Shown here piece after piece: positions 1-64,000 of a DNA stretch of 64,000 nt. A model generated the notes under the pieces. It did no database searches, was not told the DNA's origin, and saw only the letters and a program-made list of their open reading frames with translations. Position 1 is the stretch's first letter. Each line of letters begins with the position of its first letter. Both the position numbers and the translations under genes were made by a program. Origin of the DNA: Rhodotorula mucilaginosa (Eukaryota > Basidiomycota > Microbotryomycetes > Sporidiobolales > Sporidiobolaceae); the NCBI GenBank assembly GCA_034406715.1, contig CP137872.1, forward strand, positions 1,167,871-1,231,870, given 5' to 3'.

Positions 1-3000
1 ACCGCAGGCAGTGCCGTCCCCCTTCGTGGGAGAAGCGCGAGGGAAACAAGGCGATCAAGACGGAGCAGCAGCGCCGATCCGAGTCTTGATCGTGACGAGC
101 GAGTTGGCCGGACTGCACACCAACGGAGGAATCGGCACGGCCTTTTCCGAGCTCGCCCAGACACTTGCTGCAGCCGGGAACGGGCGAGAGTTCGAGACGA
201 CCATCCTCGTGACGCACCTCGAGGACAGCTTCCCGTTCAAGAAGCGCGAAAATGTCACCCAAGAGTAAAAGACGTTTCTCTCCCTCGTCGCGCCCGCGCC
301 GCCCGCAACTGACGCCCTCGTTCTTAGGTACGCTGCCAAGCATGTCGGGCTGCGATTCGTCCAACAGGAACCGCAGCCGTTCTGGCCGCAGGCGTGGACG
401 CCGACCGCTTCGATGCGGGTGTGGCGCTGGTTGCGCGCCCGCGACGGCCAGTTTGACGTCGTCCACTTTCCCGACAACACGGGCATCGGCTACTTTGCCA
501 CTCTCGGTAAATACCAGGGTCTCGCGCTCGAGCACACCCGGGTCGTCGTCGGCCTGCACGGCGCCGACGTCGAGTGGGCCGCCATGCTCAACAAGCGGTA
601 CCCGACCGACCGGTACGCGGTCGAACTCGGCGTCTTTGAACGCAGGACGGCGGAGCTGGCCGACGCGGTCGTCGCGCCGTCCGAGTACATGCTCGAGTAT
701 GTGCGGTCGAGGGGGTGGGCCGTCCCTACCAAATCGGCGTTCGTGATTCCCAACATTGTCCAACTGCCTCCCGTACCGCCGACCCGGACTCGGACGCCCG
801 CCCAAGTCAAGTACGGAGCGGCGAGCGACATGATCATCAAACCGATCACGGAACTGGTCTTTTTCGGCCGACTCGAGGAGCGCAAGGGGACGAGGATGTT
901 GATCCACGCGCTCGAAGATTTGTACTCGGACCCGGCCACCGCGGCGCGGATGGCCGGGATCCAAAAGATCACCTTTCTCGGACGGGATCAGCCCGACACG
1001 CGCACCCGGTCGCAGATGAGTCACCTGATCGCGGGCGGACTCGACGGGATCAAGGCGCACGGCGCCAACGCGAATGCGACGTTCGAGTACGAGTTCCTGA
1101 CCACGTTGGACCGCGACGCCGCCCTCGCGTACCTCCAACCCCCGCACCGCCTCGCGCTCCTGCCGTCCCTCGCCGACAACTCGCCGAGTACCGTGCTCGA
1201 ATGCATCGCGTACGGGATCCGGTTCGTCACCAGCAACGTCGGCGGGATCCCCGAACTCGTCCACCCGGACGATCGCGCGCAGGTGATTGTCTCGCCGCTC
1301 GCGAAAAGTTTTGCGAGAGACCTCGTCAAGGTCATGGATCGTCTCGCGACGAGTCCGTGGAAACCGGTCAGGGCCGCCCCCGAGACGCAGACGGCGGCGA
1401 AAGACTGGATCCAGTTTCACCATTGGCTCGTCGAGACGGCGCAGCCCCCGCCCCCGTCGTCTACTGCTAATAACGTCGCGCCACCGCCGACGCGGCGGCG
1501 CGGGCAGCCGCTCGTCAGCGTATGCATCACTCACTTTGAGCGGTCTCACCTCTTGCCGCAACTCCTCGACTCGCTCCTGCTCCAGACCGAGACCGACTTT
1601 GAGGTCATTCTCATCGACGACGGGTCGCCGACAGAGCAGATCCGCAGCGCGCTCGACGAGATCGACTCGCGCTACTTCCGAGGAGGCGGCGGCAACTCGA
1701 CTCGTGGCGGCTGGACTTTTCTGCGGACCGACAACGCCTACCTCGGCGAGGCGCGCAATCGTGCCGCACGTCGCGCACGCGGAGACTGGCTCCTTTTTCT
1801 TGACGACGACGACGTCCTGAAACCGCACGCGCTCGAGACGTTGCTCCGCGTCGCTCGCAAGACGGGGGCGTCGGCACTCTCGACGTGGCTCGACGAGTTT
1901 GCGAGCGACTCGTACCCGCTCGCGGAAAAGTACACCAACGGGACGATCGAACTGCCCCATCGGCGCACGTACTGGTTCCTCGGGCAGGAGCTCTCGGCCG
2001 GCTTGGTCGCCAACAGCTTTGGCTCGGGCAACATCTTTGTCACGCACGAGGCGTTTGCGCGCGTCGGCGGGTTCAGCACGTACCGCGACGTCGGCGGAGA
2101 GGATTGGGAGTTTTGGACCAAGTTGGCGCTCACGATCGGGACCGGCGCCGAAGAGAAACACCTTGTCGTGCCCGAGGAGCTCATCTTTGCTCGCAGTGAC
2201 CCCGCCCGCGATAGCATGGTGTGTCCCCCTCTTGGTTGCAAATCTGTGGAGACTTGATACTGACCCTCGGCCTCGCGCAGAAATTCTCGATGGACCCGTG
2301 GGACGCGCATTTCCGATCGGCGGTGCCGGTTCTGAACGATCCTCGCATCCAAGACCTCAACCTGGCGCATGGTCTCATGCTGCTCAAGAGCGCGGTCACG
2401 CGACCCTACGCGACGCCGCCCTTTGCCGATTCCACCGCCGACTTCCAGCTCACACAAGCCTGGAACGGCTGGACCTACTCGTTCCAGCGACTGCCGGCGG
2501 ATCCGAGCGAACTCGCCGAGTGGATGCCGTCGACCGGGTCCGACCAGCTCGGCATCGTCTCGCCCGACGCGCCCGAATTCATCATGGACTTGCACCACCT
2601 CCGGAAGCCCTATATCGACGACTCGACTCAGGCCGGCATGGTCTCGCGTCGAGGGGAGCGGTTCGCTGCGATCCGGTCCTTCAAGGCTCCGCGTACACTG
2701 CACGTCGCCGTCGACTTGACGTACCGATCCGAGCACGCCTGTGGCGACGGGACGCGGCTCTCGCTGATCCAGACTGGCGCCTCGGGAGAGCGAGCCGAGA
2801 CGCTCGTCGAGTACATGACGATGGATGAAGGGTTCGCCGAGTTTGTCGGCGCGACGACACTCCGCGCGGGCAATTCGCTGCACGTCGTGAGCGATCCGCT
2901 CGGAGACGACGAGTGTGACCGCGTCGAGGTGCACTTGCGGGTCACGCGGATCGAGGTCGAGAACCAGAGCTGGTCCCGCCTGGCTCGCCGTGCCGCACTC

Positions 3001-6000
3001 GCCGCGCACGAGGAGCGGGGACAAAGCGCCCAACAAGAGGATCGACCAGTCGAGACCAACTCGACGTGGACTCTGGTCCCGGTCGAACGGCCTTCGGAGG
3101 ACTCGATGTTTAACATTGCGCTGATCTTTGACCGCAACCGCTTCCCGCACGCCATGTCGGTCATCCGCTCGATCCAGCACTTTTCGGCTGGCTCGCGCAA
3201 ACTCGTCTTCCACCTGATCGCCACGATGGACACGCGGGACGAGCTCACAGAGTACTTTGCCGACACCGACATGACGTTGAAGCTCTACGACCACGGCCTG
3301 TGCGCCTACGTCGCGAAAGCTGTCCTGCCCTTTTCCGACCCCGAGATCCACGTCTCTGCCCACTGCAAGATGTTCCTGACCGAGATCATCAAGGACGCCG
3401 AACGCGTGCTGTACCTCGATACCGACACGACGGTCCTTTCGGATCTGTCTGCCTGCTACGACCGCCCGACCGACAACCCGGCAGCGCTCGTCTCGATGGC
3501 AGTCGACATGGGCGACGCGTGTCAAAACAACCCGAACGCATGCTGGCCAATCGGCATGCACTGGCGCGTGCCGCCCGGTCTCGAGTGTGGGAACGTCCCC
3601 GCTCGCCACGTCCCGAGTCGGCACGCTTCCGAGTCGTGCGCCGAAGAAGGCGAGCTCGAAACGCTCCAGGTCAACGGAGGTGTCGCACTCTTCGAGCTCG
3701 CGAGGATGCGGGATGCTGGCTTCCTTGAGCGCTACGTCCAGTCGATCGTCCACCACTACCAGCTCATGCGCAACGCGCCCGCGCGGTGGGGCGAGCAAGA
3801 CTTTATCAATTCGTTCTTTCGCTTGTACCCCGACGATCTCGAGTTCCTCCCCTGCGGCTGCAACTATCAGTGGTTCGGCGCTCGCCGCGAGGTCAAGTGC
3901 GGTGCTCAGCCTGTCCATATCGCTCACCATTGGTACGTTGCCGTTCAAGTCGCTTCTTGGTCAGGGTGCTGTCGAGTTGACGTGCCGTATCCCTCCACGC
4001 AGGGCTCACGGCATCGCGGCTCGGACAAAGGAGCCGTACAACGTTCTTTTTCACCATTTCGCCGACGATCGCGCCGGCGCTCCGTTACCGCCAGTGCCAG
4101 AGTTGTCGGCTTCGTTGCCGGGCGCACCGAACACCTCGACTATTCAGGTCGTCAACACCCGCAACTGTCCGCGGCAAGATCACGACTGCACTCCCGCCTT
4201 TGCTCCGAGCGAATTCGGTACCCCGGTCGTCGTCGTCTCGCGAATCCTTTCCGAAACGTTCGCCGCCGACCTGGTCGACTCGCTCGAATCGCAGACCTAT
4301 CCCAAGGTTGCGCACGTGGTCGCCAAGCGCTCCGAAGTGACCATACCGACTTCGACCTTTGAGCGGGGCGAACTCGTGCTCGGATCGGATCCCGAAGTCC
4401 AGTACGACGCGGTCTGCACTGCGTGCGGAGCTTTGGCGATGCCCAACGCGTCGTGCACTACTCCTCCGACTTCACCGCAAGATCGCAAGCACTACTTTGA
4501 TTGCGTTTGCGACTTGCCCGACCCGACGACCGCGTCGCTCGTCGAACTGGACGCGCTCGCTGCCCGCCGGGAAGAGCAGTCCTGGGTTCTGCATCTCGAC
4601 GACACGCAGCTCTTTGCCGACTCGGCGTCCCTCTCTCACCTCATGGCACGCGTCGACTCGACTCAAGACCTGATCCTCTTTCGAACGAACACGTCCAGCC
4701 GGGAGCAGGAGTCCGCGTACCGGAAAAAGATCCTACCGCGGTCGACCCTCGACGGCGTCGGATTCCTCTTCCACTCTTCGCACCTCGACCTCGCGAAATG
4801 GGACGCAAGCACGGGCTGCACCCGCTGGCGCTTGCTGAACCGACTCTCTTCCCGACTCCGAGTCAAGTGGATCGACACAGTCCCGATCATTGAACATCCA
4901 CTGCAGCGACACCTGCCTGTGACGACTCCCGACGACTTTAAAGTGTCGTTGATCATCCTCGAGACCCGCGGCAGACGTTCCTGGACGAACGAGCTCCTCC
5001 TGTCGCTTCAGATTCCCGAGTTCGACCCGCTCGTTGCCGAAATCATCGTGGCGTCGATCGACTCGCCCGAAGGTACCTACGGAGACGACGTGTTTGTGGC
5101 CAACTTGACCCCTGGCTCTGGCCTGGGAGAACTCGGAGCGCTGGCCGCATCCGAGAAGGTCCTGCTTCTCAGCGACAACGTCGCACTAGACAAGGTACAT
5201 TCCGGGCACCTACTTCGGTCTGTCGGGGGACAAGTGACTGACCCGTGCTCTTTGCAGACTGCCTTGACGGCACTCATCAATTTCCACCTCGACGAGCCGA
5301 ACCGACTGGTCGGCCTCTTTTCGGAAACCGAAAACGCAGGCGACTTTTCGCCGCCTCTCCCCACCACGGCCGAAACATTCGACGTCTTTTCCGACCCTGA
5401 CGCCCTCGTCGGAGGATCAACTTGGTCGCACCTCCTCCCGCGGACGTTGCTCACGGCTCGATCCACCCTCGAAGAACTCGCCGCCGTTCTGGACGAACAC
5501 GACGCCGCCGGTGGTGGCAACAGCGAGCCGATCCATCCTGTCTGTCACCCCATCCTCCTCTCGGCGCTGAGCGTCCGCGCGAGTGGTGGTCTCCCCCCGC
5601 TCCGGATCTTGCCCCCGCAGAAGAGCGTCACCGACCGCGTTTACGATTGTCGACAGCGCGGCTGGCCGAATGTGACGTACGGAGTCACCGCTGGTGATTG
5701 GGTTTTTGATGGCGACGCAGAAGGAGGCGAGGGCGCCAGTGTCGGCGGCACAGGGATGCTGCTCAACCGCGACGGCGACCCAGGCGCCGACGAGGCAGAG
5801 CCTCAGGACCTCGTCGAAGCGGCGGCTCGAGCCGAACTCTCATCGTCGAATCTCGATTCAGACCGCGGTGGTGATGGTGCGGGGACCGTAATGGGAGCGG
5901 GCGACGACCACGACGATGACGACCGGCCCACACTCGAGGCCTGCATCGCAGCCGTGGGCGACCTTCTCGGCTCGACCGCAGCGGACGAGTGGATCGTCTA

Positions 6001-6121
6001 CGGAGACCAAGTCGGCGTCGCGGGCGCGCAAGGAATGAAAGTCGGGATCGAACGGGCGAGCGAGATTGAGCCGTCTCGGTGGGAGGAGGCGAGATCGATG
6101 GGTCGGTGCTACCTGACCTGA
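1..6121 (+). CDS. Giant multi-domain glycosyltransferase, 5' end cut by the window
   Basis: Five exons fit one frame: <2-264, 328-2218, 2281-3932, 4003-5194, 5258-6121 (about 1,950 residues visible; start lies upstream). Order of modules, counted from the first visible codon: a GT-B/GT4-like domain (residues ~25-460; glycine-rich N-terminal loop TNGGIGTAFSEL, and a GT4-type nucleotide-sugar segment DNSPSTVLECIAYG); a GT2-like GT-A domain (~480-690; VSVCITHF start, metal motif FLDDDD, catalytic-type GEDWEFW); a beta-rich spacer (~740-970) that looks like a carbohydrate-binding fold; a GT8-like domain (~990-1250; FNIALIFD start, DxD motif YLDTDTTVL); and a C-terminal GT-A-like region (~1330-1950; HLDDTQLF). 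No signal peptide or membrane segment is visible in this part. Domain assignment is from motifs; acceptor and product are unknown, though a polysaccharide or protein-glycan synthase is likely. The intron at 5195-5257 is a multiple of three and could be retained. Confidence 0.85.
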
Positions 6122-6394
6122 GCGACTCCCCCTACATTGTACAGTCTTTTCGTGTCCCAGGCGGGAAAAATAGAAGTTCCTGGTGTTGTAGTATTTAGCC
6201 CTTATACCCCCTCCCCTCCCCCGGCGTCATAGAAAGATCGCATGCTCCACCAAGATCGGCTCACGTCGTCGACTCGGCGCGGCGAGAAATAGTCGAGTTG
6301 GGAGCGAGATAACAACACAATCTGGATGTCTACCTTCGTTCTAAAAGGTCTAGATTTGGCCGCGTGCGAGATGCGGATGCAATATTTGGCCCAC

Positions 6395-7924
6395 TCAGGC
6401 GGTGGCGGGACCTTGGGAGACCCGTTTCACTTTCCCGAGGGTCAACATCTTTTCGACTTGCTCCCGAACCTGTGGTCTCGTCTCGTCCTGCAAGAGTTCC
6501 CTCACCGCGAGGGGAAACACATCGCCGACGCCACCTTCCCACCCGATCCTCCAATCGACAATCGGGTCGGCTCTCGACTCTCCGACGTTGACGAGGCCGA
6601 CGGTTCCGCGTTGGTCGATTTTGAGTTGTCGCACGAGGCGGTAGGCGGAAAATGTCGCGAGGGAGGTGCCGGCGCAGACGAGTTGGGAAGAGTGGTGGAT
6701 GAGGTGTTCAGAGTGGCGGCGCGTCAACGGTTCGAGTGACTCGCCGAAAAAGATGACGCGCTGAGCGGGGGTTGAGGTTCCCAAATGTCAGTGTGGGAAT
6801 ACTTTGTTGTGAAAGGGGAGGTGTCCGTCCCCCCAAGACTAAGAAGGGGAACACAAACTCACGGGTTTCATCGGTCCTCCACAGTGATCGCACGCGGGGA
6901 CTTTGAACTCTTCATACCTCACCCCTGGTCCCAACTCGATATCCCCGTCCGGGTTCAACTTTTCCTCCCTCTTTCCGAGCTCGACCTGCTGTTGAAACTC
7001 GTGCCACGCCGGGTTCAGCGCGCTCAATCGGTCTTGGAACGCGTCCCTCCCTGTCGGGGCATGACACGAGAGGCAGTGCGCGTGCCGGAGCGTGCCGTGG
7101 AGTTCGAGGATCGGGGGGTCGAGAGTCGGTAGCGGGGCGGTGGTGGCGGCGGCTGTGGAAGCGGGTTGCTGGATCGAAGGAGGCGAGAGGTACGCTGATA
7201 GGTTGTCGTCGTAGGCTCGGTGATGGAGACCGTCGACGTTTTGCTACACACGGGAGGAAACGATGTCAGCATTACCCAGTCAGTTGGGAAGTTGACGAGT
7301 GTGAGCGAGAATGAGAGAACGTGAGTTTTTTAAAGGCTCACGGTGATGATGGACGAGACGTAGCCCATTTTCTGGAGCGCGGCCATGGCGTAATGAGTCG
7401 GATTACTTTCCGCTTTCCGCACAGGCGGATACCCTGTCCGACTCCGGACCCGAAATCAGCGCGAGGAAGGGGAAAGGTTTTGCCACCTGCAGCCGCTCGG
7501 GACTCGGGGGAACTGACCGAGGTAAGACCGGGCCCAGTAACGCCTGCGCATCTTTTCGTCGTTGATGAACTCGCCATAGAAGATGGGACGGTGCTTCCGG
7601 ATGGTGTAGGTGCCGTCCTTGCCGCGGTAAGCCTGTAATGCAAGCAAAGTCAGGATCGAAGGAGTTGACATCACGGAGCTTGCGTCTGTTTCATTCGCTC
7701 GCGATCGGGCAGAGGTGGCGGCGCCGGCGGCAACTGACCCTTATTCCGCTGTCTACGCTGACGCCTGCGCCAGTGAGGAGAGTCGTGCTCCCCTTGTGTT
7801 GTTTGAGCGACGCGACGAGGAGTTTGACGGATTCGGCGAGCGAGAGGAACGGCGCGGGCGGATGAAGGCCCTCGACCAGCCCGGGGACGCGGATCTCGCC
7901 TAACCGTCCGAGTGTAGAGCGCAT
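6395..7924 (-). CDS. SIRT4-like NAD-dependent protein deacylase (sirtuin)
   Basis: Exons (minus strand) 7739-7924, 7518-7632, 7342-7412, 6863-7243 and 6395-6760 give 372 aa. The NAD-binding loop TTLLTGAGVSVDSGIR is followed by AYRGKDGTYTIRKHRP and the block RRRYWARSYLG, which is the signature of SIRT4 rather than SIR2/HST sirtuins. Further on are ITQNVDGLHH, the catalytic histidine in ILELHG, two Cys-x2-Cys zinc pairs (CLSC, CDHC) separated by an expanded linker, then VIFFGESL and GTSL. SIRT4 proteins are mitochondrial class II sirtuins acting on acyl-lysine or as ADP-ribosyltransferases; which activity applies here cannot be told. The N-terminus is short for a classical presequence. The acceptor before exon 3 (AAAG) is atypical but is fixed by phase. 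It is divergent from the next gene with 245 bp between start codons. Confidence 0.88.
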
Positions 7925-8169
7925 CGTCCGTCTATTGGCGTCTCCCTGCGTGGCGAGAGTTGTGTAAAGTCTGTCATCTCGCGCCCAGCTGCTGCTCGTC
8001 TCGATCGAGGCGAGTCGAGTGCTGACGTGTCTGAGTGGCTGTGCAGCTGAGGGGAGGTTTGCGCAGTCTCGGCGATCGGATTCGCGCGCTCTTTTTTTTC
8101 TGTCTCTGCTGTCTGCTGAAACTCTCGACTCTCTCCTCGTTCAGGACAGTACACGCACAGACATCCAAC

Positions 8170-8697
8170 ATGGTGCGTCAAGATGCCCTTTGGCTTGTGC
8201 TCACCGCGTCCCTGGCTCCGCGCGGCTACAGCACGGGGTTTGGGAGCGAGCGTGAGCGGCCTCCGTTGACCGACAACGCTCACCCCCTTTCTCGGCACTG
8301 TGCATGCAGGGTAACGGAGCCAAAGCTGCCATGAAGCGCGACCGGAACGCAAAGGACGCCAAGAAAGGTCCCACCTCGCAACTCGACAAGTCAGTCCCTC
8401 CATCCCTCGTCCCGGCCGACTTTGACGGAGAGAGACTGACCGCTCGCGTGTGCGCGCACCTGGTGCATCAGGAACAAAGCCGCGATGAACATCATCTGCA
8501 ACATCTGCCGCCAGCAATTCTTCATCACGACCAAAGCACCCCAGTCCGTTTGGCCGTTTCTTCTCCCTCTCTCTGCTCCCGGCATACAAAACAGAGACAC
8601 TAAAGAAACTCGTGCTCCCCGCAGACTCGAGGAACACAGTCAGAACAAGCACAGCAAACCGATGGCCGACTGCTTCCCCAACTTTGGAAAGGCATAG
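8170..8697 (+). CDS. Small C2H2-type zinc-finger protein (At2g23090/ZNF706-like)
   Basis: Four exons, 8170-8172, 8310-8389, 8472-8543 and 8625-8697, encode 75 aa. The first exon is only the ATG; GTGCGT follows at once and translation resumes with GNGAKAAMKRDRNAKDAKK. This basic, SERF/4F5-like N-terminus is followed by one zinc finger: CNIC, then HSQNKH (C-x2-C...H-x4-H), and the conserved tail ADCFPNF. Plant and fungal relatives have the same length and layout; the family is thought to bind nucleic acid or chaperone proteins, with no firm function. All phases agree. The gene is divergent from the sirtuin. No ATG nearer to exon 2 restores the conserved MGNG start, which supports the start-only exon. 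Confidence 0.85.
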
Positions 8698-9020
8698 TCT
8701 CATTGGCACTCCTCCCTTTTGCCTCCTCCCGCCTCCCCGACGCTTTCGCGCTCCTTCGGTCCAGAGGGCCTCAAAAGGAACTGCCGGCAAGCAAGTCGCT
8801 GGGGTTCGCGACTAGACGCGTGGCCAGTGCAGGCGGAGGGACGAGCGAGTCGGGGCCGGGGGATTTCTGCTTTTTCTGTGTTTTCGGGACATCATTGGCG
8901 ACGACGACGATGACGGTGTTGTAACGGGGTCTTTTTACCATTTACCCATACTTTCGCGTATTCTTCTTTTTTACACCTCTTTGCACCACGTCGGACGGGT
9001 GGAAAGCAAGGCCCGCGGAG
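8698..9020. other. Intergenic stretch
   Basis: 323 bp between the zinc-finger gene and the F-box gene, pyrimidine-rich on its left. It must hold the 3' end of the first gene and the promoter of the second. No conserved frame or RNA gene was seen. Confidence 0.5.
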
Positions 9021-11330
9021 ATGAGCGGAAGCAGAGCCGAGAGGCCTTCGTCATATCGTCGCGGCTCTTCCGAGTTCTCACTCGTCACGCACTCGAACAT
9101 GCGACGAAAGAGGATGACTACGCTGCCACCTGAACTGGTCTCGCTGTGCTTGTCCCACCTGGACCCGACCGATCGCGCCACCGTGCCGACTCTACTCTCT
9201 TGCTCGCTCGTGTCGTCTTCCTTCCGAGCCCTCGCCACCGCCAACTCGCTCTGGAGACAGATCGCAGACGCTCACTACCACCAATACAGGGTCCCTTCCC
9301 GGAGCCGACTCGATGAATTCGAGAGGGACGCGTTTCGGTATTACGCCTCGCGGGCGAGAAAGGATCAGAGGGCGACCGAGATTGTCAAGGAGATTCAGAG
9401 GCCGAAGGACCGGATCCCGTTGATTGAAGAACTGCGCAGTAACTCGGCACTCGGCAGCGAGGTCATCGAGAACCCCAAGTGGACCGCGGGCGGCGACTAT
9501 GCGTTCACGGAGCAGAACGCCCCCGAGGATTGGTTGAGTTTGAGGTATTGGGCGGCCGAGTGTCGCAAGGCTTTGCTTAGGGACGAAGCGCTCCGTCTCT
9601 GGAGAGACATTTCGATTCGCTCCGTCGCCAACGCCGACGCCGACGATGCCGACAACTCGAACGACCAGATGGAAGAAGACCTCGAACGCGGGCTCGATGC
9701 GTTCTCGGCGTTCCGGGGACTCGACCCGGCTCGGTTGCCGCGGGAGCGGTACGACATGTCGAACCATCCTCGTTTGCTCGAAGCGACGGCGGTTCCCCCA
9801 CCCCATTTTACGGGCGTCCGCCTTCTCGAATGGCTCGCAACCCAAGTCGTCGACTATATGAAGTCGATCGGGCTCGAGCCCGCTCGCGAAGGCGGGTTTC
9901 ACTCGCTCGACAACCACTATGTCGAACTCGTGTGGCGGCGCGCTGCCGCTACACCGGACGGACCGCAGAACGAAGGGACGTTGCCGATGACGCTCGTTCA
10001 CATCTTTTGTGCGCTCGTGAGGCGTCTGCCCGTCGCGCGACGATTAGGCATCCGCGCTCAGATGATTGGGTACCCGGGGACCGTCCTCGCCGGGTTGAGT
10101 TATCGTCGGCGCGGCGGCGGCGGCGGCGGCGGCGAGGAGGAGGACCGCGAACGCGACCGCGCGCGGATCTATATCAACGTGTTTGGCGAGGGCAAGATCC
10201 TCAGTCCGGAACGACTCCGAGCCATGCTCGGCGCGATGGGTCAAGCCGACTCGGAACAAGACTTTCTCGCACCGGCCTCGGCTCGAGAAATGGTGCGTCC
10301 TCCTTTCTCAACAACGCGGCCTTCTGCCCTTTGTCAAGCTGACGAGATTGGGGGTTTCGCTCGGCAGTGTCTCCGGGTCGCGCGCAACATTCTCACTTCG
10401 GTCCGCGCAGGGGACCGGACCATTGGCGTCCCGATCCCGCACGAACTCTCGGTCGAGGCGCTGTACTCGGTCTCGCACGCCCTTTTCCTCTTTACGAGTC
10501 CTCACGCGTTGCTCGATCGTGATCGTGATCGCCGTGAGGAGGAGGAGGACGTTCCCGCCGCTGTGGGGGCCGACACGCTCCAATATGCGGAATGGCTCGA
10601 ATCCCTCGTCCAGAGCGAATATCCGCTCGACGTCTCGTACCTCTCCGAGACCGTCGCTCCCTTGTTACCGCCGCCCGATCGACAAGCGCGGTTGCGGAGC
10701 TTGTGCGCCGCGATCCGCGAGGAAGACGCCACCCCCAAAGAACCGAAAGTCGTCAACGCCGAGATCAAGTGGCCGATCGGACACGTGTTTCGCCATCGCT
10801 TGTTTGGTTACCTGGCCATCACGCGCGGGTTCGACTACCGCTGCGAAGCCGGCGAGCAGTGTATGTTTTCAGGCGTGTTTCTCGGGAGCGTCTCCCTTGA
10901 GAGGGCGAAGAAAACCTAACAGGCTCTTTGTGTACGTACAGGGATCCGTCAAATGCGCGTCGATACGTTACCCTACGGGCGACATCAACCGTTCTACCAC
11001 GTCGTAAGCTGCGCGCGCGATGGATTTACCCTCTTGATGCTCCGTCGTCGCCCCAGGAATTGAATTTGGGCTGATTCCGAGCCCCCTTTTTTGGGTCCCG
11101 TTCCATAGGTCGTCGAGGACGGCTCGGCCCGGTATGTCGCGCAGGAAAACATCACCGACGCGTCGCAGTACCCGGTCTCGGACGCCGAAGTCGACTCGTT
11201 CCTCGAGCAGGAATCGCTCGGGCGCTACTTTCGTTGCCGCAAGAGGGTTCACGCCGGCGCTGGCGTTGGGAGGTGGGTGTTTGTGCCGAGCGAGCAGGTC
11301 GCGGCAGAGTATCCTGAATCGGGGCCCTAG
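9021..11330 (+). CDS. FBXO21-like F-box protein with SirB1/transglutaminase-like and YccV domains
   Basis: Exons 9021-10292, 10368-10860, 10942-11003 and 11109-11330 give 682 aa. An F-box lies at ~30-80 (LPPELVSLCLSHLDPTDR...SLWRQIADAHY). The centre (~270-520) matches the SirB1/transglutaminase-like region of FBXO21, with LDNHYVELVWRR and TLVHIFCALVRRL. The C-terminus is a YccV/HspQ-like domain: VFRHRLFGYLAITRGFDYRC, then W-I-R-Q-M, LPYGRHQPFYHV and ARYVAQENI, finishing with EYP. FBXO21 is a substrate receptor of SCF ubiquitin ligases; the YccV-like part binds hemimethylated DNA or acts in proteolysis in bacteria. The first intron (75 nt) is in frame and may be retained in annotation, but its splice sites and branch sequence are good. 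Start is the first ATG; an ATG at 9099 is an alternative. Confidence 0.88.
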
Positions 11331-11900
11331 GAAATAGGCTGGGCCTGGGCTGGGGGGCGAAGGCCGAGTCATGCCAGTCGGTCGAGAAGGGGAAGAGGGC
11401 TCCCAATTTGCCACCTGGATGGGACGATGAATCTTGCCAGGATTTTCGATCTCTTGAAGCTTGCGTACCCGTAGAGCGGTCCGCGGGCAATGAAGTTTGG
11501 AGACGGGTTGTTTCCCTGTCAGGGTCCTGTAAGCTCACGTAGAAAAGAGGAGAGGGAAATGGGCCTTTCCCGACCGACCGACGCTGTCTTTTCTACATGT
11601 ACAGTCAGTCGGAGTGTATGGCAGCACGGAACAAGACTCGAGTCTCTTCCAGTCTTCCTTCCTCCCTCCGTGCTGAACCCCCGGCCTGCGCGCGTACGAT
11701 TCGTTCAACCCGCCACCTATAGCTCCCCGACCCGCACTCTCACCCGCTTTCGTGCTACGGCCCAGCCCATCTTCTTAGGAACAACAAAAAACCAAAATCC
11801 TTGCTTGCATGCATGTACTTCTTGCGATGAGAGCCCTCACTCCCTCCCTCCCTCCCTCTCGGAACGGCCCCAACTACCGCCTCGACTCGACTCGGAACTT
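11331..11900. other. Convergent intergenic region with CCCT-type simple repeat
   Basis: About 570 bp between two gene ends facing each other. It holds pyrimidine-rich runs, including a TCCC/CCCT tract near 11838-11858. No supported gene was seen; the open frames here are fragments with atypical composition. Confidence 0.5.
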
Positions 11901-13538
11901 TCATTTCGGGGAAACCCCCGACGGGTCCGTCTTGCCCAACCCGGCGGCATGTTGCGCCGTCGTCTGGACGCACCGCGCGATGGCGGATCGGGTCCGCGCA
12001 TCTTCGAGAGCGAGCAGGCCCGCGATGGTGCAGCCTCCCGGGGCTGTGTACGGTCGGATATCGGTCGGGTCGGTCGGGTCGGTCGGTGGTCGCGCGCGAA
12101 AAGGTCGAGGGGGGACGGGACGGGACGGGACGGGACGGCAGAGAGGTTGTGGAGGAAGGAGAGGAGAGGAGGAGGGGACAATGTTTATTCGATTGTTGAT
12201 GTGTGTTATTTTTGATGAGATCGATGGTGGAAAGGTTGTTGGGGTCAGAAGGGGATGGATGAGGAGGAGGAGGAGGAGGAGGAGGAGGAGGTGGTGGTGA
12301 TGGGTGGTGGTCGGAGCGGATCAATTGAAAAGACAGAAGGGCGTTCGTCAGCCAGTTCCCCTTCAATCTTCTTCTCCTTTTCATTGACCCTTCTTTAGAG
12401 AGGGAAGGACTGAACTGGTGACGCTGTCTTTGAGGGCAGCGGGATGGATTCCGGTCTGGAGGACCATTCGTGCGGCTCCTTGCATCGCTGCGAGGGGAGG
12501 GAGAGCGGGGGAACAAGAATGGGGTTTTGCTCAGTTTCGAGTCCATGCAAGAAATCGGATTCTCTCTTGTGCGCGGACATGTCGCTTGTCGCGGCAAAGG
12601 AAGAGTGTGTGCGATCTTGACAAGCTGATTTCCCCCCTCGCAGCCCACACAACCTCGAAGAGAGAGAGAGAGAGAGAGAGGGCGACTCACTCTGGGCTGC
12701 GAGTTCGAGCGCTTCGGAGCGCGGGAGGCCCATCATGACGCCGCCGTCGGCCATGGCTTCGAGGACGACGCAGACGAACGCGGGCCCGGATCCGCACACG
12801 GCCGTGACGGCGTCAAAGTGCTGCGCGGGGACGTACATCAAAACCGGGTCAACCTTCACGCCACCTTCTGGAGACAGGAACAACCGCCCCCGGGGTGCGC
12901 ACCTTTTCGTCCATGAAGCGGCATCGTCCGATGGGGGTAAAGAGGGCCATGAGGATGTCTCTCTGGACGGGAGTTTTCGGATCTTTCGGGTCGAGGGACG
13001 AGACGACAATCATGCCCTCTCGGATCTTGGACGGGGTGTTGGGCATGCTGCGGACGACGGTGCAGCTGTTCGGGACCCACTCTCGCATCATGGCGATGGT
13101 GGTGCCGGCGAGGATCGAGATGAGCAACTTGCCCTCGAGGGCTTGGGCCATGCCCGGCGCGAGGAGGACGTGGGCTGCCATTTGGGGCTTGCAGCACAGG
13201 AGGACGACGTCCGACTCTGCGACGCTCTGGACGTTTTCGGACGCTTGGCGGACTTGGACCGAAGGGCCGACGCCGCCGAGTTGGAGAAAGGTCTTGCGGA
13301 GTTTGCGAGCGGACTCGGCGCGGTTCACGGTGGCGATGAAGCGGTTCGGCAGCGAGGCGGAATCGTGCACCGAGTCGAGGATCAGCGAGCCCATCGGCGT
13401 CGACGGCCCGCTCTCCGTCGTTGCGTTGGCGTTCTCGCCGGACGAGGAGTGGTGGGGATGCGAGAGGCCTTCGATGACGCCCGACAGGACGGCGACGCCC
13501 ATCGTGCCGCAGCCAATGACGCACAGCTGGTACGGCAT
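11901..13538 (-). CDS. PRO3: Pyrroline-5-carboxylate reductase
   Basis: Exons (minus) 12903-13538, 12691-12820, 12416-12487 and 11901-12043 encode 326 aa. It catalyses the last step of proline synthesis, NAD(P)H-dependent reduction of pyrroline-5-carboxylate. The Rossmann start CVIGCGTMGVAVL is at residue ~5; then VVLLCCKPQ, RSMPNTP, CGSGPAF, and the family signature SVTTPGGCTIAGL, which is reassembled across the last intron. Residues ~30-50 hold a Ser/Thr-rich insertion between the first strand and the next. The last intron is 371 nt, several times the local norm, and is rich in short tandem repeats. An upstream in-frame ATG at 13595 exists, but the ATG at 13538 gives the usual P5CR N-terminus. 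The start is 178 bp from that of the PRCC gene, head to head. Confidence 0.93.
12054..12135. repeat. GGTCG and GGGAC tandem repeats in a PRO3 intron
   Basis: Two short arrays: GGTCG-type units near 12058-12090 and about five GGGAC units near 12115-12135. Both are inside the 371-nt intron. The second array has four or more GGG runs spaced by two bases on the + strand, a G-quadruplex pattern. Confidence 0.75.
12256..12305. repeat. GGA/GGT trinucleotide repeat
   Basis: An uninterrupted GAG/GGA run followed by GTG units, inside the same PRO3 intron. On the transcribed minus strand it is pyrimidine-rich. Confidence 0.8.
12657..12680. repeat. (GA)n microsatellite
   Basis: About 12 GA units, just inside a PRO3 intron next to its donor. 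On the gene strand it is a CT tract. Confidence 0.85.
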
Positions 13539-13716
13539 CTCTTCAGCCTGTAGTCTAGAGTCGGTGGGTCTCGAGGAGTCAAAGGCCGATTTCACGCGCG
13601 ACCCCCCGCTGAAGGGCTCCCATTACAAACTATTTGTAATCCCCATTACAACTACTACTCTCGCCTCCACTTGTCTCTCATCGCTCTCTTCGAACCCACT
13701 TCAAAGCGTATACGCG

Positions 13717-15138
13717 ATGGGGTTGGTCGACTATGGTTCAGACTCAGATTCAGATTCGCCGCCCCAATCTACCGCCCCCGCCCCCGCTCCTGTTCCTCCG
13801 ACTCGGTCGAAACGTCGCATCCTCCTCGACCTGCCAGCGCCATCCGCAACCACCCCCAACGCACAGGCGGGACCGTCCTCGTCCAAGAGGTTCAAATCGG
13901 ATAGTGGAGACCCGTCGCCGCCGTTGACCGGACTCGCGGCCATGCTCCCGAAACCCAAGAACAGCAGCAGCGCGCCCTCTGCTCCTGTTGCACCTCCCAA
14001 GGTAGCGGCCAAAGGACCTTCAAGACTCGAAGTCTTGCTCGCGGGCGCGGACAAGGCACCAAAAGCGAACGAGGCGGCCCTGTTGCTGCCACCGGCCGTC
14101 GCAGCCAAGCGGAAACAGGAACAAGCACCACCTCCTGCAGACTTTTTCGGCATCAGTGAGTTGGGCGTGCCCCCGCCCGCGCCGTAAGCTATACCGCCTG
14201 ACGTTCCTCCCCCCTTCCCCACCCCCCCCAGGCTCGGTCGCTTCCTCCACCTCCTCTGGTCCGGCAACGTCGACCTCTTCCTCTTCCTCTTCAAAACCTT
14301 CCCTCTCATCATCATCATCATCATTCTCCGCCGCTCCCTCCATCTCGTCCGCACCCCCTCCCGCGCCAAAATCCCAATCCCAACCCTCCTCTTCCTCAGC
14401 AGACGATCCGTATCCCGGGTTCACGCAACTCCCCTCGGGGGAATGGGTCGCCAAGGACCAAAAGACGTACGAAATGTGGATGGCTTGGCAGCAGGCTCAG
14501 GCCCAACAACAGGCGCAAGGAGGGTTGGCGGAACACGGGTTGGACGAGAAAGATCTAAAGGCCCGAGGGGGGTTGGTCGATGTGAACCAGCAGCAACCGG
14601 CAGAGACGGCGGTGGGTCCGGGGGGAGGAAGAGCCGAGGGGCATAAACCCGCCGCAGCGGTCAAAGGGGTGAGTTGAGGTTTTCAGGGGGTCTTGCATCT
14701 TCTCCCTCCTCTTTTCTTCCTTACCGGCCCACGCCACCCCCCCCCCCCCCCCCCCGCGCCCCTGGACCAATCCGAGCTGAGACGGAGCTGACTAAACAAT
14801 CCCCCCTACCAGATCCCGAGTCAATTGTCCGGTTCCGCCAAAAGGAAACACCAATTGTCGTCGTTGCTCGCCGCCGCGCACGACAACCGCGCCGAGTTGG
14901 AGGACCGGATCGCGCAGGCGAGGCAGAATCGCAGGTCGGGCGCGAACAAGTATGGTCAGTCTTCTCTCTCTCTCTCTCTCTCTCTCCCCCTGCGCGCTTG
15001 CCTCGTTTTCTCTTTTTCTTTTTTCGTGATTTGATCTGGAGGGTTTCGCCGCCCCCACCCACCTTTTTTGACTGGATGCTGATGAACAATTCTACCCCGA
15101 AACTCGTCTTTTGGTTTCCTCGGCAAACAGGGTTCTGA
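13717..15138 (+). CDS. PRCC: PRCC-family nuclear protein
   Basis: Exons 13717-14155, 14232-14668, 14813-14954 and 15131-15138 encode 341 aa. The N-terminus has the acidic start MGLVDYGSDSDSDS, followed by a Pro/Ala/Ser-rich low-complexity half. The C-terminal PRCC region has GEWVAKDQKTYEMWMAWQQ, SAKRKHQLSSLL and the terminal NKYGF, whose last residues GF-stop lie on an 8-nt final exon; KYGF is the characteristic family ending. Animal PRCC associates with splicing factors and with MAD2L2; a role in mRNA processing or the mitotic checkpoint is inferred only from family. Two introns carry unusual runs, a poly-C tract near 14738-14756 and a CT run near 14962-14986. Head to head with PRO3. Confidence 0.85.
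14738..14756. repeat. Poly-C homopolymer in a PRCC intron
   Basis: An uninterrupted run of about 18 C in the second intron. Its exact length may be affected by sequencing. Confidence 0.8.
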
Positions 15139-15360
15139 CACTGGACCTGTACCTGAGACGTCGGGGGAATGGACGGCGGGATCCATGGCCGTGCGAGGAG
15201 CGGGGTATCTGTATGTGTGTGCGCGCTTGTTCAGGCCTCCCCCCTTTCGATGTAGAAAAGCCCTTTCCAGCGTTTCCATCCAACGAACAACGAGAATCCC
15301 CTCATTCACCTCACTTGCCTTCCAGGGGAGGAGGGCCAACATCCCAAGTTCAACATCTCT

Positions 15361-15428
<68 letters not shown>

Positions 15429-15513
15429 CGAGCACGAGAGATAGAGAAGATGCTCATGTATTGAGTTGCGATAATGCGAGAGAGGTTTGTTTTCTGCTTG
15501 TACGGAATCGACT
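15139..15513. repeat. Intergenic region with a long (GA)n microsatellite
   Basis: Convergent gap of 375 bp between the PRCC and phosducin-like genes. Nearly 60 bp (about 15366-15424) is uninterrupted GA. No gene was seen; the 3' UTRs of both genes must lie here. Confidence 0.85.
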
Positions 15514-16761
15514 TCAGAGGTCAAAGTCGCTGTCGGAATCCTCCTCGCCTGCCTTCTTCTTCTTGACCCCGCCACCGCGACGGATTCCGCTCCTCCTCCC
15601 ACCTCCAACCATGGTCGGGTCCTCGTTCTCATCCTCATCGTCGGAATCGTCATCATCTTGACTATCGCTGCTATTCCGATCCCGGTCCTCGCCTTTAGAT
15701 CTGGAGGAGAAGGGCGTCGCGGCGTCGGATCGCGAGGCGAATTGCGACGACGAGGCACCGCCTGCTGCGTCGTAGCCGACTTTGTTGTGGAAGTCGATAC
15801 CGCGGAAGGCGAACAAAACTCGCTCGACGTCTGTTGTCCGCGTCCCGGGGGGGTGGGGGGAAGGGGAGTTGACAAAGAACGGGGCGTCAGTAACGAAAGC
15901 GATTGCCGCTGACAAAAAGAAGGAGAAACTGCGCCCGCCCCGCCCGCCGCTTACCTCGCAGCGTGGCATTCATGCCATTCATAGCCCCGAGTCCGACCAC
16001 TTGTCCCATCATCTGCCCCTTGCGGTAGATGATCAGGGTCGGGACGTTCTTGTCGGGGTAGTTTTCGATGCAGTGGTCCGACACGATCGAGACGAATTTG
16101 GTCGAAGGGTACAGAGACGCGAGTTGTTGGATGATGGGCATGAGCTTTTTCGATTCGGGGACGCTGCAGGTGCGCGCGGTGGGTGCGTGGGTGGCAAGGG
16201 AGGGATCAGTTTCTGCCGGTCTCGAAAACGAATCTCTCTCTCTCTCTTTCGGGAGGCGGTGTGAGAAAGAGTGATGCGGGCGGGAAGCTGCGTACGTACG
16301 TGTCTTTGAACAGGACGCAGACGACTCCGGTCCCCCACCCTTCCGGTTCGCCCGGCAGTTCCTCGTTCGACGCCTCGGTCACTTCGCGCTTATAGTCGAC
16401 TTTGCCGATCGGGTACACCCTCCCAAACTTGCGCTTGCCGAGCTGGTCCCGCTCGTGCCGTTTCCGTTCCTCGAGCGCGCGCTCGAGGTCCTCGCGCCGG
16501 GTGCGGTCGTCCCGGTTGATGTCGAGGTCTTCGAGGTCGAGTTCTTCCGAGAGGGTGGGCGACGCGGGCCGCGGAGGCGGGGACGGCGAGCGCGAACCGT
16601 CCTGGGTGCTTTGTTTGGGCGGGATGATGCCATGCCTGCGGAGGGCGTCGTTGAACTCGGTGTCGGCCGTGTAGTCGATTGCGCCCGACTGCGAAGAGCG
16701 AGTCAGCGGGCAAGTCGTCACACTACAGCCAGCGAGCGAGTGGAAGAGACGACGTTACCAT
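15514..16761 (-). CDS. PLP2: Phosducin-like protein (PDCL3/PLP2 type)
   Basis: Exons (minus) 16759-16761, 16300-16688, 15955-16163 and 15514-15830 encode 305 aa. Exon 1 is only the ATG. The chain then has DYTADTEFNDALRRHGIIPP (the PDCL3/Plp2 start), a charged helix with RREDLERALEERKRHE, KFGRVYPIGKVDYKREVTEA, and a thioredoxin-like domain with VVCVLFKDTVPESKKL, FVSIVSDHCIENYPDKNVPT and IIYRKGQMMGQVVGLG. The C-terminus is acidic, ending DSDSDFDL. Members are cytosolic co-chaperones of the CCT chaperonin helping actin and tubulin folding; Plp2 is essential in budding yeast. An insertion at ~30-60 (Ser/Pro-rich) separates the start from the helix. The start is 380 bp from the end of DBP10, in tandem. 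Confidence 0.88.
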
Positions 16762-17140
16762 GGTTGTTTAGGGACTGTCTGCACGTGCAATCCTCGCGCT
16801 GTGCGGCTTTGTAGGGAAGCTTGGGAAGCTGCAGACTTTTGACGACTGATGAAGAAGCGACGTCGAGAAGAACAGGGCGGGCGTAGCAGGCACTGCCAAG
16901 GTTCCTGAGAGTGGCGCAAGTATAGCTAGACTTTGTACGCTGCACCAGTAGAAGTGCGATGTGGTCAAAAGTCGACGAGCGGTGGGGCAGCAGCTGCGTG
17001 CCGAGCGCTCGTTTCGACAAACTGGAGCCTCGGATTCAAGTATGCTTGCTTGCGCAGAAAAAGGGTATACAAACGCAGAAACGTTGGGATGCGAAGGTGA
17101 ACGCAAGTGCCATTCCGAAGGGAAAAAGAAGATCCCACGC
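16762..17140. other. Intergenic stretch between PLP2-like and DBP10
   Basis: 379 bp between two tandem minus-strand genes, holding the promoter of the phosducin-like gene and the DBP10 3' end. No gene or repeat was seen. Confidence 0.5.
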
Positions 17141-20100
17141 CTACTTGCGCTTCTTGCCACCAGCACCCGGACCTCCCTTGGACGAACCACCCAGACCAGG
17201 ACCACCCTTCTTGATCCCGTGCGGGTTCTTGACCGAAGCCTGGTTCGACCGCTTGACCCGCTTCTCCTTGGCGATCCGCTCCTTCCGGATCTCGGCCGCC
17301 GTCTTGAGTCCGCCCGGAGCCGCACCCGGCTTCCCAGCCGCACCAACGCTTCGCTTGGCGTGCTTGCCCTTCTGCTGGTCCCCGCCTTCGGACTTGGGCG
17401 TACCACCCTGGTGGCGGAACCGCTTCCCACCGCCACCGCCACCACCACCGGTCGCCGTCGTCCGCCCGCTGATCTCCTGGTCGCCCACGCGCGGGACGTT
17501 GATCCGCGCATTCTTGCGCCACTCGTCGTACACGCCACTCTTGAACGTCGCCGGCAACCGCTGACCCGACTCGCTCCGGATGAGCTTCTTGTTGTCCTGG
17601 CCGACCTGGTCCGCCCGGACAAACTTCTTGCTCTTGCGGTCCCACTTGAGCGTCGACGCGCGCTGCGCGAGCGCTTCGGCAGGGGTACCCTCGGTGTCGC
17701 CGCGGCCGCCCATGTCGTACGTCGAGTGCTTCGCTTGCGCGACAAACGATTCGCCGTTCGTGAGCGCATACCTGCAGGTTCCCACGGGCGGGCATGGTCA
17801 GCGTGTTTCTTCCTTACGAGAAACTGGCAGGAAACTTGTCCTCACCCTGCTTCGGTAGCAGCACCCTCTTGCTCGTAGCCCATGAAGAAGCGCTCATCTC
17901 GCCACGACGGCTTGTCGCCCGCCGGTTTCGCGCGCTTCGCCGGCTTCTTGCCAAACACCGCCTGTTCCGTCGCGCGAGACACGTCAGTCCCTTGTGTGGC
18001 TGTAGACGAGTCAAAGAAAGCAGGAGAGATTGATCAGGAGACCCACCTCGAGTTCCTCCTCGTCGGCTTCGTCCATTTCCGTCCGCAACGGCGCCCTTGG
18101 CTGTTCGACCTTGGCCACCTCGTCGTCGACGTCCATCTGCCCGGTCGCAGAGTCCTCACCGGCGGCCGCGCCTTCGGGCACCTCGGGCAACTCTTCCTCG
18201 TCCACCTTCTTGGTGAGTTGGCGCGCGCGCTCACTCCGCAGCAAGGCCTTTCTCCGCTCCTTCATCAAGTTGGCGACGCTGCCTTCGCTCGCCCCGTTCT
18301 TGCCCTTGGCGTTCACCTCGAGGACAGTCTCGTTGGGACGGAAGCCGCCAATCTTGGCGAGCAGTTCGGCCCGACTCCGTTCGACGGCCTTGGCGCGTTC
18401 CGCCACGGCGCGGACATCCTCCTCGCCACCAGCAGTCGTAGCGCCCCCGACACCCCTTCCCAAAGCCGAAGCGAGGTACTCGTCATAGATCGGGTGCTCC
18501 TCTCCCGCTTCAGTGATGACCCCACCCGTCTTGGCCGCCTTTTCGACTTTTTCGCGCGCCATCTCCTTGGCGCGCCGGTACGATTCCGGGCTCGCCTTGC
18601 CGAGACCGCGTTCGTACATCCGTTGTCCGCGCTGAGAGACCTGCTGCAGCTGTTCGAGGTGCGGGTGGTGTTCGACGAGGGAACGGTGCGTCTCGATGTC
18701 GGTGTCGGTGAGCAATCGAGGTGGCGCACCGAGGATGAGCGTGTGCGCATAGTCGGGCTCGCCCGTGGCGTCGGCGGAGGAAGAAGGATCGGCGGCCGAG
18801 GAGGAGGAGAGCGGGCAGAACTTGAGTGGACGCGAGAGGAACAGCTCGAGGTCAAACAGGTACGGCAAGTCGTTCGCGGTGACGAACGTGTACGCCCAAC
18901 CGGTCCGACCCGCTCGAGCCGTACGACCGACTCGGTGCACGAACGCGCGGGTCCCGTTCGGGAAGTCGTAGTTGATGACGTTCTCGACGCCCGGGACGTC
19001 GATACCGCGCGCGGCCAAGTCGGTCACGACCAGGATCGAAGTCTGACCGGATCGGAACCGCGAGAGCGAGATCTTGCGGGCGGTTTGGTCCATCGAACCG
19101 TAGATCGGCGAAACCGAGTAGTTTGCTGCCGTCAAGAGCCCCGTAATGTACTCGACGTGGTGCTTGGTCGAGACAAAGACGACCGTCTGATGCGGCGCAA
19201 TGTTGGCGCCGTTGACCGAGTCGAGGTCGAGCTCCTCGTCGTCGGACCCTTCATTTTGACCACGCTTGCGCTTCTTGCCGCGATCCTGCATGCGACCTTT
19301 GCCCTTGAAACCGCCACCGCCGCCGCCGCGACGGTCCCCGGTGCTCGTATAGTCGTAATGATTCGAGGTGCCGCTGTCGGTGCCCTTCATGACGGCCTCG
19401 TTCTCCCTCGCGACGCGTGCATGTTCCGCCGAGCGTTGTTCCTCCGACATGACGGGCACGCGGATCACCTCGCGGAGCAACCCGAGCAGGACCGCCTCCT
19501 TCTCGGTCGATTTCACGTTCAGGTAGGCCATCCGGAGATCCTTCGAGATCTTTTGGTCGACGTCGAGGCGGATCAGTTTCGGGTTCTGCAAGCCGGCTTT
19601 CGCGAACCCGACGAGCGACGACGGCAGCGTCGCCGAGAAGAGGAGGGTTTGCCGCGTCGCCGGGACGCGGTGCAGGATCTCGGTCAACTGCTCGGCGAAC
19701 CCGAGTTCGAACAGTCGGTCGGCTTCGTCGATGATGAGCGACGAGATGGCCGACAGGGAGTAGTTCATCTCGACGAGCAAGTGGAGGAATCGACCGGGCG
19801 TGGCGATGATCCTGGGCGCGCGCGCACGGCGGTCAGTAATGCATGCGGGTAAGCACAACTTTCGAAGGAACTCACACGTCGGGGTTGCCAGCCATGAGTT
19901 CAAACTGGGCCTCCATAGCTTCTCCTCCGACAATCATGGCCCACCGGAGCGACTCGCCTTCGCCTCTGATCCCGCGCGCGAGATCCTTGCCGACCTTGAG
20001 GACCTGCAGGGCCAACTCTCGAGTCGGCACGAGGATGAGACCGCGCGCGCCAAACTTGTCCGAGTGGGTCCACAGCTGGCTGAGCAACGGCAAGAGGTAG

Positions 20101-20609
20101 CAGAGGGTTTTTCCCGAACCGGTCCGGGCCATGCACAAGTGGTCGCGCGCGACGGTAATCTTTTTGCCCTTGTCCGAGACGACGCTCTCGGTCGAGCCGA
20201 GGATGGAAGGGAGCGCCAGGCGCTGAATCGGGGTCGGGGTCGTGAAGCCGCGCTGGAGGAGCGCCTTGAGGAGGAGTGGCGGGAGGCCGAGCGACTGGAA
20301 CGACCCGCCGCCGGTCAACTGCTTGCTCTGCTTGTTGTCCTTGCCCTTGCGGACGAGGGCCGCTCCTTCAGCCAGGTTCCGCGAGTGCTGCAAGCTCGCG
20401 AGCGACGCAAACAGGGCGTCCTCCTCGTCGTCGTCGTCGTCCGAACCTGCGCCGGAGTCTTGAGCCTGCGCCGCATCGCCGTGGCCCGACGCCTTGGCTG
20501 ACGATTTCGTCCTCGCCGTCTTGGTCGGCTTGCGCGTCTTGCTGGTCGCCGTGGAGCCGAGCAGCGCCGACGAGATGTCGATGCCGCCTTCAGAGTCGCT
20601 GCTGTCCAT
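17141..20609 (-). CDS. DBP10: DEAD-box ATP-dependent RNA helicase, large ribosomal subunit assembly
   Basis: Exons (minus) 19876-20609, 18047-19811, 17846-17961 and 17141-17771 encode 1,081 aa. The Q motif region SFQSLGLPPLLLKALLQRGF with TPIQRLALP leads into motif I ARTGSGKT, PTRELALQ, NPDVIIATPGR (joined over intron 1), DEAD (LIIDEADRLFELGF), SAT (LLFSATLPS), then ARGIDVPGVENVINYD and HRVGRTARAGRTG. The C-terminus carries the DBP10CT-type block PSWRDERFFMGYEQEG and a basic tail rich in Gly/Lys. DBP10/DDX54 acts in the nucleolus in 60S maturation. A 40-residue insertion (~330-400, RGGGGGGFKGKGRMQDRGKK) breaks the region between the RecA lobes. Intron 2's acceptor was chosen by phase. A 656-codon frame on the other strand (17882-19852) is its shadow. 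Confidence 0.95.
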
Positions 20610-20907
20610 GGCCGAGGGAGGCGGTTGCCGGGTTGAGCACGGGCAGGTCTTTCGGTCGAGTATAGCCCGGCTACGGTCTAGTCTTGAACAGAATGCAACG
20701 TCCAGAGTGGAGCTCATCAAGACTTGCTTTGCACCGCCTCCTCGTCCAAGCTCCTCTCTCGCCCGCGGAGTTAACACTTCGACGTCGACGGATACATATA
20801 TAAAACAAACTGGATCGGGTGCATGATACACAGGGTGAAAGGGGAAGGTTGCGGAAAGGGCTTCCTTACGAGTAGAGCTGCAAGGTTTTTCTTTTTCGCG
20901 TCAGCCA
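20610..20907. other. DBP10 promoter / DPL1 3' region
   Basis: 298 bp between two tandem minus-strand genes. It contains a TATATA-type AT patch near 20793-20803. No gene was seen. Confidence 0.4.
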
Positions 20908-23821
20908 TCAGTCTCCTGACTTGTATGCCCATCTGCAGGCGTGGGGCAGCCGGCGGGGTGGCCAGTACAAGCAAGCCGGACTCACCACGTCCATATCTAA
21001 GGCAGGTGACCAATCGCAAACCGCGAGAGAAGGAGGTCAGCACTTCCCGCGAAGCTCACCGACAAAGCAAAACAGACCGCGAGAGAAAAACGTACATCGG
21101 ACGGCCATCTCGCCGACGAGGCCCGGTCCAATCGCGCTGCTCGAGCCAAGTCCGTCTGGCGGCACACTCACTCCATCGATCAGCCTTCCCGGTTCCGGAC
21201 GACAAGACCCTTCTGGCTCAGCTCGGAAAGGAAAAGAGACTTGTCGGACACGCACACATGGTGACCATCCCGCCCTTGCCGCTCTCATACGTCTGCTTGA
21301 CTTCGTCGACGGCCTTGCGCAGGTCGCGCAGCAGGTCGTCGATCACGCGGACCGTCAGGCGCGTGCACGCAATGTGCAACGCCGGCGGGTTCTGGAGCGC
21401 GTTGACTGTACGGAGGTGCCATTCCTTTCAGCCGTCAGGTCTCGGGGGAGCCGCCGCGCAGAACGGAGCCCACGCAGGCCAGAACGAAAACAAAGAGAGA
21501 GGGGGCAGGGCCCCGGACGCACGATGCCAGCCCATCTTGTCCATCTTGTCCCCAACTTCATAAATCGGCACCATCCCGATCCCATTCCCCTGTCCCTCGG
21601 TCCGACTCCCAAACGCGACGACACTCACGAGCGGGTCCCCGAGGACATACAGCTCGGGGAAATCGGCCCGGAGGCCACGGACGAGTTTTTTCGCGGCGCC
21701 GACAATGTCGGTGCAGAGCGAGGTGTAGCCGTCGATGCCGAGGTGGAGCAAGGAGGCGTAGGCGCCGGCGATGATGGCTCCGGGGCTAGGTGGAATAGAA
21801 TGTATGGGTGTCATCAGCGGGGTTGTTGTCGTGCGTGCTCACGATCGCCGCGGAATCAGCCGCACCGAGAACCGGCCATGGACGGCGTCGCATACACACC
21901 ACCAGGCCAGCTAGTGATGACCTCAAACTGGTACTTTCGAATAGCCTGAGAGAGCATCGCATCAAAGGTGAAAAGGAAACCGAGTCAGTTGCACAGTGCG
22001 CCATCGCGTGGAGATGGGGGGTTGCGCACCTTGGAGCGGTACATGATGACGCTCGCACCCTTGGGTGCCATCGCGTACTTGTGCACATCGCAAGAGATAC
22101 TGCATCGCGTCAAGGAAGGAAGAGCGCCGGGCCTCGAAATCAGCGCCTTCGTTTTCTCGGCAGCAACGCACCTCTCAAACGACGCCAGGTTCGCTCTCAC
22201 CTTGTTACTCCCGGAACTCGGAAGTCAAACGGAACGGTCTCGAACCCAGCCCGTTCCAGGAACGGGACGAGGAACGAACCGAGGCAGCAGTCGACGTGCA
22301 AGCCGAGCCGGTGCCGGATCGCCAGGTCCGAAAGCGCCGAGATGTCTGTTCGAGTTCCGAGTCCCCAAGTCCGGAGCGAGTGTGTGTCAGCTCTACTCGG
22401 AGACTTCCGTCATTCCGTTCGACGAGCGGCGACTCCTACGCTGAAAGCAACATCATCCGGGAGGACTCACCGTCGATGGCACCGTCGGGAAAGTTGGGTG
22501 CCGACCCGACCAACAAGATGGTATTGGCGTTGATGGCCCTCTTGACTTTTGCGATCTGGACTCGACGCGTGACGGGGTCGACGGGGATGTGGTGGATCTT
22601 GATCCCGAAATAGTTGGCGGCCTTGTCGAACGCGGCGTGCACCGAGAGGGGGACGATCCTGTACGCACGGGCAGGCGCAAGTAAGTGATGATCAGCCAAT
22701 GTGATCTTTGTAGGCGTTACCCACACAAGAGCGCAGCAGCAGCAGCGACACTGGTGTGCAAAAAAGTCTGGAGGAGAAAGGGAAGCGGCGGACTCACATT
22801 TCCGGTTCCGTGATTCCAAACTCGGCCCGCGCGCGATCGCGGTACGCCTTGCACGCCATCAAGATGCTCTCGGTCCCTCCGCTCGTCGTCGTCCCCGCGC
22901 CGCCGTTCTCGTCGATCGCCGAAGTCGGTAACGGGCAGTTGTACAGCGACAGGCACATCGAGACGAGCTCGGAATCCATCTTGCGGACGCCTGTGCGCGT
23001 AGGCGCGGTCGGTATTCAGGACCAGTATTTTCGAGTCAGTATCCTCGGTGACGAAAGGAGACTCGGAGGTTTTTGCGTTCTGTAAAGGGTCAGAGTTGGC
23101 TTTTCGTCCCGCCCCCTCCGTGACTCTTACCTGGGAAGACGTCGGCATGGAGCGGGTTCGACACTTCGAATTTCCCAAACGCCTCTTTCCACAATTGACC
23201 CATCTCTTCCCCTCCGTGGTAGACGGCTCCGCTGACGCGCCCCGTCTCCCACTTGGTGTTGGGCAGGTCGGCGAGCTGGTCGAGGACGGCGGTCGTTTCG
23301 GCATGCGAGAGACCTCGCGAGGGGAGCGCGGTGTAGGACACTTTGGTGAGCCCTTTCGGGGCGAGCTGCGGGGGATGCATTTTGACATGAATACCTGACA
23401 GCAAGACGATGGGAGAGAAGACGGGGGCAGACCTTTGCTTCGAGTTCGAGGGTGACCTTGTCGAGTTCTCCCTGGACTTTGTTCCTGACGCTGGGGACTG
23501 TCCTCCTGAGGAGCAAGAATCCGCGCTTGACGATGGCGAGGTACAGTTCGTGGGCGGTGGTGACGAGTCCGCGAGCGACCAAGTGCCGGACGAGTTGGAC
23601 CGACTTGCGGTAGACGAGGTACCTGTTTCCCGTGGGGGGCATGAGTTGGTTTAGGCTGAATGGATGCACTGAATTCGCCCCTCGTACCAGAACACGATCT
23701 GTCGGCGAGAGAGGGAGAGAGCAAGGTGAGTGGTGCGCCGCGTTCAGAGGTCAGGAGGAGCGGAACTCGCCGTCTTTGCCGTGTCGAGGGTCAGGTACTG
23801 CTTTCCGACCATCGTAGCCAT
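20908..23821 (-). CDS. DPL1: Sphingosine-1-phosphate lyase
   Basis: Thirteen exons (minus): 23810-23821, 23670-23698, 23433-23622, 23131-23365, 22798-22990, 22471-22658, 22201-22345, 22030-22099, 21866-21945, 21523-21785, 21256-21405, 21096-21155 and 20908-20996; about 567 aa. This PLP-dependent enzyme cleaves long-chain base phosphates at the ER, ending sphingolipid breakdown. Motifs: [71 protein letters not shown], and the PLP lysine in [13 protein letters not shown], then [18 protein letters not shown]. Internal exons are firm. The first exon (donor GTCGGA) and the last exon are tentative; the 3' end could instead be spliced once more. The N-terminus is short, with one hydrophobic stretch ([14 protein letters not shown]). 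Confidence 0.92.
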
Positions 23822-24559
23822 CTCTGCTGTGCGCATCCTCTCAACACCGGCGTCGGAAAGAGCGAGAGCGAGTGCGCGGGTTCGATGATGAGACTTTCAA
23901 CTTCGGCGTCGCGATGGCCGAACTTCGGCTTCCGACCATCTCCTCAAGTCCGCACTGTACAGGTGCTCTTTGCAAAGGCCAAGCTACAGTGGGGCTCCTG
24001 CGCGACCCGGGCTGCTGAATCGCTCGAACTCGCTCTTTTCGCCAACCACTTCTCACATCTGGCGCCACAGTCAAGTCGCCTCTCTCGGACGCCGTCATCC
24101 CTGTCCCTAAGCTATACGATACAACTGCTACGCTTCCTTTCGCCGATTCACTCCTGCTCAAACCGCCGCCACCCAGAATCTGCCCGCGGCCTCTCCGGCT
24201 CCGCGCGTTCGGGACCCATGCCCTTGTCCTCGACCAATAGGCTCGTGCTCGCTCGCCTCCCCTCGGCCCTATGTGTGTGCTCGGACCGCCCCCGCCAAAG
24301 TGGCTGGCTGGGGACAAGGGACTTCACTATTTGCCAGTACCAGCGCTTTGGGTGCCTTTGCAGCTCCGTTTTACTCTTCTACTGTTTCGCTTTCGCTTCT
24401 GCCGCAGCCCCTCCGCGCCGACTCGCTGCGGCACTATAAAGTTACCGATACCTTATTTGCGGCTGGACCACCCTCACTCCTCAAGAAACTCCTTCCTTTT
24501 CCCGCAGCAGCGCTGGTCGCTCCTCCCCCCACCACTCAAACGCTCAGTCCCTCTTGCCA
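23822..24559. other. Divergent promoter region, DPL1 / DUF7598-like gene
   Basis: 738 bp between two start codons facing away from each other; C/T-rich. The only element I can point to is a TATAAA at about 24435-24440, 120 bp before the right-hand ATG. No further gene is supported. Confidence 0.4.
24435..24440 (+). promoter_or_regulatory. Possible TATA box
   Basis: TATAAA placed about 120 bp upstream of the ATG at 24560. Position is plausible, but such a short match in a 700-bp region may be chance. Confidence 0.3.
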
Positions 24560-26562
24560 ATGGCCTTTCTTTCGAAACCGACCCTCCTCTTTCTCAGTTT
24601 CAACGCCCTCCGCCTCTTGTCCGTCGTCGGGTTGTGTCTCGCATTCGCGAGCGAGATCGTCACCATCAACTCGTGCGTCTCCCCCCTTCTTTCCCAGCTT
24701 TATGGGAGAGAAAGTTTGCGCAGGCTGACCTTGCGATCGCGGGCGGGTGCGGTTGAAACAGGGACGTGAAAGGGATGAGAGCTGCACGGACAGCTGACGA
24801 GAAGAGAGCGGTCGTCCCTGGAGAAACGACGAGGCCATCCACGACCGCTTCCATCAAGCTCGTCAAACGTGCCGCGTTCCCCCCTCTGTCGACTTCTACT
24901 CCGCATTCCCACTCCTCAAGCTCGCCTCCGACTATCTCGGCATTGTCTCACGTCGGGGTCGATACCCATGCAGCAGCGGTGACCCGATCCTCTCCAACCA
25001 CCCGCTTCGTCAAACGAGTCCACCATCCCATCGGGCCAGGATCCTCATCCTCTCCTCGTCAGCATGGGGGATTGGCTTTGTACCGAGATGGAGACGGCCT
25101 ACTAGCTCGGGATGGGGTTGAGCGACCAGGTAACGCCGGTCTCGAGAAGCGAGATCCACCGGCGAGTGAGTCGTCTCCGACTACTCGTCGGCCTTCTTCG
25201 AGTACCAGTACGAGATCGACGTCACCTACAACAACAGCAACACCAACAACGACGGGTTCTTCTTCTCCGAGACCCGGTCCGACAGCAACCAATGCTGCAC
25301 TCGGCAAGGACGACGACGACGAGACCAAAGCTTCTTCTCCTTCTTCTTCTTCTTCGTGCGCCTATATCGGCGAGACGAGCATCCCCAAGGGAGCAGGAGG
25401 CGCTCTCTTCTCGACTCTCGAACGGATCTTTGCCTGTAAGTTCAAACCAGCCTGTTCGTTTCGGCGTTCGCCCACACACGCCCTTTTCCCCTTCTGTCCC
25501 CCAGCGGTCCAATTCCGTCTCCTGTGCTGTGCGCCCAGAGACCGGAATCCAGACTGAGACCTGGTGCCGTGCCCACCGCAGCCTTAATCCTCCTCCTCAT
25601 GCTCTTCTCCGAGCTGTGTCCGCCCTTCCTTCCGCTCTCGAAACCGGCCCGTTTGGTCGACCGCTTCTGGAGCAGTTTCTTCCCTCCCTTTTCAGACCAC
25701 TATGGCGTCGGGGTCCTGGGCGCCGTCGAGGTGTTTGTCAGTTGTCAGGTCCTCAGTCATCCGTGAGTCCGTCCTTCCGCCTCGGGTTCGGTGGTTGGGA
25801 TTTCTCCGACTTCCTTCTACCGAGAAGGAAGGCTGATCTCCGGGCGACTTGCAGCACAAAAGGTTGGATCCAAATCTCAAGCTGGTACCTCTTCATCATC
25901 GGGATCCTCAACATGCTCGCCGTGAGCTTAATCTTTCTCATCTCGTCGACGGTTTCCCGCTTCTTGCCTCGATCGCAAAACACTGAGAATCCCGCCGGCT
26001 CTTGCAGGGCCTCGCGTTCGGCGCGAGACTCAAAGTGATTCGTTCCTTGGGAGGAGACTCGACCACTCCTTCGGCTCTGCGGCAGCTGCGCCTCGCCGGC
26101 GCCGGCGTCGACGACAAATTGCGCGACGCCGCCACCACTACCACGACGGGGACGGGTCCTTCCCCTCGAGCTGCAGAGACTCTCGAGTATTCACAACCGT
26201 TTGGTGGTGGATCGACTCGATGCCTCGTCACCACCGTCGCCGCGAGCCAAGGCCCGAGTCATGCCTTGGGACTGCAGAAGGAAGAGGAAATGACGAAACC
26301 CCGTTTCTTCCCATTCTCCAATTTCACGGCGTCTTCCTCTACCGACAAGACGGAGGCGAAGAAGAACAAGCCTATCAAGAGCAAAGGTACGGCGGGGGTC
26401 AGTGGTACTAGGAGCCGGAACGGTCCGAACGGGATCATCATCTCGGCGCCGATTCGACCCGCCTCGGAACCGGAGCAGGTGGTTTCGATTCCATACAACC
26501 ACCCTGTATCGCACCCCCTTCCTCCTCCTCCGCCACCTCCTGTCTACCACCGCGGCGAATGA
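24560..26562 (+). CDS. Four-helix integral membrane protein, DUF7598-like
   Basis: Exons 24560-24672, 24762-25435, 25505-25516, 25582-25762, 25855-25921 and 26008-26562 encode 533 aa. Hydrophobic segments: LLFLSFNALRLLSVVGLCLA near the N-terminus; FPLILLLMLFSELCP; the FGVGVLGAVEVFVSCQVLSH-type segment (FSDHYGVGVLGAVEVF); and WYLFIIGILNMLAGLAF. Order and spacing match a fungal membrane-protein family I recall as DUF7598. It differs from the usual member by a ~210-residue Ser/Thr-rich loop between the first two helices and a long Pro-rich C-terminus with GPNGIIISAPIRP. Exon 3 is only 12 nt, and phase requires it. Function is unknown; location is probably the plasma membrane or an internal membrane. 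Confidence 0.75.
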
Positions 26563-27028
26563 AGGTCCGACTCGTTCCTTCAGACGACGTTTCGTATTCA
26601 GTATCAGGCTTGCAAACGTCGATGTCTCGAAATGCTTCCTCCCTGGCTCAGCCAGAACTCTTTGCCCGCCCGCAGCTCCGGACGGCGCTTATGCTTGTCT
26701 TTCGAAAGAGAAGAGGTAGTGCCCACGCCGAGGAGAGGAGACGGTGGAATTCTTTCGCTGAGGAACTTGTCCAGTTCGAGGTGGGAAGCGCCGACCGTCC
26801 GGAGTTGTCGTGCGGGAGCGCTGATTCTCACAGAGACGATACTTTGAGGTCAAGACCACATAGAAGTATAAACTACAGCGTTCTATCGAGTGGAAAGGGT
26901 GTATTCAAGGGTCCGGTGGAGCGGTCTGCTGCGCGCGCGAGTCGCCCCCGCATTTTTTCCTGTCCTTCCGCGGCCGCGGGTTGAAATTCTCGTCCGCATC
27001 CACGAGCCTATGCTGTTTGAAGAGGTCG
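26563..27028. other. Intergenic, upstream of the JmjC gene
   Basis: 466 bp between tandem plus-strand genes. A TATAAA at about 26867-26872 is ~160 bp before the ATG. No gene was seen. Confidence 0.4.
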
Positions 27029-30000
27029 ATGGCTGGGACCAACACGCCCAGTACAGGGCGTACGACCGCCGCTTCGAAGCGCGCCGCCGCTGCCGCGACC
27101 AACAACAGCAGCAGCAACGGGCGACCTCGTCGGGCTGCCGGAGACGCGTCGCCGTACGCGAGCACGAGCGCAGGGCCGAGCAGTAGCCCGTCCAAGGGCA
27201 AGGGCAAGGGCAAGGGCAGGGCTGCCAGCACGAGCACGCCCAAGGGCAAGGGCGGCAAGGGCAAGACTCCGGCAACTGTTCCTTCTCGAGAGGAGGATGA
27301 AGGCGACCGAGCCGAGACGCAGACAGGCTCATCGAAGGACGATACAGAGCCTCCTCTCGAGGCAGGCCCAGCCGAGCAGACTCGGTGCGTTACCTCCCTC
27401 CCTCCCTCCCTCCCTCCCCGACTCGACTCGACTTGACCGGCAGCAGCTCCACTTTGTCATTTTTTTTGTGGACAAACCCCGGGCGAGGATTCGTCGACTG
27501 ACGCTCGTTTTGAATTCCCCTGTCGTTGCAGCTACGAGCACAACGACCCGAGTTTTTTTCCGGAGCCAGCAAACATCATGCCGCTGGACAAGAAGGACTC
27601 GAAAGAAGGAGTCCCTTCGACCACGACCACCACCACGACGGTTCCGGCGCCTTCAATAGAGCCTCAAGAACAGGATGGCCCGGATTCGAGGTCAAAGGCC
27701 ACCGTTTCTGCTCCGCTTTCCGGCCTCGCCCCTCCAGCTCCAGCTCCGACCGACTCGTCTTCTTCCTCCCCTTCTACCTCCCTCTCCGCGTCAGCCCCAC
27801 TCACGAACGCGACCAACGGAGACGGAGGACGCCGAAAGTCGGTCCGATCAACGCGATCCAAGGTGGACTACGCCAACCTGAATCAACACCTGCCTGCTTC
27901 GGTCGATCGGTGGATCTCGACCATCGACGCGCGAACCCAGAGCGGTCAAATCGTCAGCGGGTTTGCAGCGGCTGCGACGACGGGACTCGGATGGAGGAGG
28001 TTTGAGAACGGGCACGAGTTGGAAAAGATGGGCGACGAGTGGATCTACGGCTCCTCCTCCTCTGCGCGGACTTCTGCGGGTGAAGGGAGCGGAGGAGGAG
28101 TTGGCGCCCAAGTTAGCGGAGGAGGTGAAGGGATGATGGAACCGTTCGTGGTCGAGAGTCCCGAAGGGTCCGGCATGGAGATGCCGAAAGCGGGCATCTC
28201 AGTCCGGGTCGTCGCCGATCTCGTCGGTGAGCTGCCCCCGCCTTTCCTCCAGCTACACATATCCCCTATACTGACGAGCCCACGCAACTCCGAAAAAGGT
28301 CCCGACACCCCGCTCGAAGTGATCGACTGCGCGTCCCAGTCGTCCCTGTCGAATTGGACGCTCGGGCAATGGGCCGACTACTACGATGACCCGCAGAGGG
28401 ACAAGGTCCGGAACGTCATCTCGCTCGAAGTGAGCGATTCGAAACTGGGGAAGATGATCACGGCGCCCAACCTCGTCAGGTGAGCTCCACCGTTTGTATT
28501 GCGCAGCGGCGCGGTGGCTGATGCTGCGGATTCGACTCGACTGCAGGAAATTGGACTGGGTCGACACGATTTGGCCCGAGGACATGAAGGTCCCTGGCGA
28601 GTACCCGCGCGTCCAAAAGTACTGTTTGATGAGCGTCGAGCGGTGTTGGACGGTGCGTTCCAATGACTGAACGAGCCGGTGGTTTCTTCTCAACGTCGGC
28701 CTAGTACTGAAGCGACCTAGCCCGGGAGGTAAACAGGACTGGCACGTCGACTTTGCGGGCTCGTCCGTGTTTTACCACGTCCTGCGCGGCGGCAAAACGT
28801 TCTTCTTTATCCGGCCGACGCCGGCCAACTTGAAGGCGTACGAGGAGTGGTCCGGCTCGTCGGAGCGGCAAGAGTCGACGTGGTTGGGCGACAGTTGCGA
28901 TCGCGTGTACCGGATGGACCTCAAGGAAGGGAATACCGCCTTCATCCCGACGGGCTGGATCCACGCCGTCGTGCGTGTTTTTTGTTCGGCTTCATCCCTC
29001 TGCACCTCGTTACCCCCGTATTGATTCCGAGGCTGCGCGTCTGACACGCAGTACACGCCGGCCGACTCGCTCGTCATCGGCGGCAATTTCCTCCACTCGC
29101 TCAACATCCCGACCCAATTGCGCGTCTACGAGATCGAGCTCGCGACCAAAGTCCCCCGCAAGTTCCGCTACCCCCACTTCGTCAAACTCTTGTGGCTCGT
29201 CGCGCGCCATTACCACACCCTCCTCGCTTCCCCGACCTTGCTCGACACGCCGCGAGAAGCCCGCCCGGCCGAACTGCGCTCGCCTCGCGTTTTGCAAGGG
29301 TTGAAGCAGCTGTCTTCGTTCTTGATCCAGCAGACGACGAGGTTCGCGCGCGGCGCGCAGGTCTCGGCCGAACGGAAACGGATCGCGCGCGAGAACGTGC
29401 CGTGGTCAAAAGTGCCCGACCCCGTCTCGCTCAGTCGCGAGTTCCGCAAGGTCGTCTTGCGCGCACTCGGCGAGGACCTCGATCCCGAATGCTTCCTTCC
29501 GCACGTCGCTGCCGTCCCGGCCGACGAGGATGACAAGTCTGCGCCCCCGCACGCGAACGGTGTCAAGCGGAAAGCGTCCGAAGCGCTCGAAGGGCATGCC
29601 GACGCCCAAGCCGCCCTCTCGGCCAAGGTCAAGCGCACGGCGTCGTCTGCTTCGACGCAACCGATCGCGTTCGTCCCGTACCAGGTTGGCATGAACGGCG
29701 ACGGCGAAATCATCGGCAGGCACACGGTCCCCGTCGTGAGCGTGACGAGGATGGAGGAACGCCTCGACCCCGGTTCGCTCGCGGCGCCGTCGCCTCGGAA
29801 CGGGCCGGCCGTCCTGGCCGAGGTGAAAGAGAGCCGGAGCACCCAGAGCGTCGTCCGCCGCTGGGTGTCGGACCCGACCGACCCGACCGGCCGCGGCGGA
29901 CCCGTCGTCGAGACCCGCACAGTCGTCACGATCGTCGAGCGAGTCAAGTTTCCTCACCCGCAGGCCGCGGCGCAACGGATTCAACAGCAGCAACCCTACG

Positions 30001-30926
30001 CCCGGTACGAAACGACCGCCGGCACCGCGTACGAACAAGCGTCCGGGATCGGCCCGCCCGCCCCGCCGAGCATCACGGCCGTTCCGGGATCTCTCGCGTC
30101 GTCTGTGAGCCGTCCTCATCGATCTCAGAACGCCGAGCCGTACCAACCTTATGGCTGGCCGTACCAGTACGACCTGTCCGCTCCTCCTTCCTCCTCCTCC
30201 CCGCCCTCCAATGGCACAACGCCGCCGCAGCAACAGGCGCACGCTCCTCCGTATCCGCCGCCTCCTCTCCAGCACTTTGCACCGCAGGAGCAGCAGCAGC
30301 AGCCCGCTCCCGCGTATCCGCCTGCGCCCTCAGCGAAGCCCGATCCGCAACCGGGGACGAACCACAACGCCATGCTCTCCCTGCCGCCCTTGCCGTCAGC
30401 AAAACCGTCTTCGTTCGCGCCACATCTTCCGCCTCGTGTCTCTGCCGAGGCACTTGGCCCGCCGAAGGGTTTTTTGTCGGTGATGCCACGTCCTCCCGCC
30501 GAGCCGAAGCGTTCTTCGTTCGGGCCGCCGCTGGCAGAATTGATCGCTGCCACTCGGAAGGAAGCGTCGATGCCGCCTCTTCCCGCCGAGCCGAAGCGTT
30601 CTTCGTTCGGGCCGACTCTTGCAGAACTGCTCGCTGCCAATCACAACCGCACGGCGATGCCGCCTCCGCCGGTTCCGCGTCGCTCGTCGTCCAGTCACGA
30701 AACGCCGCCTCAGGCGTCGGCGTCGGCGTCGTTTCAGCAACAGCAGGAGCTTCCGGCCGCTCCGGCGGCGTACGACGCTCGCACGGCCGAACATTTCGGG
30801 TATACGGTCTCGCCAACGACGACGACCGGAGCGGGACAGTACCTCCCGCCTCTGCCGCAACCTCCTCAGCGTGTACAGAATGGATATGGGGGAGGCGGCG
30901 GCGGCGGCGGCGGGACGAGGATGTGA
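27029..30926 (+). CDS. JmjC-domain histone demethylase, KDM2/JHD1 type
   Basis: Exons 27029-27384, 27532-28226, 28299-28479, 28547-28652, 28737-28970 and 29052-30926 encode 1,148 aa. Residues ~1-120 are basic and low-complexity. The JmjC region follows: [41 protein letters not shown], then [20 protein letters not shown] with the iron ligands His and Asp, [35 protein letters not shown] with the third ligand His, and [20 protein letters not shown]. This order is that of KDM2A/JHD1, Fe(II)/2-oxoglutarate enzymes removing H3K36 mono/dimethyl marks. No PHD finger or CXXC domain is visible, although yeast JHD1 has a PHD. The last ~450 residues are Pro/Gln-rich with imperfect repeats. An ASH1/SET2-type methyltransferase lies about 4.6 kb downstream. 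Confidence 0.9.
30375..30690 (+). repeat. Imperfect ~93-bp coding repeats in the JmjC protein tail
   Basis: At least two close copies of a segment reading [11 protein letters not shown]-x-LAEL-x-AA, around 30491-30570 and 30584-30660, with a more diverged upstream copy (SAKPSSFAP). They lie in frame within the last exon. Confidence 0.75.
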
Positions 30927-31149
30927 AAGGAAGTCAAGAAAGGTCAGCCTCGCTTGGGGATCTGGCGGACCATGAGGACGGGAATTTGTGGAATCGCAGC
31001 CAGCGTGTAGCGTCGGAGACTAATTTGTCGCTTGTTGTGCCATTTGCATGCTTGTCAACGATCTCACTATGACCCTTTCGCTGCCCAACAACCGATTGAT
31101 ATATTCATTTTGCAGATGCGTGCGGGAGTAAAGGAACTCTGCGCTCTAG

Positions 31150-33534
31150 CTACTGGAAAGCCTGGATGCCGGTGATGGCCTTGCCGAGGATGAGGCCCTG
31201 CAGAGAAGACGGTCAAAGGGAGGTCAGCTGGGTCATGGTAGGGAACTTGGAAAGACCGGTCCCGGCAAGACGCACGTGGACGTCGTAGGTACCTGTAGAT
31301 AACGATATGGCGTGGCGAACAGGGGGATCGGCACGTCCGGTCAAGACACGTTCGTTGAAAGCCGAAAGCTCGAGGAGACGGGGAAACTCACCCTCGTAGG
31401 TCGACACGACGTGCGCGTTGGCGGCGATCCTCGCGATCGGGTACTCGTCACTGGCGGCGTTGCCGCCAAAGCACTCCATCAAGATCCGGGAGTGGTACAG
31501 CGTCTTTTGGCAGTTGTTGCGCTTCAGGAGAGAGACCATCTCGGCTGTGGCGTCCAACGACAGAAAGGTCTAGTCAGCTCACGGCAATAGGCGTTGATTG
31601 CTCGTTGATTTTGACGTGAGACAGGAGAGTCGAAAGACGCACGAGCCCAGTTACTGCTGTCCTTGAGCCGGCCGAGTTGGATGCAGGCAATCAACGCGAC
31701 TGTGCGAGCACAACAAGGAGCCGGAAACAGTCGCATGTCAGCCAGAGAGTATCCGAATGATCGGAACATGAGCCAAATCCCTGTCGGTAACGCACTCGCT
31801 GCCTCCATGTGCGCGTCGGCGAGCTTCTTCTGCACGAGCTGGAACGACGCCAAGGGGCGCTTGAATTGCTTGCTGTGTCAGGTTCAGAAGGGTCCAGCCA
31901 CGGATGTAGGATCACAGCATTAGCTTTTCGTCCGGATCGTTTCATCGAGGGAAAGGGAAGAAGTGGACGCACCGCTCGAGGGTGTATTCGCGCGTGACGC
32001 GGATCGCTTCTTCGAGGGCGCCGATGATGCCGTAACTGATCCCATAGCGCGCGTTGCTGTTCGCGGGGAAAAGATGTTTGCACGTTCAGTTGCGCGTTGC
32101 GTGGGCGAGAAAGCAGGCACAACCGAGAAGCGGGTACTTACTTGAGGCAGGAGAAGGGACCCTTGAGGCCTTCGACGTTGAGCATTTGCGACGCCGGAAC
32201 GGGCACCTCGTCCATGAAGATGGACCCAGCTGCGGTGTTTGTCTCTCAGCGTCAGAAAACACATCCGGCAAGTGTCTTGAGGCATGGAAAACGCACTGAT
32301 CGAGGCACGGAGGGCCGTCTTGTGCTTGATCGGGGGAGCGGTCAAGCCCTTCATGCCCTGCCAACAGAGAGCATACTCGCGGTGATCAGGGGCGGGAACT
32401 TCTTTGCCCGCGCGCAAATCATGCGAGAGAGAGAAAGCGTACCTTGTCGAGGACAAAGCCGCGGATCTTTCCGTCCCATTGGCACTTTGCCCACACGACA
32501 AAGACGTCGGCGATCGGGGCGTTGGTGATCCAGGTCTTGGCCCCCGAGAGCAGGAACCCTCCGCCGCCGGGAGCTTCGCGCGCCTCGGTCGTCATGCCGG
32601 CCGGATCTGCGCGAGGGAATCGGCGTCAGTTCATGAGGACCGGCTCTTGAACAACACTTCCTGCGACACGCACCGGAACCGTGGTCGGGCTCGGTGAGGC
32701 CGAAGCAGCCGACAATCTCTCCCTTGGCGAGTCGGGGCAGGTACTTTTCCTTGAGCTCGTTGCTTCCGAACGCGTCTGTTGCGGCAGGTTCTTAACCGGT
32801 CAGTTCCTAAAAGAAACAGCTTCCCGGCAAAAGAGGGATCAGGTGGACGCAACTGATGGGGTGCATGACGAGCGAGCTCTGGACGCTCATGGCGGACCGG
32901 TAGCCCGAGTCGATCCTCTCGACTTCGCGCGCGACGAGGCCGTACGCGACGCTCGATACGCCCGCGCAGCCGTACCCTTGGATCGTCGGTCCGAGCAAGC
33001 CGAGTTCTCCCATCTCGGACAGGATCTTGCGGTCAAAGTCTGGCGGCGTACGAGGTCAGCCGTTCGTTCATTCGCACATGGGTGGGTGGGGGACTCGAAG
33101 GACTGACTCTCGTGACGGTACGCTTCGACTACGCGGGGAGCGAGGTTCTCGTGGCAGTAAGACTGTGCCATGTCCCTGTCGTCCCCAGCTCCATACGCGG
33201 TCAGTCAAGACGGTCAGGCGATCGCGGGAAGCCGGCGATTTCCAGACGGACAGGATCGACTCTTCCTCCTCGGACAAGAGGGTGCGGACCTTGAGCGGGT
33301 CGTCCCATTCGTACGGAGCGAACGCCGGTGTCTCTGGCGGTGTGCGGGAATGCGGTTAGCGTGCGTGGGCGCGAGGGAGGTGCTTCGGCCGAGAGAGCGA
33401 GAAGACGACGAACTGGCGAGAACTTGGGGCGCCTGGGCTTCGGCGCCCTCGGACGAGAAGGAGCGAGCGGTCAAGGTGCGCTGCTGCTGGACAGCGTGGC
33501 GTGCGAGACGCTGCAGGGGCAAGCGGAGCGACAT
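31150..33534 (-). CDS. GCDH: Glutaryl-CoA dehydrogenase (mitochondrial)
   Basis: Fourteen exons (minus): 33414-33534, 33252-33333, 33108-33175, 32854-33039, 32674-32775, 32443-32606, 32297-32357, 32142-32229, 31973-32056, 31796-31872, 31643-31699, 31392-31544, 31276-31292 and 31150-31197; 435 aa. The first ~30 residues ([14 protein letters not shown]...TLTARSF) form a typical mitochondrial presequence. The body matches glutaryl-CoA dehydrogenase: [99 protein letters not shown]-like [13 protein letters not shown], and STYEGTYDVHGLILG, in which the catalytic Glu sits in YEG. It oxidatively decarboxylates glutaryl-CoA in lysine/tryptophan breakdown. One exon is only 17 nt. All phases agree. Divergent from the aldolase gene. 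Confidence 0.93.
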
Positions 33535-33932
33535 GGCGAGTGCGAGTGTTGAGTGGTAGAAGTGCGAACCTCGATTGGCCGCTCGACTTTCTTCGAATTG
33601 GCTGAAATTGTCCCCACTTGGACACGTCAGCAGACCTCGGCCGGGAGTGGCATCGAACCGGCCGGCGATTGGGAAATCTCTCGGACGAGAGAGCTGTCCG
33701 CGAGCTCGAGAGCAGCAGCCACAGGCTCAGACGGTACGGACGGAGGTGTAGCCCGACTCGGCTTGTGCGCCTCTGCTAGCGAACAGCAAGCTGCTCCTGA
33801 GGCAGATCTCGCTGAAATTGACAGCTCTGTCCGATGCGCCCCACATGCTGCCGAACTCGGAGTCCTCTCCTTCCCCTCCTTGGCTTTTGAACCTCTTCCT
33901 CTCTTGCACACTCACACGAAACACACACAAGC
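33535..33932. promoter_or_regulatory. Divergent promoter, GCDH / class II aldolase gene
   Basis: 398 bp between the two start codons. The right side is a CT-rich leader just before the ATG at 33933. No TATA box is evident. Confidence 0.5.
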
Positions 33933-35288
33933 ATGGCCCCCGACGCATCCGCCCTCTCCAACGTCAAGCCCGCACCGGCGGGAACTCGTCAAGACGGCGA
34001 CACGGAATCGTTCGGCTTCGAAAAGGGAGACCTCGCCGCCCTCTCGACGCCACCCAAGTTTGACGACGTCGAGGAAGAGAAGCGCTATCTCAAGGAACGG
34101 CTCGCGCTCGCGTGCAGGATCTTTGCCCAGTACGGACTGGACCACCATGTCGTGCGTTTCATCCCTTGTTCGGAATTTTACGCGCACCTGGCTCCGGTCA
34201 CGGTGGGGACCCCCGGTGCGAGACAATGGGTTTGCTTTCAAGACGTGCTGACTCCCCTGCTTGACGCATGGACAGGCCGGACACTTGACGGTTCGAGTTC
34301 CAGGTACGCCGCGCGATCCGAACTGGACCCCAAGTCAGGAGTCCCCGCAGTTGCATTTGGCTGACTTTGGTTTGCACCGTTACGCAATGCGACGGCACGT
34401 ACAGGCGACCAGAACTCGTTCTATGTCAACCCTTTCGTGAGTCTCAGCCGCCTAAAGTCAGGACCGGTGCTGGGGATTCCGAGAAGGTCACGCTTGCGTC
34501 GAGCCGGTGACTGACTCTTCTTTGCCACTTTGTCAATCTCGCTGCGTCTTACAGGGCCTCGCCTTCCAGCGTAAGCTTGGTCAACAGCGTTGCAAGGGAA
34601 CCCCGAGCGAGGCGTTTGAAAACTGACTCCAACTCCGCCAATTGTCTCGACGCAGTCATGACGGCCGAGGACATCATCACGGTCAGCCACACCGGAGAGG
34701 TGATTGGAGGCGGTAAACGAGGACGCCAGGTTGTAAACGCTGCGGGGTTCCTTATCCATAGCGCCATCCACAAGGCGCGCCCCGACGTCCAGGCGATCTG
34801 CCACTCGCACAGCCCGTACGGCAAAGCGTGGTCGACGCTCGGTCTCCCCCTCGAGTACACGACCCAGGACAGCTGCGCATTCTACAAGTCCCAGGCCGTA
34901 TTGGACTCGTTCGGAGGCGTCGTCTTGTCCAAGTCGGAGGGCGGAAGGATTGCGGAAAAGCTCGGCGACAACAAGTTGATCGTTTTGCAGAACCACGGTC
35001 TCTTGTGCGTGCGGTCTCACTGTGCGCTTACTTTGGGACCTCACTGACATTGCATCGACATACAGGACCGTCGGCCGCACGATCGATTCCGCCGTCGCGT
35101 GGTTCCTCCTCGCCGAAGAGCAGTGCAAAGTCTCGCTCCTCGCGCGCGCGGCTGGACAACCCATCCCCATCTCGGACGAAGAGGCCGAGTTCACTTCGCA
35201 CACCGGCAAAGAGGAGGCAGGGTTCTTCCTTGCGAGTCCGTACTTCCAGGTGGCGGAGCAGAAATGGGGCAAGGAGGTCAGGGCTTGA
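33933..35288 (+). CDS. Class II aldolase/adducin-family protein
   Basis: Exons 33933-34151, 34276-34303, 34405-34436, 34555-34570, 34656-35004 and 35066-35288 encode 288 aa. The chain has LACRIFAQYGLDHHVAGHLTVRVPG, then DQNSFYVNPFGLAFQLMTAEDII, AAGFLIHSAIHKARPDVQAI, CHSHSPYGKAWSTLG, where His-x-His is the zinc-binding pair of class II aldolases, and VLQNHGLL with the third His, ending ESP-like ASPYFQVAEQKWG. This fungal subgroup resembles adducin heads and L-fuculose-phosphate-aldolase-like proteins; the substrate is unknown. Exons of 28, 32 and 16 nt in a row are required by phase and restore the conserved NPFG(L)AF block. Confidence 0.87.
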
Positions 35289-35503
35289 GGCGGTGTGGTT
35301 CTGTCAAGCTGTGTTCTTGGGTTTTGTTTCGGTGTACTTTTTTCTCTCCCGCAATGCAATCCTTTCTGTTTCTCTGTCTCTTGAAGCGGGCATTTTTTCT
35401 CGCCAGAGGAGCGCGCCACAGCCAGGTCGGGAAAGCGCCCATGAAGCGGCAAGTCGCAAGGAGAGGATCAGCCGTCGGCATTACAACGATTTCCCTGCAC
35501 CTT

Positions 35504-38356
35504 TCACTTCTCCTCGCTGTCCACTCCATCGCCATGCCCGCTGACCTCGCCACCCACACCCTCGCCACCACCCAGACCCAGACCCGAACTCGCGCGCCCC
35601 TTCCTCGCCATCGGAGCGAGCGAACCGACCAACCTCCCCGCCGCCCGTTTCGCCGCTGACCTCCCACTCCTCAACGCACCGACGACGCGATGCCGTTCCT
35701 CGTTGAGGTGTCGGACTCTGGCGGCTGTTCGTTCGCTGTCCTCGTTCTGGGTTGCAGTACTGGTTCGGCGTTTCTTCGCTGCTGGAGCAGGAGCAGGAGA
35801 GGCGAGCGGTGCTGGTTGTTGTGAAAGTGCCGACTGGTTTGTCTTGGCGTGGTCCACTACGCGGACCTTGGCTTGGGCGAACGCAAGTCGTGGAGGTGGT
35901 GCAGCAGGTCGAGCCTCCTCGCCACCAGCACCGACCCCCTCTTCCTCGGCTTTCCGCTTCCCCTTCGCCTTGACACTCGCCGCCGCCGTCGCCGTCTTTT
36001 TCGAGTCAGGCTTATTGGTGGAGACCCGAGTAGACGTCGACTTCTTCCGCCCGCCGCTGCCGAGGAAACCGGAACATTCCGCCGCGCCGCAGTAGCATCG
36101 TTGTCGCGCCGGATCGATCGCGGTCCCGTTCCCGAGGACGATCGCTTCGGCTGGAGAGAGCGAGTCGACGGCGGCGCTGGTGGTGGTAGTAGTCGCTGTC
36201 GTTGTCGCGGTCGAGGAAGGAGTCGAGGTCGAGGTCGACTTGGGCGTGAGGGCGGAAAAGTCTTGCCAGCCATAATTGTCTGTGCCGGAAAGCAGCCAAG
36301 TTTGTGGGCGTCAGATATGGCCTCGGCTCGAACGAGCTTGTCAAAAGTTCTCAGGGAGCGCGAATGCATCGGCAACGTACAGGTCAATTCGGTCCCGACG
36401 GGAATGTCGTGAAGCGCAAACAAGCCCATCTAGAAGGAAAATACCCACCCTCTCTCGAGGGAGTCCGTCAATGAAAAAAGCTCTTCAGCGTCTTGGCAAC
36501 ACGCACGCACCTGGTACTCCTCGAACTGCGCCAACCGCCACCGGACCACCTCCAAATTGGGTCCGCACGAGTGGTTGATGAACCTCGCGCAGTTGCCGCG
36601 CTGGCCCGCATCGACGACTTCGAAGCCGTCATAGTCCATGAAGTAGCTGTTGGTAGGGGTCCCATTCGAGACGTCAGTTCACCCGAACTCGCGGGGTTCT
36701 TTCCAGAGGAGGGGGGCCAACGGACTAGGAGGCGCTGTCTTTGTAGTCGGTCAAGACGCGGCGATAACTCTCGTTCCGAGAGATGATCTGCAGTCGGGTG
36801 GAGGGTCAGAGCTCAGTGATGGAGAAGGGGCAAGAGTGAAAGAGCGGCAGCGCGCCGTACCTCGCCGCGGTACTCGAGGACAAATTCGCCCTTCTTGATC
36901 GGCCTCATGGTCTTGAGTCCGAATCCACGATTCCCAGTCTGTTTCCCCACCGCCCCTCCGTTATTAGCAAGGCATATAGTGTTTATTGTCTTTTTGGGAA
37001 AGGTGGATTGCGCACCCAGATGACGACCAACCCGTCTTTCGCGACGGGGACGCCTTCTCGCTTGCTCAGCGGGAGGTTGCCGCATCGATCGGGCCCGCAG
37101 GGGCACAGCTTGGGATCGCAGCAGTATTGCATCATCCTGAGGAGGATGTCGAATCAGCTTTCGGATCGGGAGGCGAGGGGGGGATCGAAACACGGTCGGT
37201 TGGCGGCGATGGGTAAGGGAAGGAAGGAAGGAGGGCGAGCCAGATGAACACTCGAGAACACGGACGCACCGGTTGATGCAGTCTTGGCCGCAGCCCATCT
37301 CGTGTGCGCGCGCGGGAGGTCGACACATACAGATCGCCGGGTTCGCAGCCTTGTCCGGTCCTCGCCCGAGATAGACGTCTTTCCCCGGTCACGTCGTCAG
37401 CTCAAAATCGAGGGAATAGATAAGAACACGGGAAACGTGGACCGACTCTTTCCGATGTAGCGATACGGAGGCGGTTTCTTGCTCTGTTCGCGCTTGAGAG
37501 TGTCCTCCTCGGTCGTCTTGTCGCCGCCCTTGCCAGGCCGAGGGTTCGGGTTCGCGCTGCTGCTACCTTTCCGCTGGGTTTCGCCGCTCCCGCTCTTTTC
37601 TTCAGTCGGTTTGGACTGTGACTTGGACTTGGACTTGCTCGAGCGGTGGCGGCGGCGGCCAGAAGTCGAGGTCGAGTTGGAGTCGCAACCCCCCGCGTAC
37701 CAATGATCGCGGAGGATATCGAACGGCAATTTGAACGGTCTAGCGGCGATACCGTCGTCTTCACCGTCGTCACTGTCACCATCGTCTTCGGGAGGTTCGA
37801 GCAACGTCTCGCCGTAAAAGATCGGAGGCGGGAACGCGGTCGTCTTGGAGGGTGCGATCGAGCGCCAGTTTGTCCCCGTCACTGCTGCCTTTTTCTCACG
37901 CTTCGTAGTGGAGCCGCGAGCTGGAGCTGGAGTTGGTTGGAGGGAAGCGGCGTAGGCTGCGGTCGAGGCCGAGTAATAGATCCCGGCGACGAGGTACTGT
38001 TTGCCGTCCTTTCCGCGGGTCGGGTCGTCGTCGTCCTGGACTGGTTGCGCCTCTTCTGACGATGGAGCGGCACTGGCGGTGGTCCGAGGTTGGTCATGGT
38101 CGTGGTCCGTCTCGTTGTTCTCGAGGGAGCCCTCGTCCTCCTCGGCGCGCAGGTCTTCTCCTCCTTCTTCATTCTTGTCGCCACCGTCGTCATCATCAGC
38201 AGCAGCAGCACCTAGAGTAAGCATCGTCGTGTCCGAGTCCCGCTGGACGTCTGCGTCGTGGTCGAATGTTTGCTGCGGCTGCGGTTTCGTTGTCGAGGAA
38301 GCGGAGGCGACGGCTGCGACGGCGTCCCTGGCGCGCTGTGCCAGTTGCGCGAGCAT
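35504..38356 (-). CDS. ASH1/SET2-type SET-domain histone methyltransferase
   Basis: Exons (minus) 37447-38356, 37270-37378, 37016-37136, 36861-36938, 36726-36787, 36511-36646, 36381-36429 and 35504-36279 encode 746 aa. The first ~300 residues are acidic, low-complexity. An AWS zinc motif follows (ICMCRP, MGCGQDCINR, YCCDPKLCPCG, DRCGN). The SET core has GNRGFGLKTMRPIKKGEFVL, EYRGEIISRNESYRRV, YYFMDYDGFEVVDAG, and the catalytic-pocket RFINHSCGPN, then FALHDIPVGTELTYNYGW. A post-SET motif RCYCGAAECSGFLG closes the domain. AWS-SET-post-SET order indicates an H3K36 methyltransferase (ASH1/SET2/NSD class); no WW or SRI domain was seen, favouring ASH1-like. The basic, Pro/Ala-rich tail (~220 aa) has no recognised domain. 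One donor is GTCCGT, which splices TA|C and avoids an in-frame TAG. Confidence 0.9.
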
Positions 38357-39060
38357 GTTCGTAGATCCGGTACGCTGCACCTACAAGTAGCTCGCACTGC
38401 ACAGCTGCAGCTCTGTGCAGGCAGCTGCTGCAGCCGGGAGAAACGACGCGCAGCGACGCGTTTGCTCTCCCCGCGGGGTTAAGGCGGTGACCGCGGCGTT
38501 TGCCCAAGTCGGCCGCACACTATGCGTGCACTCGAATGTACAGTACGTGCTGTCATTCAGAGAGCATATGCAAGCGCCGTGGTCTGTAGATCTGCCCTCG
38601 TTGGATTCGATCGAATGCAGCCAATCAGAAGCGTCCCAAGAGGAGAAATCGCTTGCTATTGAGCTCATTACAAATACTCGATTCATTACACTCGGCGAGA
38701 ATTTCACTTGCGGCCCGACCGACGCATTCAACGTCTTGCGGACTCACCGAGGCACGCGGCCGTACACGCTGTGAGTCTTTTGACGTGCGACTAGTCAGCC
38801 AGACTGCCCTCCCCAGGGGCCTGTCGTCCCTTGCCTGGCCTCCCGTCGTTGTCCGTCGCCGCCGTCACCGCTCGAGCTGCACCGCCTTTTTTTCCTGGGA
38901 GACTCTCGAGCAGCCACACGACTCGCTAGACGGCACGAGAACAGCAGTGCGCACATTCCGTTCAAACAGACTGGAAGGGGCTGACGGTCCTCTCGCCCCC
39001 GCGCAGCCTCGCATTTTCCCCGTCGACCGACCCACCACCTTTTGAGCGGTCTGGAAAAAG
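38357..39060. promoter_or_regulatory. Divergent promoter region, SET gene / RLI1
   Basis: 704 bp between start codons. It contains a cluster of GCTGCAG/GCAGCTG words near 38395-38445. No gene is supported. Confidence 0.45.
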
Positions 39061-41759
39061 ATGAGCGACAAGCTGACCCGTATCGCCCTGGTCAACCCGG
39101 ACCGGTTCGTGTTCACTCTATCTCACCCTCCCCTTATCCGAGCGAGCTGTTGTGGGACTGACCTTTTTCACGCGCCACTCAATCAGATGCAAGGCGAGTT
39201 ACTGTCGCAAGCCGCGGCTCTTCATTACTTGCGGGGCGGAGCGGAGCGGAGGGAAACTAATCCAAGTGTTCCCACACCCTGCAGCCGAAAAAGTGCCGAC
39301 AGGAATGTAAAAAGTCGTGCCCGGTCGTGCGGATGGGTGAGTCGCCCGTTTCTCCTTTGTTTTGGCGGGGGCGGCGGAGCACAAGATCTCGACGCGAGAC
39401 GTAGCCAGAAACTGACGAGGACGAGAAAACTCCGCTTCGCAGGCAAGCTGTGTATCGAAGTGAACCCTTCGGACAAGATTGCGTTCATCTCGGAAGAGCT
39501 CTGCATCGGTTGCGGTATCTGCCCCAAAAAGTGCGTTTCTTTTTGAGGAAAAGACACCCCTACTACACCCCTTACCTAACCTTGGACCCCCGGACAGGTG
39601 CCCGTTCGAGGCGATCAACATCATCAACTTGCCGACCAACCTCGAGTCGCAAGTGACGCACCGGTACTCTGCCAACTCGTTCAAGCTCCACCGACTGCCG
39701 ACCCCGCGACCGGGCCAGGTCCTCGGCCTCGTCGGCACGAACGGTATCGGCAAGTCAACGGCGCTCAAGATCCTCTCGGGCAAGCTCAAGCCCAACTTGG
39801 GCCGGTTCGACAACCCGCCCGACTGGCAAGAGATCCTGCGCTACTTCCGCGGGTCCGAACTCCAAAACTACTTCACCAAGGTCCTCGAGGACAACTTGAA
39901 GCCGTTGATCAAGCCGCAGTACGTCGACCACATCCCGCGCGCCATCAAGGGCAAGCAGTCGGTCCGCCAGATGCTCGAATCCAAGCTCGAACTCGACAAC
40001 TTGGACGACGTCTCGGCCAACTTGGACCTCGGCGTCATCATGGAGCGCGAGGTGACCCAGCTCTCGGGAGGAGAACTGCAGCGGTTCGCGATCGGAATGT
40101 CGTGTGTCCAGGCCGCCGATGTGTGAGTCCGCCCGCGGGGGTTTTCCTTTGTGTGGGAGTGCGCCTTTTCATGCCGACTGACCGCGAAACCGCCGCCGCA
40201 CGCACAGCTACATGTTTGACGAGCCGTCGTCGTACCTCGACGTCAAGCAGCGTCTGAACGCGGCGCGGATCATCCGGTCGCTCCTCAAGGCCGACAACTA
40301 TGTCGTCGCCGTCGAGCACGACTTGTCGGTCGCCGACTACCTGTCCGACTTTATCTGCTGCCTGTACGGCATGCCGTCGATGTACGGCGTCGTGACGATG
40401 CCGTTCTCGGTCCGCGAAGGGATCAACATCTTCCTCGACGGCAAGATCCCGACCGAGAACCTGCGGTTCCGCGAAGAGTCTCTCACGTTCAAGATTGCCG
40501 AAGCCGTCGAGGACTATGTCCAGGAGAAATCGAGGCGGTACACGTACCCGACCATGACCAAGACCCAGGGCAACTTCAAGCTCAACATGCAAGGGGGTTC
40601 GTTCACCGACTCGGAGATCATTGTCCTCCTCGGCGAGAACGGCACCGGCAAGACGACGTTTGTCAAGTTGCTCGCCGGCAAGGACAAGCCCGACAACGCC
40701 GCCGACGCGCAACACTTTTCCGTCTCGCTCAAGCCGCAGACGATCGCGCCCAAGTTCCCGGGTACGGTCCGCGAGTTGCTCCTGAAGCAAGTCCGCGCCG
40801 CGTTCATGCACCCGCAGTTCAACACGGACGTCCTGAAACCGATGAACCTCGAAAACATTATGGACCAGTACGTGACGACCCTCTCGGGCGGAGAACTGCA
40901 GCGCGTCGCCATCGTCCTCGCGCTCGGGAAACCGGCCGACATCTACCTGATCGACGAACCGTCGGCGTACCTCGACTCGGAGCAGCGTATCGTCGCCTCG
41001 CGCGTCATCAAGCGGTTCATCCTCCACGCCAAGAAGACGGCGTTTGTCGTCGAGCACGACATGGTCATGGCTACCTACCTCGCCGACCGCGTCGTCGTCT
41101 ACGAGGGTACCCCCTCGGTCGAGTCGTTTGCCAGCGCGTGCGTTCCTCTCTTCTTTTTCGGGCGTGTGGCGGTCGGCGACCTCGCTTAACTGACCCCTTT
41201 CTGTCCACCTGCAGACCCGAGTCGCTCTTGACTGGCATGTAAGTGTCGCTCTTGTTGTCTGAGCCAAGTAGCTCGCCCGCTGATGCGCTGCCGTCACTTT
41301 CTACAGGAACAAGTTCCTCAAGTCGCTCGAGATCACCTTCCGACGAGACCCGGTCAGTCGTCCTCTCTCTCGAGCTTTCGTATATTTCATGCACCTACTG
41401 ACCCATGTTATACTCTCGCTTGCAGACCAACTTCCGCCCGCGGGTTCGTTTCTGGGCCTTCTGTTTCAGTCTCTCTTGTGTTGGGTACTTGCTGCTGACT
41501 TTTTCCGACTTTTTCCCTTGGACCGGCCTCTCTACAGATCAACAAGTTTGGCTCCCTCCTCGACCAGTAAGCTATAACTGCCTTTTGAACCCTGGGGAAC
41601 AGTGCTGACCACGCCGACTCTGCTCCCGCAGCGAGCAAAAGGCATCCGGTGCGCCGAGTTTCCAGTTGTCTCGACTCCTGCCTCTCTTGGTGTATTTACT
41701 AACGTACTGCCTATATCCCGAGAACAGGGCAATACTTCTTTACTGATGGACAGGTGTAG
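39061..41759 (+). CDS. RLI1: Iron-sulfur ABC ATPase, ribosome recycling factor RLI1/ABCE1
   Basis: Twelve exons: 39061-39104, 39187-39193, 39285-39336, 39443-39530, 39598-40122, 40208-41137, 41215-41238, 41307-41352, 41426-41443, 41538-41566, 41632-41648 and 41728-41759; 603 aa, the family length. The N-terminal ferredoxin-like part has eight Cys for two 4Fe-4S clusters ([17 protein letters not shown] and [13 protein letters not shown]). Two nucleotide-binding domains follow: [33 protein letters not shown]; and [36 protein letters not shown]1 splits ribosomes after termination and is essential in all eukaryotes. Exon 2 is 7 nt (A TGC AAG), encodes the first Cys ligand, and is followed by a GC-AG intron. 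The last five exons are 46, 18, 29, 17 and 32 nt. The end reads YFFTDGQV-stop. Confidence 0.95.
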
Positions 41760-42744
41760 AGGGGCTACGGAATTGGCCCTTTGTACATCGTGAAGATCCG
41801 GCGGCGGCGAACTGCGCGATCCGCCTCGTTTTCGCCGCCGGCGCAAGCATCGCCACCCGTGCCAATCCTCTCTACGCTAGACTAGCATCTTCTTTTAACC
41901 GTGCCACACCACTGTACTCTAATGCACCTGGTGCCTTCCACGTTCGCGACTCGGCCAGAATTCGGTGAGAGGCACGAGGAGATTCCGCCTCTTCACCAGG
42001 GACGGTCCGTTTCACACGCGGGCACGAGCACAACAAGCATGCAGTCAGGTGTGGAGTATACCGCTGTGCGAGTTTGCTTTCTATGTCACTTTCCCGCTCT
42101 TCGAGCTTTCTTTTCGGATTGTCGCCACCACGCTGCAACTTGCCTGGACCCGATCAGCTCGCTCCGTAGCCCTGGTCAACATACCGAAGCTGTGCCTGCT
42201 AGCTGTTGTCTCGCAAGAGCTCAGGTTCTCAACGTCAGATACGCGTCATGAAGCTGCCGGATGAAAAGCTGCCTTGGGAATCTGCTCGTCTCCCTCACGA
42301 CTGAATCTGCTGCACCTCTGGCCAGCCTATCGCTATGCTACTCACGCGGTGACGGTGTTGCTGCGCGGATTCGATTCGTTTGGCCGACCCGAACAGTAGG
42401 AGCAATCTGACAGAAGCTGCGAACTATTTTCGCGGCTCGTCCAGGTTCCGTCGCAAGTCACTCAGCGCAGCGCATCTTTTGCTTCGCCTTCTTGCTGGGA
42501 GTGCAGATGCGACGTTGTTCGAGTTAATGAAGCAAACCAAAATCGGTAAGCCCGCATCGCTGGCCCCCAGCTGGAATGAAGGCCAACTTCCTCTCGTAGC
42601 AGAAGAGGGTAACGGAGCTGTTCCAAGATGCACAACAAGATCTACAGCTGAGATGCAAAGGGTACAAGAATGCGACAACATGGGGTACGGATACGGAAGG
42701 TACGGAAGGAGTTCTCGACAGCCCGGAGCGCTCAGCGCCCGTGC
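41760..42744. other. Convergent intergenic region, no gene seen
   Basis: About 985 bp between RLI1 and the transporter gene, both ending here. Composition is less GC-rich than the genes. A 137-codon open frame at 42380-42793 has no recognisable motif and partly overlaps the transporter's end; I did not accept it. Confidence 0.5.
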
Positions 42745-45700
42745 TCATGTTCGGGAACCGGACCCAACAAACTTGAAGTTTCGCTCGAAGTGAGGTCGTC
42801 TTCCTCGCAGGCTGTGGGAAGCGGGTACATCAGCATTCAGTGTACTGCAGCTGGCCAAGTGAAAGGACACCGAGGTAAACGCACCGAGGAAGCTCGCGCG
42901 ACCGAGAACGACCACGCCCTCGCCGACGCTGTGATCTTCGGCGGCGAGGTTGACATTCCGCATGCTGCACATGGCGACCAACCCGGGCAGCAGCATCCCC
43001 ATCGCCAAACCGTTCAACACGCGCTGGACGTCGACGTAGGCCTTGTCGATCCCGAGTCGGATCAGCGACCCGGGCGGGAACGAGAGCGCGTACGGCAGCG
43101 AGGCGAGGATCTGCGGGATGTGTGGGATCCCGTCGGCGGGGAGGTGTCGGTGCAGGCGGCGCGGGAGGTAGGTCGACCAGACGGCGCCGGCGATGGATCC
43201 GCCGACGGCGCCGCCGACTTGGGTGATGGTCAAAAAGATGGCGGTCGCGATGGCGACGTCTGCGGGCGGGGGCGCAAGTGTCAGCGTCGTGTACAGGTAC
43301 CTGTCAGTCAGGGCGCGATAACCCACCTTGGTGACCAACGACGCTCTGACATCCCGTCTGGACCGCGATCGTGGTGAACCCGCCACCGATTCCGCCAATC
43401 ACCTGACTGAGCGCGAGCTCCCACGTCGGCGCGTCGAGGTCCCGCGATCGCATCATGAGCCAGACTCCGACAATGTGGACCAGGACGCCCGCGATCCCGA
43501 CCCATTTGTAGCGTTTCGTGACCTTGGCGAGGTAACCGGCGACAATGGCCGAGACGCAGGCGGAAAAGATGTAGGATTGGCTGCCCGTGCGAGTGTGCGG
43601 GTCAGCGGAGAGTCCCGAAGGTACACTTCTGCAATGGCGGAGCTCACCTGATGTAGGACGCGTCCTGAGGCGAATGGCCACGAGCGACCCTGTCGGCCAA
43701 TTAAGCGCATGTCAGCCCACCGGTCCTCTCCCTCAATCGTCAGTGAAAGAGGCACGCACTGGAGAAAGCTCGTAAAGAAGCTCTCGTAGCAGAACTGGCT
43801 GCAAAAGTGGAAAAAGCCGATCGCCGACCCGCTCAGGATCGTCCGGTTCTTGAGCAGCCGAGGCGGGATCAGCGGGACGGCCGCGTGCCGCTCGTAGTAG
43901 CCGAAAAAGACGAGGATCGCTGCCCCCGACAGGATCAACATCCAGATGAAGGCTGCCCGTCCGCGAGGATCCTCGAGTCAGCTGGTATGGGTGTGTGAGG
44001 GCGGCAAAGGAAACGCTCACAGTCGCCCCAGCTCTCGGGCCGTTTCGTCGCGAGCGTGAACGGCAACAAGAACAAGATGCACCCCGCCGTGAGGGCGACC
44101 AACCCGAGCACGTCGAGGTCCTTCCACAGTTCGACCGTCTTGGACCACGTCGTCATGTTCCACCGTTTCCGCTTCGTCATCTCTTGCGCGGCCGTCTCGG
44201 CTGCGGCGGCTTCTCGTCGTTCTCGAGTCGAGAGGGTCGGGTCCGTCGACGAGGCGTGGGCCGAGGGGGCGCGTTCGAGGTCGAGCAGCGGGTCGGGTCT
44301 CGCCGTCATCGAGTGCGACCCGCGATGCTCCTGCCGGTGCCGCCTCGTCGTGACTCCAAACCCAAGATCGCGCGTACACGGTTTCCTCCCCTCCTCGAGC
44401 GCCTTTCTCCGAATCTTGCGCCACTCGAGCCACAGCGTGCAGAACAACAAACCCGCCACGAGGGGGAGGAGGATCCCAAACACGGCGTAGGCGGCGCGGT
44501 AACCGGCGGGACCTTGGCGTTGGAAAAAGGCACCGAGTGGGGGGCCGATCCAGGTCGTGATGAGCCACGGCAAGGACACGGTCGAAGTGATCAAGCCGCG
44601 GTTCGACAGCGTCGTCGTGTCTGAATTCCGCGCCCAGTCGAGTCAGCGCCGACTTCAAATGAAGTCGTGTGACAAAGCGGACTCACCTGCGACGATGATT
44701 TGTTGCGCGAGTTGGATCCCCTGCCCGCCCAGCGCGGACAAGGCGCGCGCAAAGACGTACACTTTGACGTCGGTCGCGCCGGCCGTGATCAGGTACCCGA
44801 GCGAGTACAGCGCGGCGGCGAAGCAGACTCCCTCGGCTCGACCAAACACGTCGAGCACTTTGGTCATCGGCGGTTTGCCCACCGCGTACGCGATCTGGCG
44901 GGGTCAGTTGTTATTAGTAATCTCTCGAGATTGGCGGTTTGCCAAACGGGCAGGACGCACCGACATGACGATGACGACCGAGCTGAGCATCGAGTGCTCG
45001 CCGAGCAGGCTCAGGAAATACGGCTCGATCGTCGGAGTCGTGTTCCCCTCGAGCGAGATCAACGCCGAAATCAGGTAGACCCTGCACGCGACGGCCGCCG
45101 GCGTCAACTCGACTGGCCTCCTGTTCAAGATACGAGGAGACTGCTCGACTCACCCGGCATAGACGGTCAGGAACCCTTTCCTGCCCCACGTCTTGGCCAT
45201 CAACTCCATCTTGACCACGCCCCATTGCTTGTCGTGCTCGCCTTCCGCCGCGCGCCTGCTCCGGCTCGTCCTTCGGCTACGCGCTTCGGGGGGTGGTGAT
45301 GGTGGCGATAGAGAGTCTGCAGGTGGTGGTCGGCCTTTGCCGTTGACGCTCCGCCACGGTTCTGATGGGTCGACGTCATTTTCTCCAGTCGCCGCTGCTG
45401 CCGCCGTCAGGGCCTTTAACCCTTTGTAGCCGTAAAAGTCCCTCGCGACGATGCCCTCCTCGTCGTCTTCGTCCTCGGTGTGACCGTCGCCGTCGCCGTC
45501 GCCGTCCGAGTCGTACACATCGTCGGTGACGCGCCCGTGAGCGTCTCGGACGAGTAACCGTTCGCGACTGCGAGTCCACCTCCGTCGGTGGGATGACCTG
45601 GTCTTGAGACGTGGCTGTTGACTACTCGCGCGGTTGCCGCCCGCCGCGGTTGTCGTAGGAGGGGACAGCTTGTCTCGGAGCAGATCCTCGACGGCCTTGA

Positions 45701-45905
45701 CTGCGGCGGTCTGGTCGTCCTGGCCGTCCTGGTCGCCGGCGTTGGCGGGTGGGAACGAGCCATAACTCGTCGAGGGCGTCGCTGAACCGGACGTGGTCCC
45801 CGTCAAGGCGGAAGCGGCGAGTCGCGACGGCGGCGGCGGTGGTCCGAGGTGAGGTCGATGCCGCGGACTCGGATCGCGCGAGGAGGAGGAGGGGGTGGTG
45901 GACAT
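42745..45905 (-). CDS. MFS transporter, siderophore-iron (SIT/ARN) type
   Basis: Exons (minus) 45154-45905, 44961-45081, 44687-44894, 44021-44620, 43760-43952, 43648-43689, 43327-43580 and 42745-43259; up to 894 aa. After an unusual ~240-residue Ser/Asp-rich cytosolic start, the SIT-type membrane part begins with VYLISALISLEGNTTPTIEPY, then AYAVGKPPMTKVLDVFGRAE, FARALSALGGQGIQLAQQII, SNRGLITSTVSLPWLITTWI with GPPLGAFF, a long charged central loop, IGFFHFCSQFCYESFFTSFL, QSYIFSACVSAIVAGYLAKV, GGIGGGFTTIAVQTGCQS and TQVGGAVGGSIAGAVWST. Fourteen helices and the C-terminal EGVVVLGRA are family features. It probably imports ferric siderophores or another ferric chelate. A final intron with its acceptor near 42845 would end the protein at 42837 instead; I could not decide. 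No siderophore synthesis gene is nearby. Confidence 0.85.
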
Positions 45906-47490
45906 TTGCACGTGTGTATCTTGCGCCCTACTCTCTGGCGAGTAGGAGCGCACGAGTCTGAGTCGAGTCGGGATGTCGTCAATCGGCGTCAAGCAGCTGA
46001 GCGTGCGGGGAGAGCGCCGCGGTGGATTCGGACGGGCGCTGGACTCTTGGGGCCGCTCTCGTTTGGCTCGTCCGAGCAGAACTCGCGTGTCTGTCTATAG
46101 ACCCGGGCAGTGTGGGAAGCGAGAGTGCGAGGAGCGGGTGGCGCTGCACGAGGAACTCGGCCTCGCTCCTCGCTTTCTCCCCCTCTCACGGGCGGGCGAG
46201 GGCCTGGCCGTACACACTCAATACCGTACCTTTAGAACACACGCTATGCTCCACCCCTCGCTGCCGAGTCGATGTCGAGTCGTCCCGCGGCGCAATCGAT
46301 ATCCCGAGCCGAGCCGGCCGGCGTCCGCGGAGTTACGCTCTGCGCTCTCCGAGCGCCGCGTTATCTGATAACACTCTGCCACTCGATCGCACACCCCGTT
46401 CGCCCCGACGCCTGCCTCTATACACTCAGACGTGCTGGATCTACCAATCTGACGTCCTCCGATGGCTCCGGAGGCTCTGATTCGATGGTGTCAACAGCCT
46501 GGCCCTCGGTGCTTGTGCTCGCTGGTTGGCTCGACGGTCCCGTATATCCGGTATAGCGCTGACTTGTTTGCTTTGGGCAACCTTCGTGTCTGTTGAGGGT
46601 GAAGCAGCTCACAGAATTCGCGTCCGAGGATCAAAGACTGGGAATGCACGCTCGCCAGGAAGAGGGAATCCGTTGATTACGTCTCGAATCGCTAAGTTAG
46701 CCTAGCCTAGCCTCGCCAGAGTCGTGAGGCACCGCAAGCTCGAAGCGTGGTATTGCCGAATGGCAGTGAACTCCGGACAGGCTGGCCATGGATCGAAACC
46801 GAGGGTGCAGCTGAGGAGGATCTGTCTTGACGGTCGGTGGCGACAACCTCGGGATTTCTTCTTCCTCCTCCTCCGCTCGGAGCTGTTCCACAGTCGGTAC
46901 AATTGGCATCCGGGAAATGGGAGTCGAACATACCGGGGTTATGGATGAAACGTGAAAGTGCGGCGGCTGTCTGGCAGATCAGTCCAGCTGGTCCTCATCC
47001 AGGCAGACTCCTTTCTCTTACGCATTGCCAGCCAGCAGGAGGTGGGTGTAGCAGGAAAGAAACAAGGCTGCCGGAAAAAGAAACCGAGTAGTTACTGCCG
47101 TTCTGCACAACCGTTCATAAAGGAAAACCAGCTCAAGACTTTTTATGGGGGCTCAAGCTCTAACCGTGTACGACTCGAAAAAACGGTTGGGAGTTGCTCA
47201 CGCCAGCCAGACTCTGTTGTTTCGATCAGGTAGGTTACATATAGACTTTCGACAAGCGTCATCACACGAAAACCGCATCAGACTCGTCCTCCTCCCTCTT
47301 CTGCAAGCTTCTTCGGCAGAGACCTGTTTCCGAGAGAGCGATAGGAAATCAACGGTCAGGGCTTGAAAATGTATATATAGAGCTAAGGGCCTCGGTCCCA
47401 AGGAGGACAGAGAAAGCGCCCACTAAGAGCTCTGAGCACTCACCGAAGGAATATCGTCATCCTTCCATCGCGCGAGCACGACCCGCTCTC
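45906..47490. other. Gene-free region
   Basis: 1.6 kb with no supported gene, between the transporter start and the NSE3 end. It holds a TATATATA patch near 47371-47380, a small TAGCC triplication near 46695-46710, and a GC level lower than its surroundings. All open frames are short and lack splice or codon support. Confidence 0.55.
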
Positions 47491-49257
47491 TCACTCGGAC
47501 TCTTCTTCTCCCCCCTCCTCCTCCTCCTCTCCGTCCGCGCCACCACCCTTGTTCCGCTCCGTCCCCGCGAGTTTCTTAACCCCCGCAGCCCTCGCCACTT
47601 CCGCCAGAAACCGGTCCCCTCCCCCTTTGCCCCCTTGAGTCTGCGTCTGCGTCTGCGACTGAGCACCGCGGGGTAAAGAACTCGGATCGGTAAACACTTG
47701 GTGGACGAATTTCGCGACGCCGACTTCTCCGAACTCGACTTCGCTCCGGGGACCCCAGCGCCACTCGATCGCCGGATCGCCCGCCTCCGCTCCGGCATCC
47801 TTCCCTTTTTGCGTCGCTCGTTGCGTCTGCGTTCGGGCTTGTGACTTGGTACCCCCTTGAGTGGCGGCGCCGAGGTGGGCCGACGATCCGCGTTCGAGGT
47901 ATTGCTGCTTGACCAAGGTGGAGAGGAAACTCGAGAGGGTGATGGAATCCGGGTGAGGGGACGCGAGCGAGAGCAGGAGGGTGGTCGAAGGGGTGAGGGA
48001 GAGCCGTTTCAGGTACGAGACGAGTTGGTCTGCGCGGGTGTGCGGAGGAGGTATAACGCGCATGTAAGTCAGACAAGGGCAGAGGGGTTCGAGAACGTGA
48101 GGGAATGAGGAGTGGCGACACTCACCGTCTCCGAGGACTTTGCCGTTGACGAGGATGAGAGCGAGCACGACCCCCAAGATGCCATACAGTGCGCCTTCCT
48201 CCCTCTTGTTATCGCGCAGGACCGCTCCCGCCGTGCCATCGTCGTCAGCGTCTCCATCTCCATCGGCGTGCCATTCGCTCAAGACGCGCCGGAGCGATTT
48301 CTTCCTGCCGTTGTGACCTTGATCTTGATTCTGATCGCCACCGTCGGTCGGGGAGAAGGAGAGGTCCGAGTACCGGTGCGTTTGGACGTGTCGGAGGAGG
48401 GGGAGGGGCACGATCGACCGGACGACGTACGCTTTCGGTTGCGCTGCGGGCGTGTAAGGGTGTCGGCGAATTTATCTCCGCCGGGCTGGGTTACGTGGTG
48501 AGAGGAAACCAGGGAGCCTCACCCTTGCCGGTGGCGGATTCCTTTTGGCGGAGGGCGACGAGGTCGAGTCCGAGGACTTCGCGGAGGATCTTTTGCACCT
48601 TGGGGAGCAGCGACGTAAAGTGGCGGCCCCTCCCGTCCGTCAGCACTGCGGCGGGGCGCGTACGATGAGTTAGTACTCGTTTCTGGGATGGACGGAGTAC
48701 CCCCGGAGCAGAGACTGACCGGCTTTGACGATGTCCTGGCGGCGGAGGACGCAGCGGTGCGACTCGTTGAACAGAATCCAGCGGACCATCCCCTGGATGT
48801 AGAACTTTTTTTCCTGTTCGCGGGCGGGCGGGCGCGGTGTGAGCAAATTGTTCGAAGTGTTTCTTGCAAGGGGCGAACTCGCCTCTTCGGTGAGGTCGCC
48901 CTTTTTGCCCTTGCCGGCCTGGCCATCTCGGTCACTGTCACTGCTGTCGTCGCCGTCGTCGCTGTCGTCGTCCTCCTCGTCCGAGTCTGCGCGTTTCTTG
49001 CCCTTGCCCTTGCCCTTGTTCTTTGACTGGCTCTTTGCCGGTGCGCGTTTCCCCACCGTCGTCTTTTTGCGCTTGTTGGAACGTGCTCCTCCTCCGCTGT
49101 CGTTGCTGTCATGGTCGGTCTGCTCCTCCTCCTGCTCCTCCTGCTCGTCGTCGTCGACTGCGCGGCGTTTCTGCGTGCGGGCGGGGCGTGCGTGAGTTGA
49201 CACACAGGGAGGTCCGACTGGACTGGACTTTTGACTGACTGCTGCTGCTCTGCCCAT
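47491..49257 (-). CDS. NSE3: SMC5/6 complex subunit NSE3 (MAGE homology domain)
   Basis: Exons (minus) 48720-49257 (with a possible in-frame 69-nt intron 49171-49239), 48523-48645, 48126-48443 and 47491-48029; about 505 aa. The first ~140 residues are Lys/Asp-rich and disordered. The MAGE homology domain begins at KKFYIQGMVRWILFNESHR, with FTSLLPKVQKILREVLGLDL, KAYVVRSIVPLPL, GALYGILGVVLALILVNGKV (the conserved MAGE helix) and DQLVSYLKRLSL; WRWGPRSEVEFGE is the winged-helix WGPRA-like motif typical of MAGE/NSE3. NSE3 pairs with NSE1 (RING) and NSE4 in the SMC5/6 head module for DNA repair. A ~40-residue Gln/Thr-rich insertion precedes the WRWGPR motif. The start codon is 173 bp from that of MVD1. 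Confidence 0.87.
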
Positions 49258-49430
49258 CTCTCTCTGTGTGTATAGCGCTGGGAGAGCTAAGAAGCGAGAG
49301 CGAAGACAAGAGCGCGCGTCGACGCGTCGAGCTTGGGCGCCTCCCCTCGAGCACTTTCCTCTCCGTCGTCCCACTCTCCCTCTCTCTGTACTCTGTAAGT
49401 CACCGGAGTTGGTGCTGTATAGCGACAAGG
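49258..49430. promoter_or_regulatory. Short bidirectional promoter, NSE3 / MVD1
   Basis: Only 173 bp separates the two start codons. CT-rich, with CTCTCTGTGTG near the left end; no TATA box near either start. Confidence 0.6.
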
Positions 49431-50800
49431 ATGGCAGACCAGGTGTACGAAGCGACCTGCACCGCCCCCGTCAACATTGCCGTCGTCAAATAGTAACTCC
49501 GGATTCTCCCCCTCTGTCATGAACCTTCACACTGACTATAGCCACGCCGCAGCTGGGGCAAGCGCGACACGACCTTGATCCTCCCGACCAACTCGTCCCT
49601 CTCCGTCACCCTCTCGCAGGACGACCTCCGCTCCCTCACCTCGGCCAGGTGCATCACCGCCGCCGGTCAGGGTTCTGGGGAGGACCGCCTCTGGCTCAAT
49701 GGACACGAGGAAGAAATCAAACCAGACGGGAGGACCCACCGCTGCCTCGCCGAACTCAGGCACTTGCGCAAAGCCCTCGAGGTGAGGCGCCCCCTGTCCC
49801 TTTTCGAGAGCGGGAGAGGGATACTAACCCCCCGACATGTATTCGCCCCCAGTCCCGCGACGCCTCGCTGCCCAAATTGACGGCGTACCCTCTGCACATC
49901 GCCTCGGAGAACAACTTCCCCACCGCTGCCGGCCTCGCCTCGTCCGCCTCGGGCCTCGCCGCCCTCATCGCCACCATCTCTCAGCTCTACTCGCTCACCC
50001 CTCAAAACGGCATCTCGATCTCGGACCTGTCCCGCATCGCGAGGCAAGGGTCCGGTTCGGCGTGTAGGAGTATGTTTGGTGGCTATGTCGCGTGGGAGAT
50101 GGGCCAGAAGGAGGATGGAAGTGATTCCGTCGCGGTCGAGGTGGCCCCGGCGAGTCATTGGCCCGATCTGCACGCCCTGATCCTCGTCGTCTCGGACAAG
50201 AAGAAGGGCACCCCTTCCACCGCGGGGATGCAACGCACCGTCGCCACCTCGGACTTGTTGCAACACCGCATCGACAAGGTCGTCCCCGCTCGGATGCAGC
50301 GCATCTCGCAAGCCATCCTCGACCGCGATTTCGACCAGTTTGCGGTCGAGACCATGGCCGACTCGAACCAGTTCCACGCCGTCTGCCTCGATACCCAACC
50401 CCCCATCTTTTACCTGAACGACGTCTCGCGCGCCGTCATCCAACTCGTCACCGAACTGAACCGCGCCAGTGTCGACGACGCCGGACGGGGCTACGTCGCC
50501 GCGTACACGTACGACGCCGGACCGAACGCGGTCCTCTACATCCGAGAACCGGACGTCGACCGCGTCCTCCGCCTCGTCGAGCACTACTTCCCGCAGTCCG
50601 CCTCGTCCTCTTCTGCTATCCCGACCGACATCCCCGCCGGGTTCAACGCCCAGGTCATCCCTCAGCACCCGCTCGGCAGCGTCGCGCGCATCATCCACAC
50701 CAAAGTCGGAGACGGACCGCGCGTCCTCGAGTCTGCCCAACACGGCCTCCTCGACCCGCAATCCGGTTTGCCCAAGTCTGTGGTGGCCTCGGCGGCGTAG
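49431..50800 (+). CDS. MVD1: Mevalonate diphosphate decarboxylase
   Basis: Exons 49431-49492, 49553-49781 and 49853-50800 encode 412 aa (yeast enzyme is similar). It converts mevalonate diphosphate to isopentenyl diphosphate with ATP, feeding sterol and carotenoid synthesis. The N-terminus has CTAPVNIAVVKYWGKRD (reassembled over intron 1, which splits the Tyr codon), LPTNSSLSVTL, the GHMP-kinase-type ATP loop FPTAAGLASSASGLAAL, RQGSGSACRSMFGGYVAWE, VVSDKKKGTPSTAGMQRT, and the late AYTYDAGPNAVLY, where Asp is the catalytic residue. The second intron has a good branch site ACTAAC. Head to head with NSE3; convergent with ILV1 at 159 bp. Confidence 0.96.
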
Positions 50801-50959
50801 TTCTCTTCTTTTGAATACAGGGGGTTATTGGGTCGTCTTCTCGTCGTCGCTCTCGAGAGTGTTCACGGGCCGGACTTCTCCTCCGGAAAAAAAGCGCAAC
50901 TCTCGCCAAGTCAGGCGGGTTTTTTTTCTTGGAAAGACGAGGTGTTCCCCGAATTTCTT

Positions 50960-53144
50960 CTACGGACCCGTTACCTCTCCCGCGTCATCGTCGTCATCGT
51001 CGTCATCGTCCTGGCCCATAAACTCTGCCCACCGCTGCGTCTCTTCGCAGTACGGGTACGCGAGCCCTTGCAGCCACCCGTCGAACCGTGCCGACGATTC
51101 CCCCTCGGGGATCTGTAGCCCGCACAACACCTTGCCGACGTCTGTCCCGTGGGAGTCAGCTTTTTGGTTCTTTTTCGTCGAGAGGGAGAGAGGGAATGCG
51201 CGTACCGCCGCCTTGGTTCCGGTAGTGGAAGAGGGAAATGTTGAACCCGCTCGGCAGCGTTTCCAAAAATTTGCGCAGCGCGTTCGGCCTCTCGGGGAAC
51301 TCGAACCGGAACACACGCTCGTTCACGGCACCGCGCGCCGACTTGGCGTTCCCGCCGACGAGGTAACGCGAGTGAGATTTCGCGAGCTCGTTGTCGGAAA
51401 TGTCGAGCGCGTGCATGCCGCCGCGGTTCAGCGCCGCAAAGATCTCGGACAGTTCTTGCGTTCGGAGTTCGTGCGGGGACGGGATCGGAGTCGAGGTCCC
51501 TGTTGCCGAGTTGGCGTTGGTGTTGGCGCGCGAAGAGGAAGAGGACGAGGCGAGGTAGAAGGAGAGGTAGATGTAGGCGCGTTTGGAGGACGAGTAGCGG
51601 TAGACAAACTCGGTCACGGCGCGCGGGTGGATCACCGAGTGCAGGGCCAGGAAGCTGTGCAAGCGCCGTCAGCTGAGCTCCTTCCTGCAAGGTAAGGCTC
51701 GAACGGGGGACTCACGCTCCGGGCTTTTCGGGAATGACGACCCTCAGCATGACTTCCTTGCCCTCTCCGACCTCGGCGCGCTCGGCGATGAACCGCAAGC
51801 GCGAAAAGTTGATGTTGGCGCCCGAGACGACCGAGACGAGGTTCAGTCGTTTCCCGAGGAGGTTGTTTTGCTGCACCCATTTCTTGGCGCCCGCGACGCC
51901 GAGTGCTCCGGACGGTTCGGGGACCGCGCGGGTGTCTAGCGGGGTGGCGTTAATGGTATTAGATTCGGATCCGCGGAGAAGGGCGCTCGGAAAGAGAACC
52001 TGACGCGCTCACCCTGGAAGACATCCTTGATGGCGGCGCACAGTTCGTCGTTCGAGACGAGGACAATCTCGTCGACGAGTTGGGCACAGACGCGCAACGT
52101 CTCGTCTCCCATCCTCCTTACTGCCGTCCCGTCCGCAAACAGTCCCACCTCGCTCAGGGTCAAGTACCGGCCTGCTCCGAGGGTCTGCGCGAGCGCGTCA
52201 GCGTCGTACGTCTCGACGCCGATGACTTTGACGCGGGGAGGCGCGACCGCTTTGATGTAGGCCGCCATGCCGGCGAGGAACCCCCCGCCTCCGACGGGGA
52301 TAAACACGGCGTCCAACTTGGACACGTCGGTTTGGCGCAAGACTTCGACGGCGGCGGTCCCCTGACCGGCGATGACGTACGGGTCGTTGAAGGGCGGGAT
52401 GATGGTCAAGCCGTGGACTTGGGCGAGTCGGCTGCATTCGCGCTGCGCCTCGTCAAAGTCGGCCCCGTGGAGGACGACGCGCGCGCCGAGTCGGTCGACG
52501 TTCTGGTACTTGATCGAGGGCGTGTTCAAGGGCATGACGATCGTGCAGGCGATGCCGAGCTCTCGTCCCGACATGGCGACTCCTTGGGCGTGGTTGCCGG
52601 CCGAGCAAGCAATGACGCCCCTCCACCGTTCCTCGTCCGACAGTTGCCGCATGAGGTTGTAGGCCCCCCTTAGTTTGAACGAAAAGACGGGCGTCATGTC
52701 CTCTCGCTTGAGGAGGAGGTTGTTGCCCAACCGTTGCGAGAGCGAGACGGCCGGAGTGAGCGGAGTCCCCTCGGGCAGGATCGAATAGACGTTGGACGTG
52801 AGCGACATGAGCATATAGTTAGGCGTCCCGTCCGGCTTCATCAGGTGGGCTGGCCGCGCATGCATAGTGTTAGCTTACAGATGCTCTCCTCGAGTCAGGA
52901 GTGCAAACGCACCGGGCACGCGCTTGTACATGTCGGGCTGGGCAGGGAAGCTCGGTCGCTGGACTCGGCATCCATCCGGCAGCAGGATCCCTGCATCGCT
53001 GCCGTCGAGCGTAGTCGAGGTTCTCCTCCGCCGCGGTTGCTGCGGCTGCTCGCCGTCGTGGTGTCCTCCGTTGCTCAATCTCGGTTGAGTTCCTTCAGCT
53101 TCAGAGACGAGCCCGCGTGCAGTCGGCCCCGTAGCAGAAGTCAT
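50960..53144 (-). CDS. ILV1: Threonine dehydratase (deaminase), biosynthetic, two regulatory ACT-like domains
   Basis: Exons (minus) 52913-53144, 52013-52849, 51716-51935, 51206-51654 and 50960-51141 encode 639 aa. PLP-dependent first step from threonine to isoleucine. Catalytic half: [20 protein letters not shown] (PLP lysine in SFKLRGA), [50 protein letters not shown]. The regulatory half has two ACT-like units, the first starting [17 protein letters not shown] and the second [18 protein letters not shown], in which isoleucine feedback is expected, by family. A low-complexity loop ([14 protein letters not shown]) lengthens the first ACT unit. The tail is a run of nine Asp then AGEVTGP. The N-terminal ~75 residues are a poorly conserved, possibly mitochondrial leader. 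Tandem with tRNase Z, 165 bp apart. Confidence 0.95.
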
Positions 53145-53309
53145 TCCCTCGCCTTGCTCTAGTGATGTCGGAGCTTGAGCAGATCAAGTCGCTGATCGTG
53201 ATCTCGGAGGAGGAGCCGCTCGCCGGTTTCCGCCGTTTATCTCCGACGATCCTTTAGCGACTACCTCTCCAAGCTGCAGCTGAAACCTGGAACAGCCTTG
53301 AGTATATGA

Positions 53310-54858
53310 TCACTTGGATTTCCCGCCGCGAGCCAGCTTGTCCCGCCGCGGAATCTCAATCTCGAGGAAATCCCTCGCCGCCATCACAGCCGCCATCCCT
53401 TCTTCCTGCTCGACTTGGACTGACCCCCCCACCGCCCGCAAGTCCGCATCCGTCTCCGCAACCCCTCGGAAAGCCTGCTCCGCCTGCCGCTCAATCTCTC
53501 TCAGCATCCGCGCCCATTTCTCCCGACTCGCGTCGGAATCGCCATCTCTGTTCGCCTCTCTCGCTTCGGGATCGGGATACTTGACGCTCAGGTGGTTCAA
53601 TACGAGTTGTTGGGCTCGGATCGATCGGGCGAACCGTCCGGCGACTTGGGGAGTCGAGTGGCCGTGAGATTGTGCGAGTGCGGTGACGGATTCGAGCGAG
53701 TGGAGCGGCGGGAGGCTGTTCGACTCGGTGTTTTCTTCGTGAGACTGATTGCCCTTTGTGGTCTTGAGCGGCGACTGCGACTCGTCCAAGGTGGGCAAGT
53801 AGGCGTTGGTCGACTCGTGCACGACCAGGTCGACTCGCCGCGCCGCCTCGTCGCACGCTCCCAAATCGGCGGCACCGCGTATGAGCGGCACGAGCGCACT
53901 CGCGTCGTACGTATCACCGAGGATGACGATCCTCCTCCCTCCGTTCTCGAGATCGAGCCCGGGCGCTCGCAACACCGTCCCGTCTGCTAATCGCACCTCT
54001 TCGTCCGGGTTGGCTTGGAATCGGGACAGGAGCGAGAGTGGGTTCGTCAGACCGTGAGAGGCGAGCAGGCCGGCGCGGTTGATCGGGTTCTTGAGGTGCG
54101 GGATGTATCGCGCGGGTTCGATCGGCAAGGTGCGCGGCGATTCGTCAAACAAGTAGCCGAGGCAGCGGACTGGCGGCGGGGCTGGAGTCAGCTCCTGAAT
54201 TAATGCGAGTCACAAGTGGAAAATGTGGGGACTCGACTGGTGTGGAGGATCGGTCCCGCGCTGACGGTGACGCCGTCCTCCGACAAAAAGTTTCGCCAAT
54301 ACCCGTCCTGTTCGTCCGCTCTCAGATCCTGACCGAGTCGCTCGCTCGGGTGCAGCTCCTGTGAGAGATCGCACTGTTCGTCGGGGAAGAGCAACTCGTG
54401 CACTCGGTACGGGCGCGAGAGGATCGTCTGCGTGAGGGAGAGGGTGCAGCGGAGGAATTGGCGCAGTCCCGACGGCCCGTAAATTTCGAGCGGGTCCGCT
54501 TCGGCGGTGGCGTTCGAGTCGGCGGCGCTGATGGTCGCCAACAGGCCGGGCAAGCCGTTCACGTGGTCCGCTGCAGGCGAGGACCTTGAGTGTGTCAGCG
54601 CGCGAACAGAACCTGTCCACTCCCGACCGACCGACCGACCGACCGACCGTGCATGTGAGTGACAAAGATTCGCGCAATCTTGCTCATGGCGAGCTTTTTG
54701 CACCGCGCGTCGAGCAAGCGGTGCTGCGTGCCTTCGCCGGCGTCGACCATCCACAGCCTCGAGTCGAGTCTCACGACGAGCGAACTGACGTTCCGAGTCG
54801 CGCACGGGCGACCGGCCGCCGTCCCGAGAAAGGACACGCTCAGAGTGTCGACCGGCAT
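53310..54858 (-). CDS. tRNase Z, short-form (ELAC1-like) 3' processing endonuclease
   Basis: Exons (minus) 54648-54858, 54238-54570 and 53310-54169 encode 467 aa. A metallo-beta-lactamase fold enzyme that removes the 3' trailer from pre-tRNA. Motifs: SFLGTAAGRPCATRNVSSLV (RNase Z start), WMVDAGEGTQHRLL, the zinc motif THMHGADHVNGLPGLL (His-x-His-x-Asp-His, joined over intron 1), IYGPSGLRQFLR, GPILHTIRCLGYLF with a later ligand His, IVILGDTYDAS, and VHESTNA. The C-terminal half is longer than in ELAC1, with an inserted Ser/Glu-rich loop. HSTPQVAGRFARS is the conserved late HST motif. The donor of intron 1 lies in a CCGA tandem repeat. Start is 192 bp from that of the isomerase gene. Confidence 0.9.
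54622..54649. repeat. (CCGA)n repeat covering a splice donor
   Basis: Six CCGA units. On the transcribed strand the repeat is GTCG-type, and its first unit is the 5' splice site of the tRNase Z intron. Confidence 0.8.
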
Positions 54859-55050
54859 GGCTGGCCTGGGCCTTGCTTAGGGGTCCCGAGTAGCTATGGT
54901 CAAGGGTCAGCAGTCTTTGAGCCTTCTCATCAGTGCCACGTCAGCGCCTAACTCCGCGGATTTGAGCGGAGTAGTCCGGCTTTCACCTGCTCCCGACCTT
55001 CTCAAACTTCCACTCTCACCTCTCTATACACTCACGCTATACGGTCAAGG

Positions 55051-56451
55051 ATGACCTACTCGTCCGCCCAGCTCATCCGCTGCGAATTCCCCGCCGAGCA
55101 TGTCCTCCTCCTCGCGATGAACCGCCCGCCCGTCAACGCCTACTCGGACCAGCTCGCGCGCGAACTGCAGCTCCACCTCGAGACCGCTTCGAGCGATCCG
55201 GACGTGCGCGTTGTGGTGCTCTCTTCTGATGTCGAAAAGGGGTTCACGGCCGGTTTGGACCTCTTTGCGTGCGTGCAGCGATTCGGTTCTAGTGCGGGCC
55301 GAAAGCTGGGACTGATCCCCACCTGAAACTGGGGCAGCACCGGCACGCTCTCGCACAAATCGGCAGACGCAGCCCGCACAGCTCTGCACATCCGTCAGGT
55401 GGGTGGTCTCCATGGGGGGAGGCAGCACTCGAGAAAAAGGAGGGGCGCTCTGACCCTGGAGCAAATCCCGTCCCGCCCAGCACATGGATTTCTTGCAGCG
55501 CTGCGTCTCGGCCATCCAGGCGTGCGACAAACCCGTCATCGCCGCCGTGCACGGCATCTGCTTCGGCGCCGGGCTCGACTTGATCTCGGCGTGCGACGTC
55601 CGCCTCTGCGCAGAAGGGACCCTCTTTTCCATCAAGGTGCGTCTCGGCTCGGGCGGGGCTTCTTCTTTTCGAGGGTCGTCCTTACTTACCGACTTGCTTC
55701 GCACTGGACAGGAAGTCGACATCGGCCTCGCAGCCGATATCGGGTCGTTGCAGCGCCTCCCGCGCGTCACCTCGAACGCCTCGCTCCTGTACGAACTCGC
55801 CCTCACGGCGCGCACGTTCGGTCCCGCCGAGGCCGAGAAACTCGGACTCGTCAGTCGGACCGTCACCGGCAAAGGTTTCGAGCGAGTCCGGCACGAGGCG
55901 ATCGAGTTGGCCAAGGTCGTTGCCAGTGAGGCGTCACTCGTTTTTTTCGGTGTGTCGGAGGTGGTTGGCTCTGCGGTTGACCCTTTAACCCGCCCCCTAG
56001 GCAAATCTCCCATTGCGACCTTGTCGACCAAGCATCTTCTCAACTACTCGCGCGAGCACACCGTCCAGGAAGGGTTGCAGTACACGCAGGCGTGGTGAGT
56101 TGCCCGGTCTCTTGCTTTTGCGGTTTCTAGTCTTGCTTGCGGCTGATCTTGGGTTTGTTTCTTGAACAGGAACATGGTGAGCCCGAGTTTCTTCTCACTC
56201 TGATGAGCTCTCGGTTTTGGTGCTTTGGCAACGTCTTCCAAGCGGATTCATTGACTGACGACGGTTTTTCGTTCCTAAAGGGCATGGTCCAAGCGAACGA
56301 CGTCACGGCCGCGATCCAAGGGTGCGTTCTCCTCAAGCTTGCTGTCTGCGTACTCTCGGCTGACCAAAAATGGAAACCCTGCTCTCCCAGCTTTACGATG
56401 AAGAAGCCGCCCGTGTTTGAACCGCTGTCGGAGAAAAAGGCCAAGCTTTGA
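55051..56451 (+). CDS. Peroxisomal delta3,5-delta2,4-dienoyl-CoA isomerase / enoyl-CoA hydratase family
   Basis: Exons 55051-55268, 55338-55398, 55481-55636, 55712-55925, 56001-56094, 56170-56176, 56281-56321 and 56391-56451 encode 283 aa. Crotonase fold: LAMNRPPVNAYSDQL, oxyanion-hole blocks FTAGLDL and GICFGAGLDLISACDVR, and KEVDIGLAADIGSLQRLPR, whose Asp and Glu/Asp pattern is the dienoyl-CoA isomerase (ECH1) signature rather than simple hydratase. The protein ends EKKAKL: the terminal AKL is a type 1 peroxisome signal. It would serve beta-oxidation of odd-position double bonds in unsaturated fatty acids. Exon 6 is 7 nt (G AAC ATG), fixed by phase on both sides. Head to head with tRNase Z. 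Confidence 0.92.
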
Positions 56452-56713
56452 GGTCTCTTTCCGGTAAGAAGAACCGCGCGCCTGGACAAGCGAGAGACTG
56501 GTGGGCAATGTTGTTTATGTGGGAACTGTTGCAATCATGAGGGCGATTCCGTCCTGCCGTCGTGGCGAGAAGGCTTGACGAAGACGCAGTTGTAACGTCA
56601 TCGGGAAACTTCTACGGTGTCTAAATTCGATGCGTTTCCTTGAGACATGGGCGCGGCCACGTTCTTGTTGCCGAGGTAGAAAGTCGAAGAGAAGGAGGAC
56701 GGAAGCTCGTCGA
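56452..56713. other. Convergent intergenic gap
   Basis: 262 bp between two gene ends; nothing notable. Confidence 0.4.
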
Positions 56714-59546
56714 TCAAAAGATCTCGTTCGCGAGTGGGCAGTTTTCGAGCGCGTGTCCGAACTCTGCGGGCGACAGTGTTAGCCCCTCACGACGCGGTAA
56801 AAGGTGACCACACTATTCGCGCGCGCACCTTCACAGTCGTCACACCACTCTTGGCTGTCGGTTCGGCGGTTCATCGGCATCGACTGCGGTGGCGAAGTCG
56901 AAGCGACTAGGTCATCCGAGGGAGTCACTGTCGCACAAGCACGGTGGTCAGATCCTGTCGGTCAACACTCGGTGTGCTAGTAATGTGCAGGAAAGAACCG
57001 CTCACAGTCTGGACAGGCGGTAAGGTCGTGTCCCGCCTCGCCGCACATTTCGCATTTTCGGGCATTTGAGGCGACGCCACTGTTGGTGGGCTTGTCGTCG
57101 TCGTTGTTGTTGTAGATCTGGCTCTCGACCAGCGATTCGAGTTCCGTGATCTGCACAACAGTGGGTTGGTCAGCCGACCGTTGGCGTGGGCGAAAGGGTG
57201 CTCACCTCTTCTTTCAGCGCCTTGATCTCGAGGGCGCTCTTGCGTTGGACGTCCTCGAGCTGTTTTCGGAGGTCGTCCTCCTTGTTGGTCGTGGTCGGGT
57301 CCGTGCTGGTGGCGGCGGACAGTGGTGAGCTTTTGAGCGCCCACAAACCGCGCAACCGCAAACTCACCCCCGCCGATCCTGCAGCTCCTTGTTCTCGGCC
57401 GTGAGCGAGTCGACAATGATCCGGAGTTCGTTGACCTCGTTCTGGGTCGAGAGTTGGCCTTGGGGCCGCTGAGCCAGGCGCTGGATCTCGGCTTCGGCGT
57501 GGCGCAGATCCTGCCTCAAGCGCGTGACCAACTCGCCGAGCTGGTGCGACTCGCGTTCAGCTCGCTCCAGTTCGGATTTGTTGGTGGCGAGATCGCGTTG
57601 CGCTCGCTGCAGGTCGTCGGCGAGGGAAGCAGCGGTCGAGTCGTCTTCTTGCCGCCGCAGGCCTTCGAGTTCGGACCGTTCGGCTTCGAGCGTCGAGTGC
57701 GATTCGGCGAGCGCGGCTTGCAGTTCTTTGATCCGGGCGTGGGCGCGCTTCTCGGCTTCGTTGGAGGACTCTGTGAAAGGTGGGGGGGTTAATTTAGTCA
57801 CGGTTCGTCGCAGAGAAGTCTCGAGGTGACGGCTCACCGACCGCCTCCTTGAGCGAGCGGATCTGCTCCTTGAGCGCCGCTTCGACTTCTTGATGCCTCG
57901 CCCGCCTCTCGCGCGCGTCGCCGATTTCTTGCTCGAGCTGGTGCCGGACCCGCTCGAGTTGGTCCTCGAGCGAACCGACTTTTGACCGCAAGTGCTCGAC
58001 TTCGGCGCGCGCCGTCTCGGCGTCGATCGTCGCGGCCGTCGTGGTGGTGTCGTTCATCACGGGCGGAGTCGGTTGTTGTTGTTGTTGTAGTTGTGCCTGC
58101 AGCGACTCGACCAAATCGACCGCCTCCAACCGCGCCAACTCGATCTCGGCAATCTTTTCCTCGTACGTCTCGCACAGAGCCTGCCCCGCCGTCCTCAACT
58201 TGTCCACCTCGGACCGGAGTTGGTCCCGCTCTCGGGTGTGTTCCTGCGCGGCGGCGTCGAGTCGTTCGCGGAGCGATTCGACTTGGGCTTCCATCGCGGC
58301 GGATTTGTGCTTGGCTTCGAGTTTGAGTTTCTGAGAGGCTTCGAGTTGCGCGGCGAGGTCGGCTTCCAGCGTGGCGATTCGGTTGGTTTGGGCGGGGTCC
58401 GCGGCTGGGGCTGGCGTTTCTGGAGGGGCGGCCTCCAAACGCTGTGCCAAGTCGGCCTCGAGCTGCTTGATCCGCCGCGACTTTTCCGCCAACCGGTCTT
58501 CCATCTCGCGTCCGAGTCGCTCGCTCGCGTCCAGCAACTGCTTCAGTTCGACTTCGCCCTCGTCCCCATCCCCGCCGCGGTGGGACTGTCTCGAAAAGGA
58601 GCGCTCGTCCGCTCGGTGTGATTGTCGAGAGATGGACTGCCTCGAGATGGAGGATGCGAACGATTGTCGCGAGGAGGACCGGAGGGACGGCGTGGTGGAC
58701 CGGGGAGGGAGATCGCTCGCGGTGGTGGTGGCGAGTGAGGTTCTTCGACGAGCGGGAGTCATCCGACCCGTTGTTGTCGCAGAAGACGACGGCGTGACGG
58801 ATCGCGCGAGTCCGTACGCGAGTGGGATGGGCGGAACTTGCGGCGGTAGTTCTTGCCGAGAGGGAGGTCTCGCCGAGAGCCGCGGCGTACTAGGACCACC
58901 GAGCGAGCGTCGCGGCGTCGGGGTGGGCATTCCGGGCGCGGGTGTGGATCGAGGCATCCGAGGCGTCGACGCCGACAGGGAGGGCATTCGAGGCGTCGAC
59001 GCTGACAGGGAGGGTTGTTTCGTCGGCGAGAGGGACCGTCGTGGCGTTCTCGTGGTCGACGTCGGGGCGGGCATCAGGTCCGAGACTTTGAGGGGCGGGT
59101 TTCGGACCGCGCGGACTTTGGCGACGGGGAGGAACAAGCCGCACTGGGGCGGGCAGGCAAAGTATTGGGTGCTGCCGGTAGGGTTGTTAGCGTTTGTCGT
59201 TGCTGAGATGGTTCGAGGGGGCGCCCGCTGACACTCACCCCTGCACGCTGCCGTCGTTCTTTCCGCGCCCTGCAAACTCGTCGTCGAGTTCGACGCCGGC
59301 CCACGTACCCGCCTTGCCCTCGACGCCGCCGAGGAACCGGAGCGTGCCCGTCATGGGTTCGCCTGCCGAGAGTTCGAATTCGACCGACGAGCCGACGCGC
59401 GGTTCCGAGGAGGGCGGCGGGGCCAGGGAGGATCGTCGCATTGGTGTTCGAGTTGGCGTCTGCGTGAGTCCCGGCGTGCCGATGCCCGGGATGCCCGACT
59501 TGCGGCGACCCGAGGCGGCGGGAGTCGAAGGCAGTCGAGAGGTCAT
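56714..59546 (-). CDS. CLIP-170-like microtubule plus-end protein (CAP-Gly, coiled coil, zinc knuckle)
   Basis: Exons (minus) 59239-59546, 57838-59171, 57368-57770, 57206-57305, 56999-57150, 56829-56854 and 56714-56763 encode 790 aa. The CAP-Gly domain is at ~50-130 (GTLRFLGG, GTWAGVELDDEFAGRGKNDG then SVQGTQYFACPPQCGLFLP); GKNDG is the tubulin-tail binding motif. A Ser/Pro/Thr/Arg linker (~150-320) contains two identical copies of SLSASTPRMP. Residues ~330-660 are heptad-rich, nearly all Glu/Leu/Arg/Gln, a long coiled coil. The C-terminus has two knuckle-type Cys clusters: CEMCGEAGHDLTACPDC and CDDCEEFGHALENCP. This layout is CLIP-170/Tip1. It should track growing microtubule ends. The donor GTTCTT of the fifth exon was chosen because it preserves the second knuckle. 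It is the last confident gene before the telomere. Confidence 0.9.
58946..59012. repeat. Tandem 30-bp coding duplication
   Basis: Two adjacent copies encode the ten residues SLSASTPRMP in the CLIP-like linker, differing by a single base. Confidence 0.8.
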
Positions 59547-61700
59547 TCTCCTGCGGGCGGGGCAGGGTGGGTCAGCTTGACGGTCAGGGAGGGTGTTGCT
59601 CTGAGTGCTCACACTCGTCCGCTCGTCTATGCTCTGTGCGCCGTGTTGTCTACTCGAGGTCGCGTGTTGAGCGATCGGGAAGCGGCGTTCCGAGTCGGGC
59701 GGCGGGAGGTGTTGGGGGCGGAGGAAACACAGCCAGATGGAATGGAAAAGCGGGTATGTACGGTACTCTAGGTCGCCTCTATGCTGGCCGGGTGCAAGAC
59801 GAGGTTACGAGTCGCCGCCTCTTCGCCATTCGCCCTAGTTCCACTCGCTCGCCCTCCGCCCCTATCCTGCTCTCCCAGTTCTTGGCTCCCGGATGCGCTT
59901 GACCAGGGCTCGACGCTGATCTGCCCGCGCTTTCGACCCGCTTACCCCTCGCCGAGCTCGAGACATCGCCCGCCGACCTGCTTTGGCTGCTGAACGCCAT
60001 CCGACGCAATTCAGCTCTCCCGTGTCTCCGGCCAGGCTAACAAGCTGAGCGACGGGCTCAACACCATCAAGTCTCCGCGGCTAGCTCCCGTCCAGCTCAC
60101 CCAACACGGCCGTCTTCAAGCAGTACTACTCGCCGTTTGCGAAACAGCCAGCTTTTCTCACTCTGCCACGACCCCACCATCGAATACTCCACAGCCAGCT
60201 ACCAACAAAGACTCTGGAGCCTCTTGTCGGCTACTTCCATAGCCGAAAAAGCGGTCGCGCCGGTTCAGAGCTCCTCCCGACGCTCGATCCGGCGACTTCT
60301 CCGCCATTCGCGGACTTTGCCGCGCGCCGCGGTGCCCGCGAAGCGGGCCTTTTTGTGTCCCCGGCGTCCGGGCAAGTTTGCCGCGAAGCGGCTGTCTGGG
60401 CGTTGTCCCCTTGCATCCGCGTTCTGTCGACGTCTTGTCGCTTGAAGCCACGATCGCTTCACCCGTGCCTTGTCAACTCCGGCTCGTCGTTTCTCTTCGA
60501 CCAATTCTTCGATCTTGACCGCATTTGAACAAAGGAGTCCGCTTTGCTCATGCTATATGTACAGGTCTTTGCCGGCCGAGCTTCCGAAGCTACAGCGGTC
60601 CAGCGTTGCCAAACCGGCCGACGGGCACCCTTCTCGCTTCGGAAACTCCGTCGATGCTCGCGATCAAATTTTCTAATTGCACTTTGCCTATTTAACACGA
60701 CGTTTTGAGTTGATCCTCTACCCGAAAGAGCGTCTCCGGACTCGCAAGCGGGCTGAGCATTCGGAAGACGGCTGACGGTCTGAACCGAAGGGCAACGCGA
60801 CTCTTGTCGCTGAGCTTTGCTCCATCCCCTTGATGCACACAACGATACTGTCGTCTTCAGTGTATCCGGATACAGCAGTAAGTGCAGTCCTTGCCTTTTG
60901 CGGATCGCAACTGACTCGATGCTGCCTTTCAGGTTCTCTTGCATCCTTTCCAGTCTCTCTTTCCCTTCGCCCTCGACTTGCTCTGGTTCGCCGCTTTCGT
61001 CACTTCCTCAACGCCAGACCTACCACTCTGCCCTCGCTTTATCGCCCGCCACATGCGCCAAAGTACAACGAGTCGGCAGTGCGAACTCGCCACCTTTGGG
61101 CCTCTCGCCGTCTCGGCGCGCCTCAGGTCACGCAGACTGAAACTTAGGCCTTGGGGAAAGCTGAAATGTAATCACGCCGTTTCGACAGACTCGTAGAGTA
61201 CTTCGGACGCTTACTCGCACAAGAACCTGCGGGAGAGTAAGCCTGGGCTCGAGCTCGGGATCAAGCTCGGAATTGGACTCGAGACCAAGCTGGCTCTGTC
61301 TGCAATCCAGACAGGTCCCCCTCTCGGAGCCCCTATGCAAGGGAGAACATCATGCACCTGCCTCGAAGCTGCAGCGGCTGGTCCGGCCATCTCTGGCGGC
61401 CGCTGATCTCTCGAATGGCGCCACTTCCGTTGACATTCCGACCGTTGTGCCGGATTGACATGTCGCAACGGTCGGCTTTCACGTGTCGGCTCCGGTTCTT
61501 CTCGCCTCCAGCTGCGACAGCTCGTCTCATCTCTGCGCCCTACGGCTGACAGGCTATAGCCTGCAAAGATGAGCCTCCGGGACTTCAGCAGCTTGGTGCC
61601 ATCGCGAGAGCGGCCTGAGGACGAGGCTTTGGCTCAACTGATGATCGGAAACCGGCGATCGACACGTTTAATCAACCTTCCCTGAGCGGGCCGCGTTCCG
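59547..61700. other. Left subtelomere, no gene assigned
   Basis: About 2.1 kb from the CLIP-like start towards the telomere. It must contain that gene's promoter. I see no conserved frame. It includes two perfect short hairpins at 60334-60348 and 60380-60392. Composition is more even than in the genes, and open frames are short. Confidence 0.5.
60334..60392. other. Two perfect GCGAAGC-type hairpins
   Basis: GCCCGC-GAA-GCGGGC at 60334-60348, followed by a T run, and GCCGC-GAA-GCGGC at 60380-60392. Both have the GAA loop closed by GC, a known very stable DNA mini-hairpin. Their function, if any, is unknown. Confidence 0.7.
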
Positions 61701-61809
61701 TGCCAGCTTGCTCGGCTCACCTTTCTGGGCCGTTTCATCTCGCTGACTTCTCTTCCTTCTTTCCCTTCGTCGCTCTCGCTTGCTCGCATCCGGACTCGCC
61801 CTGCGCTCG

Positions 61810-63930
61810 CTGCAGGCTCGGATACGCTGTGGCTACCTGTGGAGACGCTGTGCACCGGGTGCTGCCTTGTGCGGGAGGTTGGGAGGCAGGAGTTGGGACT
61901 GTTGTCGTCTGGAATGTAGGGCCGCTGCACCCTCCGCCGCTGCGTATAGGCAAAGGCATCGCTCTCGCTGCTGAGCCATGTGCAGGGGTCATAGTCGCTG
62001 TTCTCGACTCGCTGTTGGTGCAAGCTGGCTCGAAAGGTGGGTCCACCTCACGTCCAAGCCGCTGTTCACTCGTCGCTGTGAGCTTCTCTCGCTGTTGGGG
62101 GAGCGCTGTGGGGCTTGCCCTCGCCTTCCCTGCGCGTGAGTTCCGCATTGTCAGTGGCGCACTTGGACGTGAGAGGCCCACCTCTTCTTCCACCGCTTGC
62201 ACTGCGCAGACTCGAGGCGCACCCCCTGTACTGGGCTCTTCGCGAGCGTTGCCTTATGCCTCTCCGCGCTCGAGGGCGCACCCCGTCCGCCCTTTCCCTA
62301 TCCTTTCCCTCCCCGTACTCGCGCCGGTGTCGCTCTCTGCGGGTGCGCGAGCGGCGCGTTCTCGTTTTTTGGGGGTCGCAGGTTTTTTTTCGGCGTTCTT
62401 TCGGGCGGCGTTCTCAGAGGCGGGATACGTTCATGGGGACTCTGCGGCAAAAGGGTGCACTTGCTCGGGATGCATAGCGCTGCTGACCGCTCCTTTGTTA
62501 CGAGCGCTCGCAGGTCGCGCATCGTCCTCAAGAACAAGTTCAAGACCTGGAGTTGCCGTTTGTTCTCCTTTTCCTTTCTTCTTTGCTCGGAGTCCTCGCT
62601 TACTCGATCTTTCTCACTAGGTTCCGGCACTCTTTCTCCCCGTTTCCGTCTCTCCGCGCACTCGCTGCGCGTCCAGTTCTCGGCGTCGAGGTTGGGTGAG
62701 CCGGACTTTCCAGCTCTTTTTCCCCCGTCCCTCATCCCCGCCGCTGCCTTCCCTTCCTCCTGGTTTGACGTCAAGCTGACCGCTTCTTCTTGTCCCGCTC
62801 TCGCAGGACGGAAAGCCACGGCCGAGAGGGACGGCGTCTCGGTCTCGGGCGCAGTTCCGACGGAGTTTTCGGGCGGTCACGCGGCTACGGTCGGGGTTCG
62901 CCGCGAAGGCTTGGTGTAGAACCTTTGTAGTGACTTCGGGCGGACCGGCGTCCACAGTTGGTGAGTCGTCGTGCCTTTCCTTTGCGACCGTTCTCGGATC
63001 GACGCTGACCTCGGCAGCTTTCCTCTCGCAGAAATGCGAGAATGACTCGGCCGACCTGGCCACGCCCTTGGTCGCCTTGTACGAACCATCTGCAGACTCT
63101 TCCGGTAAGGGTTGTGCGTCTCGTTCACGCGCCGTTCCGCTGCTGACCTCTGCTCGCTCCCCTCCTTTCCTGCCCCTCCTCTTTTTATTTCTTGATCCAG
63201 AGCCTCGGTGAGCTTCTCCCTCTCCCTCTGTTCTCATTCGAGGTCCAGCCGTGCTCGTTGCAGGCTCCTTCTTCTTGTTTCTGTTTCGGAGAGAGCGTGG
63301 CTGACGTCTCGACTTTCGCTTTGCAGCTTTCCTTCATTCGGTTCGTGCACACGGCGCAACTCCCGCTGCCGCCTCCGGGATCCGGACGGATCATTTACGC
63401 TATAACGTGTGAGCTTCCTTGTCGCTCGACTGCCGCGTCCGCGTGCTCGCCGCTGGAGGCTGATCTCTCCCAATTCCTCCCGGTCTTCCCTCAGGTCTTT
63501 CCGCGCCTCTTCCCCTTGCGCCGCTTTAAGCAGGTTAGTACAATTCTAAACCCCCTTCCCCGCTCCTTTCTGCTTTGCAGCAGCCCTTTATCAGAGAGCG
63601 TCGCTCCAGCTCGCTCTCGGCACCGCCCCGTCCGCCAAACCTGACCTTCGGCCTCGCATGCCATAGCAAGGACGACGCTGCGCGCCGCAGCACGGCGAGA
63701 TCCTCTACAGGTGAGCGTCCTCTCTGCACGGTCTCGTGCACGAAGCGGCTTTTTGAACGAGCTCCGCCGCTGACCATCGCCCACCTCTTCTTCATCTGGC
63801 AGCGAGTCTACCGGCTGTGGACGCGCTCGACTCGGCCCGCTCTTTCGCTGGAAAGCTCAGGTGAGCCCTTTATTCTCCGGCTTTGCAGATGACTGCGCCG
63901 TTCTGGACGTTCTCCTTCTTCGTCCGCAGT
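61810..63930 (+). other. Possible intron-rich gene or gene remnant reaching the telomere
   Basis: A series of intron-like signals in one direction: donors such as GTGAGT (about 62961), GTAAGG (63104), GTGAGC (63207, 63713) and GTGAGC (63861), each followed by a CTGAC-type branch and a CAG acceptor (about 62508, 62808, 63030, 63326, 63537-63580, 63805, 63888). Segments between them use the same codons as the real genes, e.g. SRIVLKNKFKTW (62514-62550), KCENDSADLATPLVALYEPS (63031-63091) and FIRFVHTAQLPLPPPGSGR (63333-63390). I could not chain them into one certain frame and recognise no family. It could be a subtelomeric gene family member truncated by the chromosome end. Confidence 0.3.
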
Positions 63931-63932
63931 CG

Positions 63933-64000
63933 TTAGGTTAGGGTTAGGGTTAGGGTTAGGGTTAGGGTTAGGGTTAGGGTTAGGGTTAGGTTAGGGTTAG
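63933..64000 (+). repeat. Telomere repeat (TTAGGG)n
   Basis: Eleven to twelve tandem units, G-rich strand reading towards the right end, so this is a chromosome terminus. At least two units are TTAGG (the first, and one near 63986-63990). It starts directly after the unique sequence ending CGTCCGCAGTCG. Confidence 0.98.

Follow-up and report, generated by a model that had tools for sequence, protein, structure and literature searches.

Fungal wall and capsule glycans are made mostly by separate single-domain transferases, and for many of them we know of no synthase. A gene at the start of a 64,000-nucleotide stretch of Rhodotorula mucilaginosa DNA (referred to here as the window) raises the question of whether one fungal polypeptide carries a series of different glycosyltransferase (GT) modules and, if so, what such a chain would build.

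One Spliced Reading Frame

A first-pass annotation of this DNA had described a single spliced frame of about 1,950 codons. Splicing out four introns gave a frame of 1,953 codons plus a stop, in which the five joined exons contain no internal stop and which is closed by the TGA at 6119-6121. The window begins inside the gene, so the CDS is open at its 5' end. The gene model is as follows, with the evidence for each intron in brackets:

2..6121, + strand: spliced CDS, 1,953 codons plus stop, 5' end beyond the window
2-264, 328-2218, 2281-3932, 4003-5194 and 5258-6121, + strand: exons of the CDS
265..327, + strand: intron 1, 63 nt (reading frame, homology, splice and branch signals)
2219..2280, + strand: intron 2, 62 nt (reading frame, lengthened profile, splice and branch signals)
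3933..4002, + strand: intron 3, 70 nt, inside the GT8 match (reading frame, splice and branch signals)
5195..5257, + strand: intron 4, 63 nt, in frame and stop-free (splice signals)

Each of the introns begins with GT, ends with AG and contains a branch-like motif, CTGAC or TTGAC, 15-22 nt from its 3' end. Against a profile of 39 relatives, the protein scored 541.0 bits with intron 1 spliced and 523.3 bits with it kept; if kept, this intron also brings a stop, and an alternative acceptor broke the frame and lowered the score to 28.5 bits. As intron 4 is in frame and stop-free, its removal is argued by splice signals only. Coding periodicity runs through the whole frame, GC3 being higher than GC2 in 20 of 20 successive 100-codon blocks (the last one shorter). 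Within this one frame GT4, GT2 and GT8 all scored above their Pfam cut-offs, in agreement with the earlier proposal of one polypeptide with three recognizable GT modules.

Domains, Catalytic Residues and Predicted Fold of the GT4-GT2 Half

The first half of the protein contains these features:

77..1336, + strand: GT4 (GT-B) module, about aa 26-424, split by intron 265-327 (PF13439, PF13579 and PF00534 above cut-off; fold)
1175..1201, + strand: EX7E motif of GT4, here D-x7-E, aa 371-379 (alignment to 39 relatives)
1517..2218, + strand: GT2 (GT-A) module, Pfam match aa 485-691, extending through the last residue of exon 2, aa 718 (PF00535; fold)
1802..1810, + strand: DDD of GT2, aa 580-582 (D580 and D582 in 39 of 39 relatives, D581 in 38 of 39)
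2099..2104, + strand: ED of GT2, aa 679-680 (E679 in 34 of 39 relatives, D680 in 39 of 39)

The GT4 Pfam match covers aa 42-424 with 56.6 bits (cut-off 28.5), and PF00535 matched the GT2 module with 83.4 bits (cut-off 23.3). We considered the catalytic residues with roles taken from knowledge of the two families. In GT4, the lysine K274 is kept and is the same in all 39 relatives, R269 is shared with 37, and the second place of EX7E is glutamate in the fungus (E379) as in 37 relatives. The first place is aspartate in the fungus (D371), a residue found there in nine relatives, with glutamate in the other 30. D518 of GT2 is identical in all 39 relatives. The motifs DDDD and GEDWEFW, reported previously for GT2, were both found in the translated frame. 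The first-pass annotation had named loss of catalytic motifs in relatives as the sign of decayed domains; the GT4 and GT2 motifs are conserved across the 39 relatives, which argues against decay of those two modules, and the retention of their catalytic residues suggests that the GT4-GT2 half is probably enzymatically active. At aa 583 (window 1811-1813) the fungal GT2 reads DDDD, versus DDDN in 39 of 39 relatives, and this aspartate in place of asparagine could bear on donor choice.

A structure model of exon 2 (aa 89-718), built with 35 aligned relatives, had a pLDDT of 85.4 and a pTM of 0.86. In the PDB, Foldseek matched the GT-B part to GlgM (6tvp; TM 0.60, normalized by target length); for the GT-A part the matches were GT2 enzymes. 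Together, the quality of this model and its fold matches support the predicted placement of a GT-B beside a GT-A fold, as had been claimed. By sequence, the GT2 part also matched chondroitin synthase (E 4e-8) and other GT2 enzymes in the PDB. Over the whole length the best match was K4 chondroitin synthase (2z86), with a TM of only about 0.30, indicating that the two-domain arrangement differs from that of this enzyme. Giant-virus proteins, long and with multiple GT modules, were among the viral models matched, for which query-based TM values were mostly below 0.35.

Relatives of the GT4-GT2 Half and Their Loci

The fungal GT4-GT2 half matched the profile of 39 relatives with 541 bits (E about 1e-165) over profile positions 3-620 of 629, and judged from its sequence it belongs to a widespread bacterial two-domain glycosyltransferase type. 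The module order had been put forward as lacking a known fungal precedent; novelty does not hold for the first two modules, as GT4-GT2 alone is already one bacterial enzyme type. A tblastn search with aa 26-962 against plasmids returned 28 records, all less than 60% identical; the 20 of them that were listed cover the GT4-GT2 part only. A genome scan identified at least 260 relatives, with 80 loci from many phyla among the matches listed, and three viral contigs carry a GT4-GT2 relative; phages gave no match for aa 26-962.

Enzymes of this kind occur in numerous slime- or capsule-producing bacteria, and their genes often lie beside polysaccharide genes. The gene for a 750-aa relative from Azospirillum is beside galE, an FkbM methyltransferase and further glycosyltransferases, and that for a 740-aa relative from Enterobacter is beside GtrA, a pyruvyl transferase, an acyltransferase and glycosyltransferases, together with insertion sequences. 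In addition, 20 neighbor ORFs were scanned across five loci. These included a priming sugar transferase, an ABC transporter and two GT4 at one locus (L006), GT4-type and GT2 ORFs at another (L024), a pyruvyl transferase at L010 and a GT4 at L004, and the remaining ORFs belonged to unrelated families or to none. Two viral contigs (L084, L085) encode a full GT4-GT2 protein that groups with Klebsiella and Raoultella rows, and a D5_N/Pox_D5 primase-like ORF lies near the GT4-GT2 gene of L010; based on these observations, the bacterial gene may be carried by mobile elements.

Longer bacterial chains were also observed. A 1,930-aa ORF of Verrucomicrobiales (L025:6891-12680), which extends to within two bases of the locus end, has GT4 and four GT2 stretches, and an ORF of Bacteroidetes (L036:6654-11420) combines two GT2 stretches with a GT4 match below threshold and carries TPR repeats at its C-terminus. 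No GT8 match was found in the five long bacterial ORFs scanned, and the prokaryotic, plasmid and viral searches produced no GT4-GT2-GT8 fusion. The linker and GT8 had no match in plasmids, in any of 20 genomes with GT4-GT2 relatives or in any of 199 genomes of the phylum of G020, and the C-terminal part had none in 187 genomes of the phylum of G001, in searches run without a positive control. Neither GT8 nor the C-terminal part matched the viral contigs, where single-protein scans reach close relatives only, and none of the linker, GT8, CT1 and CT2 (see below) had a match at E up to 1 among ORFs of at least 150 aa in 86 loci.

Phylogenetic analysis of 40 rows grouped the fungal sequence with 16 rows, mostly Pseudomonadota (support 91/96; 95/88 for the 16 alone). 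The tree was midpoint rooted and contained no eukaryotic row other than the fungal one, and the fungal branch (1.98) was flagged as long. Acquisition of the GT4-GT2 half by transfer from bacteria is the likeliest reading of these comparisons, which covered prokaryotic, plasmid and viral sequences.

The GT8 Module and the C-terminal Region

More than 1,200 further codons follow GT2, and the bacterial-type two-domain enzyme is thus enlarged in the fungus. They encode the following:

2359..3081, + strand: linker, about aa 745-985 (no Pfam match at E up to 5)
3112..4066, + strand: GT8 module, Pfam match aa 996-1269, extending to about aa 1290, split by intron 3933-4002 (PF01501)
3418..3426, + strand: DTD of GT8, aa 1098-1100 (pairs with the LgtC DID in a PDB alignment of low significance, E 0.077)
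4199..4936, + strand: CT1, weakly GT2-like, about aa 1335-1580, with HLDDTQ (DD at aa 1468-1469) (GT2 profile)
4943..5749, + strand: CT2, about aa 1583-1830, with SDN at aa 1659-1661, split by intron 5195-5257

PF01501 matched GT8 with 42.6 bits in the full protein and 48.8 bits when the module was searched alone (cut-off 24.3), and the previously noted DTDTTVL motif is present. Comparison with the PDB gave only weak matches, to LgtC and WbbM (E about 0.08), with the DXD aligned. Histidines lie around aa 1264-1271 and would be candidates for the C-terminal metal-binding histidine of the GT8 family. On a profile of 93 GT2 domains the linker produced no score, and the score of GT8 was reached by 113 of 300 shuffles. 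An AlphaFold model of exon 3, built from the single sequence without relatives, had a pLDDT of 37 and was discarded.

The first-pass annotation had also proposed a fourth, GT-A-like module at the C-terminus. CT1 (aa 1301-1585) scored 6.7 bits on the 93-domain GT2 profile, above all 300 shuffles (highest 4.8). However, its hhalign probability against GT2 was only 11.7, over 24 columns, and no Pfam family reached its cut-off in the C-terminal region, the best being Fringe (E 0.057; 13.2 versus 21 bits). With scores as weak as these, we treat the fourth module as a lead rather than a finding. The 500 residues after GT8 had one match in the PDB, at chance level (E 0.39), and CT2 had no Pfam match at E up to 5 and no score on the GT2 profile. 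A suspected resemblance of CT2 to GT64 was rejected, as PF09258 was unmatched at E up to 5; a PF09258 scan of 198 genomes gave one weak locus, which was set aside. The internal similarity of CT1 to GT2, 48% across a stretch of 25 residues (E 0.028), was too weak to claim kinship.

Genomic Setting and Alternative Explanations

Twenty other frames of the window were scanned, and several had matches to families of eukaryotic or fungal type: DBP10CT, SIR2, F-box, Jumonji helical domain, mevalonate diphosphate decarboxylase and MAGE. These genes and the style of the introns point to a high-GC fungus as the host. No polysaccharide biosynthesis genes were among these 20 frames, as expected for a eukaryote, and a bacterial-mode tRNA scan and an Rfam search of the window found nothing. 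One frame (8925-10916, + strand) combines an F-box, a transglutaminase-like core and a weak, below cut-off YccV-like match, a known-looking eukaryotic combination.

As the relatives found for the GT4-GT2 half are bacterial, we considered whether a bacterial gene had been joined to a fungal contig by contamination or a chimeric assembly. This is extremely improbable: introns sit within the bacterial-type part itself, GC is steady at 0.59 to 0.66 across the window, and the window's remaining genes resemble those of fungi (DBP10 helicase, Sir2, F-box, Jumonji helical domain and mevalonate diphosphate decarboxylase). A different possibility is that the locus comprises two or more genes, with GT4-GT2 ending at the stop at 2255-2257, where the frame does end if intron 2 is unspliced, and a second gene with GT8 and the C-terminal part starting in exon 3. 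The first profile (39 relatives) does not discriminate at this splice (541.0 bits spliced, 540.4 kept and 542.6 for exon 2 alone), and a donor two bases on gave 541.3 bits on it, but shifted the frame. By contrast, a profile lengthened at its C-terminus gave 567.6 bits spliced, 560.5 if the protein ended at the stop and 558.0 with the intron kept, favoring the splice by 7 to 10 bits, 7 of them over the stop. Intron 2 also has good splice and branch signals, and exon 3 opens a few dozen bases after the stop, leaving no space for a promoter. We consider separate genes improbable.

It is also conceivable that the protein is partly decayed or scaffold-like, such that GT4, GT2 and perhaps GT8 are active and the C-terminal GT-A-like parts are inactive and bind an acceptor or partners. 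CT1 is very divergent, and CT2 has no recognizable family and has SDN where an acidic motif might be expected of GT-A enzymes. However, the reading frame and the GC3 bias persist to the stop, CT1 retains an LDD motif, and a missing family match is not evidence of inactivity. We regard this explanation as rather unlikely, though less so than separate genes.

Proposed Function

On balance, we favor the interpretation that this one fungal gene encodes a multi-catalytic glycosyltransferase with a bacterial-type GT4-GT2 core, and that the chain would build a short or repeating glycan. This interpretation draws on the linkage of the modules in one frame, three family identities, the catalytic residues of two modules and the GT4-GT2 fold; the weak CT1 signal, the unassigned linker and CT2, and the D583 replacement speak against it. 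Most likely the protein works as one chain that transfers two to four sugars successively onto a glycan of the surface or wall, with two or three transfers, by GT4, GT2 and next GT8, as the likeliest number. GT4 enzymes are retaining, GT2 enzymes inverting and GT8 enzymes retaining as a family. As in the bacterial enzyme, GT4 (GT-B) would transfer one sugar and GT2 (GT-A) then a different one; GT8 would supply the third, and the C-terminal region may transfer or bind a fourth. Destined for the cell surface or wall, the product would be either a short hetero-oligosaccharide or a glycan that is repeating or capped. We infer this action in turn, the sugars and the acceptor, and with them the "assembly line" reading suggested earlier; the activity of GT8 and the C-terminal region, as well as the location of the enzyme, are likewise put forward conditionally.

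The Golgi lumen is a possible location, behind an anchor lying outside the window; no transmembrane stretch occurs in the part inside the window, where 19-residue hydropathy peaks at 1.45. The GT4-GT2 half has two cysteines in 719 residues (0.28 per 100), below all 43 of 43 relatives (0.31-2.67). GT8 and CT1 have 18 in 595 residues (3.28 and 2.76 per 100, respectively), and seven other frames of the window have 0.93 per 100 when pooled, one of them 0.32. There are 11 sequons against 6.5 expected, a number reached by 5.4% of shuffles. The cysteine and sequon counts may lean slightly towards an oxidising lumen but decide nothing. A fuller scenario, in which the fungus captured a capsule-type GT4-GT2, moved it to the secretory lumen and added GT8 and a new GT-A-like module, yielding a single-chain assembly line that builds a glycan in three or more steps and has no counterpart described in fungi, seems to us unlikely.

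The unusual feature is that a fungal chromosome encodes the GT4-GT2 pair and has it fused to GT8 and further regions; no description of a fungal GT4-GT2-GT8 protein was among the open-licence papers listed in our literature searches. A single gene that adds further transferases to a bacterial-type two-step core would give quick access to an unknown fungal glycan, and would be a case of a eukaryote taking up and enlarging a bacterial carbohydrate enzyme.

Comparison with Known Systems

The closest comparisons are the plasmid proteins WP_237908309.1 (Azospirillum brasilense) and WP_023312630.1 (Enterobacter), which have the same GT4-GT2 order over their whole length, are 31-39% identical and have catalytic residues as in the fungus. 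Unlike the fungal protein, they are about 740-750 aa long, with no intron and without GT8 or the C-terminal region. The Verrucomicrobiales ORF is a chain of similar length with many GT modules, the first two of the same kind, but its further modules are GT2 where the fungus has GT8. K4 chondroitin synthase (2z86) and heparosan synthase 2 have two transferases per chain, as in the fungal half, although theirs are two GT-A domains rather than GT-B and GT-A.

Among eukaryotes, LARGE1 consists of GT8 and a second GT domain. It is a multi-GT chain reported to make an alternating glycan; its partner domain is a different one and it has no GT4-GT2 half, and we liken it to the fungal protein by module type. 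A064R of chlorella virus PBCV-1 is reported to be one polypeptide that carries out successive transfers in vitro; at 638 aa, with two rhamnosyltransferases and a methyltransferase, it differs from the fungal protein in size and in module types (PMC9614988).
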